DNA of 45,310 bases from Stenotrophomonas raiganjensis (SeqCode). Lineage in GTDB: Bacteria; Pseudomonadota; Gammaproteobacteria; Xanthomonadales; Xanthomonadaceae. Numbering within the stretch: the stretch's first letter is position 1; each line of letters opens with the position of its first letter. This document shows positions 1 through 45,310 of this stretch, piece by piece. The stretch spans positions 1 to 45,310 of the forward strand of contig NZ_JAUTXR010000132.1 of the NCBI RefSeq assembly GCF_030658505.1, given 5' to 3'. The translations under genes were made by a program, and so were the position numbers. The notes beneath the pieces are model-generated. The model saw only the letters and a program-made list of their open reading frames with translations. It ran no database searches and was not told the DNA's origin.

Positions 1-399
1 TTCGAGGAAGCCGACGAAGTAGCCGGACCAGCCGACCGCCACCGTACTCACCACCAGCGAGTACTCCAGGATCAGGCTCCAGCCCACCACCCAGGCGAAC
101 ACCTCGCCCAGCGCGCTGTAGCTATAGGTGTAGGCACTGCCGGCGGCCGGCATCATCGTCGACAGCTCGGCGTAGGACAGTGCCGCGCAGGCGCAGACCG
201 CACCGGCAATCGCGAAGGAGATCAGCACGGCCGGGCCGGCCAGGTTGGCACCCACGCCGATCAGCGTGTAGATGCCGGTACCGACGATGGCGCCGATGCC
301 CAGCGCGATCAGGTGCGGCCAACTGAGCGTCGGGATCAGGCGCCTGCCGGCTTCGTGGACGGTGACGGAATCTAGGGACTTGCGCCGGAACAGGGACAT
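1..399 (-). CDS. APC-family amino acid permease (N-terminal part, cut by window edge)
   Basis: Inner-membrane amino acid/cation symporter of the APC superfamily; 133 codons are visible and the rest lies beyond the left edge. The protein opens with a short basic cytoplasmic tail (MSLFRRKSLDSV), then HLIALGIGAIVGTGIYTLIG, which is the TM1 segment with the glycine-rich GxGxIVGTGI substrate-binding loop typical of APC permeases. Two further hydrophobic segments follow, with the TM3-type motif YAELSTMMPAAGSAYTY between them. This layout fits the YhdG/CAT-like cationic amino acid permease group. The substrate cannot be fixed from the fragment. The ATG at 399 is the start that keeps a normal-length N-terminus before TM1. 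The 205 bp between this start and the end of the next gene are non-coding; I recognise no operator there. Confidence 0.88.
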   Translation of the reverse strand, partial: MSLFRRKSLDSVTVHEAGRRLIPTLSWPHLIALGIGAIVGTGIYTLIGVGANLAGPAVLISFAIAGAVCACAALSYAELSTMMPAAGSAYTYSYSALGEVFAWVVGWSLILEYSLVVSTVAVGWSGYFVGFLE

Positions 400-604
400 G
401 CAGGCCTCGGAAGGGGTGACTGAGAACGACAAGTTCCCGAGTGTGACCGAACGCAGCGCAGCATTACCACTGACGGGGGTCATGCCCGGGTTGAATGCGT
501 CACCGATGGAGGTTGCACGCCGTCATTGATGACGAAATCAGCACAATCTCAGCAAAAAATCGAACTCGTCCGACCATCGTCCGGCTGGCGGGGCAGACCC
601 AGGG

Positions 605-1024
605 TCAGGGCGATCGCGGCCAATGGCAGCCATCCTCCTGCCAGGCGTCGCTGTCATCGTGGAAAGTGGTGCGGCGGCCATCGCGGGCGCGTTCGTAGCT
701 CAGATCCAGTACCAGCGCGCCCTGGGTGCTCAGCCGGTAGCGCCCGTTGAGGCGGCCGTCGATGCGTTCTTCCCAGACGCTGTCGAACTGGTAGGGGCGA
801 TCCTCGGCCAGCACCGTGGTTTCCAGCGAAACCCGGCGCAATGGCAGGCGCTCGCGATGGCCGGCGTAGTGCACGTCGGCCCGGCCGTCCTCCAGCCAGC
901 GCCATTCCAGGTGGATGCTGTCATTGCGACCGCCGCTCAGGCAGCGATGGTCCTGCGCGGTACTGGCAGACGCAGTGCCGGCCAGCAGCAGCAAGAGCAG
1001 GGTGCAGCGAGCCAACCGGACCAT
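605..1024 (-). CDS. Secreted/periplasmic protein of unknown function
   Basis: A 139-residue protein with a clear Sec signal peptide: basic start MVRLARC, a leucine run (LLLLLLAG), then a signal-peptidase-I-type site near TASASTA-QD. The mature part is about 115 residues, rich in Arg, Glu and Asp. It contains two cysteines (DHRCLSGG near the start and DGCHWPRSP at the end) that could form one disulphide joining the two ends. The middle reads as a small beta-rich domain (repeated R-x-Y/V-x-L patterns). I do not recognise a family. The frame stays open upstream to 1336, but the signal peptide fixes the ATG at 1024. It stands alone between the permease and the aldo/keto reductase, transcribed with the latter 53 bp downstream, so co-transcription is possible. 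Confidence 0.7.
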   Translation of the reverse strand: MVRLARCTLLLLLLAGTASASTAQDHRCLSGGRNDSIHLEWRWLEDGRADVHYAGHRERLPLRRVSLETTVLAEDRPYQFDSVWEERIDGRLNGRYRLSTQGALVLDLSYERARDGRRTTFHDDSDAWQEDGCHWPRSP

Positions 1025-1077
1025 CCACGCGCATCCATTCGAGAAGGGAGCGCCAGCATAGCCCGCCCGCCACGGCC

Positions 1078-2148
1078 TCAGCTTCCGCGTGGCCGCAGGC
1101 GTGTACCACCGCTCATCAGCATGCGCGGCAACGGCATCTGCAAGAAATCGTGCGGGAAGGCCGGTGCCACCGCGCTGATCGCATCGAGGCGGGCCAGCAC
1201 CTCGGCGGGAAGCGCCAGCTCCAGTGCAGCCAGATTGTGCTCGAACTGCGCCAGGGTGCGGGCGCCGATGATCGGCAACGCGCCCGCGCCGGGTCGCTGC
1301 AGCAGCCAGGCCAGCGCGACCTGGGCCGCCGAACATGAGAGATCGGCAGCGATCTTTCCGACTTCCCCGGCGATCTGCAGTGAATGCGGGGTCAACGCGC
1401 CATTGATCAGGGCCACGCTGCGACGCGACCCGCCGGGTGTGGCCTGCAGCGAGTCGGTGCTGGCCAGGTCAGCCGCGCTGTACTTGCCGGTCAGCACGCC
1501 GCTGCCCAGGGGGGACCACGCCACCACGCCCAGGCCCAGGGCTTGAGCCATTGGCAGCAGTTCGTGTTCGACGCTGCGCTGGATCAGGCTGTACTCGATC
1601 TGCAGCGCCACCAACGGTGTCCAGCCGCGCAGGTCGGCCAGGGTCTGCATGCGCGCGATCTGCCAGGCCGGCGTATCGGAGATACCGGCGTAGAGCACTT
1701 TGCCGCTGCGGACCAGGTCGTCGAAGCCCCGCATCACCTCGTCCACGCCGGTGGTGTCGTCCCAGGCATGCAGGTACAGCAGATCCAGATAGTCGGTACC
1801 CAGCCGGCGCAGGCTGTCCTCCACCGAGCGCAGCATGCTCTTGCGATGGTTGCCGGCGTTGTTCGGATCGCCGGGCACGGTGGCGAGGGTGTATTTGCTG
1901 GCGATCACCAGCCGGTCGCGCTGGCCCCGGGCGAAGCGGCCGAGCAGGGTCTCGGCACTGCCATTGGTGTAGTTGTTTGCGGTATCGATGAAGTTGCCGC
2001 CACGTTCGACGTAGCTGTCGAAGATGCAGCGGGCCTCGGCTTCGTCCGCACCCCAGCCCCAATCGGCGCCGAAGGTCATCGTGCCCAGTGCCATCGGGCT
2101 GATTCGCAGGCCGGAGCGGCCGAGCAGGCGGTAGTGGTCCAGCGACAT
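1078..2148 (-). CDS. Aldo/keto reductase
   Basis: Cytoplasmic NADPH-dependent reductase of aldehydes and ketones, TIM-barrel AKR family, 356 residues. The catalytic tetrad is visible: Asp55 (NFIDTANNY), Tyr60, Lys85 (VIASKYT) and His127 (LYLHAWDD). The substrate/cofactor loop is present (VAWSPLGSGVLTGKY, then GARTLAQFEHNLAALE near the C-terminus, an NADPH-binding helix). It most resembles the YajO/Tas-like group of stand-alone AKRs; the physiological substrate is not evident. The start at 2148 (MSLDHYRLLGRSGLRIS) gives the family's normal N-terminus. An in-frame ATG at 2160 would add four residues. It is divergent from a LysR gene, which is the likely regulator. Confidence 0.92.
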   Translation of the reverse strand: MSLDHYRLLGRSGLRISPMALGTMTFGADWGWGADEAEARCIFDSYVERGGNFIDTANNYTNGSAETLLGRFARGQRDRLVIASKYTLATVPGDPNNAGNHRKSMLRSVEDSLRRLGTDYLDLLYLHAWDDTTGVDEVMRGFDDLVRSGKVLYAGISDTPAWQIARMQTLADLRGWTPLVALQIEYSLIQRSVEHELLPMAQALGLGVVAWSPLGSGVLTGKYSAADLASTDSLQATPGGSRRSVALINGALTPHSLQIAGEVGKIAADLSCSAAQVALAWLLQRPGAGALPIIGARTLAQFEHNLAALELALPAEVLARLDAISAVAPAFPHDFLQMPLPRMLMSGGTRLRPRGS

Positions 2149-2243
2149 GAAAGGTTCCATCACAGGAAGGCGGGCGTACCGCCGGGAGGCACAGCATCCG
2201 CCGCCCGATCCTGTGGATAAACTGGATGAAACCGGACTCACCA

Positions 2244-2258
2244 TGAAGAGTTGCTTCA
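2244..2258. promoter_or_regulatory. Candidate LysR operator (TGAAG-N5-CTTCA)
   Basis: A perfect 5-bp inverted repeat with a 5-nt spacer lies in the divergent interval between the aldo/keto reductase and the LysR gene, two bases before the preferred LysR start at 2261. LysR-type regulators usually bind interrupted dyads in such intervals and repress their own gene. The position supports that role, but the spacing gives T-N13-A rather than the textbook T-N11-A. This is a short motif and could occur by chance. Confidence 0.3.
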
Positions 2259-2260
2259 CA

Positions 2261-3163
2261 ATGAATCTCCCCGCACCGTTGTCGGCGGTGGTCGCCTTCG
2301 TCCACGTCGCCGACCATGCCAGCTTCACCCGCGCCGCCGATGCGCTGGGCATCTCGACCTCGGCACTGTCGCAGAGCGTGCGCGCGCTGGAAGCGCGGAT
2401 GGGGGTGCGCCTGCTGCAACGGACCACGCGCCGGGTTGGCCTGACAGAACACGGTGCGCGCTTCCTCGAGCGTGTACGCGGCGGGCTGGAGCAGATCGAG
2501 TCGGCGTTCGCCGATCTCGACAGCGCGCGCGCGGTTCCGGCCGGCAAGCTGCGCATCACCCTGCCGAGGATCGTCGCCGAGCGCCGGGTGTTGCCGGCAC
2601 TGCCCTCGTTCCTGGCGCGCTACCCGCAGGTGGATGTGGAACTGTGCGTGGAGCCGGCGCTGACCGATCTGGTGGCCGAAGGCTTCGATGCCGGCATCCG
2701 TCTCGGAGAGTCACTGGCGCGCGGCATGATCGCGGTACCGATAGGGCCGCCGGAACGGCAGGTGGTGGTGGCCGCGCCCAGCTACTTCGCGCAGTACGGC
2801 ATTCCGGCCAGCCCGCACGATCTGCAGGGCCATGCATGCATCGTCCACCGTCGTGCCAACGGCCGCTTGATGCCCTGGGAGTTCAGCCGCGATGGCCACG
2901 ACATGGAAGTGGAGGTTGATGGGCGGCTGGTGTTCAACGACGCCGAACTGGCCTATGCCGCAGTGCTGGGCGGGCTCGGCATGGCGCAGGGGTTTGCGTC
3001 ACTGGTGGCCGATGATCTGGCGGCTGGGCGCCTGCAGGCGGTGCTGCAGGACTGGCAACCGCCGTTCCCCGGTTTCCACCTGTATTACCCCGCGCGCGAG
3101 CATATGGCGCCGAAGCTTCGGGTGTTCATTGACCACCTGCGCGCGGAACTGCACGGCGGGTAG
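2261..3163 (+). CDS. LysR-family transcriptional regulator
   Basis: DNA-binding regulator of 300 residues, the normal LysR length. The N-terminal winged helix-turn-helix is at residues 5-62 (SFTRAADALGISTSALSQSV is the recognition region, followed by LLQRTTRRVGLTEHG). A LysR-substrate domain follows (GKLRITLP, then the LxxAVLGGLGMAQG-type end). It has the sequence style of the DsdC/CrgA-like subgroup that controls a neighbouring oxidoreductase. In-frame ATGs also exist at 2243 and 2147. I prefer 2261 because it removes a non-homologous extension and leaves the dyad at 2244-2258 upstream of the gene. It is divergent from the aldo/keto reductase, its probable target. Confidence 0.88.
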   Translation: MNLPAPLSAVVAFVHVADHASFTRAADALGISTSALSQSVRALEARMGVRLLQRTTRRVGLTEHGARFLERVRGGLEQIESAFADLDSARAVPAGKLRITLPRIVAERRVLPALPSFLARYPQVDVELCVEPALTDLVAEGFDAGIRLGESLARGMIAVPIGPPERQVVVAAPSYFAQYGIPASPHDLQGHACIVHRRANGRLMPWEFSRDGHDMEVEVDGRLVFNDAELAYAAVLGGLGMAQGFASLVADDLAAGRLQAVLQDWQPPFPGFHLYYPAREHMAPKLRVFIDHLRAELHGG

Positions 3164-3202
3164 AGACCCGCCTCATGAACGCCGATGGCGCCAGCGCCGG
3201 TA

Positions 3203-3832
3203 TCAGCCGTTCAGCCCCAACCGGATGCCGAACCCCACCAGGAACAGGCCGGCCACGCGGCGCAGTGCATCGCTGATCCGCGGGTGCTGGATCAGGCGGC
3301 GGCGGGCCAGGTTGCCCGCGCCGATCAGCATCGAGCAGTAGGCGATGCTGACCACCAGGATGATGCCGGCCAGGGCCGCGAAGGTGGCGATGCCCTGGTG
3401 TGCCTTGGGATCGATGAACAATGGCAGGAAGGCCATGTAGAACAGGATCGCCTTCGGGTTGAGCAGGCTCACCAGGATCGCCTGCTGGAAGTAGCGGCCC
3501 GGCTGCATGCGGATCGGGCCGGCGTCACCGCCCTCGTGCTTCGGCGTGCGCAGCAGGCTGATGCCTACCCACACCAGGTAGGCCGCACCCAGGTACTGCA
3601 CGGCGTGGAACACCAGCGGGTTGGCCGTCAGGAGTGCGGCCACGCCGGCCAGCGCCAGCCACATCAGGATCTGATCGCCGACCAGCAGTCCGGCGAGTGC
3701 GGTGTAGCCGCCGCGTACGCCGCCCCGGCCGGTGGCGGTCAGCAGGGTGAAGGTGCCGGGGCCGGGCAGGGCGAGAAACACCAGCACGGCGACCAGAAAC
3801 GTCCACAGGTCCTGGATGCCCATCCACGGCAT
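3203..3832 (-). CDS. LysE/RhtB-family amino acid exporter
   Basis: Inner-membrane exporter of 209 residues, the usual size for LysE/RhtB proteins, with about six hydrophobic segments. The N-terminal FLALPGPGTFTLLTATGRGG is the conserved PGP motif region of this family. The middle AYLVWVGISLLRTP and SLLNPKAILFYMAFLPLFID (the NPK motif before a membrane helix) are equally typical. Members expel amino acids such as threonine, homoserine, leucine or lysine; the substrate here is not deducible. The start at 3832 is preceded by a weak AGAGAA; MGIQD at 3823 is an alternative. It converges with the LysR gene on its left and is followed upstream, 15 bp away, by the end of a second LysR gene on the same strand. 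Confidence 0.9.
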   Translation of the reverse strand: MPWMGIQDLWTFLVAVLVFLALPGPGTFTLLTATGRGGVRGGYTALAGLLVGDQILMWLALAGVAALLTANPLVFHAVQYLGAAYLVWVGISLLRTPKHEGGDAGPIRMQPGRYFQQAILVSLLNPKAILFYMAFLPLFIDPKAHQGIATFAALAGIILVVSIAYCSMLIGAGNLARRRLIQHPRISDALRRVAGLFLVGFGIRLGLNG

Positions 3833-3847
3833 GGCGGCGTTCTCTTG

Positions 3848-4819
3848 TTACGGGGGGCCGTCATTGTCGGCCAGCGCTGCGGCGGGCGACAGGGGGCCGG
3901 CGAGTCCATCGGGCATGCCAGACAGCAGCGGTTGCAGGTGCTGGCGCAGCTGTGCGTGCAGCTGCCGCACCGCCGGCGAGAACTGCTTGCGGTGCGGGCA
4001 GACCAGCTGCAGCGGGATGTGGCTGCCGATGCCGTCGAGCAGCAACTGCAGGCGCCCGCCCAGCACGTCCTCGCGCAGGTCCAGCCAGGATTTGTAGGTG
4101 ATGCCTTCGCCGGCCAGCGCCCAGCGCCGTACTACGTCGGCATCGTCGCACACCAGCGGGCCGCGCACGGGAATCAGCGTGCGGCGCCCGTCGACCTCGA
4201 ATGACCAGCGATCGTAGGCGCGGCCATTGAGCTGGTAGACCAGGCAGTCATGCTCGCGCAGGTCATCCAGCCGCGTGGGGGTGCCGCGCCGCTGCAGGTA
4301 GCCGGGCGAGGCCGCGAGCACCCGGCGATTGCCCTCCAGCAGGGGCAGGGCAACGTAGTTGGCGTCGTCGAAGTGGCCGATGCGGATGGCTACGTCGACC
4401 GGGTCGCGGAACACATCGGCCACTTCGTCGGACAGGCGCAGGTGCAGGCGCAGCCGGGGATGCGCGGCGCGGAAGGCCGCCAGCCACGGCAGCAACAGGT
4501 TGCGGCCGAAGTCCGACGGTGCCGACAGCTGCAGGGTGCCGTGCAGTTCGGCATCCTCGCCCTGCACGCGGGCCCGTCCTTCGCGCAGGGTGGCCAGCAC
4601 CTCCTGCGCATACGGCAGGTACAGCGCGCCCTCGCCGGTCAGGCGCAGGCTGCGGGTGGTGCGCGCGAACAGGCGCAGGTCGAGCTCGCGTTCCAGCCGC
4701 GCTATCGCCGCAGCGACCTGGCCGGGCAACAGATCGGCCTCGCGCGCGGCCTGCGAGAAGCTGCCCAGCGCAGCGGTGCGGACGAACAGCTGCAGGTCGT
4801 CGAAGCGGATCATCTTCAT
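3848..4819 (-). CDS. LysR-family transcriptional regulator
   Basis: A 323-residue LysR regulator. The helix-turn-helix occupies roughly residues 4-60 (GSFSQAAREADLLPGQVAAA, then LFARTTRSLRLTGEG). The effector domain follows, with GTLQLSAPSDFGRNLLLPWL at its start and the AxRxGxxDDAxYVALPL pattern of the CrgA-like subgroup. The C-terminal tail after about residue 290 (LSGMPDGLAGPLSPAAALADND) is longer than usual and low in complexity. ATG codons at 4819 (MKMIRFDD) and 4813 are both plausible starts. The gene is divergent from the medium-chain dehydrogenase at 4911 across 91 bp, which is the classic arrangement for a LysR regulator and its target. Confidence 0.88.
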   Translation of the reverse strand: MKMIRFDDLQLFVRTAALGSFSQAAREADLLPGQVAAAIARLERELDLRLFARTTRSLRLTGEGALYLPYAQEVLATLREGRARVQGEDAELHGTLQLSAPSDFGRNLLLPWLAAFRAAHPRLRLHLRLSDEVADVFRDPVDVAIRIGHFDDANYVALPLLEGNRRVLAASPGYLQRRGTPTRLDDLREHDCLVYQLNGRAYDRWSFEVDGRRTLIPVRGPLVCDDADVVRRWALAGEGITYKSWLDLREDVLGGRLQLLLDGIGSHIPLQLVCPHRKQFSPAVRQLHAQLRQHLQPLLSGMPDGLAGPLSPAAALADNDGPP

Positions 4820-4910
4820 TGCCAGAGTGAAAGTGCTGCCTGATTCTGCGCCTTTCTGCAGGACCGCGCGCGGCGCAACCTGTCCACTCCTTTCCCACTG
4901 GACCGCTGCC

Positions 4911-5918
4911 ATGCGCGCCATTGCCTACACCCACGCCGGCCTGCCGATCGATGATGTCCAGGCCCTGATCGACATTGAACTGGAGCTGCCGCAGCCCGGC
5001 CCGCGCGACCTGCGGGTGGCGGTGCGCGCGGTGGCGGTCAATCCGGTCGACACCAAGGTCCGCCGCGGCGTGGCCACCGACGGCCCGCGTGTGCTGGGCT
5101 GGGATGCGGTCGGCACCGTCGACGCCGTAGGCAGCGACGTGACCCTGTTCCAGCCCGGTGATGCGGTCTACTACGCTGGTGTCATTGATCGTCCGGGCAG
5201 CAATGCCGAGTACCAGCTGGTGGATGAGCGCAGCGTTGGCCGCAAGCCGGCCAGTCTCGATGACGCCGCTGCCGCCGCGTTGCCGCTGACCGCGATCACC
5301 GCCTGGGAGCTGCTGTTCGACCGTCTGCGCATTCCCGAAGGCGGTGGCGAAGGCCAGACCCTGCTGGTGATCGGTGCCGCCGGTGGCGTCGGCTCGATCC
5401 TGGTGCAGCTGGCGCGGAAGCTGACGAAACTGACCGTGATCGGCACCGCCTCGCGCCCGGATACCCAGGACTGGGTGTATGCGATGGGCGCGCACCATGT
5501 GATCGACCACAGCCTGCCACTGGCCGAGGGCCTGGCACGACTGGGCATCAGCGAGGTGCAGCACGTGGCCAGCCTGACCCATTCCGACCAGCACTATGCA
5601 CAGATCGTGGAGCTGCTGGCACCGCAGGGCCAGTTCGGCTTGATCGACGACCCGGGCCAGGTGGATGTGATGGCGCTCAAGCGCAAGGCGCTGTCACTGC
5701 ACTGGGAATCGATGTTCACCCGCCCGCTGTACCGGACGGCGGACATGCAGCGCCAGCACGAACTGCTGAACCGCGTGGCCGAGCTGATCGATGCCGGTGT
5801 GCTGCAGACCACGCTGGGCGAGCATTTCGGCCGTATCGACGCGGCCAACCTGCGGCGCGCCCATGCGCTGCTGGAGAGCCACCGCGCCAAGGGCAAGATC
5901 GTGCTGGAAGGCTGGTAG
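4911..5918 (+). CDS. Zinc-type alcohol dehydrogenase-like / quinone oxidoreductase family protein (MDR superfamily)
   Basis: A 335-residue NADPH-dependent oxidoreductase of the medium-chain dehydrogenase/reductase superfamily. The GroES-like N-terminal half contains AVNPVDTKVRRG and VLGWDAVGTVDAVG; the Rossmann half contains TLLVIGAAGGVGSILVQLA, with the GxGxxG-type dinucleotide loop. The catalytic-zinc Cys/His ligands of true alcohol dehydrogenases are not seen, so it belongs to the zinc-free quinone-reductase-like group often named adh_fam_1. It likely reduces quinones or enones. The ATG at 4911 opens directly with the conserved MRAIAYTHAG. The divergent LysR gene is its likely regulator. 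A strong palindrome follows the stop and may end transcription. Confidence 0.9.
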   Translation: MRAIAYTHAGLPIDDVQALIDIELELPQPGPRDLRVAVRAVAVNPVDTKVRRGVATDGPRVLGWDAVGTVDAVGSDVTLFQPGDAVYYAGVIDRPGSNAEYQLVDERSVGRKPASLDDAAAAALPLTAITAWELLFDRLRIPEGGGEGQTLLVIGAAGGVGSILVQLARKLTKLTVIGTASRPDTQDWVYAMGAHHVIDHSLPLAEGLARLGISEVQHVASLTHSDQHYAQIVELLAPQGQFGLIDDPGQVDVMALKRKALSLHWESMFTRPLYRTADMQRQHELLNRVAELIDAGVLQTTLGEHFGRIDAANLRRAHALLESHRAKGKIVLEGW

Positions 5919-5952
5919 GGCCAGTTGTTCCCGCGCCCTTGGGGGCGCTCCC

Positions 5953-5991
5953 GGGCCAGAGCCCTTTCCCAAGAGGAAAGGGCTCTGGCCC
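5953..5991. terminator. 17-bp perfect inverted repeat (palindromic repeat, terminator-like)
   Basis: GGGCCAGAGCCCTTTCC (5953-5969) pairs perfectly with 5975-5991 across a CAAGA loop. It lies between the converging ends of the dehydrogenase and the GST gene. It lacks a T run, so Rho-independent termination is uncertain. The inner half (GAGCCCTTTCC / GGAAAGGGCTC) is the same as in the palindromes at 9358 and 23408, so it belongs to a repeat family. Confidence 0.6.
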
Positions 5992-5997
5992 CGGCCT

Positions 5998-6603
5998 TCA
6001 GGCCACGCCGTTGTCGACGTATTCGGCGAAACCGGGCTGCCGGCGCAGACGCTCGAACCAGGCCTCGACGTGGGCCAGTGCGGGCTTGCACCCCGGCGTG
6101 CTGCGCCAGCGTTGGGTCGACAGGCCCAGCACGATGTCGGCTAGGGTGAAGGTGTTGCCCGCGATGCAGCCTTCGGTGGCGGCCAACTGTCCATCGAGCA
6201 CACCCATCAGCCGGTTCCACTGCGCCAGGCTGGCCTCCGCACGCGCGTCGTCCGGATAGTGCGGGTGCTGCCGCACGCGCGCCATGAACACATGGCGCCA
6301 GGCGCTGTTGAGGTCGCTGGCCTGCCAATCCATCCATTGCTCCACCCGGGCCCGGTCCTGCGCTGCACTCGGCAGCAGGTCCTCGCGTCCGGCGCGCGTG
6401 GCCAGGTAGCGGCAGATGCTGTTGGATTCCCACAGCACGAAGTCGCCATCGCGCAGCACCGGCACCTGCCGGTTCGGGTTCAGCGCGGACAGCAGGTCCG
6501 GCGTCGGTGCCGGCTCGTGGTGCAGGGGCAGATCCAGCCCCGCGCACAGCCACAGCACCTTGCGCACGTTGATGGAGGTAGGCTTTCCGTACAGAGCAAG
6601 CAT
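5998..6603 (-). CDS. Glutathione S-transferase family protein
   Basis: A 201-residue cytoplasmic GST-fold protein. The N-terminal thioredoxin-like domain (about residues 1-75) has MLALYGKPTSINVRKVLWLC, where Ser10/Asn12 occupy the glutathione-activating position, then NPNRQVPVLRDGDFVLWESN, with the cis-proline of the QVPVL motif and the ES pair that binds the glutathione glutamate. The all-helical C-terminal domain holds the family motif FTLADIVLGL (N-capping box). It resembles the beta/theta-like bacterial GSTs; the substrate is unknown. It is divergent from rmuC across 46 bp, and its 3' end faces the palindrome at 5953. Confidence 0.9.
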   Translation of the reverse strand: MLALYGKPTSINVRKVLWLCAGLDLPLHHEPAPTPDLLSALNPNRQVPVLRDGDFVLWESNSICRYLATRAGREDLLPSAAQDRARVEQWMDWQASDLNSAWRHVFMARVRQHPHYPDDARAEASLAQWNRLMGVLDGQLAATEGCIAGNTFTLADIVLGLSTQRWRSTPGCKPALAHVEAWFERLRRQPGFAEYVDNGVA

Positions 6604-6649
6604 GGTCCTGGGCGCAGCGCATGAGACTCGCCCAGCCTACACTTGCCCC

Positions 6650-8200
6650 ATGCAAACCGAATATCTGCTCATTGCCGGCCTTCTATTGGCCGTGCTCATC
6701 CTGCAGCTGGTCGCCCTGCTGCGCCGCCCACCGCACGATCGCCTGGAACAGGCGGTGCGCGAGGAGGCGCGGTCCGGGCGCAGTGAACTGCGTGAACAGC
6801 TCGATGGCTTCGCACGCGCGCTGACCGACCTGTCCACCCGCACCGACCAGCGCCTGGACCTGCTGCGCGAAGCGCTGGGTGAAGACGCCCGCAAGGCACG
6901 CGCCGAGGCAGCTGACAGCCAGCAGCGCGGCGCCGCCTTGATGGGCCAGCGGCTGCAGGAACTGCGCGGTCAGCTGGAAACCTTCGGCCAGCAGCAAGAG
7001 GCGCGCATCCACGCGTTCGGCCAGCAGTTGCAGGAGCTCACCGGGCGCACAGACGCCCAGCTCGGCGCGCTGCGCCAGACGCTGGTGGATGATGCACGCA
7101 AGGGCCGTGAGGAGGGCGCGCAGTCGCAGCAGCGCCTGACCGAAAGCCTTGGCCTGCGCCTGCAGGAACTGACCCAGCGCAACGAACAGCGCATCGCCGA
7201 GATGCGCACCACGCTGGAAGAACAGCTGCGCGCGCTGCAGAACGACAATGCGCAGAAGCTGGAGCAGATGCGCCACACCGTGGACGAGAAGCTGCAGTCG
7301 ACGCTGGAAACGCGCCTGGGCAATTCCTTCAAGCTGGTCTCCGAGCGGCTCGAACAGGTGCAGCGGGGCCTCGGCGAGATGCAGCAGCTGGCCACCGGCG
7401 TTGGCGATCTCAAGCGTGTGCTGACCAACGTCAAGAACCGTGGCAGCTGGGGCGAAGTACAGCTGGAGAACATCCTCGAACAGACGCTCACCCAGGAGCA
7501 GTACGCGCGGGCAGTGAAGGTACGCCCGGACAGCGGTGAGATGGTCGACATCGCCGTGCGCCTGCCGGGCCGCAGCAGCGATGACACGCCGGTGTGGCTG
7601 CCGATCGACTCCAAGTTCCCGCGCGAGGACTACGAGCGGCTGCTGGACGCGCAGGAACAGGGTGACGCCGAGGGCGTGCGCCTGCAGGGCATCCAGCTGG
7701 AGCGCGCGGTACGCGTGCAGGCCAAGTCGATCTGCGACAAGTACATCGCGCCGCCGCATACCACCGACTTCGCGGTGATGTTCCTGCCCACCGAAGGCCT
7801 GTACGCCGAGGTGATCCGGCGTCCCGGCCTGGTCGACCTGCTGCAGCGCGAGCATCGCGTGGTGGTGGCCGGTCCGACCACGGTCACCGCGCTGCTCAAC
7901 AGCCTGCAGATGGGCTTCCGCACATTGGCCATCGAGCAGCGCTCCAGCGAGGTGTGGAGCCTGCTGGGGGCGGTGAAGAGCGAGTTCGGCAAGTTCGCCG
8001 GCATCCTCGAGAAGGCCGAGAAGCAGATCACCACGGTCGGGCGCAGCATCGGCGAGGCCAGCCGCAAGACGCGCACCATCGAGCGTCGCCTGCGTGGCGT
8101 GGAGTCACTGGCCGCCGAGCAGGCCCAGTCGCTGCTGGGCGGCCTGGCCGATGCTGAGGCCACGGCCGAGGACGAAGGCGATGACGGCGACGAAGCCTGA
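6650..8200 (+). CDS. rmuC: DNA recombination protein RmuC
   Basis: A 516-residue RmuC homologue. RmuC limits recombination at inverted repeats in E. coli and has a PD-(D/E)XK-like nuclease fold. One membrane helix lies at residues 5-23 (LLIAGLLLAVLILQLVALL), then a long coiled coil to about residue 250 made of repeated RxQLQELxGR-like heptads. The conserved RmuC domain follows: NRGSWGEVQLENILEQ, LPIDSKFPREDYERL and DFAVMFLPTEGLYAEV, ending with QMGFRTLAIEQRSSEVW. The C-terminal tail is acidic (EDEGDDGDEA). The start at 6650 is the one that precedes the membrane helix; longer in-frame extensions overlap the GST gene on the other strand. No strong Shine-Dalgarno is visible. Confidence 0.95.
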   Translation: MQTEYLLIAGLLLAVLILQLVALLRRPPHDRLEQAVREEARSGRSELREQLDGFARALTDLSTRTDQRLDLLREALGEDARKARAEAADSQQRGAALMGQRLQELRGQLETFGQQQEARIHAFGQQLQELTGRTDAQLGALRQTLVDDARKGREEGAQSQQRLTESLGLRLQELTQRNEQRIAEMRTTLEEQLRALQNDNAQKLEQMRHTVDEKLQSTLETRLGNSFKLVSERLEQVQRGLGEMQQLATGVGDLKRVLTNVKNRGSWGEVQLENILEQTLTQEQYARAVKVRPDSGEMVDIAVRLPGRSSDDTPVWLPIDSKFPREDYERLLDAQEQGDAEGVRLQGIQLERAVRVQAKSICDKYIAPPHTTDFAVMFLPTEGLYAEVIRRPGLVDLLQREHRVVVAGPTTVTALLNSLQMGFRTLAIEQRSSEVWSLLGAVKSEFGKFAGILEKAEKQITTVGRSIGEASRKTRTIERRLRGVESLAAEQAQSLLGGLADAEATAEDEGDDGDEA

Positions 8201-8271
8201 GCCACGTCGACACCCCGCCTGCATGGTCGATGCGTATGCTGGCGGCCTGTCCTACTGGATCAGGTAACGCC

Positions 8272-8670
8272 ATGCGCCTGCGCCTCTGCACCAGTCTCAT
8301 CCTGACCGCGCTGCTTGCCGCCTGCAGCAGCGCACCACCGGCTGCCGAAACCGCGGCGGCACCGGCCGCAGCCACCAGCCCCGAAGCGGCCGAGGCCTAC
8401 CGCGAAGCGCGCGATGTGGACTGCCAGGCCGCTGGCGGCACCCTGCAGCGGCTGGGCCGGCTGCAGCGCGAACAGTGCGTGATTCCCTACGCCGATGCCG
8501 GCAAGGCCTGCAGCCGCAAAAGCGACTGCACGGGGCAGTGCCTCGCGGGTGCCGAGGTGGCCGCTGATGGTGCCGCCACCGGCACCTGCCAGCGCGACGT
8601 GCGCCAGAACTTCGGTTGCCGCCAGCGGATTGATGAGGGCAAGGCGCAGGGCATGATCTGCGTGGATTGA
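8272..8670 (+). CDS. Small cysteine-rich lipoprotein, unknown function
   Basis: A 132-residue predicted lipoprotein. The signal peptide MRLRLCTSLILTALLAAC ends in the lipobox LLAAC, so Cys18 would be lipidated. Next comes a low-complexity Ala/Pro linker (SSAPPAAETAAAPAAATSPE), then a domain with eight cysteines (CQAAGGT, QCVIPYADAGKACSRKSDCTGQCL, GTCQR, FGCRQ, ICVD). The spacing, with CSRKSDCTGQC in the middle, suggests a disulphide-stabilised module. It lacks an Asp at +2, so sorting to the outer membrane is expected. It is widespread in Xanthomonadaceae as far as I recall, but I know of no function. It follows rmuC by 71 bp and is ended by a SMAG pair. Confidence 0.8.
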   Translation: MRLRLCTSLILTALLAACSSAPPAAETAAAPAAATSPEAAEAYREARDVDCQAAGGTLQRLGRLQREQCVIPYADAGKACSRKSDCTGQCLAGAEVAADGAATGTCQRDVRQNFGCRQRIDEGKAQGMICVD

Positions 8671-8679
8671 ATCCTGCCT

Positions 8680-8738
8680 GTAGAGCCGAGCCTACGCTCG
8701 GCTGCTGTGGCATCAGCCGAGCGTAGGCTCGGCTCTAC
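8680..8738. repeat. Pair of inverted SMAG palindromes
   Basis: Two GTAG-initiated units, GTAGAGCCGAGCCTACGCTC.. (from 8680) and its reverse complement ending in CTAC (8738), face each other. The two form a 25-bp perfect inverted repeat (8680-8704 with 8714-8738) around a 9-nt loop, and each unit is itself a small hairpin. This matches the published SMAG (Stenotrophomonas maltophilia GTAG) family of REP-like elements. It sits between the lipoprotein and gpx genes and could act as a terminator or mRNA stabiliser. Confidence 0.85.
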
Positions 8739-8796
8739 AACTGCGCGCACAGCGCTATGCTGGTGGGCCATTCCCCGCTGTTGCCGGAGCCCCCGC

Positions 8797-9342
8797 GTGA
8801 GCACCTCGATCCAGGACATTTCCCTCACCACCATCGACGGCCAGCCGTCCTCGCTTGCCGACTACCAGGGCAAGGTGCTGCTGCTGGTCAACGTCGCCTC
8901 CAAGTGCGGCCTGACCCCGCAGTACGAGGGCCTGCAGGCGCTGTATGCGGAAAAGCACGCGCAGGGCCTGGAAGTGCTGGGCTTCCCCGCCAACAACTTC
9001 CTCGGCCAGGAGCCGGGCAGCGAGGCGGAGATCCAGCAGTTCTGCCAGCTCACCTACAACGTCAGCTTCCCGATGTTCTCCAAGATCAGCGTGGCCGGTG
9101 ACGACACCCACCCGCTGTACCAGCAGCTGACCGCCGCGCAGCCGCAGTCGATCGGCGAAGGCCCGCTGCGTGAGCGCCTGGCCAGCAAGGAGATCCCGAT
9201 CCATCCGGCACCGGCGGTGCTGTGGAACTTCGAGAAGTTCCTGGTGGGCCGCGACGGCAAGGTCATTGCGCGCTTTGCCCCGGACGTGGCTGCCGATGAC
9301 GCGCGCCTGCGTGAAGCCATCGAGGCAGCGCTGGCGGCCTGA
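8797..9342 (+). CDS. Glutathione peroxidase family protein (thioredoxin-type)
   Basis: A 181-residue thiol peroxidase that reduces hydrogen and organic peroxides. The peroxidatic Cys37 sits in VNVASKCGLTPQYEGL; the Gln and Trp of the catalytic set are in GFPANNFLGQEPGSE and VLWNFEKFLVGRDG. Like most bacterial members it has cysteine, not selenocysteine, and probably takes electrons from thioredoxin. The second conserved cysteine lies in EIQQFCQLTYN. The reading frame is open from 8707, but that part overlaps the SMAG pair. GTG at 8797 has a GGAG at 8786-8789 and gives the family's normal N-terminus (STSIQDISLTTIDG), so I chose it. A palindrome and an intrinsic terminator follow. Confidence 0.92.
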   Translation: MSTSIQDISLTTIDGQPSSLADYQGKVLLLVNVASKCGLTPQYEGLQALYAEKHAQGLEVLGFPANNFLGQEPGSEAEIQQFCQLTYNVSFPMFSKISVAGDDTHPLYQQLTAAQPQSIGEGPLRERLASKEIPIHPAPAVLWNFEKFLVGRDGKVIARFAPDVAADDARLREAIEAALAA

Positions 9343-9357
9343 GCAAAGCGCGCGATC

Positions 9358-9402
9358 GGTGGGGTCGGATCCCTTTCCGCGGGAAAGGGCTCCGACCCCA
9401 CC
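9358..9402. repeat. Long palindrome, GGGGTCGGATCCCTTTCC family
   Basis: A 21-bp arm (9358-9378) pairs with 9382-9402 across a GCG loop with a single T/G non-Watson-Crick position. It is closely similar to the palindrome at 23408-23446, including that same asymmetric position, and shares its inner part with 5953-5991. It directly follows gpx, just before an intrinsic terminator. Confidence 0.7.
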
Positions 9403-9418
9403 CACCACAACGCCAAAG

Positions 9419-9444
9419 AAAAACCCCGCCGAAGCGGGGTTTTT
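9419..9444. terminator. Bidirectional intrinsic terminator between gpx and mlaA
   Basis: AAAAACCCCGC (9419-9429) pairs with GCGGGGTTTTT (9434-9444) around a CGAA tetraloop. The A and T runs lie on the two sides, so it can terminate transcripts from both strands: gpx from the left and the mla operon from the right, whose last gene ends at 9464. Confidence 0.88.
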
Positions 9445-9463
9445 CATGCGTCGCTGAAAGGAC

Positions 9464-10480
9464 TCAGTGCGTCCACTGCGGCATCGGCATCGCATCGACC
9501 GGGATCGGCGAATTGGCATCGTCGTGGCCACGGTCGCGCTTGCTGCGCAGATCGTTCTCGATCTGGTAGTTGCGGCGCTGCATCCACGCGTCGCGCACCA
9601 GCGAGTACTCGTCCACGGCGGTGTCGCGCAGGTCGTCGATCGCCAGCAGCTGCGCGCGGGTATCGACCAGCTGCAGGCCCTGCAGGCCGATGCGCACCTT
9701 GTCTTCCTCGATGCGGCGCATCGGCGACAGCGGGATGTCGCCGGCCAGGCCGAACACATCGCGCACGGTACGCGGGCCGAAGAACGGCAGTTCCACGTAG
9801 CGCGAACGACGCCAGCCCCAGACACCCAGGGTCTGGCCGAAGTCTTCATTGCGACGCGGCACCATCGCCTTGCTGGCCGGATCGAACAGGCCACCGATAC
9901 CCAGCGTGCTGTTCATCAGGAAGCGGCCGAGGCTGTCCCAGGCGTCGGCACCGCGGCCCTGCAGCAGCTGGTTGGTGATGGTCACCGGTGCACGCAGGTT
10001 GCTGAAGAAGTTGCTGACGCCGGTGCGGGCGAAGCGCGGCACCACGTGGGTGTAGGCCGTGGCCAGCGGACGAGCGATACCACGGTCGACTGCGTTGTTG
10101 AATGTGTGCACCTTGCGGTTGAACGGTTCCCACGGATCGTAGGCCGCCGCGCTGCCGGTGTTGCCGGCGCCGCCATAGAGGGCATCGAAGTCATCGTCAC
10201 CGCCTGGCGCGGTGGCGGCTGCAGTCTTCGCCGCGTCAGCATCGGCACCGCTCGCCGGGGGCACGGTTGTGGATGCCGCGGCTACCGGCGGAGGCGCCAC
10301 CGGGGTGACCGGTGCAGCGTCGATCGTGCCGGTGTCGGCGACCACGGGCGGAGCCTCGGTTGCAGCGCTGGCCGGGACCACGGTGCTGGCCGAGGGTGCG
10401 TCGCTGCGCGCGGGCTTGCCCGCACAGGCGGTGAGCGCGGTGGCCAGGACGATCAGGGGGAGAGTGCGTACGACGTTCAT
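9464..10480 (-). CDS. mlaA: MlaA (VacJ) outer-membrane lipoprotein of the Mla lipid transport system
   Basis: MlaA sits in the inner leaflet of the outer membrane and removes misplaced phospholipids from the outer leaflet, handing them to MlaC. The 338-residue protein has a lipoprotein signal (lipobox LTACAG, Cys19). A long Ala/Pro/Thr-rich linker to about residue 110 is extended compared with E. coli MlaA. The VacJ domain follows: YDPWEPFNRKVHTFNNAVDR, SNFFSNLRAPVTITNQLLQG, FLMNSTLGIGGLFDPAS and DFGQTLGVWG, all hallmarks of the family. It is the last gene of mlaFEDCBA, one base after mlaB. In E. coli this gene lies elsewhere; linkage here supports a single regulated unit. Confidence 0.96.
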   Translation of the reverse strand: MNVVRTLPLIVLATALTACAGKPARSDAPSASTVVPASAATEAPPVVADTGTIDAAPVTPVAPPPVAAASTTVPPASGADADAAKTAAATAPGGDDDFDALYGGAGNTGSAAAYDPWEPFNRKVHTFNNAVDRGIARPLATAYTHVVPRFARTGVSNFFSNLRAPVTITNQLLQGRGADAWDSLGRFLMNSTLGIGGLFDPASKAMVPRRNEDFGQTLGVWGWRRSRYVELPFFGPRTVRDVFGLAGDIPLSPMRRIEEDKVRIGLQGLQLVDTRAQLLAIDDLRDTAVDEYSLVRDAWMQRRNYQIENDLRSKRDRGHDDANSPIPVDAMPMPQWTH

Positions 10481-10481
10481 G

Positions 10482-10793
10482 TCAGCTCGCAGCAGAAGTT
10501 GCGTTGAAATCCAGGTCGGGCGACAGCCGGTAGGCCGCGCTCAGCTCGTTGTAGCCGGCCGGTGCGCCGGAGATCGCCAGCGGGTGGCCGGCCTTGCGCG
10601 CGCGTGCCGCCAGTTCGGCCAGCAGGGCCAGGCCGGCGCTGTCCACGCGCTCGACCTCGCCCAGCTCCAGCCGCGCCAGCTGTGCCGGCAGGGCCTGCAG
10701 CTGCGGCCACAGCGCGATCACCGCGGCACGGTCGAGTACCCCGCGCAGACGCAGGGTGTCGCCTTCCAGCAGTGCCAGTGCGTTACTTGCCAT
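10482..10793 (-). CDS. mlaB: MlaB, STAS-domain subunit of the Mla ABC transporter
   Basis: A 103-residue cytoplasmic STAS-domain protein. MlaB binds MlaF and is needed for assembly and activity of the MlaFEDB transporter. The diagnostic segment is RLELGEVERVDSAGLALLAE, with the Asp-Ser-Ala-Gly loop of STAS/anti-sigma-antagonist folds. Sequence conservation in this family is low, so position in the operon (between mlaC and mlaA) carries much of the weight. Its start overlaps the end of mlaC by 11 bp, indicating translational coupling. Confidence 0.9.
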   Translation of the reverse strand: MASNALALLEGDTLRLRGVLDRAAVIALWPQLQALPAQLARLELGEVERVDSAGLALLAELAARARKAGHPLAISGAPAGYNELSAAYRLSPDLDFNATSAAS

Positions 10794-11445
10794 TGCCCGC
10801 CGGCCCGGCCTGCATGCTGCCGCTGTGCAGCTCGCTGGCCACCTGCTTGATGCCCTTCTGGCGCAGCGGGGTATCGAACTGGTTGCGGAAGGTCTGCACG
10901 TAGGAGATGCCTTCGATGTTGACGTCGAAGATCTTCCACTGGCCGTTCACGTTGCGCATCCAGTACTCGACCGGGGTCGGCTCGTTGCCGGCACGGACCA
11001 GCTCGGTGCTGACGCGCACGCCGCGGTTGCCCGGCAGCGGGCTCTCACCCTTCAGGCGGAAGCTCGGCTTGCCCTGGATGTTGAGCAGGGTCGAGCCATA
11101 GCGCTGCATCAGGCTGTCGGCCATCGCATCGGCGAACAGCTTGATGTCGGCGTCGGAGGCGCCGCGGGCGTGCGGGCCCAGCACCAGCCGCGCCGCGTAA
11201 TCGCGGTCGAAGGTGCGGGTCAGTTCGCTGTCGATGTAGCTGCGCAGGCTGGCCGGGTTGCTGGTGAACTCGCTCTTGCGCTGCTGCAGGGTCGACAGGA
11301 TGCGGCTGCTGGCATCGATCACCACCTTGCCGGCCTGGCCCTGCGTTGCAGCAGCGGCGGGAGCGGCGGCCTGGGCCTGGGCCAGGAACGGGGTAGCCAC
11401 CAGCAGCGCCGAGGCGAGCAGGGCCGGGATCAGTTTCATCTTCAT
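10783..11445 (-). CDS. mlaC: MlaC, periplasmic phospholipid shuttle
   Basis: A 220-residue periplasmic carrier that moves phospholipid between MlaA in the outer membrane and the MlaFEDB complex. A Sec signal peptide (MKMKLIPALLASALLVATPF, cut after AQAQA) is followed by an Ala-rich spacer. The MlaC/Ttg2D domain has RTFDRDYAARLVLG, DIKLFADAMADSLMQRYGST and VEYWMRNVNGQWKIFDVNIE, ending with QFDTPLRQKGIKQVASEL. Its start overlaps the mlaD stop by 4 bp (ATGA). The length is in the family's normal range. Confidence 0.95.
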   Translation of the reverse strand: MKMKLIPALLASALLVATPFLAQAQAAAPAAAATQGQAGKVVIDASSRILSTLQQRKSEFTSNPASLRSYIDSELTRTFDRDYAARLVLGPHARGASDADIKLFADAMADSLMQRYGSTLLNIQGKPSFRLKGESPLPGNRGVRVSTELVRAGNEPTPVEYWMRNVNGQWKIFDVNIEGISYVQTFRNQFDTPLRQKGIKQVASELHSGSMQAGPAGNGK

Positions 11446-11966
11446 GGTTGCGGTTCCGTTGCAGGCGCCTGCGCGCCATCGTTGGGCTTCTGGCCAGCGC
11501 CGCCACCGGCGCCGCCACTGAACATGTACTTGCCGACCAGCTGGATCAGGTCCACCGCCGGCTGGGTGAAGACGATTTCGTCGCCGGCCTTCAGCACATC
11601 CGGGTCACCGCCCGGCTGCAGACCGATATAGCTCTCGCCAAGCAAACCGCTGGTGAAGATGCCGGCCGAGGTATCCGCCGGCAGGTCCTTGACCTTGCTG
11701 TCCATGCGCAGGGTGACGATGGATTCGAACTTCACCGGGTCCAGGTCGATCGAGGCGACCTGGCCGACGGTGACGCCGCCGATCTTCACCGGGGCCTGCT
11801 TGCGCAGCTGGCCGACCTGGGAAAAGCGTGCTTTCAGCTCGTAGCCGTCGCTGCCCCAGCTCCAGCGCTGGTTGGTCGAGGCCACGGCCAGCACCATCAG
11901 CGAGGCCAGGGCCAGCAGCAGGAAAGCGCCGACGGAGAATTCGAGTCTGGGACCGCGGATGGCCAT
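11442..11966 (-). CDS. mlaD: MlaD, MCE-domain substrate-binding subunit
   Basis: A 174-residue inner-membrane-anchored MCE protein; MlaD forms a hexameric ring that holds lipid in the MlaFEDB complex. One N-terminal membrane helix lies at about residues 9-28 (FSVGAFLLLALASLMVLAVA), then a single MCE domain with KARFSQVGQLRKQAPVKIGG and GIFTSGLLGESYIGLQPGGD. The C-terminal helix region VDLIQLVGKYMF is followed by a Gly/Ala/Pro tail. The start at 11966 (MAIRGPRLEFSVG) is the canonical one; an extension to 12011 is open but adds non-homologous residues. A 59-bp gap separates it from mlaE. Confidence 0.95.
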   Translation of the reverse strand: MAIRGPRLEFSVGAFLLLALASLMVLAVASTNQRWSWGSDGYELKARFSQVGQLRKQAPVKIGGVTVGQVASIDLDPVKFESIVTLRMDSKVKDLPADTSAGIFTSGLLGESYIGLQPGGDPDVLKAGDEIVFTQPAVDLIQLVGKYMFSGGAGGGAGQKPNDGAQAPATEPQP

Positions 11967-12025
11967 GTGGATTACCTGATCGAGTCGTGGTGGCCGCGCG
12001 CGCCTGCGCACCGCCGGTGGAGGGG

Positions 12026-12775
12026 TTAGGTGAACAACATTGCCGACAGCACGAAGTTGAACATCAGCACCAGCAGCGAGGCGTTGACCACCGCGCGGGT
12101 GGTCGCCACCGAGGTGCCCTCGATGGTCGGCTCGGCATGGAAACCAACGTAGGCGGCGACCAGTGCAGCGGTGCCGCCGAAGATCGCCGACTTCAGCATC
12201 GCCACGCCGAAATCGTCCCAGAAGTCCACGCTGTTGCGCAGCGCCGACCAGAACACGCCATTGTCCAGGCCCAGCACATGCACCGCTTCGAAGTAGCTGG
12301 CACTGATCGCCAGCGAACAGAAGATGCCGGTCAGCAACGGCACGGTCAGCACCGCGGCCCAGAAGCGCGGCGCGACGGCCTTGGCCACCGGGTCGATCGC
12401 CATCAGCTCCAGCGCCTTGATCTGGTCGGTGGCGCGCATCAGGCCCAGTTCGGCGGCGATCGAGCTGCCGGCGCGGCCGATGAACAACAGCGCGGTCAGC
12501 ACCGGCGCCAGCTCGCGGTACAGCGACAGGCCGAGCAGGGTGGACAAGGCATCGGCCGCACCGAAGGTGGTCAGCGTGCGATAGCCCTGCAGGGTCAACA
12601 CCAGGCCGACGAAGGCACCACCGACAGCGATGATCGGCAGCGAGCGTGCGCCGATCTTGTAGATCTCGCGGGTCAGCTCGGCCAGGAAATCACGGGTCGG
12701 CAGCGAACCGCGCAGCACGGTCAGCGAGAACAGGCCGGCGCGGCCCAGCGAACGGGTGGCTTGAACGAACGGCAT
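12026..12775 (-). CDS. mlaE: MlaE, permease of the Mla ABC transporter
   Basis: A 249-residue integral membrane permease of the MlaE family. The conserved motifs are GARSLPIIAVGGAFVGLVLT, the glycine-rich LLFIGRAGSSIAAELGLMRA (EL(G/M) motif region that contacts the ATPase) and DQIKALELMAIDPVAKAVAP. Five to six hydrophobic segments span the length. The last residues (VLMFNFVLSAMLFT) form the final membrane helix. It overlaps mlaF by one base and works with MlaF and MlaD in moving phospholipid through the inner membrane. Confidence 0.95.
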   Translation of the reverse strand: MPFVQATRSLGRAGLFSLTVLRGSLPTRDFLAELTREIYKIGARSLPIIAVGGAFVGLVLTLQGYRTLTTFGAADALSTLLGLSLYRELAPVLTALLFIGRAGSSIAAELGLMRATDQIKALELMAIDPVAKAVAPRFWAAVLTVPLLTGIFCSLAISASYFEAVHVLGLDNGVFWSALRNSVDFWDDFGVAMLKSAIFGGTAALVAAYVGFHAEPTIEGTSVATTRAVVNASLLVLMFNFVLSAMLFT

Positions 12776-13572
12776 CAGGCAACCCTCGCGCGCGGCGCGG
12801 CATCGAACGGGATGGGGCCATCAGGCTGGCCGTGCAGGAACTGCCGCAGCAGTGGGTCCTGGCTGGACTGCAGCGCCTCAGGCGAACCCTGGAACACGAT
12901 GCCGCCATTGGCGATCGCGATCACCTGGTCGCAGATCGGCAGGGTCTCGTGCACGTGGTGGCTGACGATGATGCTGGTCAGGCCCAGGCTGTGGTTGAGG
13001 CGCTGGATCAGGCTCATGATCACCCCCGAGGCGATCGGGTCCAGCCCGGTCAGCGGCTCGTCGTAGATCATCAGCGGCGGGTCCAGCGCCAACGCCCGGG
13101 CCAGCGCTACACGGCGCGCCATGCCACCGGACAGCTCGCGCGGCCAGGCGTCGGCGGCGGCCAGCAGGCCCACTGCATGCAGCTTCATCTGCACCAGCCG
13201 GCGCAACACGGCGGCGGGCAAGCGGGTATGCGTGCGCAGCGGCAGTGCGACGTTCTCGGCCACGGTGAGGTCGGTCAGCAAGCCGTTGCCCTGCAGCAGC
13301 ACGCCCACGCTCTTGCGCATTTCCAGCAGCGCGCCGCTGTCATGCGGGATCGGCTTGCCGAACAGGGTGACCTCGCCAGCCACCGGGCGCAGTTCGCCGG
13401 TCAGCGCCGCCAGCAGGGTCGACTTGCCGCTGCCGGACGGGCCGAGCACGGCGGTGATGCTGCCCTGGGGCACCTGCAGCGACACGTCACGCAGGATCGT
13501 GCGCCCGCTCCGGTCGATGCGGACGTTGGACAACTGCACCAGACTGGAGGCGGAAGCCGACATGGGCACCAT
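12775..13572 (-). CDS. mlaF: MlaF, ATPase of the Mla ABC transporter
   Basis: A 265-residue ABC ATPase that powers MlaFEDB. The Walker A motif is GPSGSGKST (residues 44-52), the Q-loop is VGVLLQGNGLLTDLTV, the signature is ELSGGMARRVALARAL, the Walker B motif is PLMIYDEPLTGLD, and the switch His lies in SIIVSHHVHE. Glutamine-glycine-asparagine in the Q-loop region and the LSGGM signature are typical for the Mla/Ttg2A clade. It is the first gene of the operon, so the promoter should lie in the 180-bp interval shared with recC. Starts at 13572 and 13563 are both possible; neither has a good ribosome-binding site. Confidence 0.95.
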   Translation of the reverse strand: MVPMSASASSLVQLSNVRIDRSGRTILRDVSLQVPQGSITAVLGPSGSGKSTLLAALTGELRPVAGEVTLFGKPIPHDSGALLEMRKSVGVLLQGNGLLTDLTVAENVALPLRTHTRLPAAVLRRLVQMKLHAVGLLAAADAWPRELSGGMARRVALARALALDPPLMIYDEPLTGLDPIASGVIMSLIQRLNHSLGLTSIIVSHHVHETLPICDQVIAIANGGIVFQGSPEALQSSQDPLLRQFLHGQPDGPIPFDAAPRARVA

Positions 13573-13664
13573 TAACGTTTTTTAGACATCGAAGGATCGG
13601 GCCAGCCGGCTGAACATAAGCAGACTGGACGGTGCAGTATTGTTGCACGACAAGGCATGGCGCA

Positions 13665-13698
13665 GGCCGGGACAATCGGGCAGGGGGCCGGAACAATC
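13665..13698. promoter_or_regulatory. Direct repeat GGCCGG(G/A)ACAATC in the mlaF/recC divergent interval
   Basis: Two 13-mers, 13665-13677 and 13686-13698, differ at one base and start 21 bp apart, two helical turns. An inverted ATTGTT occurs at 13639-13644, and GCAGTATT (13634) is mirrored by AATACTGC (13724). The pattern could be an operator array for mlaFEDCBA or recCBD. No regulator is assigned and the function is unproven. Confidence 0.3.
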
Positions 13699-13755
13699 CG
13701 TACTGCTGGCGGGCCAACCATTGAATACTGCCTGCCGTCCTGCACACTGTGCATG

Positions 13756-16700
13756 ATGAGTGACCCAGGCAGCGACTTCCGCCTCTACCATTCCAACTCG
13801 CTGGACGTGCTGGCCGCGCTGCTGGCGCGCAACGTGCGTGCGCCGGTCGTGGGCCAGCCGTTGCTGGCACCGGACGTGGTACTGATTCCACAGGTGGCGA
13901 TGCGACGTTGGCTGCAGGCGACACTGGCGGCCGAATTCGGCGTCGCCGCCAACCTCGAATTCCTCACCCCGGGCGAGTTCGTGGCCCGCGCGCTGAAGGC
14001 CAACGTCAGCGGCGAGCAGGATGACCTGGACGCCGCTGGCCTGCACTGGAAGCTGTACCAGGCGCTGCGCGACCCGGCGTTGCTGGCGCAGCCACCGATG
14101 CGCGCGCTGCAGTCCTATCTTGCCGGTGGCGATGCCCTGAAGCCGTGGGCACTGGCCGCCGAGCTGGCCTCGGTGTTCGAGAAGTACCAGGCCTGGCGCC
14201 GCGATTGGCTGCTGCGTTGGGCGGCCGGCGCCGATCCGGCCGATCCGCAGGCGATCCTGTGGCGCACCATCACCCACGGCCGCGACTACCGCGCGCGCCG
14301 CATCCAGGAGTACCTGGACCGTTTCGAAGGGGCCGGCCAGCCATTGCCGAAGGGCTTGCCACTGCGCATGTCCGCGTTCGCGACGCTCAACATCTCGCCC
14401 GATGTGCTGCGGGTCATGGCGACCCAGGCACGGGTGGGCGAGCTGCACTTCTATATGCCCACCCCGGTGCAGTCGTACTGGGGCGACCTGCAGACCCTGG
14501 CCGAGCGGCTGCGCAGTGGCGCACCGGATCCCTTCGGAGAATCCGCTGGCGAGAACCGCCTGCTGGAAGCCTGGGGCGCCGCAGGGCGCGACTTCATGGC
14601 GGTGCTGGGCAGCTACGAGGTGGTGCACCCGGCCGGCGAGATCGCCGCCTATTCCGATCCGGAAGAGGACACCCGGCCGACCCTGGACGAAGGTGGCCTG
14701 TCCGACAGCCTGCTGCATCGCCTGCAGCGCGATCTGTTCCACCGCCGCGCGCTGCCCTCGGGCGAGCTGCGCGACGGTCTGCGCGGCGACGACCCGAGCC
14801 TGCAGGTGCACGCCTGCCACACCCGCCTGCGCGAGCTGCAGGTACTGCACGACCAGCTGCGCAGCCTGCTGCAGGACCCGCGCTTCGACCCGCCGTTGCA
14901 GGCCCGTGAGATTGCGGTGCTGGCGCCGGACATCGATCCCTACGTGCCGTACCTGGAGGCGGTGTTCGGCGGCCGCAGCGGCGACGACGAACACATTCCC
15001 TATGCGCTGGCCGACAGCAGCCCGCTGGCCGGCGAGCCGCTGGCCGATGTGTTCGTGCATCTGCTGGGCCTGCCGGTCTCGCGTTTCGGCCTGAACGAAG
15101 TGCTGGACCTGCTGGCCAGCGCACCGCTGGCCGAAGCGGCAGGGCTGGAAGCGGTGGACTTCGACCGCCTGCACGGCTGGTTGCAGCAGGCCGGCGCACG
15201 TTGGGGCCTGGACGCCAAGCACCGCAACCAGCACCAGGCACCGGCCGACGACGCCTATACCTGGCAGTTCGCGCTGGATCGCCTGGTACTCGGCCATGCC
15301 ACTGGCAGCGAGGCCGATCTGGCCGGCGTCGCACCGTGGATCGAACTGGAAGGCGGCGCGCTGGAAGCACTGGACCGGCTGTTGCGCCTGCTGCGCGTAC
15401 TGGCGGTCTATCAGCGTCGCCTCGGCGAGCTGCTGACCCCGGCGCAGTGGCGGCAGCGCCTGCTGTCGCTGCTGGATGCACTGCTGCCCACCGCGCCCAG
15501 CTCGCCCAACAGCCAGCGCGCGCTGGAGCGCCTGCGCAAGCTGCTCAACCAGTTCGCCGACGATGCCGCCAAGGCCGGTTTCGAAGACGGCGTGCCGCCG
15601 GAGGTGGTGCGCGCGCACTTCGCTGGCGCGCTGGGCGAAGCCGATACCCGCGCACCGCTGCTGACCGGTGGCATCAGCTTCGGCCGCATGGTGCCGATGC
15701 GCCTGCTGCCGTTCCGGGTGATCTGCGTGCTCGGCCTCAACGATGGTGATTTCCCGCGCCGGGACCCGGCCGCGGGCCTCAACCAGCTCACCGCCGAGCT
15801 GGATACACCGCGCCGCCGTCCGGGTGACCGCTCCACCCGCGAGGACGACCGCTTCCTGTTCCTGCAGTTGTTCGCCGCCGCGCAGGAGGTGTTCTATCTC
15901 AGCTACCTCGGCGCCGATCCACGCGATGGCAGCGTGCGCGAGCCGTCGGTGCTGGTCAGTGAACTGATCGACGCCGCCGCCGCCCATCACCTCGATCCGC
16001 CGGCGGCGGTCCGCGATTTCACCGTGCGCCACGCATTGCAGCCGTTCTCACCAGCGGCATTCGGCGATGGCGATCCACGCCGCTTCAGCTACCGGCGGCA
16101 GTGGCATCCGGCTGCCGGCCGCCTCACCGGCCAGCGTGGAAGCCTGCAGCCGTGGTTCGATGCGCCCTTGCCGCCGCCGCTTGACGAAGCGGTGGAAGAC
16201 GAGGTCGCACTCGATACCCTGCGCCGCTTCCTGTGCGACCCGGCCGGGCAGTTCCTTGCACAGTCGCTGGGCCTGCGCCTGGCCGAGGACGTCGAGGAGG
16301 TCGATGACCTGGAACCGTTGGTGCTGTCTTCGCGCGGACCGGAGAAGCGCAGCGTGCAGGCCGCCGTGGTGCGTGCCACGCTGACCGGCGACACCGAGCC
16401 GTTGTACCCACGGTTGCGCGCGCGCGGCCTGCTGCCGTCCGGTGCGCTGGGTGAGCGCCAGTTCGAAGCCGAGCAGCTGAAGACGCGCCCGTATGCCAGC
16501 GCGCTGCTCGGCTGGATGCGCGGCGAACTGCTGGAAAGCCGTCTCTACGAGGTGGAAATCGACGGTGTGCGCCTGCATGGCCGCGTGGCCGATCGGCATC
16601 CGGAAGGGCTGGTGCGCTTGCGTGCCGGCACGCTCAATGGCAATGCAGTGATCCGCCACGGCCTGGACTGGCTGCTGGCGAACGCGGCGGGCGACGCGCT

Positions 16701-17100
16701 GCCGCTTGTGCAGTTCCATGATGGCGGCGACGCCGGTCCCGGCCCGCATGTACTGCCGGCACTGAGGGTTCCCGCTGCACGTGCGGCGCTGCGTGCGCTG
16801 CTGCAGCTGCGCCAGCGTGGCCTGCGCGAGCCGCTGCGCTTTGCCCCGTACACCGGTTGGGTGCTGTACAACGCGCCAGCAGAAAAGCAGCGCAGCGAAG
16901 GCTGGAAGCAGTGGCACGGCAGCGACCGCAGCTGGGGTGAATCCAGCAGCGACGCCTGGCAGCTGCTGCTGCGGGGTGCCGACCCGTTCGCTACCGAGGC
17001 CAGCTACGCTGACCTGCTGCGCAACAGCCAGCTGGTCTTCAGCGCAGTGCGTGAAGGCCGCACCCTTGGCGCCGAAACACGCCAGGAGGGCAACGCATGA
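13756..17100 (+). CDS. recC: RecC subunit of exodeoxyribonuclease V (RecBCD)
   Basis: RecC holds the RecBCD complex together, splits the strands and scans for Chi. The 1114-residue length is normal. It starts with DFRLYHSNSLDVLAALLA and VVLIPQVAMRRWLQATLAAE, the typical RecC opening. Further landmarks are GRMVPMRLLPFRVICVLGLN, with the LNDGDFPRRDP motif, and the later REDDRFLFLQLFAAAQEVFY. These belong to an inactivated helicase fold with no intact Walker A. Two adjacent ATGs (13753 and 13756) can serve as start; a longer open frame back to 13657 has no RecC homology. The stop overlaps recB (ATGA). Confidence 0.96.
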   Translation: MSDPGSDFRLYHSNSLDVLAALLARNVRAPVVGQPLLAPDVVLIPQVAMRRWLQATLAAEFGVAANLEFLTPGEFVARALKANVSGEQDDLDAAGLHWKLYQALRDPALLAQPPMRALQSYLAGGDALKPWALAAELASVFEKYQAWRRDWLLRWAAGADPADPQAILWRTITHGRDYRARRIQEYLDRFEGAGQPLPKGLPLRMSAFATLNISPDVLRVMATQARVGELHFYMPTPVQSYWGDLQTLAERLRSGAPDPFGESAGENRLLEAWGAAGRDFMAVLGSYEVVHPAGEIAAYSDPEEDTRPTLDEGGLSDSLLHRLQRDLFHRRALPSGELRDGLRGDDPSLQVHACHTRLRELQVLHDQLRSLLQDPRFDPPLQAREIAVLAPDIDPYVPYLEAVFGGRSGDDEHIPYALADSSPLAGEPLADVFVHLLGLPVSRFGLNEVLDLLASAPLAEAAGLEAVDFDRLHGWLQQAGARWGLDAKHRNQHQAPADDAYTWQFALDRLVLGHATGSEADLAGVAPWIELEGGALEALDRLLRLLRVLAVYQRRLGELLTPAQWRQRLLSLLDALLPTAPSSPNSQRALERLRKLLNQFADDAAKAGFEDGVPPEVVRAHFAGALGEADTRAPLLTGGISFGRMVPMRLLPFRVICVLGLNDGDFPRRDPAAGLNQLTAELDTPRRRPGDRSTREDDRFLFLQLFAAAQEVFYLSYLGADPRDGSVREPSVLVSELIDAAAAHHLDPPAAVRDFTVRHALQPFSPAAFGDGDPRRFSYRRQWHPAAGRLTGQRGSLQPWFDAPLPPPLDEAVEDEVALDTLRRFLCDPAGQFLAQSLGLRLAEDVEEVDDLEPLVLSSRGPEKRSVQAAVVRATLTGDTEPLYPRLRARGLLPSGALGERQFEAEQLKTRPYASALLGWMRGELLESRLYEVEIDGVRLHGRVADRHPEGLVRLRAGTLNGNAVIRHGLDWLLANAAGDALPLVQFHDGGDAGPGPHVLPALRVPAARAALRALLQLRQRGLREPLRFAPYTGWVLYNAPAEKQRSEGWKQWHGSDRSWGESSSDAWQLLLRGADPFATEASYADLLRNSQLVFSAVREGRTLGAETRQEGNA

Positions 17101-20100
17101 ACACCGCCATCGCCGAAGACGACATCCAATTCCCCAGCCGCGATCCCTACCTGGCCCTGCCGCTGGATGGCATCCGCCTGATCGAAGCCAGCGCCGGCAC
17201 CGGCAAGACCTTCACCCTGGCCACGCTGTTCACCCGCCTCGTGGTGGAGCAGGGCCTGCGCATCGGCCAGATCCTGGCGGTGACCTTCACCGACGCCGCC
17301 ACCCAGGAACTGCGCAAGCGCATCCGCGAGCGCCTGGCGCTGGCCGCGCGCCTGGTCGATATGGATCCGGCCGAGGGCGAAGCCCCGGATGTATCCCTGA
17401 CCCGCGAAGTGCTGCGGCGCCACCTGCAGGGTGGCAGCGAGAGTGCGGCCGCACTGAAGCGCCGCCTGCAGGTGGCGGCCGACGAGATCGACCTGGCGTC
17501 CATCTTCACCATCCACGGCTTCTGCACCCGTGTGCTGCGCGAGCATGCGCTGGAAAGCGGCCATACCTTCGACGCGCCGGAACTGCTGGCCAGCGATCGC
17601 GAGATGCTGGAAGCGCTGGCGGCTGACCTGTGGCGGGTGCATGCCAACGACGTGGCCACGCTGGAACCGCTGACCTGGCTGTGGTCCAGCCCGGAGGCGC
17701 TGGCCGCCGATCTGCGCGCGCTGCTGCATCCGTTGCCGCTGCATCCGTTGCCGCAGCCGGTGACCGTGGCCGATCCACGCGCGGCCCTGCAGGGCGCGGC
17801 GGAAGCACTGTCCGCAAGCGTGCGCGAGCATGGCGAGCAGTTCTTCATCGACCTCTGCGATGCCGTCGACAACAAGTGGCTCAACGGCGTGTCCTACAAG
17901 CTGGGCTGGCTGCATGCGCTGGGCCGGCAGCTGCTGGCCTGGGCAGAGCGCGCCGACCCGCGCGAACTGCTGGCCAGCGAGCGCCTGCCGGCGCTGCTGC
18001 CGGAGATGCTGGCCGACAAGACCAACAAGAAATTCCCCGACCGCACACCATCGTCGCCATTGCAGGCGCCGTTGGCGCGCTATGTCACGTTGCTTGCCGA
18101 ACGCGATGCCTGGCTGCGTGCCACCGCGTTGAACTTCCTGCACGCGCTTCGCGAGGAAGCCAGGCTGCGTCTGCAGGCACTGAAGCGCACGCGGCGCGTG
18201 CAGACCTACGACGATCTGATCGACGGTGTAGCGTTGGCGCTGGAAGGCCCGCAGCGACTGGCGCTGGTCAGGCAGCTGCGCGCGCAGTACCGCGTCGCGC
18301 TGGTCGATGAATTCCAGGACACCGACGACCGCCAGTGGGGCATCTTCCATGCCGTGTTCGGCGACTCGCCGGAGGTACGCGAGCTCGGCCTGGCGCCGGC
18401 ACTGTTCCTGATCGGTGACCCCAAGCAGGCGATCTACGGTTTCCGCGGTGGCGACATCCACACCTACCTGAAGGCCAAGCAGGTGGCGCAGCAGGCACCG
18501 GTGCTGGACCAGAACTTCCGCTCGCGCCCGGCCGTGCTGCGCGCACTGCAGGCGCTGTACGACAACGGTGGCGAAGACGCCTTCCTCGAGCGCGACATCC
18601 AGTTCGAACCGGTGCAGCCCGGTGGCGTGCGCAGCGATGCGGACTACCTGCGTGATGGCCATGCTGCCGTGGCGCTGACCCTGCGCGTGCTGCGCAGTGG
18701 CGGCGACAAGGCAATGAGTGCCGATGCCTCGCGCGATGCAGCCACCCAGGCCTGCGTCGCCGCGATCCACCAAGCCCTGGCCGATGCGCGTGCCGGCAAT
18801 GCCGTGCTGCGTGGGCGTCCCCTGCAGCCGGGCGACATCGCGGTCCTGGTGCGCTCGCATCGCGAGGCCACCCTGGTGCAGCGTGCGCTGGCCGCGGTCG
18901 GTATTCCCGCGGTGGCGGCCGGCAAGCAGAGCCTGTTCGCCACCGCGGAAGCACGCGATCTTCGTGCGCTGCTGCTGGCGCTGCTGCAACCGGCTGATGA
19001 AGGCCGCCTGCGTGCAGCGCTGGCCACGGTACTGCTCGGCCAGCGCGCCAGTGCGATCGCTGCGATGGAGCGCGAGGGCGATCTGCAACGCGGGTTCCAG
19101 GCGCAGCTGCTGCACTGGCGCGAGCGCTGGCAGCGCGGCGGACCGTTCGCGGTGATCGCCGATGTCTGTGCCGCGCAGGGCGAACGCCTGCTGGCGCTGA
19201 TCGATGGCGAACGTCGCCTGACCAACTACCTGCAGCTGGGTGAACTGCTGCAGGAAGCCTCCGCACAGGCACTGGGCATGCACGGCCTGCTGGACTGGCT
19301 GCAGGGGCAGATGGCCAGCGCCGACCAGGATGACGAGCAGCAGCTGCTGCGCCTGGAATCGGATGCGCGCCGCGTGCAGATCATCACCCTGCACAAGAGC
19401 AAGGGCCTGGAGTATCCGCTGGTGTTCCTGCCGTTTGTCGGCATCGATGGCGGGACACCGAACACCGCGTCGCATTGCACGGTGCATGTGGGCGGCCAGC
19501 GCCAGCTGCACTGGAAGCTGGACAAGGACGAGGCCTGGGAAGCGGCCACTGCGCAGCGCGAACGCGAGCAGCGCGCCGAGGATGCACGCCTGCTGTATGT
19601 CGGCCTGACCCGTGCCGAGCACGCGCTGTGGATCGCCGTGGGCGATCTGGCTGGGCTCGGCAGGACGCGGCTGGCGCCGCTGCTGGGTGACCTGCAGGCG
19701 CTGCGCGCGCATGCCGATGTGCACATCGATGACCGCGAAGCACTCGCTGCGCTGCCGCAGCTGGCCGCCGAAGTGGAAGGTGACCTGCCGGCGGTGCGTG
19801 TACTGACCCGGCGCGTGCCACACGATTGGTGGGTCTACAGCTTCACCCAGCTGGCGCACGCTGACGCTGGCGCGGGCAGTGATATCGAAGCCGCCGCCAC
19901 CGAGTTGCCGGCACCGGCCGCCGACGAACCGGCCGGCCCGGAACTGCCGCTGGAACCGGCGCTGCCGGAACCCACCGCGGCCGCCGAAGACAGCACACCG
20001 ATCGACCCGCGCTTCATGGGCAGTCGCTTCGGCAACGTGCTGCACGAGGCGATGGAGAACGTCGACTTCGCCGCATGGGGTGACTGGCAGCCGGGCCTGG

Positions 20101-20777
20101 AAGCCCCTGAGGGCCAGGCCGAGGTGCTGCGCAAGGCGCTGCACGACGAAGGCTATGCCGACGCTGACCTGGACGATGGCGTAGCGGTGCTGGTGCCGCT
20201 GGTCGGCCACACGCTGACCGTGCCGCTGCCCGAAGGCGGTGCGCTGCACAGCCTGGGCGAAGGCGAGCGGCGCGCGGAAATCGACTTCCATTTCGCCATC
20301 GAGCCGACCACCGTGCCGGCGCTGCTGCAGGTGCTGCACGCGCACGGTGTTTCCAGTGGCCGCCGCGGTTTCGGCCAGCGGCGCCGGCTGGAAGGGCTGA
20401 TGACCGGCATGATCGACCTGACCTATGTGCGTGATGACCGCTGGTACGTGCTCGACTACAAATCCAACCGGCTGCCCGGCTATAGCCCGGACCTGCTGGC
20501 CATTGCCATGCGCCACAGTGAGTACGACCTGCAGGCGCTGATCTATACCGTGGCCCTGCATCGCTGGCTGCGCTTCCGCCTGGGCGCAGCCTACGATTAC
20601 GAGCGCGACATGGGCGGCATCCGCTACCTGTTCTGCCGCGGCCTGGATGGCACCGGCAATGGCGTGCATGTGGACCGCTTCCCGCTGGCGCTGGTGGATG
20701 CGCTGGATGCATTGTTCGCCGGTGGCGAGCAGGCCCAGGCCGAACTGGCCGCACGTGCCCGTGGAGCCAGCGCATGA
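17097..20777 (+). CDS. recB: RecB subunit of exodeoxyribonuclease V (3'-5' helicase and nuclease)
   Basis: A 1226-residue UvrD-like helicase fused to a nuclease; it unwinds from the 3'-ended strand and cuts DNA. Motif I is ASAGTGKT (residues 31-38), Ia VTFTDAATQELRKRI, II VDEFQDTD (about 402), III LIGDPKQAIYGFRGGD, IV LDQNFRSRP, V HKSKGLEYPLVFLPF and VI LYVGLTRAEHALW. The C-terminal RecB nuclease domain (about residues 970-1200) has GNVLHEAMENVDF and the catalytic GMIDLTYV..YVLDYKSN, followed by YDLQALIYTVALHRWL. All active-site residues I looked for are present. An Ala/Pro/Glu-rich linker at about 930-965 joins the two halves. It is coupled to recC and recD by 4-bp ATGA overlaps at both ends. 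Confidence 0.97.
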   Translation: MNTAIAEDDIQFPSRDPYLALPLDGIRLIEASAGTGKTFTLATLFTRLVVEQGLRIGQILAVTFTDAATQELRKRIRERLALAARLVDMDPAEGEAPDVSLTREVLRRHLQGGSESAAALKRRLQVAADEIDLASIFTIHGFCTRVLREHALESGHTFDAPELLASDREMLEALAADLWRVHANDVATLEPLTWLWSSPEALAADLRALLHPLPLHPLPQPVTVADPRAALQGAAEALSASVREHGEQFFIDLCDAVDNKWLNGVSYKLGWLHALGRQLLAWAERADPRELLASERLPALLPEMLADKTNKKFPDRTPSSPLQAPLARYVTLLAERDAWLRATALNFLHALREEARLRLQALKRTRRVQTYDDLIDGVALALEGPQRLALVRQLRAQYRVALVDEFQDTDDRQWGIFHAVFGDSPEVRELGLAPALFLIGDPKQAIYGFRGGDIHTYLKAKQVAQQAPVLDQNFRSRPAVLRALQALYDNGGEDAFLERDIQFEPVQPGGVRSDADYLRDGHAAVALTLRVLRSGGDKAMSADASRDAATQACVAAIHQALADARAGNAVLRGRPLQPGDIAVLVRSHREATLVQRALAAVGIPAVAAGKQSLFATAEARDLRALLLALLQPADEGRLRAALATVLLGQRASAIAAMEREGDLQRGFQAQLLHWRERWQRGGPFAVIADVCAAQGERLLALIDGERRLTNYLQLGELLQEASAQALGMHGLLDWLQGQMASADQDDEQQLLRLESDARRVQIITLHKSKGLEYPLVFLPFVGIDGGTPNTASHCTVHVGGQRQLHWKLDKDEAWEAATAQREREQRAEDARLLYVGLTRAEHALWIAVGDLAGLGRTRLAPLLGDLQALRAHADVHIDDREALAALPQLAAEVEGDLPAVRVLTRRVPHDWWVYSFTQLAHADAGAGSDIEAAATELPAPAADEPAGPELPLEPALPEPTAAAEDSTPIDPRFMGSRFGNVLHEAMENVDFAAWGDWQPGLEAPEGQAEVLRKALHDEGYADADLDDGVAVLVPLVGHTLTVPLPEGGALHSLGEGERRAEIDFHFAIEPTTVPALLQVLHAHGVSSGRRGFGQRRRLEGLMTGMIDLTYVRDDRWYVLDYKSNRLPGYSPDLLAIAMRHSEYDLQALIYTVALHRWLRFRLGAAYDYERDMGGIRYLFCRGLDGTGNGVHVDRFPLALVDALDALFAGGEQAQAELAARARGASA

Positions 20778-22654
20778 GCTTGCTCCACGAGTTGTATCGC
20801 AACGGCCAGCTGCGAACTCTCGATCACGCACTGGCGACCAGCCTGCAACGCTTGCGGGAGGACACCCCTGACAGCGTGGCAGTGGCGGCCGCACTGGCCT
20901 CGCTGGCGGTGTCGCAGGGCCACGCTGCGTTTGATCCGGCACAGCCGCAGCGGTTGCTGGAAGGCGTGCCTGAGTGGCCTGCCGCGCAGAACTGGCTGGC
21001 ACAGTTGCGTGCATCGCCGTGGGTAGCGACGCCGGACCAGGCCGACGCCATCGCCGAGGATGCACCGCTGGTACTGGAAAACGGGCTGCTGTACCTGCGC
21101 CGCTATCGTGAGTACGAGCGTCAGCTGGCGGCCGGGCTGCAGCGCATTGGTCGGCATCCGCTGCCGGCACCGGACATGGCCGCGCTGGCACCGCTGTTCG
21201 CGCAGCTGTTCCCGCAGGCATCGGGCAGCGAGGACCACCAGGCACGCGCCGCCGGCGTGACCCTGCGCCATCCGTTGGCACTGGTCACCGGCGGCCCCGG
21301 CACCGGCAAGACCACCACCATCGCGCGCCTGTTGCTGCTGTTGGCGGCACAGGCCCGGCAGGCCGGCCAGCCGCTGCCCGAGGTGGCCTTGGCCGCACCC
21401 ACCGGGCGCGCCGCCGAACGCATGGCCGAGAGCCTGCGGCTGGCCGTGCAGCGCCTGCAGGAGAACGGCGTGGACCCGGCGCTGTGCGCGGCACTGCCCA
21501 GTACCGGCACCACCCTGCATCGCCTGCTCGGCGTGATTCCGGATTCGCCGCGCTTCCGCCACCACGGCGACAATCCGCTGGCGGTGGACGTGGTGGTGGT
21601 CGACGAAGCCTCGATGATCGATCTGCCGATGATGGCCAAGCTGGTCGATGCGATTGCCAGCGGCACCCGCCTGATCCTGCTCGGCGATCCCGATCAGTTG
21701 CCGTCGGTCGAAGCCGGTGATGTGCTCAGCGCGATCCTGCGCGCCAGCGGCGATGGCATCGGCACCCGCGCCGACGATGCGCAGGCGCTGCATGGCCTGC
21801 TGGCGCCGGCCACGTTGCAGCCACAGGCCACGCCGCGCGCCTTCGCCGGCCGCCGCGTGCAGCTGCAACGTGGTTACCGGCAGAGTGATGCGCTGGACCT
21901 GGCGCCGCTGGCGCATGCCGTGCGCGAAGGCGACAGTAGCACGGCACTGCAGCTGCTGCGCGGTGGGTCGCTTGCTGGCGTGCACTTCCACGAAGGCGAA
22001 GCCGATCCGTTGCGTGGCCAGCGCGAGCACCTGCTCGGCCACTGGCGTGCATTGGCCGATGCCACCGATCCGGTGCTTGCCCTGCAGCAGGCCGGTCGCC
22101 TGCGCGTGCTGACCGCGCTGCGCGAAGGCCCACAGGGCGCGCGTGGCCTCAACAGCCGCATCGAACAACTGCTGGCCGGCACTACCCCGGGCTACTTCCA
22201 GGGCCGCCTGCTGCTGGTCACCGAGAACAGCTACCGGCACCGCCTGTTCAACGGCGACATCGGCATCTGCCTGCGCGATGGCAGCGGCGCGATGGTGGCC
22301 TGGTTCCCCGGCGACACCCTTGAACAACCACGTGCCTTCCACCCGGCCGCGCTGCCCGCGCACGAAAGCGCCTTCGCGATGACCGTGCACAAGGCGCAGG
22401 GCTCGGAGTTCGATGAAGTGTGGCTGCAGCTGCCACGCCAGGACAGCCGCGTGCTGTCGCGCGAACTGGTCTACACCGGCCTGACCCGCGCCCGCCAGGT
22501 GCTGCATGTGGCCGGCAGCGCGGACGTGCTGCAGGCTGCATTGAAACGCCACGCCAGCCGGTTGGGTGGCCTGGCCTGGCGGCTGGGTGCGGAAGACGTG
22601 ATCGAATTACCGACGCGCAGTGAACAGCCTACGGTGCAGGGCGCGTTGTTTTGA
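20774..22654 (+). CDS. recD: RecD subunit of exodeoxyribonuclease V (5'-3' helicase)
   Basis: A 626-residue superfamily 1B helicase that moves along the 5'-ended strand. The N-terminal RecD domain (about residues 1-150) contacts RecC. Motif I is GGPGTGKTTTIARLLL (about residues 173-188), Ia APTGRAAERMAE, II VVVVDEASMIDLPMM, III LILLGDPDQLPSVEAGDVL, and V/VI HKAQGSEFDEVWLQLP (about 539) with ELVYTGLTRARQ. Length and order are as expected for gamma-proteobacterial RecD. It is the last gene of recCBD. The 332 bp up to the next gene hold SMAG palindromes and the twin-hairpin element at 22808. Confidence 0.96.
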   Translation: MSLLHELYRNGQLRTLDHALATSLQRLREDTPDSVAVAAALASLAVSQGHAAFDPAQPQRLLEGVPEWPAAQNWLAQLRASPWVATPDQADAIAEDAPLVLENGLLYLRRYREYERQLAAGLQRIGRHPLPAPDMAALAPLFAQLFPQASGSEDHQARAAGVTLRHPLALVTGGPGTGKTTTIARLLLLLAAQARQAGQPLPEVALAAPTGRAAERMAESLRLAVQRLQENGVDPALCAALPSTGTTLHRLLGVIPDSPRFRHHGDNPLAVDVVVVDEASMIDLPMMAKLVDAIASGTRLILLGDPDQLPSVEAGDVLSAILRASGDGIGTRADDAQALHGLLAPATLQPQATPRAFAGRRVQLQRGYRQSDALDLAPLAHAVREGDSSTALQLLRGGSLAGVHFHEGEADPLRGQREHLLGHWRALADATDPVLALQQAGRLRVLTALREGPQGARGLNSRIEQLLAGTTPGYFQGRLLLVTENSYRHRLFNGDIGICLRDGSGAMVAWFPGDTLEQPRAFHPAALPAHESAFAMTVHKAQGSEFDEVWLQLPRQDSRVLSRELVYTGLTRARQVLHVAGSADVLQAALKRHASRLGGLAWRLGAEDVIELPTRSEQPTVQGALF

Positions 22655-22675
22655 CGCGGGCGCGATGCGCTTCCT

Positions 22676-22733
22676 GTAGAGCCGAGCCATGCTCGGCTGA
22701 TGGGCTACGGAGTCGAGCGTGGCTCGACTCTAC
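22676..22733. repeat. Pair of SMAG palindromes behind recD
   Basis: GTAGAGCCGAGCCATGCTCG.. (22676-22699) is one hairpin unit; AGTCGAGCGTGGCTCGACTC followed by TAC (22711-22733) is a second unit in the opposite direction. Unlike the pair at 8680 the two units are diverged from each other, so each keeps its own hairpin. They lie 22 bp behind the recD stop. Confidence 0.8.
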
Positions 22734-22760
22734 AGAAGCGTACTTCGATCATTTCCACGC

Positions 22761-22785
22761 TCATCCACGCATGGCGTGGATCTAC
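22761..22785 (-). repeat. Single SMAG palindrome
   Basis: Read on the minus strand this is GTAGATCCACGCCATGCGTG followed by GATGA: a GTAG head and a stem ATCCACGC/GCGTGGAT around a short loop. It belongs to the same family as 8680 and 22676, with a different stem sequence. Confidence 0.75.
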
Positions 22786-22807
22786 CGGCCACCGGAAAAC
22801 TGTCGAA

Positions 22808-22909
22808 GGCGGGGTGGGTCCGGTTGCGGGGGCGTGAGCCGCATGGATGCGGCGACCGAGCTTACAAGGATGTACTTGCAGCGTCCCCCGCAACCGGACC
22901 CACCCCGCC
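22808..22909 (+). repeat. Twin-GGA-hairpin element, copy A (candidate RsmA/CsrA-binding RNA)
   Basis: A perfect 25-bp inverted repeat (22808-22832 with 22885-22909) encloses a 52-nt core. Inside the core, GCCGCATGGATGCGGC and TACAAGGATGTA form two hairpins whose loops read CATGGATG and CAAGGATG, both exact matches to CANGGANG. The second hairpin also matches the CsrA selection consensus RUACARGGAUGU at 11 of 12 positions. The GGA triplets are 23 nt apart. The orientation is the same as recD, so the element would lie in the 3' part of a recCBD transcript. The structure and motif are seen directly; RsmA binding is inference. Confidence 0.6.
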
Positions 22910-22961
22910 AACCCACGGATAGCACGCATTTGACGTTGCCGTTGCCGTTGATTCGGCAGGT

Positions 22962-22978
22962 GCAGGGCGCAGCCCTGC
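22962..22978. terminator. Short GC hairpin before the small conserved gene's end
   Basis: GCAGGGC (22962-22968), loop GCA, GCCCTGC (22972-22978). It is 8 bp past the stop of the minus-strand gene at 22987 and lies between converging genes. There is no T run, so it is a weak terminator candidate at best. Confidence 0.35.
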
Positions 22979-22986
22979 CGCCCCCG

Positions 22987-23385
22987 TCATTCCGCGATCA
23001 GCACCAGGCCATCGGGAAACACGATCGCCGCTTCATCGGCGCTCACATCGAAGAAGCCTACGCCGTGCTTCTCGGCCAGGTCCTGCACGCGGGTATGCGC
23101 ACGTTCGGCCACCGAATACGCAAACGCGCCGTAGATCACCTGGCGGCCGATGCTGTACTCGGTCACCTCGGCGCGGTCTTCATCGTCGTTGCTCAGTGGT
23201 CCGTTCATCGGCGGGAATTCCTGCGCCATCTCCGCAAACCACGCCTGCAGCGCCGGGCTGCTGACCGCCGCGTCGTCGTACTCGTGGCGCTCGTTCCACT
23301 GCGTCTGCTCCTCGAACCAGGCGATGAAGGCCGCGGCCTCACGTGGAGCGGCGCTGGCCTCGAACACCATCATGTCGTAACTCAT
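22987..23385 (-). CDS. Small conserved cytoplasmic protein, function unknown
   Basis: A 132-residue acidic protein without signal peptide or membrane segment. It begins MSYDMMVFEASAAPREAAAF; the middle has FIAWFEEQTQWNERHEYDD and PPMNGPLSND, and the C-terminal half has EYSIGRQVIYGAFAYSVAER and KHGVGFFDVSADEAAIVFPD. The last stretch looks like two beta strands around a GxGFFDVS turn. I have the impression of a family seen in many proteobacteria, sometimes near toxin-immunity genes, but cannot name it. The frame continues upstream to 23466 through the palindrome at 23408, so ATG 23385 is the better start. It lies alone between repeats. Confidence 0.72.
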   Translation of the reverse strand: MSYDMMVFEASAAPREAAAFIAWFEEQTQWNERHEYDDAAVSSPALQAWFAEMAQEFPPMNGPLSNDDEDRAEVTEYSIGRQVIYGAFAYSVAERAHTRVQDLAEKHGVGFFDVSADEAAIVFPDGLVLIAE

Positions 23386-23407
23386 TGAACCGTCCTGTTG
23401 CAGCGCC

Positions 23408-23446
23408 GGGGTCGGATCCCGCTCCGCAGGAGAGGGCTCTGACCCC
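23408..23446. repeat. Long palindrome, GGGGTCGGATCCC family (second copy)
   Basis: GGGGTCGGATCCCGCTCC (23408-23425), loop GCA, then GGAGAGGGCTCTGACCCC (23429-23446). There are three non-Watson-Crick positions in 18. The GGATCCC/GGGCTC asymmetry is identical to the copy at 9358. It lies just upstream of the small conserved gene and behind the aaeB-like gene. Confidence 0.65.
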
Positions 23447-23479
23447 TCCGCGGAGTCTGTGGACACACAGGGTAGCGCG

Positions 23480-25519
23480 CTACGGCTGCGTCGCCGTGTC
23501 CATTGCCAGTCCCGGCGCCAATGCCTTCGCCTCCGGGAACAGCGCGAAGCGCAGGCCGATCAGGCCCATCAGCGCCTCGTCGCGGGCCTTGCACGCCGCC
23601 ACGCTGCCAACGCGGCCCAGCGAGGTATCCAGCCGCTCGCGCAGCGCCTCGGCCGCCATGATCGGCTTGCGTGCGGCGATCTGCCGCCGATAGTGCCCAG
23701 CGATCTCCTCCAGGATGTGCTCGACCGCCTCGCGGCTGCGCTCGGGCAGCTCCAGCCGTGCACGGCGCAGCTGCAGGATGTTCAATCCGATGCGTGCCTC
23801 GTTGAGCATGTCCACCGAGGCGATGTCGCTGCCCTCCGGCGTCGCCGCCAGGCGCGGCGCGAGCAGGCCCAGCAGGTCGAGCATGCGTGCGGCGAAGCGC
23901 TGCCGGTCCTGCTGGCCACGGCCTTCGGCGGCTTCGGCCAGCGTGGTCCAGCCCTGCCGCACCAGCCGGCGCGCGGTCCACTCGGCACCCACCGAACGGA
24001 ACAGGCGGGTCATCACCACCGCAAAGCCGATGCCGATGAACATCGCGATCGACGAGTTGAGGAAGGTCTGGATGTTGGCGCTGTAAGTGTTCTGCAGGCT
24101 CAGCAGCGCGGCCAGGTTCACCGTCAGCGGCAGTGCGAACAGAGCGCTCTTGGGGTGGTGCAGCATCAGCCCCAGCGGCAGGAACACCACCGCCAGCACC
24201 AGCGCCAGCAGGCCGAAGTCGTGGACCGCCGGGAACACGCCGAACAGATACACGCCGGCGACCACCGAGGCGACCATCGCCCATACCAGGAATGACACCA
24301 TGCTCGGCGCCGGATCGTCCTGCGCGGCGAAGAACGCGGCGGTGACTGCGGCCATCATCGCGCCGTTGCCGCCGCCTTCCCATCCCAGCGCGATCCACAG
24401 CACGCAGTAGCTCATCAGCGCCACGCCGGCGCTGAGCGCGGAGAACAGCGCCATGCCGTAGTCGACGTGCTTGTCAGCGGCCACGCGTTCAGTGCGGATG
24501 CGGTAGTGCGCGCGGTCCAGCGGCGCGGTGCCGTGGTCGATCGCGTGCTGCAGGGTGCGGCAGTCCTGCCACAGGTCTACCAGTTCCTCCAGGCGCAGCA
24601 GCAGGCTGGCCAGCTGCAGGTGCTGCAGGTCGCGGTCCACCTGCGGCTTCAGTGCACTGATGCGCGCGCGCAGGCGGGCGTACTCGCTGGCATTGGTTGG
24701 GCCGTCCAGCCAGTCGTGGATGTCGTCGATCAGCGCCGGCAGGCCCTCCGGCAGGTCCTGCCCATCGCTGCGCAGCGCACTCAGGCGGTCGGCGATCGAG
24801 GACAGCACCGGCAACAGCAGCAGCATGCGCTCGCGCAGCCGCTCCATCGACACCGACGACCCGGCGTGGCGTGGATCATCGCGGCGCAGGAACTCGATCA
24901 GCGCCTCGAACTGCACCAGGTCGGCGGCCAGCCGGTTGCGCGGCGCATGTGCACGGCCGCGTTCAAGAATCTGCCGGCACCACTGCGCGGCGTCCTCCAT
25001 CCAGCTGCCGATGCGTGCGCGCAGCATCGGTCGAACCGAGGCCGGGAACAGCAGCGAGGCGAACAGCACCGCCACCACCGTGCCAAGGATGATCTCCTCG
25101 CTGCGCGCCACCACGGTGTCGAAGATGGTTTCCGGCGAGGTCACTGCGGGGAAGCCGATGAAGGCGGTGGTGTAGCCGGCCAGCAGGAACGCGTAGCCGC
25201 GCGGGCCGCGGTTGAGCAGCGCCATGAACAGGCAGCCGGCCAGCCAGATCGACATCGCCGCGCTCAGCACCAGCGGCGTTTCCACCAGTGCCGGCAGCAC
25301 CAGCAGGGTGGCCAGCCCGGCCACCAGCGTGCCGACGATGCGGTATACGCCCTTGGCACGGGTCGGGCCCAGCAGCGGCTGGCTGACGATGTACACCGTG
25401 CCCATCGCCCAGTACGGGCGCGACAGGTTGCCGGCCATGGCGATGTACAGCGCGGCCACTGCGGCCAGGTAGGTCTTGATCGAGAACAGCCACGCCTGGC
25501 GGTCGGTCAGCGCGTTCAT
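23480..25519 (-). CDS. FUSC/AaeB-type inner-membrane efflux protein
   Basis: A 679-residue inner-membrane component of a tripartite exporter, FUSC family (aromatic carboxylate and fusaric acid exporters such as AaeB). The first membrane block (about residues 10-170) contains KTYLAAVAALYIAMAGNLSR, PYWAMGTVYIVSQPLLGPTR and GYTTAFIGFPAV. A soluble helical region (about 180-340) precedes a second block of membrane helices from about 360 to 500 (VDYGMALFSALSAGVALMSY..), then a cytoplasmic C-terminal domain. Two halves with the PYWA(M/L)xTV motif are typical of the family. It is the last gene of the marR-led operon, 3 bp after the outer-membrane factor gene. The likely substrate class is hydroxylated aromatic acids; this is family inference. 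Confidence 0.9.
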   Translation of the reverse strand: MNALTDRQAWLFSIKTYLAAVAALYIAMAGNLSRPYWAMGTVYIVSQPLLGPTRAKGVYRIVGTLVAGLATLLVLPALVETPLVLSAAMSIWLAGCLFMALLNRGPRGYAFLLAGYTTAFIGFPAVTSPETIFDTVVARSEEIILGTVVAVLFASLLFPASVRPMLRARIGSWMEDAAQWCRQILERGRAHAPRNRLAADLVQFEALIEFLRRDDPRHAGSSVSMERLRERMLLLLPVLSSIADRLSALRSDGQDLPEGLPALIDDIHDWLDGPTNASEYARLRARISALKPQVDRDLQHLQLASLLLRLEELVDLWQDCRTLQHAIDHGTAPLDRAHYRIRTERVAADKHVDYGMALFSALSAGVALMSYCVLWIALGWEGGGNGAMMAAVTAAFFAAQDDPAPSMVSFLVWAMVASVVAGVYLFGVFPAVHDFGLLALVLAVVFLPLGLMLHHPKSALFALPLTVNLAALLSLQNTYSANIQTFLNSSIAMFIGIGFAVVMTRLFRSVGAEWTARRLVRQGWTTLAEAAEGRGQQDRQRFAARMLDLLGLLAPRLAATPEGSDIASVDMLNEARIGLNILQLRRARLELPERSREAVEHILEEIAGHYRRQIAARKPIMAAEALRERLDTSLGRVGSVAACKARDEALMGLIGLRFALFPEAKALAPGLAMDTATQP

Positions 25520-25522
25520 GGC

Positions 25523-26992
25523 TTACTTCGCCGAGGCCTGTGCGGTGGACGGCGCCGCCGGGGCGACCGTTGCCTGCCAGCCGCCACCCAGCACCAGGAA
25601 CAGATGGATCTGGTCGCGCGAGACCTGCGCTTCGGCAGCGGCCAGGGTGGCATCGCTGGTGGCCAGGCTGCGGTCGGCATCCAGGCTGGACAGGTACGGC
25701 GTGCGGCCGCCCTGGTACAGCCGGCGGTTCTGCTCGGCGGCCAGCGCGGCCTGCTCCTGCGCGATGCGCAGCGACTGCAGCCGGCGCAGGTCCTGCGCAT
25801 AGCGGTCCAGCGCGGTCTGGGTCTCGCGCAGCGCCTGCAGCACGGTGTGGTCGAACTCGGCCAGCGCCGCGTCGGCACCGGCCTCGGCAGCGTGGATGCG
25901 CGCATGCGTGCCCGACGACGGCAGCGTCCACGAAATCAGCGGGCCGATCGACCACTGCTGGGTCATCGGTGTGCCGAAGTCTTCCAGCAGGCCGGCGGCG
26001 CCCACCGAGGCGCCCAGGCGGATGTCCGGATACAGCTCGGCGGTGGCCACGCCAATCCGAGCGGTGGCCGAGGCCAGCTTGCGTTCGGCCTGGCGCACGT
26101 CCGGGCGGCGCTGCAGCAGCGCCCGGCCATCACCGACCGGCAGCGGCTGCGCCAGGCCGGGGGCGTGCGCACAGTCGATCACGCCGGCTGGCAGCTGGCC
26201 CGGGGTTTTCCCAAGCAGCGCGGCCAGCGAATAGGCGGCCGCCGAACGCTGCGCGCGTAGCGGCGGCAGTGCCGCCTCCAGCAACGCTACCTGCGCATTG
26301 GCGCGGGCCAGTTCCGGCGGCGTGCCGCGGCCGGCCGCGATCAGGCGCTTGGTGACCGTGCGGCTGCGCTGCTGCAGCTGCAGCGAATGCTCGGCCACGT
26401 GCAGTTCGTGGTTGGCGTGGCAGATTTCCAGGTAGCTGTCGGCGACCTGCGCGACCACGCTGACCTGGGCCAGATCGCGCGCCCCGGCGACCGATTGCTC
26501 GTCGGCACGCGCCGCTTCGGCGCCGCGCTTGAGCTTGCCGAACAGGTCGAACTGGTAGCTGACCGCGAACTTGCCATCGGCCAGGTTGATCACCGGCAGT
26601 TCGTGTTCCTGCAGGAACGATTCGGCCGACAGCTGCGCACGGCTGACGCCGGCCTCGGCCTCGTACTCGAAGCCGCCCGCGTCCAGCGCCTGTTCGTACA
26701 CGGCGGCAGCGCGGCGCAGGTGCGCATCGGCGGCCTTCAGTTCCACATTGTCACGCAGCGCCTGGGTGATCAGGCCATCCAGCACCGGGTCGTTGTACAG
26801 CGACCACCAGCGGTCGGGCAGCGCCTGGTTGGCGGCCACCTGCGGGTTCTGCGTATCGATGAAGGCCGCATTGGCCTCCGGGCGCTTGAACGCCGAGCCT
26901 TCCGGCAGTGCGTAGTCGGGGCCGACGGTCCTGCACGCAGCCAGGCTGGCCAGCGCGACGATCAGGCCGAGACGGGGCAGGGCGGTGTTCAC
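25523..26992 (-). CDS. Outer-membrane efflux factor (TolC-like, NodT/OprM family lipoprotein)
   Basis: A 489-residue outer-membrane channel of the RND/NodT type. The lipoprotein signal MNTALPRLGLIVALASLAAC gives Cys20, followed by RTVGPDYALPE, the standard opening of OprM-like proteins. Two OEP repeats follow (about residues 60-245 and 270-460), rich in helical Ala/Gln/Arg heptads such as ELKAADAHLRRAAAVYEQAL and LLQRRPDVRQAERKLASATA. The C-terminal tail is Ala/Pro rich. Its start overlaps the aaeA-like stop by 4 bp. The pump operon thus carries its own outer-membrane channel, unlike E. coli aaeXAB, which relies on TolC encoded elsewhere. Confidence 0.93.
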   Translation of the reverse strand: MNTALPRLGLIVALASLAACRTVGPDYALPEGSAFKRPEANAAFIDTQNPQVAANQALPDRWWSLYNDPVLDGLITQALRDNVELKAADAHLRRAAAVYEQALDAGGFEYEAEAGVSRAQLSAESFLQEHELPVINLADGKFAVSYQFDLFGKLKRGAEAARADEQSVAGARDLAQVSVVAQVADSYLEICHANHELHVAEHSLQLQQRSRTVTKRLIAAGRGTPPELARANAQVALLEAALPPLRAQRSAAAYSLAALLGKTPGQLPAGVIDCAHAPGLAQPLPVGDGRALLQRRPDVRQAERKLASATARIGVATAELYPDIRLGASVGAAGLLEDFGTPMTQQWSIGPLISWTLPSSGTHARIHAAEAGADAALAEFDHTVLQALRETQTALDRYAQDLRRLQSLRIAQEQAALAAEQNRRLYQGGRTPYLSSLDADRSLATSDATLAAAEAQVSRDQIHLFLVLGGGWQATVAPAAPSTAQASAK

Positions 26993-27906
26993 AGGCCCGC
27001 CTGTGTCGGCGCAGTGCCGGCCTTGCCTGCGTGCTTCGTGCTGCTGGTCTGCACGGTCACCGTGGCGGTACGGCCGGCAATCAGCTCAACGCCCTTGGGT
27101 ACTTCGTCGATCGCGATGCGCACCGGGATGCGCTGCGCCAGCCGCACCCAGTCGAAGGCCGGGGTCACGTTCGGCAGCAGGGTGCTGCCGTTGCTGCGGT
27201 AGCGGTCCTCGATGCCGGCGGCGATGCTTTCCACGTGGCCACGCAGCGCGGTCGATTCACCCATCAGCCGGATGTCCACGCTCTGCCCCGGGGCCACGCC
27301 ACGCAGGCGGGTTTCCTCGAAATAGCCATCGATGCGGAACGAGCCGGTATCCAGCAGCGCCAGCACCGGCTTGCCAGACACCACGTAGTCGCCCACGCGC
27401 ATGGTGCGGTCGTTGACGCGGCCGTCGGCCGGTGCACGCACCTCGGTGCGGCCGAGATTGAGCTCGGCCAGATCGACCGCCGCTTGCGCGGTGGCCAATG
27501 CGGCCTGTGCGGCCTGCAGCTTGGCACGGCGCACTTCGGCGTCTTCGGCGGCGACCAGGTCCTGCAAGCTGCGGTCCCGGCCGATCTCGCGGCGCAGCTG
27601 GGCGACCGAGGCCTGGCGCTCGGCAAGGCTGGCCTTGGCCTGTTCCAGCGCGATGCGGTAGCGGGCGCGGTCGACCACGAACAGCAGGTCGCCCTTCTTC
27701 ACCGCCTGGTTGTCGGCCACGTTTACCGTTTCCACCAGCCCGGACACGTCCGGCGCCACCTGCACCACGTCGGCACCGACGTGGGCGTCGCGGGTCCAGG
27801 GTTCATCCATGTAGTAGACCCACAGCTGGCGCAGCACCAGCAGGGCGAGGATCACGGCTGCGCTGGTGAGCAGCACCGGCAGGGTCTTCTTCACGATCTT
27901 GTTCAC
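26989..27906 (-). CDS. AaeA-like periplasmic adaptor (HlyD/membrane fusion protein)
   Basis: A 305-residue membrane fusion protein that links the FUSC pump to the outer-membrane factor. One N-terminal membrane helix (LPVLLTSAAVILALLVLRQL) is followed by DEPWTRDAHVGADVVQVAPD, the first lipoyl half. A helical hairpin of about 90 residues and the second lipoyl half (VRAPADGRVNDRTMRVGDYV) come next, then GYFEETRLRGVAPGQSVDIR, the typical beta-barrel motif. The GTG start at 27906 overlaps the stop of the DUF1656 gene as GTGA, and puts the membrane helix at the usual distance. An open extension to 27987 would overlap that gene in full and is unlikely. Confidence 0.92.
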   Translation of the reverse strand: MNKIVKKTLPVLLTSAAVILALLVLRQLWVYYMDEPWTRDAHVGADVVQVAPDVSGLVETVNVADNQAVKKGDLLFVVDRARYRIALEQAKASLAERQASVAQLRREIGRDRSLQDLVAAEDAEVRRAKLQAAQAALATAQAAVDLAELNLGRTEVRAPADGRVNDRTMRVGDYVVSGKPVLALLDTGSFRIDGYFEETRLRGVAPGQSVDIRLMGESTALRGHVESIAAGIEDRYRSNGSTLLPNVTPAFDWVRLAQRIPVRIAIDEVPKGVELIAGRTATVTVQTSSTKHAGKAGTAPTQAGL

Positions 27907-28112
27907 GATTGCATCCAACGCAGGAGGTGGAACAGCAGGCCAAGCACGATCCCGTACAGCGCCAGGTTGAACAGCGCCGGGTGCCATACATGGCGGTAGG
28001 CGCCGGCACGCTGCAGCAGCGCGTGCAGGCCGCTGTTGACCAGATAGGCCAACACCATCAACCCGAGCAGGGTCGGGACGAACACTCCGTGGAGACTGAA
28101 TTCACCGGGCAT
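27903..28112 (-). CDS. AaeX-like DUF1656 small membrane protein
   Basis: A 69-residue inner-membrane protein with two hydrophobic helices (VFVPTLLGLMVLAYLVNSGL and LFNLALYGIVLGLLFHLL). DUF1656 proteins of this size accompany aaeA/aaeB pairs in many proteobacteria; their role in efflux is not established. The start MPGEFSLHGVFVP at 28112 matches the family; an extension to 28166 adds a proline run from the spacer. It is coupled to the adaptor gene by a GTGA overlap and lies 109 bp downstream of the MarR gene on the same strand. Confidence 0.88.
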   Translation of the reverse strand: MPGEFSLHGVFVPTLLGLMVLAYLVNSGLHALLQRAGAYRHVWHPALFNLALYGIVLGLLFHLLRWMQS

Positions 28113-28221
28113 CGGTAGGGGGCGGGGACGAGGTGGGGGAGGGGAGGGACAACGAAACAACAGCAACGGGCAAAAGCCGCTGGCGTGTGCACGGCAGCGG
28201 CGGTGTTCGGCGGCAGCGCTC

Positions 28222-28677
28222 TTACGTGATGCGGTCGGCGGCCTCGGCCAGCAGGCGCCATGCCTTCAGCACGGCGTGCAGTTCATCCATGGAAAGCTCG
28301 CCGAACACGTCCTGGCGCAGGCCGATCAACTGGTCTTCCAGCTCGCTGACCAGCGCCTGGCCGGCGTCGGTCAGCCACAGCAGGTTGGCGCGGCGGTCGC
28401 TGGCGTCGCTTTCGCGGCGGACCAGGTCACTGGCGCACAGCTTGTCCAGCAAGCGCACCAGGGAAGGACCTTCCATGCCCAGCTGCTGGGCCAGCGCCAC
28501 CTGGCGGATGCCACCGCCGGAGCGGCCGATCATCAGCAGGGGCATGGTGCAGGCGGTGGAGATGCCGTAGCTGCCGAGCCGGCTGTCGGCCAGGCGCTGC
28601 CACTGCCGCCCTGCGTACAGCAGGCCGGAGCTGAGCTGCATCTGCAGCACGGTGCGCTCGTCGAGGGGTCGGTCCAT
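28222..28677 (-). CDS. MarR-family transcriptional regulator of the efflux operon
   Basis: A 151-residue winged-helix dimer protein, normal size for MarR. The helix-turn-helix lies in IRQVALAQQLGMEGPSLVRL, and the wing in VRRESDASDRRANLLWLTDA, with the conserved DxRRxxLxLT pattern. The C-terminal dimerisation helix is LHAVLKAWRLLAEAADRI. MarR proteins usually repress their own gene and a linked pump until an aromatic ligand binds, which fits the aaeX-aaeA-OMF-aaeB genes behind it. ATG 28677 lies just downstream of a -35/-10 pair (28689-28716) and has no Shine-Dalgarno, so the message may be nearly leaderless. The ATG at 28716 would lie inside the promoter. Confidence 0.88.
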   Translation of the reverse strand: MDRPLDERTVLQMQLSSGLLYAGRQWQRLADSRLGSYGISTACTMPLLMIGRSGGGIRQVALAQQLGMEGPSLVRLLDKLCASDLVRRESDASDRRANLLWLTDAGQALVSELEDQLIGLRQDVFGELSMDELHAVLKAWRLLAEAADRIT

Positions 28678-28685
28678 AAGAGATA

Positions 28686-28716
28686 GATAGGATACTACTA
28701 ATTTCATTCCTATCAA
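28686..28716 (-). promoter_or_regulatory. marR promoter with overlapping inverted-repeat operator
   Basis: On the minus strand TTGATA (28716-28711) and TATCCT (28694-28689) are 16 bp apart, a good sigma-70 promoter in an otherwise GC-rich spacer. The inverted repeat GATAGGA (28686-28692) and TCCTATC (28708-28714) covers both boxes, so a bound MarR dimer would block RNA polymerase. This is the expected layout for MarR autorepression. The assignment to this MarR protein is inference from position. Confidence 0.6.
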
Positions 28717-28782
28717 TGGGTTTTTCTGAATGGGTGGGTGTGTTGAGGAAGGCGTTGCGCCTGCTGGCTATCGGTTGGGGCG

Positions 28783-28880
28783 GCGGGGGCCGGACGGGGC
28801 AGGACACGCCGCAAGTACGTCCCTGTAGGCTCGGCCGCGGCATCCATGCCGCGGACGGTCCTGCCCCGCCCGGCCCCCGC
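28783..28880 (-). repeat. Twin-GGA-hairpin element, copy B (candidate RsmA/CsrA-binding RNA)
   Basis: A 23-bp inverted repeat with one mismatch (28783-28805 with 28858-28880) encloses 52 nt. Read on the minus strand the core has GCGGCATGGATGCCGC and TACAGGGACGTA, with loops CATGGATG and CAGGGACG, both CANGGANG. Relative to copy A the first stem carries a C-G to G-C exchange that keeps pairing. It is oriented like marR but lies upstream of the marR promoter, so it would need its own start site to be transcribed. Confidence 0.58.
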
Positions 28881-28939
28881 TGCCTTCCCATCACCCCGCG
28901 AGCGCGGTGGGTTGGCTCTTGGAAGCAAGAGCAGAAGCA

Positions 28940-28960
28940 GTGCGGACCAACGGTCCGCAC
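28940..28960. repeat. Perfect 9-bp hairpin between copies B and C
   Basis: GTGCGGACC (28940-28948), loop AAC, GGTCCGCAC (28952-28960). It may be a SMAG-related unit without a clear GTAG head. It sits roughly midway between the two divergent twin-hairpin elements. No promoter is obvious on either side in this 595-bp spacer except that of marR. Confidence 0.5.
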
Positions 28961-29057
28961 CCACCAAAGCAGCAACCTGCGCAGTCTCCGGAGCCATGAA
29001 CCCAGCTTTTGACCCCGCTTTCGGGCGGTCCCGCCGCGCCCGCAGGAAACTGTCAGG

Positions 29058-29160
29058 GATGGGGAAGGGCGGCAGGGCAGGACCGTGAGGCGCATGGATG
29101 CGCCGACCGAGCCCCCATGGATGGGTTTACGGCGTGTCCTGCCCTGCCGCCATCCCCATC
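29058..29160 (+). repeat. Twin-GGA-hairpin element, copy C, upstream of folE
   Basis: Arms 29058-29083 and 29136-29160 pair along about 24 bp with one bulge and one mismatch; the enclosed core is again 52 nt. Hairpins GGCGCATGGATGCGCC and CCCATGGATGGG both show CATGGATG loops. Compared with copies A and B, stem pairs changed in step (C-G to G-C in hairpin 1; T-A to C-G and A-T to C-G in hairpin 2). It has the same strand as folE, ending 112 bp before its start, so it may lie in the folE leader. Confidence 0.6.
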
Positions 29161-29272
29161 CAAGCCGATACCAAACAAGGCGCCGCCCGCCCCACCGATG
29201 AACCGCCCCAACAGGACGACCCACCCCCCGGTCGGGTACGATGCTCGCCCCCCGTTCGGGACGCTGTACGCA

Positions 29273-32154
<2,882 letters not shown>

Positions 32155-32170
32155 GAGACCCGACCATCGC

Positions 32171-35100
32171 ATGGCTATCTCCAAGCACACTCCCGCCCTG
32201 TTCAACGAAGGCCTGCCGGACCCGCGCCTGCAGCAGTTCCGCATGCGCCGCCTGCAGGTGCACAACTGGGGCACCTTCAACGGCCTGACCGAAGTGCCGA
32301 TCGCCGAGCGCGGCTTCCTGTTCGTCGGACGTTCCGGCTCGGGCAAGTCGACACTGCTCGATGCCATGTCCGCGCTGCTGACGCCGCCGGCCATCGTCGA
32401 CTTCAACGCTGCTGCGCGTGAAGCCGAGCGCAGTGGCCGCGACCGCAACCTGGTGTCCTACGTGCGTGGCGCGTGGGCTGACCAGCAGGACAGCGGCACC
32501 GGCGAAATCGCCACCCAGTACCTGCGCAAGGGCGCCACCTGGACCGCACTGGTGCTGGAATACCGCGCCGGCGATGGCCGCGTGGTCAGCCTGGTGCGCC
32601 TGCTGTGGATCTCCGGCAATGGCACCTCGGCCGGTGACGTGCGCAAGCACTACATGATTGCCGAGCGCCCGTTCGACATCGCCAAGGATCTTGGTGGGTT
32701 CGACCTGGACCTGCGCAAGCTCAAGCAGAAGCTGTCCGACCTGCACCACTTCGACACCTTCTCCGGCTACGCCGAGCGCTTCCGCGACCTGCTCGGCATC
32801 GACAATGAGATGGCGCTGCGCCTGCTGCACAAGACGCAGTCGGCGAAGAACCTGGGCGACCTCAACGTCTTCCTGCGCGACTTCATGCTCGACACGCCGA
32901 AGACCTTCGACGCCGCCGAGCGCCTGGTCAGCGACTTCGCCGAGCTCGATGGCGCGCACCAGGCGGTGGTCACCGCCCGTCGCCAGGTGGAGACCCTGCT
33001 GCCGGCACGCGCCTACTACAACGACCTGAAGGAAATGCACCGCCGGCGCGGCGACGACGAAGCCCTCAAGCTTGGCGTCGACAGCTTCCGTGAAAGCCGC
33101 CGCCAGGCGCTGATCGAAGCGCGCCTGCGCGAGATGGACGTGCGTGACCGTGGCCTGCTTGGCGAAGAAGCCCAGCGCCGTGCCGCACTGGACAATCACA
33201 CCGAGCGCCTGGCCGAACTGGAACTGCAGCGCCGCCAGCAGGGCGGTGAGCGCATCGAAGAACTGGAACGCGAGCAGGGCCGCGCCGAAGCCGAGCGCGA
33301 CCGCCGCCAGGCCAAGCGCGAGCAGGCAAGCCTGGCCGCGCAGCAGCTGGGGGCCGAACTGCCGGACGACGCACACGGCTTCGCCGAACTGGTTGAGCGC
33401 GCACAGAACGAGCTGCAGGACCGCCAGCGCGCCTCTTCGGCGCTGGACGATGCGATCAGCGATCGCCTGGGTGGCAAGCGCGATGACGAGCGCCGCTTCG
33501 GCGAGGTCCGTGCGGAACTCGAAGCGATGCAGCGCACGCCCTCCAATATCCCGGCGCCGATGCAGAAGCTGCGCGCGCGCCTGGCCGAGGAAGCCGGCAT
33601 CGCCGAAGCGGCGCTGCCGTTCGTCGGCGAACTGATCCAGGTCCGCTCGGAAGAGCAGGGCTGGCAGGGTGCCATCGAGCGCGTGCTGGGTGGCTTCGCG
33701 CTGTCGCTGCTGGTCGACGACAAGCATTACAACGACGTCGCCGAGTGGGTGAACCGTACCCACCTGGGCATGCGCTTCACCTACTACCGCGTGCGCCGCA
33801 ACGATGATGCGTTCGCCCGTGAGCCGTCGGCGAAGTCGCTGCTGCACAAGCTGGAACTGCGCGAACACGTGTTCGAAAGCTGGCTGCGCCGCGAGCTCGG
33901 CAAGCGATTCGACTACGAGTGCGTGGATGCCAAGCAGCTGCGCAACGTCGACCGCGGCATCACCCGCGAAGGCCAGGTCAAGCATCCGGGCGACCGTTTC
34001 GAGAAGGATGACCGCAGTGCGGTGGGCGACCGCCGTCGCTGGATCCTCGGCTTCAACAACCACGACAAGGTGGGCGCCTTCGAGCGCGAAGCTCAGGAAC
34101 TGGCCAAGCGCATCGCCAGCTGCGAGACCGACATCGCGCGCCTGCGTGGGCAGCGTGACCGCGACAACGAACGCCGCCTGGCCTGCCACGAGCTGGTCAG
34201 CATCAGCTGGAACGAGATCGACATCGCCGCCCCGCAGCAGCGCCTGAGCGACATCGAGGCCACGCTGCGCGACCTGCGCGAAGGCAATGCCGACCTCGCC
34301 AAGCTGGCCAAGCAAATCGATGCGGTGCGTGCCGACATCGAACAGTCGCGCCGCACCTACGAAGACGTCCGCGTCGAGCGCGGCCAGCTGGTCAAGGAAC
34401 GCGATCGCCTCGACCGCGCACGCCAGCAGAGCCGTGCGCTGGTGCTGCCGGCCCTGGCCCAGGCGCAGGAAGCCGGCCTCGCCGAGCGCCTGCAGGAGCA
34501 GGGCCCGCTCAGCCTGGAAACGCTGGAAGCGCACATGCGCCAGGTCAGCAACGCGCTGAACGAGCAGCTGTCGTCCTCGCAGCAGGATCTCAACCGTATC
34601 GAGAACCAGCTGATCGGCTGCTTCCGCCGCTTCATCCAGCAGTGGCCGGAGGAATCGGGTGACTTCACCGTGTCGGTGGCCTCGGCCGAGGACTTCCTCG
34701 CCCGCCTTGAACGCCTGGAGCGCGATGGCCTGCCGCAGCACGAAGAGCGCTTCTTCGACCTGCTGCAGAACCAGAGCAAGAACAACCTGCTGGCCCTGCA
34801 GCGCCACAGCGCCGAGGCCCGCAAGTCGATCGGCCAGCGCCTGGATGAAGTGAACGCCAGCCTGGAACAAGTGCCGTTCAACCGTGGCACGTTGCTGACC
34901 ATCGAACTGAGCGACCGCCGTCTGCCGGAAGTGGGCGAGTTCCACCTGCAGCTGCGCGAGGTGCTGTCGCAGCAGCAGACCGAGCAGCGCGAGCTGGCCG
35001 AATCGCAGTTCACCGTGCTGCGGCAGCTGGTCAACCGCCTCGGCTCGCAGGAAGGCGAGGACAAGCGCTGGCGCGAGCTGGTGCTGGACGTGCGCATGCA

Positions 35101-35551
35101 CGTCGAGTTCATCGGCGTCGAGCTGGACGCGGAAACGCGCCAGCAGGTCGAGATCTACCGCAGCGGCGCCGGCAAGTCCGGTGGCCAGCGCCAGAAACTG
35201 GCCACCACCTGCCTGGCCGCGGCACTGCGCTACCAGCTCGGCGGTGCCGACAGCCAGCTGCCCAGCTACGCCGCAGTGGTGCTCGACGAAGCCTTCGACA
35301 AGGCCGACAACGAGTTCACCGCGCTGGCGATGAACATCTTCGACAACTTCGGCTTCCAGATGGTGGTTGCCACCCCGCTGAAGTCGGTGATGACACTGGA
35401 ACCGTTCATCGGCGGCGCCTGCTTCGTCGAAATCAGCGGTCGCCACGACTCCGGCGTGCTGCTGATCGAGTACGACGAGGAAGGCAAGCGCCTGAAGCTG
35501 CCCGAGCGCAGCCGCCAGCAGGCAAACGAACCGGAAGAAGTCGAGGCCTGA
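32171..35551 (+). CDS. jetC: JetC/MksB-like SMC ATPase
   Basis: A 1126-residue SMC-like ATPase of the MukB/MksB/JetC type. The N-terminal head has Walker A GRSGSGKST (residues 53-61) in a MukB-like setting (VHNWGTFNGL, LDAMSALLTPPAIVDFNAAA). Two coiled-coil arms (about 260-430 and 640-960) flank a hinge near residues 470-600 (FVGELIQVRSEEQGWQGAIE). The C-terminal head has the ABC signature KSGGQRQKLATTCLAAAL (about 1003) and Walker B YAAVVLDEAFDKAD (about 1033-1046). All ATPase motifs look intact. The next gene is a convergent TSUP carrier, so the usual fourth gene, the TOPRIM-type nuclease jetD/mksG, is absent from this locus. Confidence 0.9.
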   Translation: MAISKHTPALFNEGLPDPRLQQFRMRRLQVHNWGTFNGLTEVPIAERGFLFVGRSGSGKSTLLDAMSALLTPPAIVDFNAAAREAERSGRDRNLVSYVRGAWADQQDSGTGEIATQYLRKGATWTALVLEYRAGDGRVVSLVRLLWISGNGTSAGDVRKHYMIAERPFDIAKDLGGFDLDLRKLKQKLSDLHHFDTFSGYAERFRDLLGIDNEMALRLLHKTQSAKNLGDLNVFLRDFMLDTPKTFDAAERLVSDFAELDGAHQAVVTARRQVETLLPARAYYNDLKEMHRRRGDDEALKLGVDSFRESRRQALIEARLREMDVRDRGLLGEEAQRRAALDNHTERLAELELQRRQQGGERIEELEREQGRAEAERDRRQAKREQASLAAQQLGAELPDDAHGFAELVERAQNELQDRQRASSALDDAISDRLGGKRDDERRFGEVRAELEAMQRTPSNIPAPMQKLRARLAEEAGIAEAALPFVGELIQVRSEEQGWQGAIERVLGGFALSLLVDDKHYNDVAEWVNRTHLGMRFTYYRVRRNDDAFAREPSAKSLLHKLELREHVFESWLRRELGKRFDYECVDAKQLRNVDRGITREGQVKHPGDRFEKDDRSAVGDRRRWILGFNNHDKVGAFEREAQELAKRIASCETDIARLRGQRDRDNERRLACHELVSISWNEIDIAAPQQRLSDIEATLRDLREGNADLAKLAKQIDAVRADIEQSRRTYEDVRVERGQLVKERDRLDRARQQSRALVLPALAQAQEAGLAERLQEQGPLSLETLEAHMRQVSNALNEQLSSSQQDLNRIENQLIGCFRRFIQQWPEESGDFTVSVASAEDFLARLERLERDGLPQHEERFFDLLQNQSKNNLLALQRHSAEARKSIGQRLDEVNASLEQVPFNRGTLLTIELSDRRLPEVGEFHLQLREVLSQQQTEQRELAESQFTVLRQLVNRLGSQEGEDKRWRELVLDVRMHVEFIGVELDAETRQQVEIYRSGAGKSGGQRQKLATTCLAAALRYQLGGADSQLPSYAAVVLDEAFDKADNEFTALAMNIFDNFGFQMVVATPLKSVMTLEPFIGGACFVEISGRHDSGVLLIEYDEEGKRLKLPERSRQQANEPEEVEA

Positions 35552-35565
35552 CCTGGCCGATTGAA

Positions 35566-35596
35566 CGGCAATGCCGGCCATCGGCCGGCATTGCCG
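35566..35596. terminator. 14-bp GC-rich hairpin at the end of the jetABC operon
   Basis: CGGCAATGCCGGCC (35566-35579), loop ATC, GGCCGGCATTGCCG (35583-35596). It is 15 bp after the jetC stop and lies between converging genes. There is no T run, so its strength is uncertain. Confidence 0.55.
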
Positions 35597-35616
35597 GTGG
35601 GCGGGTTCATGACCCG

Positions 35617-35639
35617 GTAGTGCCGGCCGCTGGCCGGCA
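35617..35639 (+). repeat. Single SMAG palindrome
   Basis: GTAGTGCCGGCCGCTGGCCG followed by GCA: a GTAG head and a GCCGGCC/GGCCGGC stem. This is a common SMAG sub-type. It lies between the hairpin at 35566 and the end of the TSUP gene. Confidence 0.75.
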
Positions 35640-35646
35640 ACACCCT

Positions 35647-36435
35647 TCACGCCCCGCGGAACGTGTCCCACGCCATCCGCGCGATCAGCACCACCACCAG
35701 CCCCACGAACAGCTTGCGGATGAACGGCGTGCCGCCCTTCAGCGCCAATCGGGTGCCCACCACCGAGCCGATGATGTTGGCCGCTGCCATCGGCAGCGCG
35801 AACAGCCACAGGATGTTGCCGGTCGGCACGAAGAACGAGATCGCCGCCACATTCGTCGCCAGGTTCACCACCTTCGACGCCGCCGAGGCGCGCAGGAAGT
35901 CCAGGCCGAAGAAGCGCACGAACAGGAAGATCAGGAAGCTGCCGGTGCCCGGTCCGAAGAAGCCGTCGTAGAAGCCGATCGCCGCACCGATGGCCAACGC
36001 GATCGCCAGCTCACGACGGCCGATCTCCTGCGGCCGGTGCAGCGCGCCGAAATCCTTCTTCCACAGCGTGTAGGCCAGCATCGCGATCAGCAGCACCAGC
36101 ACCAGTGGCCGTACCGCATCCTTCGGCAGCAGGCTCACCGCCGTAGCCCCGGCGAAGGAAAACACGAACGCCGTGCCCGCTGCGAACAGCACCGGCTTCC
36201 ACGGGAAGCGCACATTGCGCGCATAGCGCCAGGCCGCCGCACCGGTGCCGAACATCGAGCTGAACTTGTTGGTACCGAACAGCATCGCCGGCGTCTGCTG
36301 CGGCAACACCGTGAACAGTCCCGGCAGTTGCACCAGGCCACCGCCACCCACGGCGGCATCCACAAGACCGGCGATGAAGGCGATCACCACCAGCCACCAC
36401 AACTCAGGGGGAACCAGTTCCAGCACGGCGATCAT
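35647..36435 (-). CDS. TSUP/TauE-SafE family membrane transporter (YfcA-like)
   Basis: A 262-residue inner-membrane protein with about eight hydrophobic segments, of the TSUP family that moves sulfite, sulfoacetate or other sulfur-containing anions. The family motif appears twice in related forms: FIAGLVDAAVGGGGLVQLPG in the first half and AIGFYDGFFGPGTGSFLIFL in the second, each with conserved glycines, plus FGTNKFSSMFGTGAAAWRYA. These match the YfcA branch. Substrate direction is not deducible. It is a single gene, convergent with jetC and divergent from the ychJ-like gene across about 90 bp. Confidence 0.9.
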   Translation of the reverse strand: MIAVLELVPPELWWLVVIAFIAGLVDAAVGGGGLVQLPGLFTVLPQQTPAMLFGTNKFSSMFGTGAAAWRYARNVRFPWKPVLFAAGTAFVFSFAGATAVSLLPKDAVRPLVLVLLIAMLAYTLWKKDFGALHRPQEIGRRELAIALAIGAAIGFYDGFFGPGTGSFLIFLFVRFFGLDFLRASAASKVVNLATNVAAISFFVPTGNILWLFALPMAAANIIGSVVGTRLALKGGTPFIRKLFVGLVVVLIARMAWDTFRGA

Positions 36436-36528
36436 TCAAGGTGGGGGCGCGACAGCATACGCCTGTCCCGCTTCAACTGACCTGTGCAGCGCGTGGATCA
36501 ATCCACGCAACCCGGCGACAATGCAGGC

Positions 36529-36636
36529 ATGAGCTGAAAACCCGCCGATCCCTGTCCCTGCGGCCTATCCGCCGACTACGCCGCCTGCTGCGGCCGTTTC
36601 CATGCTGGCGAAGCCGCGCCCGACGCCGAGCGCCTG
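36529..36636 (+). other. 5' part of the ychJ-like gene, cut off by an in-frame TGA
   Basis: ATG (36529) AGC TGA AAA CCC GCC GAT continues in frame as [33 protein letters not shown] and then the Met at 36637. The peptide after the TGA carries the CPCG...CC metal-binding motif that opens YchJ/UPF0225 proteins. The TGA at 36535-36537 is codon 3 of the expected start; a single base (for example CGA) would restore the gene. No ATG, GTG or TTG lies in frame between the TGA and 36637. Confidence 0.65.
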
Positions 36637-36921
36637 ATGCGGTCGCGCTACAGCGCCTATGTGCGGGGCCTGCCCGACTACCTGCGCCAGACCTGGCACC
36701 CGGACACGCGGCCGACCGAACTGACGCTGGACGATGCGCCGGGCCAGCGCACGCAGTGGCTGGGCCTGACCGTGCACGACCACACGCGCACTGGCGTCGA
36801 CAGGGCTGAAGTACGCTTCACCGCGCGCTACCGCATCGGTGGCGGCAGCGCGGTGAGAATGACCGAACACAGTCGCTTCCAGCGCATCGACGGCCGCTGG
36901 TACTACCTCGACGCGGTCTGA
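36637..36921 (+). CDS. YchJ-family (UPF0225) protein, intact part after the TGA
   Basis: The 94 residues from the first usable ATG match the main NTF2-like domain of YchJ/UPF0225 proteins: [20 protein letters not shown] at the start, [15 protein letters not shown] in the middle, and [18 protein letters not shown] at the end. This corresponds to E. coli MRSRYCAF..., EWLGLTV... and GQWYYIDG. The protein's role in the cell is unknown; full-length members have a SEC-C-type cysteine motif at the N-terminus. Here that motif is encoded upstream but separated by an in-frame TGA, so either a shortened protein is made or the gene is a recent pseudogene. There are only 3 bp between it and the end of the convergent diguanylate cyclase gene. 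Confidence 0.6.
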
Positions 36922-36924
36922 ACC

Positions 36925-38205
36925 TCAGCCACCGCGCACGGCCAGCACGCGCGGGCCGGCCTGCGCGTGCACCTGGTTGCGGCCTCCGTCCTTGGCCATG
37001 TACAGCGCCTGGTCGGCGGCCTTGAGCACTGCCATCGGCCGCGGATCCACGCGGCTGTCGGCCAGGCCGATGCTCACCGTCACCTGCACCACCTGGCCAT
37101 TGCCACCACGTCCGCGCTGCTGGCGCCCGGCTTCGTCATCGCGGCTGCGGGTGCTGCGGTCGCGCAGCTGCATGCGGGTCTCCTCGATCCCCTGCCGCAG
37201 CGCTTCCACGGCGTCCATGCAGGCGACAGCCGGGCGGTCCAGGAACACCACCGCAAACTCCTCGCCGCCATAGCGGAACGCCAGGCCACCGTCACCGACC
37301 TTCGCCAGCCGCGAGGCCACCAGCCGCAGCACATCGTCGCCGGTGTCGTGGCCATGGGTGTCGTTGAACGACTTGAAATGGTCCACGTCGACCATCGCGA
37401 TGCTGTAGGTGCCGCGTGCCCGCTGCAGGGTCTCGTTGAACGCCCGTCGCCCGGGCAGTCCGGTCAGCTCATCGCGGAAGGCCATGTGGAAGGATTCCTG
37501 CAGCATCGCGCCCAGCATCAGCAGCAGCGCGGCACTGCTCAGCGCCGGCAGCAGCACCGGGTGCAGGAACACCCGCGGCAGCATCCACCACAGGCACAGC
37601 AGCGCCAGCAGCATCGCCGTGTGCAGTGGCCGCGGCTGCCGCCAGGCCTGCCAGCCCAGCGCCGCAGCCGCCAGCAGGAACAGCAGCACCGGTAACTGTG
37701 CCAGCGCGTTCCAATGGACGGGAATCCAGTTCCAGTGGCGATTCGACAGCAGATCGTGCATGCCCTGCGGCTGCTGCGCCGCCAGCAGCAGGAAGATCAC
37801 CAGCGCCGTGCCGAAGACCAGGCCGCGCCGCAGCAGGTCATGGCGCCGGCGCCCGCGCTCGGGCCACAGCACCAGCCCGGCAAACAACAGCGGGAGCCAG
37901 GCCGAGGTGGCGTGGAAGCGCAGCGGCGACAGCGCGGCGACATGGCCACTGCGCAGGTAGCCTGCGACGTCCTGGTGCAGCAGTGCGAACAGCGCCGCAA
38001 CCACCAGCAGCAGGCACAACGCCCGCACCTGGTGGTAGAGCAGGGCCAGCCCCGCGCCGAGGCAGGCCAGCAGCCAGGGCAGGATGCGCTGCGCCGGGCT
38101 GGCCACGTCTGCGGCATCCAGCGCGGTCCATACCACCACGGCAACCAGCACGGCGGGCAGCACGAACAGGTAATGCGCAGGCTGGCGGAGCGGATGCAGG
38201 GGCAA
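36925..38205 (-). CDS. Membrane-bound diguanylate cyclase (GGDEF domain)
   Basis: A 426-residue inner-membrane enzyme that makes cyclic di-GMP from GTP. About seven or eight hydrophobic segments occupy residues 10-235. The GGDEF domain runs from FRDELTGLPGRRAFNETL to MYMAKDGGRN-like QALYMAKDGGRNQVH. The active site is FRYGGEEF and the metal Asp is in AMVDVDHFKSFND. The I-site position holds GDGG instead of RxxD, so classic product inhibition is not expected. A basic, low-complexity insert (RDRSTRSRDDEAGRQQRGRG) interrupts the domain before the VTVSIGLAD strand. No EAL domain is present. It is divergent from egtB. Confidence 0.93.
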   Translation of the reverse strand: MPLHPLRQPAHYLFVLPAVLVAVVVWTALDAADVASPAQRILPWLLACLGAGLALLYHQVRALCLLLVVAALFALLHQDVAGYLRSGHVAALSPLRFHATSAWLPLLFAGLVLWPERGRRRHDLLRRGLVFGTALVIFLLLAAQQPQGMHDLLSNRHWNWIPVHWNALAQLPVLLFLLAAAALGWQAWRQPRPLHTAMLLALLCLWWMLPRVFLHPVLLPALSSAALLLMLGAMLQESFHMAFRDELTGLPGRRAFNETLQRARGTYSIAMVDVDHFKSFNDTHGHDTGDDVLRLVASRLAKVGDGGLAFRYGGEEFAVVFLDRPAVACMDAVEALRQGIEETRMQLRDRSTRSRDDEAGRQQRGRGGNGQVVQVTVSIGLADSRVDPRPMAVLKAADQALYMAKDGGRNQVHAQAGPRVLAVRGG

Positions 38206-38355
38206 GCAGGAATTCCAGCGCGGTGACGACGCGGCCGCAGCAATGCCGTTAGCGGCGTTCGTGCCTGCTTCTTGAATGCGGCCGGCCCGTCCATGTGAAC
38301 GGTGTGACGCCGAACCATGACATCGCGCTCACCGGACTGCACCGATGCTGGCCAC

Positions 38356-39627
38356 ATGGACAGCGTACCCGCCGCCGTCGCTGCCCCGCAGCATGATCTC
38401 GCCCGCCGGTTCACCCAGGTGCGCGCGCGCAGCCTGCAGCTGGCCGCACCGCTCAGTGCCGAGGACGCCATGCTGCAGAGCATGGCCGATGCCAGCCCGA
38501 GCAAATGGCACCTGGCGCACACCACCTGGTTCTTCGAGCGCTTCGTGCTGGACGGCTTCGCATCTGCACCGGCGCATGACCCGGCCTGGGACTACCTGTT
38601 CAACAGCTACTACAAGAGCATCGGCCCGGCGCATGCGCGGCCGCAGCGCGGGCTGCTGTCGCGGCCCTCGCTGCAGCAGGTACGCGACTACCGCCAGCAG
38701 GTCGACGCCCAGGTGCAGTCGCGGCTGGCGGCAGGCGACCTCGATGCGCAGGCGCTGCAGCACCTGCAGCTGGGCCTGCAGCACGAACAGCAGCACCAGG
38801 AACTGCTGCTCACCGACATCAAGCATGCGTTCTGGTGCAATCCGCTGCAGCCCGCCTACCGTGAAGACCTGCGGCCCATCGCCAGCATCGCCCGTGCACA
38901 GGACTGGGTTGAATCACCCGAGCGTATCGTCACCGTCGGTGCTGCGGCCTGGCCCCAGCACGCCGCCTTCGCCTACGACAACGAATCGCCACCGCACCGC
39001 GTGCTGCTGCCCGCGCACGCGCTGGCCGAGCGCCCGCTCAGCAACGCCGAGTACTTTGCCTTCATCGATGCGGGGGGCTACCGCGATCCGCGCTGGTGGC
39101 TCAGCGAAGGATGGGCGCTGCGCGACGCCGAGGACTGGCAGCACCCGTTGTACTGGGATGACGCCCTGCAGCGCGAATACACCCTGGGGGGTTGGCGCGA
39201 GCTGGACCCGCACGCGCCGGTCTGCCATCTCAGCTACTACGAGGCTGACGCCTGTGCCCGCTGGGCCGGCGCACGCCTGCCCAGCGAATTCGAATGGGAG
39301 GCTGCGGCGGCGTCACAACCGGCCAGCGGCCATTTCGCCGATGACGATCACCTGCATCCACGGGCGGGGCAGGGCCCTGGACTGCGTCAGCTGTTTGGCG
39401 ATGTCTGGGAATGGACCCACAGCGCGTATGGCGCCTACCCGGGCTTTCGTCCCTTCGCCGGCAGTCTCGGCGAGTACAACGGCAAGTTCATGTGCGGGCA
39501 GTGGGTGCTGCGCGGCGGCAGCTGCGCGACACCGCGTGGCCATGTGCGCGCCAGCTACCGCAATTTCTTCATGCCGCCGGCCCGTTGGCAGTTTTCCGGG
39601 TTGCGCCTGGCCAGGGACCTCGCATGA
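38356..39627 (+). CDS. egtB: EgtB, ergothioneine synthase (sulfoxide synthase)
   Basis: Iron-dependent enzyme that joins trimethylhistidine (hercynine) to a thiol donor and oxygen, the key C-S bond step of ergothioneine synthesis. The DinB-like N-terminal domain has KWHLAHTTWFFERFVL (His52) and the iron motif QHEQQHQELLLTD (His143, His147). The C-terminal FGE-sulfatase domain contains HLSYYEADACARWAGARLPS, WEWTHSAYGAYPGF and VLRGGSCATPRGHVRASYRN. The length of 423 residues and the His numbering fit EgtB with the start at 38356; ATG 38317 would add 13 residues. It overlaps egtD by 4 bp (ATGA). No egtA, egtC or egtE lies in this window. Confidence 0.95.
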   Translation: MDSVPAAVAAPQHDLARRFTQVRARSLQLAAPLSAEDAMLQSMADASPSKWHLAHTTWFFERFVLDGFASAPAHDPAWDYLFNSYYKSIGPAHARPQRGLLSRPSLQQVRDYRQQVDAQVQSRLAAGDLDAQALQHLQLGLQHEQQHQELLLTDIKHAFWCNPLQPAYREDLRPIASIARAQDWVESPERIVTVGAAAWPQHAAFAYDNESPPHRVLLPAHALAERPLSNAEYFAFIDAGGYRDPRWWLSEGWALRDAEDWQHPLYWDDALQREYTLGGWRELDPHAPVCHLSYYEADACARWAGARLPSEFEWEAAAASQPASGHFADDDHLHPRAGQGPGLRQLFGDVWEWTHSAYGAYPGFRPFAGSLGEYNGKFMCGQWVLRGGSCATPRGHVRASYRNFFMPPARWQFSGLRLARDLA

Positions 39628-40655
39628 GCACGGTGCACGCTGCGCTGCAGGCATTGACCGATCTCACCCCCGGCCGGGCGCAGATCCTGGCCGATGTGCT
39701 GGCCGGGCTGTCGTACGCGCCGCGCCAGCTGCCGTCCAAGTACTTCTATGATGCGCGCGGCTCGCGCCTGTTCGAGCAGATCACGCAGACGCCCGAGTAC
39801 TACCCCACCCGCACCGAACTGGCCCTGCTGAAACGTGTACTGCCGGACATCGCCGGCAGCGTCGGCCCACGCCTGCATGTGGTGGAGCTGGGCAGCGGCA
39901 GCGGACGCAAGACCGCGCTGCTGCTGGCCGCCCTGCACGATCCGGTGGCCTACACGCCGATTGAAATCTCGCGTGCCGCGCTGCTGTCCAGCATCGATCA
40001 CCTGGCCCCGGCGCTGCCCGCGGTGGAGATGCTGCCGGTCTGCGCCGACTTCACCCGTCCCGTGTCCGTACCCATGCCCGAACGCGAACCCGCGCGGCGC
40101 CTGTTGTTCTTCCCCGGTTCCACGTTGGGCAATTTCGTCGAAGAGGATGCCGTCGCACTGCTGCGCGCGATGCGCCAGACGATGGGCCGCGACGGCCTGG
40201 CCCTGGTCGGCATCGATCTGCACAAGGACCCGGCACTGATCGAGGCGGCCTACAACGACGCGCAGGGCGTCACCGCCGCATTCACCCTCAATCTGCTGGC
40301 CCGGCTCAACCGCGAGATCGGCAGCGACTTCGATCTCGACGGCTTCCGCCACCGTGCCCGCTACAGCACCGCGCGGCTGCGCATCGAAACCGATCTGGTC
40401 AGCCGTGGGCCGCAGGATGTGCATCTGGATGGCCGCACCTTCCACTTTGCCGCCGACGAACCGATCCGCGTCGAATACAGCCACAAGTACACCGACGACA
40501 GCTTCGAGGCGCTGCTGCAGGAGGCGGGACTGCAGGTCACGCAGCGATGGAATGCCGACAGTCCCGCCTACGGCCTGCGCCTGCTGCGTGCCATCCAGGG
40601 CGTGTGGCCAGCCGGTGCCGCTTCAGGTTCGGCAGCACGCGTACCCCTAAGATGA
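39624..40655 (+). CDS. egtD: EgtD, L-histidine N-alpha-methyltransferase
   Basis: Trimethylates the alpha-amino group of histidine with S-adenosylmethionine to give hercynine. The 343-residue protein has the family's RQLPSKYFYDARGSRLFEQI opening and the SAM loop VVELGSGSGRKT (residues 86-97). LFFPGSTLGNF and ALVGIDLHKDPALIEAAYND follow, then EYSHKYTDDSFEALLQEAGL near the C-terminus (Glu and Ser contacts of the histidine amine in known EgtD). It is translationally coupled to egtB. Together the two genes give hercynine and its sulfoxide. Confidence 0.96.
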   Translation: MSTVHAALQALTDLTPGRAQILADVLAGLSYAPRQLPSKYFYDARGSRLFEQITQTPEYYPTRTELALLKRVLPDIAGSVGPRLHVVELGSGSGRKTALLLAALHDPVAYTPIEISRAALLSSIDHLAPALPAVEMLPVCADFTRPVSVPMPEREPARRLLFFPGSTLGNFVEEDAVALLRAMRQTMGRDGLALVGIDLHKDPALIEAAYNDAQGVTAAFTLNLLARLNREIGSDFDLDGFRHRARYSTARLRIETDLVSRGPQDVHLDGRTFHFAADEPIRVEYSHKYTDDSFEALLQEAGLQVTQRWNADSPAYGLRLLRAIQGVWPAGAASGSAARVPLR

Positions 40656-40682
40656 CCGTGCAACGGCAACACGGAGGACGCC

Positions 40683-41951
40683 ATGCCCATTCTGACCACG
40701 TTCGGCCTGGCGGCCGCTCTCGCCTCGTCCCCCGTGCTGCCTGCAGCATCCGATGCCAGTGTCGATCCGGCCTTCGGCCGCTGCCTGGCGGGCCTGCAGG
40801 CCACCGCCGCCAGCCAGGGCATCAGTGCCGATCGCTTCAATGAAATCACCGCCGGGCTCACTCCGGACCCCAGCGTGCTTGGCCTGCTCGATGCGCAGCC
40901 GGAATTCACCACGCCGATCTGGGACTACCTGGCCGCGCTGGTCGATCGCCAGCGCGTGGCTGATGGTCGCGCCATGCTGCAGCAGCACCGCGACCTGCTC
41001 GATCGGGTATCGGCGCAGTACGGTGTCGATGCCGCCACCATCGTCGCGGTCTGGGGCGTGGAGAGCGACTACGGCCGCGTATTTGGCAAGCGCCCCCTGC
41101 TGCAGTCGCTGGCCACGCTGTCCTGCGCGGGCCGCCGCCAGGCGTTTTTCCGCGGTGAACTGCTGGCCCTGCTGAAGCTGATCGACCGCGGTGACCTGCA
41201 GGCACAGGGGCTGACCGGTTCCTGGGCCGGCGCCTTCGGGCACACGCAGTTCATGCCCAGCACCTATGCGCGGATCGCCGTCGATGGTGATGGCGATGGC
41301 CGCCGCGATCTGGTCGGCAGCATTCCCGATGCGCTGGCCTCCACCGCCAACTACCTCAAGCGTGCCGGCTGGCGCAGCGGCGAACCGTGGGGCATGGAAG
41401 TGCGTATCCCGGCCGGCTTCAATGCCAGCCAGGCCGGGCGTACCCAGCGTCGCGCCCTGGCCGACTGGCGTGCGCAGGGCGTGACCGCGCTGGATGGCGG
41501 CGCGTTGGCTCCGGTCAACCTGCCAGCGGATGCGCGCGCCGCCCTGCTGCTGCCGGCCGGCATCAAGGGTCCGGCGCTGCTGGTGTTCCGCAACTACGAC
41601 GCGATCTACAGCTACAACGCGGCCGAAAGCTATGCGCTGGCGATTGCCACGCTGGCCGACCAGTTGCGCGGCGGCTCCGGGCTGGCTACGGCCTGGCCGA
41701 CCGATGATCCCGGCATCGGCCGCGATGAACGCCGCCAGCTGCAGACCCTGCTGCTGGCTCGTGGCCACGATATCGGCAGTGCCGACGGCATGATCGGTAC
41801 CGCCACGCGACGCGCGATCCAGTCCGAGCAGCAGCGCCTTGGCTGGCCCAATGCCGATGGGCGTGCAGGGCAACACATCCTGCGCGCACTGCAGGAAGAG
41901 GCTGCAGACAGCCCGGCCGGCGCGCCGACGCCCTTGCCCCAGGGCCGCTGA
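40683..41951 (+). CDS. Lytic murein transglycosylase (MltB-type) with peptidoglycan-binding domain
   Basis: A 422-residue envelope enzyme that cleaves peptidoglycan glycan strands non-hydrolytically. A weak signal peptide (ILTTFGLAAALASSPVLPAA) is followed by the SLT_2 domain: FGRCLAGLQATAASQGIS, catalytic Glu127 in IVAVWGVESDYGR, and SWAGAFGHTQFMPSTYARIA. The C-terminal part (about residues 345-400) is a PG_binding_1 repeat (LQTLLLARGHDIGSADGMIG). There is no lipobox, so it should be periplasmic rather than membrane-anchored like MltB. GGAGGA six bases before ATG fixes the start. Confidence 0.94.
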   Translation: MPILTTFGLAAALASSPVLPAASDASVDPAFGRCLAGLQATAASQGISADRFNEITAGLTPDPSVLGLLDAQPEFTTPIWDYLAALVDRQRVADGRAMLQQHRDLLDRVSAQYGVDAATIVAVWGVESDYGRVFGKRPLLQSLATLSCAGRRQAFFRGELLALLKLIDRGDLQAQGLTGSWAGAFGHTQFMPSTYARIAVDGDGDGRRDLVGSIPDALASTANYLKRAGWRSGEPWGMEVRIPAGFNASQAGRTQRRALADWRAQGVTALDGGALAPVNLPADARAALLLPAGIKGPALLVFRNYDAIYSYNAAESYALAIATLADQLRGGSGLATAWPTDDPGIGRDERRQLQTLLLARGHDIGSADGMIGTATRRAIQSEQQRLGWPNADGRAGQHILRALQEEAADSPAGAPTPLPQGR

Positions 41952-41991
41952 CCGCGACATCATCGCCGCGGTCTTCAAGGAGCGTCATCGC

Positions 41992-42858
41992 ATGCAGTCG
42001 GATCCGGACATCAGCACCGGCCTGTATCACGGCCTGGAGGCCTGGCAGGTGCGAACCGCCAACGCCACGGCGGTCGTCAGTGTGTTTGGTGGCCAGCTGC
42101 TGTCGTTCATTCCCGATGGGCAGCCCGATCTGCTGTGGCTTTCGCCGACGCGCGCCGAGCTGCCCACGCCCATTCGCGGTGGCGTTCCGGTGTGCTGGCC
42201 GTGGTTCGGCCGCCAGGGCCAGAGCGCCGATGTACCGGCGCATGGCCTGGTGCGTACCGCGCGCTGGGAGCTTCTGCAGGCCAGCCAGAGCGATGACGGT
42301 GAGGTCGAGCTGCAGCTGGCGCCGCCATTGCCTGCCGGCCTCGGCCTGCGCCTGCAGATGCAGCTGCGTATCGGCCGCCAGCTGCACCAGCAGCTGGTCA
42401 CCGAGAACACCGGGACCTCGCCCGTGACCTTCACCCAGGCCCTGCACAGTTACTTCCGGGTCGGCGATGCCGGCCGCGTCGAGGTTGATGGTCTCGATGG
42501 GCTGCAGTACCTGGACAAGTACGAGGACTATGCACAGGCACGCCGGCAGCAGGGGCCGTGGTCACTGCGTGATCCGCGTGATCCCGGCCGCAGCGATCGC
42601 ATCTATACCGGTGCCGGCGGCCACTACGTGCTGCGTGATCCCGTACTGCAACGGCGGATCGAGATCCGCAGCGAAGGCAGCCAGACGCTGGTGGCCTGGA
42701 ATCCCGGTGCCGAGGCCGCAGCCAGGATGGCCGATGTCGGCGATGGCTGGCGCGATTACGTTTGCCTGGAAGTGGCCAACGCAGGCCCGGAGCAGATTAC
42801 GCTTGCGCCAGGTGCGCGCCATCAGCTGGTGCAGACACTGGCCAGTTCCCCGCTGTAG
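41992..42858 (+). CDS. D-hexose-6-phosphate mutarotase (aldose 1-epimerase superfamily, YeaD-like)
   Basis: A 288-residue cytoplasmic enzyme that interconverts alpha and beta anomers of hexose 6-phosphates. GGQLLSFIPDGQPDLLWLSP and IRGGVPVCWPWFGRQG are the YeaD-family signatures; catalytic His residues are in PAHGLVRTARWELL and FTQALHSYFRVGD, and the catalytic Glu is in YVCLEVANAG. An AAGGAG lies 8 bp before the ATG at 41992. An open extension to 41839 overlaps the transglycosylase gene in another frame and is not used. It follows that gene by 40 bp and may be co-transcribed. Confidence 0.93.
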   Translation: MQSDPDISTGLYHGLEAWQVRTANATAVVSVFGGQLLSFIPDGQPDLLWLSPTRAELPTPIRGGVPVCWPWFGRQGQSADVPAHGLVRTARWELLQASQSDDGEVELQLAPPLPAGLGLRLQMQLRIGRQLHQQLVTENTGTSPVTFTQALHSYFRVGDAGRVEVDGLDGLQYLDKYEDYAQARRQQGPWSLRDPRDPGRSDRIYTGAGGHYVLRDPVLQRRIEIRSEGSQTLVAWNPGAEAAARMADVGDGWRDYVCLEVANAGPEQITLAPGARHQLVQTLASSPL

Positions 42859-42909
42859 GCGGCCACCGGCAGTCCCGTTTTGAAGCGCTGATACCAAAGG
42901 ATGGAGAAC

Positions 42910-43683
42910 ATGCAGGAAGCACAGTGGTGGTATGCCAACAGCAGGCAGAGCGAAGGACCGGTGGACCTGGCCGGCCTGCGTCGCCTGCAGCAGGACGGGA
43001 CGGTGACAGCGCGTACGCTGCTGTGGTGCGAAGGCATGCCATCGTGGCGGCCACTGGCGGAACTGGATCAACCTTCAACACCCATCGAGGCGGCTCCGGC
43101 CCTGGATCTCGACGCAGCGCCTTCGGCTGAGGCCATTGCGCCGGATGTCGGCGATCCGTCCGATCCGTATCGTGCGCCGGTTGCCGCACCGGATACGGCA
43201 GCGGCTGCTGGGCTGGAGGGCGAAATGGCGCTCTACGCCAGTGTGGTCGGAGGCAACTTCCCGATCTACCGCCAGCGTTGGCGGCTGGATCAAGGCATCG
43301 CCACGGGCAGCGGTACCTGGCACTGGCCAGCATTCCTGCTGGGCCTGATCTGGATGATGTACCGCAAGATGTACCGCCTCGCGGCGATGTGGACCGGCCT
43401 GCTGCTGCTGGTCAGCGTGGTCGAGACCCTGCTGGATGTGCCCGATGGCCTCTCGCTGGTCATCACCTTCGCACTCGGCATCACGACCGGGATCTTTGGC
43501 AACAGCTGGTACCTGGCACACTGCCAGCGCCAGATCGCCCAGGCCCGTGCGGTGACTGGCGGCGATGAAGCACGGCTGCGCAGCGAGCTGACCGCGCGCG
43601 GTGGCACCAGCGTGGTCGCCACACTGGGCGCCATCGTCATCGCGACGGTGCTCAGCATCGTCGGCGCCGCATTGGCGGGGTAG
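42910..43683 (+). CDS. GYF_2 domain plus DUF2628-type membrane protein
   Basis: A 257-residue inner-membrane protein. Residues 1-48 (WWYANSRQSEGPVDLAGLRR...TLLWCEGMPSWRPLAEL) form a GYF_2 domain, a proline-peptide-binding fold common in bacterial membrane proteins. A Pro/Ala/Asp-rich linker (about 50-100) leads to a DUF2628-like region: NFPIYRQRWRLDQG, WHWPAFLLGLIWMMYRKMYR and further hydrophobic segments, ending in a final helix (VVATLGAIVIATVLSIVGAA). AAGGA at 42897-42901 sits 8 bp before ATG 42910, which I prefer over ATG 42901, where the same AAGGA would overlap the start. Function unknown; probably an envelope scaffold. Confidence 0.85.
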   Translation: MQEAQWWYANSRQSEGPVDLAGLRRLQQDGTVTARTLLWCEGMPSWRPLAELDQPSTPIEAAPALDLDAAPSAEAIAPDVGDPSDPYRAPVAAPDTAAAAGLEGEMALYASVVGGNFPIYRQRWRLDQGIATGSGTWHWPAFLLGLIWMMYRKMYRLAAMWTGLLLLVSVVETLLDVPDGLSLVITFALGITTGIFGNSWYLAHCQRQIAQARAVTGGDEARLRSELTARGGTSVVATLGAIVIATVLSIVGAALAG

Positions 43684-43689
43684 GCGGCG

Positions 43690-44877
43690 TCAGTGGTTCT
43701 GGCGGGGCCGCAGCACCAGCAGGCACAGCGCACCGGCTACCAGGCCCCAGAACGCCGAGCCGATGCCGGCCAGTGAGACGCCCGAGGCGGTGACCAGGAA
43801 GGTGACCAGCGCCGCCTCGCGGTCCCGTTCCACCGCCAGCGCGCTGGCCAGGCTGTTGGCGATGGTGCCGAACAGCGCGATGCCGGCCACGCAGGCCACC
43901 AGTTCCTTCGGGAACGCGGCGAACAGCGCAGCCACGGTGGCGCCGAACAGGCCGATGACGATATAGAAGGTGCCGGCGGCCATCGCGGCGGTGTAGCGCC
44001 GCGCCGGATCCTCGTGCGCGTCACGGCCCATGCAGATTGCGGCCGTGATCGCTGCCAGGTTGAGTGCGTAGGCACCGAACGGTGCCAGCAGTGTATTGAC
44101 CACACCGATCCAGCCAATCAGCGGCGACACCGGGGCGTCATAGCCGGACGCGCGCATCACCGCTACGCCGGGAATGTTCTGCGAGGCCATGGTGACCACG
44201 AACAAGGGCAGGGCGATGCCGGCCACGGCGGTCCAGGACAAGGACGGGGTCACCCATTGCGGTACCGCCAGTTGCAGCTGCACCTGCTGTGCGTGCAACA
44301 GGCCACGGCTGGCCGCGACGGCGATGCCGACCAGCAGGGTGGCGATGACCGCATAGCGCGGGAACAGGCGGCGCCCGGCCAGCCAGGTGGCGAACATTGC
44401 CAGTGCCAGTACCAGTTGGGTGTTCATGGCCACGAACACGTCCAGACCGAAGCGCAGCAGCACCCCGGCCAGCATGCCGGCGGCCAGCGCCATCGGCACC
44501 CGCTGCATCAATCGGGCGAAGACGCCAGAGAAGCCGGCCAGCAGGCCCAGCACCGCGGCGAGCAGGAATGCACCTGTGGCCTCGGAAAGCGAAGCGCCGC
44601 CGGCACCCACCACCAGCATTGCCGCGCCTGGCGTCGACCATGCGGTCACCACTGGCACCCGATAGCGCAGCGACAGCCCGATGCAGGTGACACCCATGCC
44701 CAGCCCCAGTGCCCACATCCACGAGGCGATCTGTGCCTGGTTGGCACCCACGGCCTGTGCAGCCTGGAACACGATCACGGCGGAACTGGCGAAGCCGACC
44801 AGTACTGTAATGAAGCCGGCGACGATGGCTGGCATCGAAAGGTCGCGCCACCACGCGTGCCGAACCTGCATGCTCAT
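43690..44877 (-). CDS. Benzoate/H+ symporter-type carrier (BenE family)
   Basis: A 395-residue inner-membrane carrier with about 11-12 hydrophobic segments. BenE motifs are visible: PAIVAGFITVLVGFASSAVI, VVTAWSTPGAAMLV, ASQNIPGVAVMRASGYD and PFGAYALNLAAITAAICMGR. Named family members import benzoate, but no benzoate catabolic gene is nearby, so the substrate may differ (YdcO-like proteins have unknown substrates). A GGAG 8 bp upstream supports the ATG at 44877 over the longer open frame reaching 44946. The 433 bp upstream contain only promoter sequences pointing away from it. Confidence 0.92.
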   Translation of the reverse strand: MSMQVRHAWWRDLSMPAIVAGFITVLVGFASSAVIVFQAAQAVGANQAQIASWMWALGLGMGVTCIGLSLRYRVPVVTAWSTPGAAMLVVGAGGASLSEATGAFLLAAVLGLLAGFSGVFARLMQRVPMALAAGMLAGVLLRFGLDVFVAMNTQLVLALAMFATWLAGRRLFPRYAVIATLLVGIAVAASRGLLHAQQVQLQLAVPQWVTPSLSWTAVAGIALPLFVVTMASQNIPGVAVMRASGYDAPVSPLIGWIGVVNTLLAPFGAYALNLAAITAAICMGRDAHEDPARRYTAAMAAGTFYIVIGLFGATVAALFAAFPKELVACVAGIALFGTIANSLASALAVERDREAALVTFLVTASGVSLAGIGSAFWGLVAGALCLLVLRPRQNH

Positions 44878-45020
44878 TGCTCTGTCTCCACTGTGCATCC
44901 GTGCATTGATAGCTCTTGCGGCGTTGACCGCGCAACGCGCGGTCAACGCCGCCGTGATCTTCGAGCGTACGACATGCGTGATGTCGCGTTGGTTCTGTCA
45001 TCACGCTGCAAAAAAAACGC

Positions 45021-45048
45021 TTGACGAATTCCGCAGGATCTCTAGAAT
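45021..45048 (+). promoter_or_regulatory. Tandem stable-RNA-type promoter P1
   Basis: TTGACG (45021-45026), 16 bp, TAGAAT (45043-45048). An A run (45009-45017) lies just upstream of the -35 box, as in UP elements of strong promoters. It is the first of three promoters with identical spacing facing the right window edge; no gene lies between here and that edge. Confidence 0.6.
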
Positions 45049-45138
45049 TCGCCCCCTTGCTGCAGCGCATCGCTTCTTCGGAAACGGCACGCGAACAGCG
45101 ACGCCACCACCGCCGAACGAGATGATCGAACGAAGGTG

Positions 45139-45166
45139 TTGACGGACTCGAAAAGTCCGGCATAAT
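45139..45166 (+). promoter_or_regulatory. Tandem stable-RNA-type promoter P2
   Basis: TTGACG (45139-45144), 16 bp, CATAAT (45161-45166). The spacer contains GGACT-CGAA-AAGTCC, a small dyad. The -10 box is followed by GTCGGCTCGC, a GC-rich discriminator typical of stringently controlled promoters. It is closely similar to P3 over about 50 bp. Confidence 0.7.
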
Positions 45167-45260
45167 AGTCGGCTCGCAACGACGAAAGGCCCTCGGGTCC
45201 AACGACGAAGCGGCATCGGCAACAACGTCCACTCCGGTGAGGCGGCCTTGAAAAAAGGTG

Positions 45261-45288
45261 TTGACGAAGCGGAAAAGCCGGCTATAAT
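45261..45288 (+). promoter_or_regulatory. Tandem stable-RNA-type promoter P3
   Basis: TTGACG (45261-45266), 16 bp, consensus TATAAT (45283-45288), then GGGCGGCTCGC. An A run (45251-45256) precedes the -35 box. P2 and P3 share GGTGTTGACG at the -35 and ATAAT.G.CGGCTCGC around the -10. Such near-consensus tandem promoters with GC-rich discriminators usually drive rRNA or tRNA operons; the gene itself begins beyond the window, so rrn identity is inference. Confidence 0.78.
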
Positions 45289-45310
45289 GGGCGGCTCGCT
45301 ACGAAGGAAA

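Follow-up and report, generated by a model that had tools for sequence, protein, structure and literature searches.

A dispersed, often paired gammaproteobacterial repeat with a conserved three-way-junction RNA fold and two GGA loops, a candidate RsmA/CsrA decoy

Comparison of copies within and between genomes revealed a repeat family, represented three times in the window (the whole stretch of 45,310 nt that was analyzed, from Stenotrophomonas raiganjensis), and its shared structure, the strand carrying it, the constancy of two GGA triplets, the outward pairing of copies and presence or absence at one locus were all evident from the aligned sequences. On balance, the element is probably a mobile or locally amplified chromosomal repeat that would be transcribed into a three-way-junction RNA, be bound by an RsmA/CsrA dimer and serve as a dispersed RsmA decoy. 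The features in the window are:

22808..22909, + strand: copy A, whole element; arms 22808-22832 and 22885-22909, core 22833-22884, 25 of 25 arm positions complementary
22833..22858, + strand: copy A, hairpin 1 (pairs of core 1-26), loop ATGGAT at 22843-22848
22860..22882, + strand: copy A, hairpin 2 with a 5-nt bulge (pairs of core 28-50), loop AAGGAT at 22866-22871
28783..28880, - strand: copy B, whole element, left member of an outward pair; core 28806-28857, loops 28842-28847 and 28819-28824
29058..29160, + strand: copy C, whole element, right member of the outward pair; core 29084-29135, loops 29094-29099 and 29117-29122
28881..29057, no strand: spacer between outward-facing copies B and C; such spacers differ from site to site, often with other repeats
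22794..22804, + strand: 5' flank of copy A, GGAAAA-CTGTC, a motif that precedes most copies of the own genome and likewise lies at 29045-29054 before copy C

The first-pass annotation had placed three copies in the window, each with a core of exactly 52 nt between complementary arms, and the coordinates, core length and arm pairing were all reproduced. All six loops read CANGGANG, the GGA triplets were 23 nt apart in copies A, B and C, and the reported stem swaps were real (core 7-20 in copy C, 8-19 in copy B, 31-42 and 32-41 in copy C). The two hairpins were present as described; the extents given to them were too short, since hairpin 1 covers core 1-26 and hairpin 2 runs from 28 to 50, including a bulge at 43-47. 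A covariance-model search of the own genome assigned copies B and C to one outward-facing pair and copy A to a single site.

Other repeats were seen in the same window. GTAG palindromes at 8679-8739 and 22675-22790, several of which adjoin copy A, are presumably SMAG-like (GTAG) REPs, as named in PMC3733652. A second dispersed palindrome, GGGGTCGGATCC...GACCCC, was found at 9361-9402 and 23408-23449, with relatives in a number of outward-pair spacers. At the window end, the stretches 45128-45187 and 45250-45309 were 75% alike and carried TTGAC...TAATA/TATAAT-like boxes, perhaps promoters.

BLAST with 66 nt of copy A returned at least 40 matches in the own genome, copy A included (40 of 85 candidates scored). 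A covariance model (R1), built from 34 of 38 aligned copies after four mosaic or indel copies were dropped, returned at least 142 matches at E ≤0.01 (150 of 5796 candidates scored). With these numbers the three copies are not a chance resemblance, and the dispersed repeat family proposed for them was borne out. The 142 matches were grouped into 103 sites (80 were fetched), 39 with two copies and 64 with one. Copies were in minus-plus (outward) order at 39 of 39 two-copy sites, and the gap between model matches was 146-314 nt at 38 of these and 897 nt at one. The 897-nt pair (L156, G000:C167:14873-15929) encloses a complete gene that, by reading, resembles KDPG aldolase (eda). GGAAA-CTGTC upstream and a conserved stretch downstream were shared by most own copies; spacers were variable and carried other repeats. 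Of 30 loci of the genus compared at folE, 5 had both copies recognized, the window locus among them, 7 had a single copy and 18 had neither; the stretch between aligned flanks measured 121 to 752 nt where both flanks were found.

The core was resolved as a three-way junction of hairpin 1 (1-26), A27 and hairpin 2 (28-50, bulge 43-47). Copies for the 165 clusters (<85% identity) used for mutual information, and for the alignment of the model R2, were picked by requiring GGA twice and at least 8 of 14 Watson-Crick arm pairs; arm pairing was thus partly built into the rule, and outer arm positions 15-23 and the hairpin stems lay outside it. The top eight APC-corrected mutual-information pairs all fell within the fold (8-19, 5-22, 4-23, 30-48, 1-26, 32-41, 9-18 and 31-42). 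The ninth joined 43 with 46 inside the bulge (UA in 133 and CG in 25 of the 165), suggestive of a small contact within it; this UA/CG exchange, seen across genera over two intervening bases, presumably resembles a CUUG-type turn. In hairpin 1, pairs 1-26, 2-25, 4-23 and 5-22 covaried and 3/24 was a mismatch. R2 comprised 75 of 81 representatives (one coding-sequence false hit was removed, five others were absent). Across 75 diverse copies, 95.7% of cells were paired, double-change cells numbered 685 vs. 209 (sd 11) when shuffled, and the structure score was 0.791 vs. 0.115-0.137 when slid. The hairpin stems, on which the picking of copies placed no condition, were paired in 94.7-99.6% of cells. 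Covariation of the stems across genera with fixed GGA loops had been expected at the outset, and this was the pattern that the covariance-model check returned. Core 4-5 with 22-23 formed tandem G.A/A.G pairs in 37-38 of 99 own copies and Watson-Crick pairs in 56 of the 99. In R1 the base of hairpin 2 had been drawn as core 25-28 paired with 43-46, which the wider covariation superseded. Thermodynamic folds left both GGA triplets unpaired in only 65 of 165 clusters (the first loop in 149, the second in 69).

Strand was assessed from wobble pairs in the arms of the 165 clusters, where G.U exceeded A.C overall (131 vs. 48, binomial P = 4e-10). As G.U on the GGA strand would be A.C on the opposite one, it is apparently an RNA of the GGA strand that is under selection. 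The excess was 69 vs. 13 in the inner 14 arm pairs, for which the picking rule had counted Watson-Crick pairs only, and was weaker in the outer nine outside the rule (62 vs. 35, P = 0.008). The GGA strand also folded more stably in 130 of 165 clusters; copies A and C of the window folded better on the other strand, by 1.2 kcal/mol (-79.5 vs. -80.7) and 0.5 kcal/mol (-73.5 vs. -74.0), respectively. With stem covariation, GGA constancy and G.U over A.C, the proposal of selection on RNA structure, on the GGA strand, was sustained, and sequence comparison gives good support to both the RNA fold and the strand assigned to it.

GGA constancy is quoted only from sets without a GGA picking rule. Both loops contained GGA, with a spacing of 22-24 nt, at 29 of 29 loci of the class that R1 alone had detected, each of them the top-scoring match in its genome; among 96 full-length own matches, part of which had been used to build R1, GGA was present in loop 1 of 95 and loop 2 of 94. 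Each hairpin ended in an ANGGAN hexaloop closed by C-G with varying N positions, and loop 1 was ATGGAT in 93 of the 96 own matches. Loop letters were counted in 99 own and 177 other copies, for which the picking rule had required GGA twice, minimum arm pairing and stem pairs. The second loop letter was a pyrimidine in loop 2 of 55/99 own copies and, elsewhere, in loop 1 of 97/177 and loop 2 of 60/177. A review gives the CsrA SELEX consensus as RUACARGGAUGU, in which ACA and GGA are invariant. The likeness of hairpin 2 to this consensus held for copies A and B (UACA.GGA) and not for copy C, which reads CCCA. The ACA (core 32 = A) occurred in 161/177 copies of other genomes and in only 46/99 own copies, leaving about half of the latter without it. 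The CsrA/RsmA-type feature, ANGGA in two hairpin loops spaced for one dimer, was found. The loop sequences make RsmA binding likely; for own copies without ACA it is less likely.

Of 68 element-bearing genomes, 63 encoded CsrA, as did the own genome. Its frequency among complete, clean genomes was 57/58 with the element vs. 223/256 without (P = 0.009), and among all genomes 63/68 vs. 250/301 (P = 0.06), CsrA being common in the class. The other five of the 68 gave no CsrA over the cut-off, looser search included; four were <90% complete and one (G196) was 98%. Co-occurrence of CsrA with the element is consistent but weak.

The family had been ascribed to Stenotrophomonas, where it is present; it is not confined to the genus, and other gammaproteobacterial genera carry it. 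With R1, 68 of the 369 genomes sampled from the class (60 of 271 genera) had the element; R2 detected it in 30 of 119 genomes of the Xanthomonadaceae and in 32 of 398 genomes of the phylum, every one of the 32 from the own class, the number of the 398 lying outside the class not being stated. As only 11 to 39 candidates were scored per genome in these wide scans, absence is weak evidence. A pattern scan gave as hosts at least Stenotrophomonas, Xanthomonas, Marinobacter, Ectothiorhodospira, Methylomonas, Nitrococcus and Zobellella. Matches numbered at least 126 in S. maltophilia SJTL3, at least 150 in the chromosome of Xanthomonas sp. LMG 31884, 94 in a Marinobacter MAG and 5 in a Thiogranum MAG. 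Close neighbors were minus-plus in 23 of 23 cases among the 91 matches listed of the 126 in SJTL3; both close neighbors among the 44 listed for LMG 31884 were in tandem, where inverted partial copies also precede several elements. As a crude indication for replication-strand bias, the listed matches by record halves were 24 plus/17 minus then 21 plus/29 minus in SJTL3, and 13 plus/9 minus then 11/11 in LMG 31884. In one genome (G451), the 19 fetched copies shared nearly one core. Another (G663:C1:94430-95646) had six listed copies in tandem, all on one strand, with a period of ~227 bp. Neither 72,556 plasmid nor 50,697 phage records matched a 58-nt consensus query, and viral contigs held no instance of an exact pattern, results that exclude close copies only. 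No publication describing this repeat was found, mostly outside subscription journals, and an exact-string literature search returned unrelated papers only.

CsrB, CsrC, RsmX, RsmY and RsmZ carry repeated GGA hairpin loops able to hold CsrA/RsmA and come from a single gene or a few, each under its own promoter; the element, in contrast, has two sites per unit and very many scattered copies, and is not known to have a promoter. The nearest known family, one to which the first-pass annotation had drawn no link, is TwoAYGGAY of Rfam (RF01731); the element is an abundant, distinct variant of this kind of RNA. PMC2864571 reports TwoAYGGAY from human gut, gammaproteobacteria and Clostridiales, and PMC4333381 proposed it as CsrA-binding and named tandem G.A in a stem. 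Rfam types it Cis-reg and places it in clan CL00106, a clan common to RsmW. Like TwoAYGGAY, the element has an enclosing stem, two adjacent AYGGAY-like hairpin loops, a tandem G.A option and several copies per genome, and four of five close TwoAYGGAY pairs among the matches listed were likewise outward. Unlike TwoAYGGAY, it has a fixed 52-nt core and a 5-nt bulge in hairpin 2; four of ten TwoAYGGAY loci (L408, L411, L412 and L413) read GACACGACGTC in the second hairpin, with no GGA there.

Searched against Rfam at gathering score, the whole window gave no match, TwoAYGGAY included; at E ≤10, positions 22600-29300 gave mostly miRNA-type noise on long stems and no TwoAYGGAY. At gathering score, 19 loci of other genomes gave four matches, none overlapping the element by coordinates. 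RF01731 had one match in the own genome (36.7 bits, below the gathering threshold of 43) and exceeded the cut-off in 15 of 369 genomes of the class, often in several copies. One locus (L414) matched both models, RF01731 at 55 bits (cut-off 43) and R2 at 67.8 bits (E = 2e-14). The element is not a member by the Rfam test; it probably works like TwoAYGGAY and is probably its kin, as judged from these likenesses.

RsmU of Xanthomonas campestris, described in PMC7694677 as an RsmA-binding RNA in the 3'UTR of comEA, comes from this bacterial family too and stands apart from the classical RsmA-binding RNAs, a parallel to the predicted role of the element. That RsmU is a copy of the element was rejected on four Xanthomonas-type genomes: the 260 nt after comEA, taken as the RsmU region on the basis of that description, had other sequence and no R2 match there. 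In one of these (L376), an R2 match lay ~1.3 kb from the comEA region; in a fifth genome this region fell beyond the contig. The element also resembles REP/SMAG (GTAG) and CGTC repeats in being dispersed, palindromic and often paired; these are reported mostly from convergent or co-directional gaps (PMC3733652). REPs are single hairpins of 20-40 bp with a GTAG or CGTC tag, whereas the element is ~100 bp with no GTAG at the ends of aligned copies. CGTC REPs have a CGTC/TGTC tag, an 8-9 bp stem starting AT, a loop of 4-5 and a CCA tail (PMC3733652); element cores often begin CGTC or TGTC, their stems open with bases other than AT, and they fold as a junction of two hairpins. CGTC-1 dimers of H. 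neapolitanus sit in 41-bp palindromes followed by 'attcacg' (PMC3733652) and might be candidate members of the element family.

Gene context was determined with a simple hexamer-score predictor. The 53 fetched own sites with a gene on both sides and no overlap were in 14 convergent, 34 co-directional and 5 divergent gaps, compared with 12, 43 and 29, respectively, among 84 background gaps ≥100 bp; divergent gaps were under-used (5/53 vs. 29/84, P = 0.001), and over-use of convergent gaps was not significant (P = 0.12). The median distance to a facing stop in the own genome was 96 bp. A fixed gene orientation was suggested by five genomes of other genera, in which the 3'-side gene faced the element in 32 of 43 copies, often <90 bp from the stop codon. 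It was rejected, failing in the named-record set (mixed contexts in 78 copies from 66 of 80 loci) and in single own copies, which in co-directional gaps were 13 sense and 11 antisense. A simple consensus scan of one site, 28700-29300, gave no sigma-70 promoter-like or terminator-like site.

The transcript would fold into a three-way junction in which a long closing stem of free sequence encloses hairpins 1 and 2, and one RsmA/CsrA dimer would most likely clamp both loops of a single transcript. With ~140 copies per genome, read-through or local transcripts would then constitute a dispersed decoy that buffers free RsmA. We consider scattered decoy action of this kind the likeliest mechanism; its serious rivals are a selfish repeat and a mobile cis-element. 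Under the selfish-repeat reading, which we regard as unlikely, the element would be REP-like DNA whose palindrome and apical hairpins are recognized as single-stranded DNA by some transposase or replication process, with RNA as a by-product and no part for RsmA. Such a repeat would suit the high copy number, the patchy presence, the near-identical cores of the 19 fetched G451 copies, the tandem array in G663 (six listed copies, period ~227 bp), the variable occupancy of one locus, and the outward order (39/39 own two-copy sites; 23/23 close neighbors among the 91 SJTL3 matches listed). Rarity between divergent genes, as in REPs (PMC3733652), agrees with it as well. Pairing of DNA alone, however, does not predict G.U far above A.C, the loops keep GGA as their N positions drift, and phages, plasmids and viral contigs held no close copy.

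An insertion that brings the flanking mRNA under RsmA control of stability or translation, i.e. a mobile cis-regulatory cassette, seems to us distinctly unlikely. Copies B and C do each face the predicted start of one of two divergent genes, at 103 and 112 bp, and the Cis-reg type of TwoAYGGAY in Rfam agrees with such a role. The near-equal sense and antisense counts of single own copies in co-directional gaps, however, do not favor a fixed UTR role. Among 88 own copies with a 3'-side gene, 53 faced the gene end and 35 its start (median 164 bp to the start), contexts were mixed in the named-record set, and in the original authors' table TwoAYGGAY carries an 'n' (probably not) for cis-regulatory function (PMC2864571). 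The facing genes in 32 of 43 copies from other genera, and the 96-bp own median to a facing stop, would accord with a structure formed from the opposite strand (loops ATCCNT) at mRNA 3' ends, protecting or ending messages. This reading is highly improbable: the strand test was contrary overall and reversed in none of the five genomes (small counts), copies displayed from these genomes had no U-run after them, and the named-record set was without such a preference.

The decoy reading extends to a broader and more tentative one, which we find doubtful as a whole: a mobile RNA module living by CsrA binding, of which >100 two-site decoys per genome would set free RsmA and replace CsrB/RsmZ-type antagonists in lineages like Xanthomonadaceae, with TwoAYGGAY a branch of the same superfamily. 

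Some gammaproteobacteria, including Stenotrophomonas and Xanthomonas, carry a few to >100 scattered copies, which may amount to an uncatalogued reservoir of RsmA/CsrA decoys. If the copies are transcribed and bound, a repeat family missed by Rfam would largely determine how many RsmA sites these cells contain, and modeling of RsmA titration would change for Stenotrophomonas, Xanthomonas, Marinobacter and relatives. The orphan TwoAYGGAY family would also gain a biology, as dispersed, paired and CsrA-facing. A mobile element exploiting a global RNA-binding protein would be directly testable here, because many copies and natural loop variants occur in one genome.
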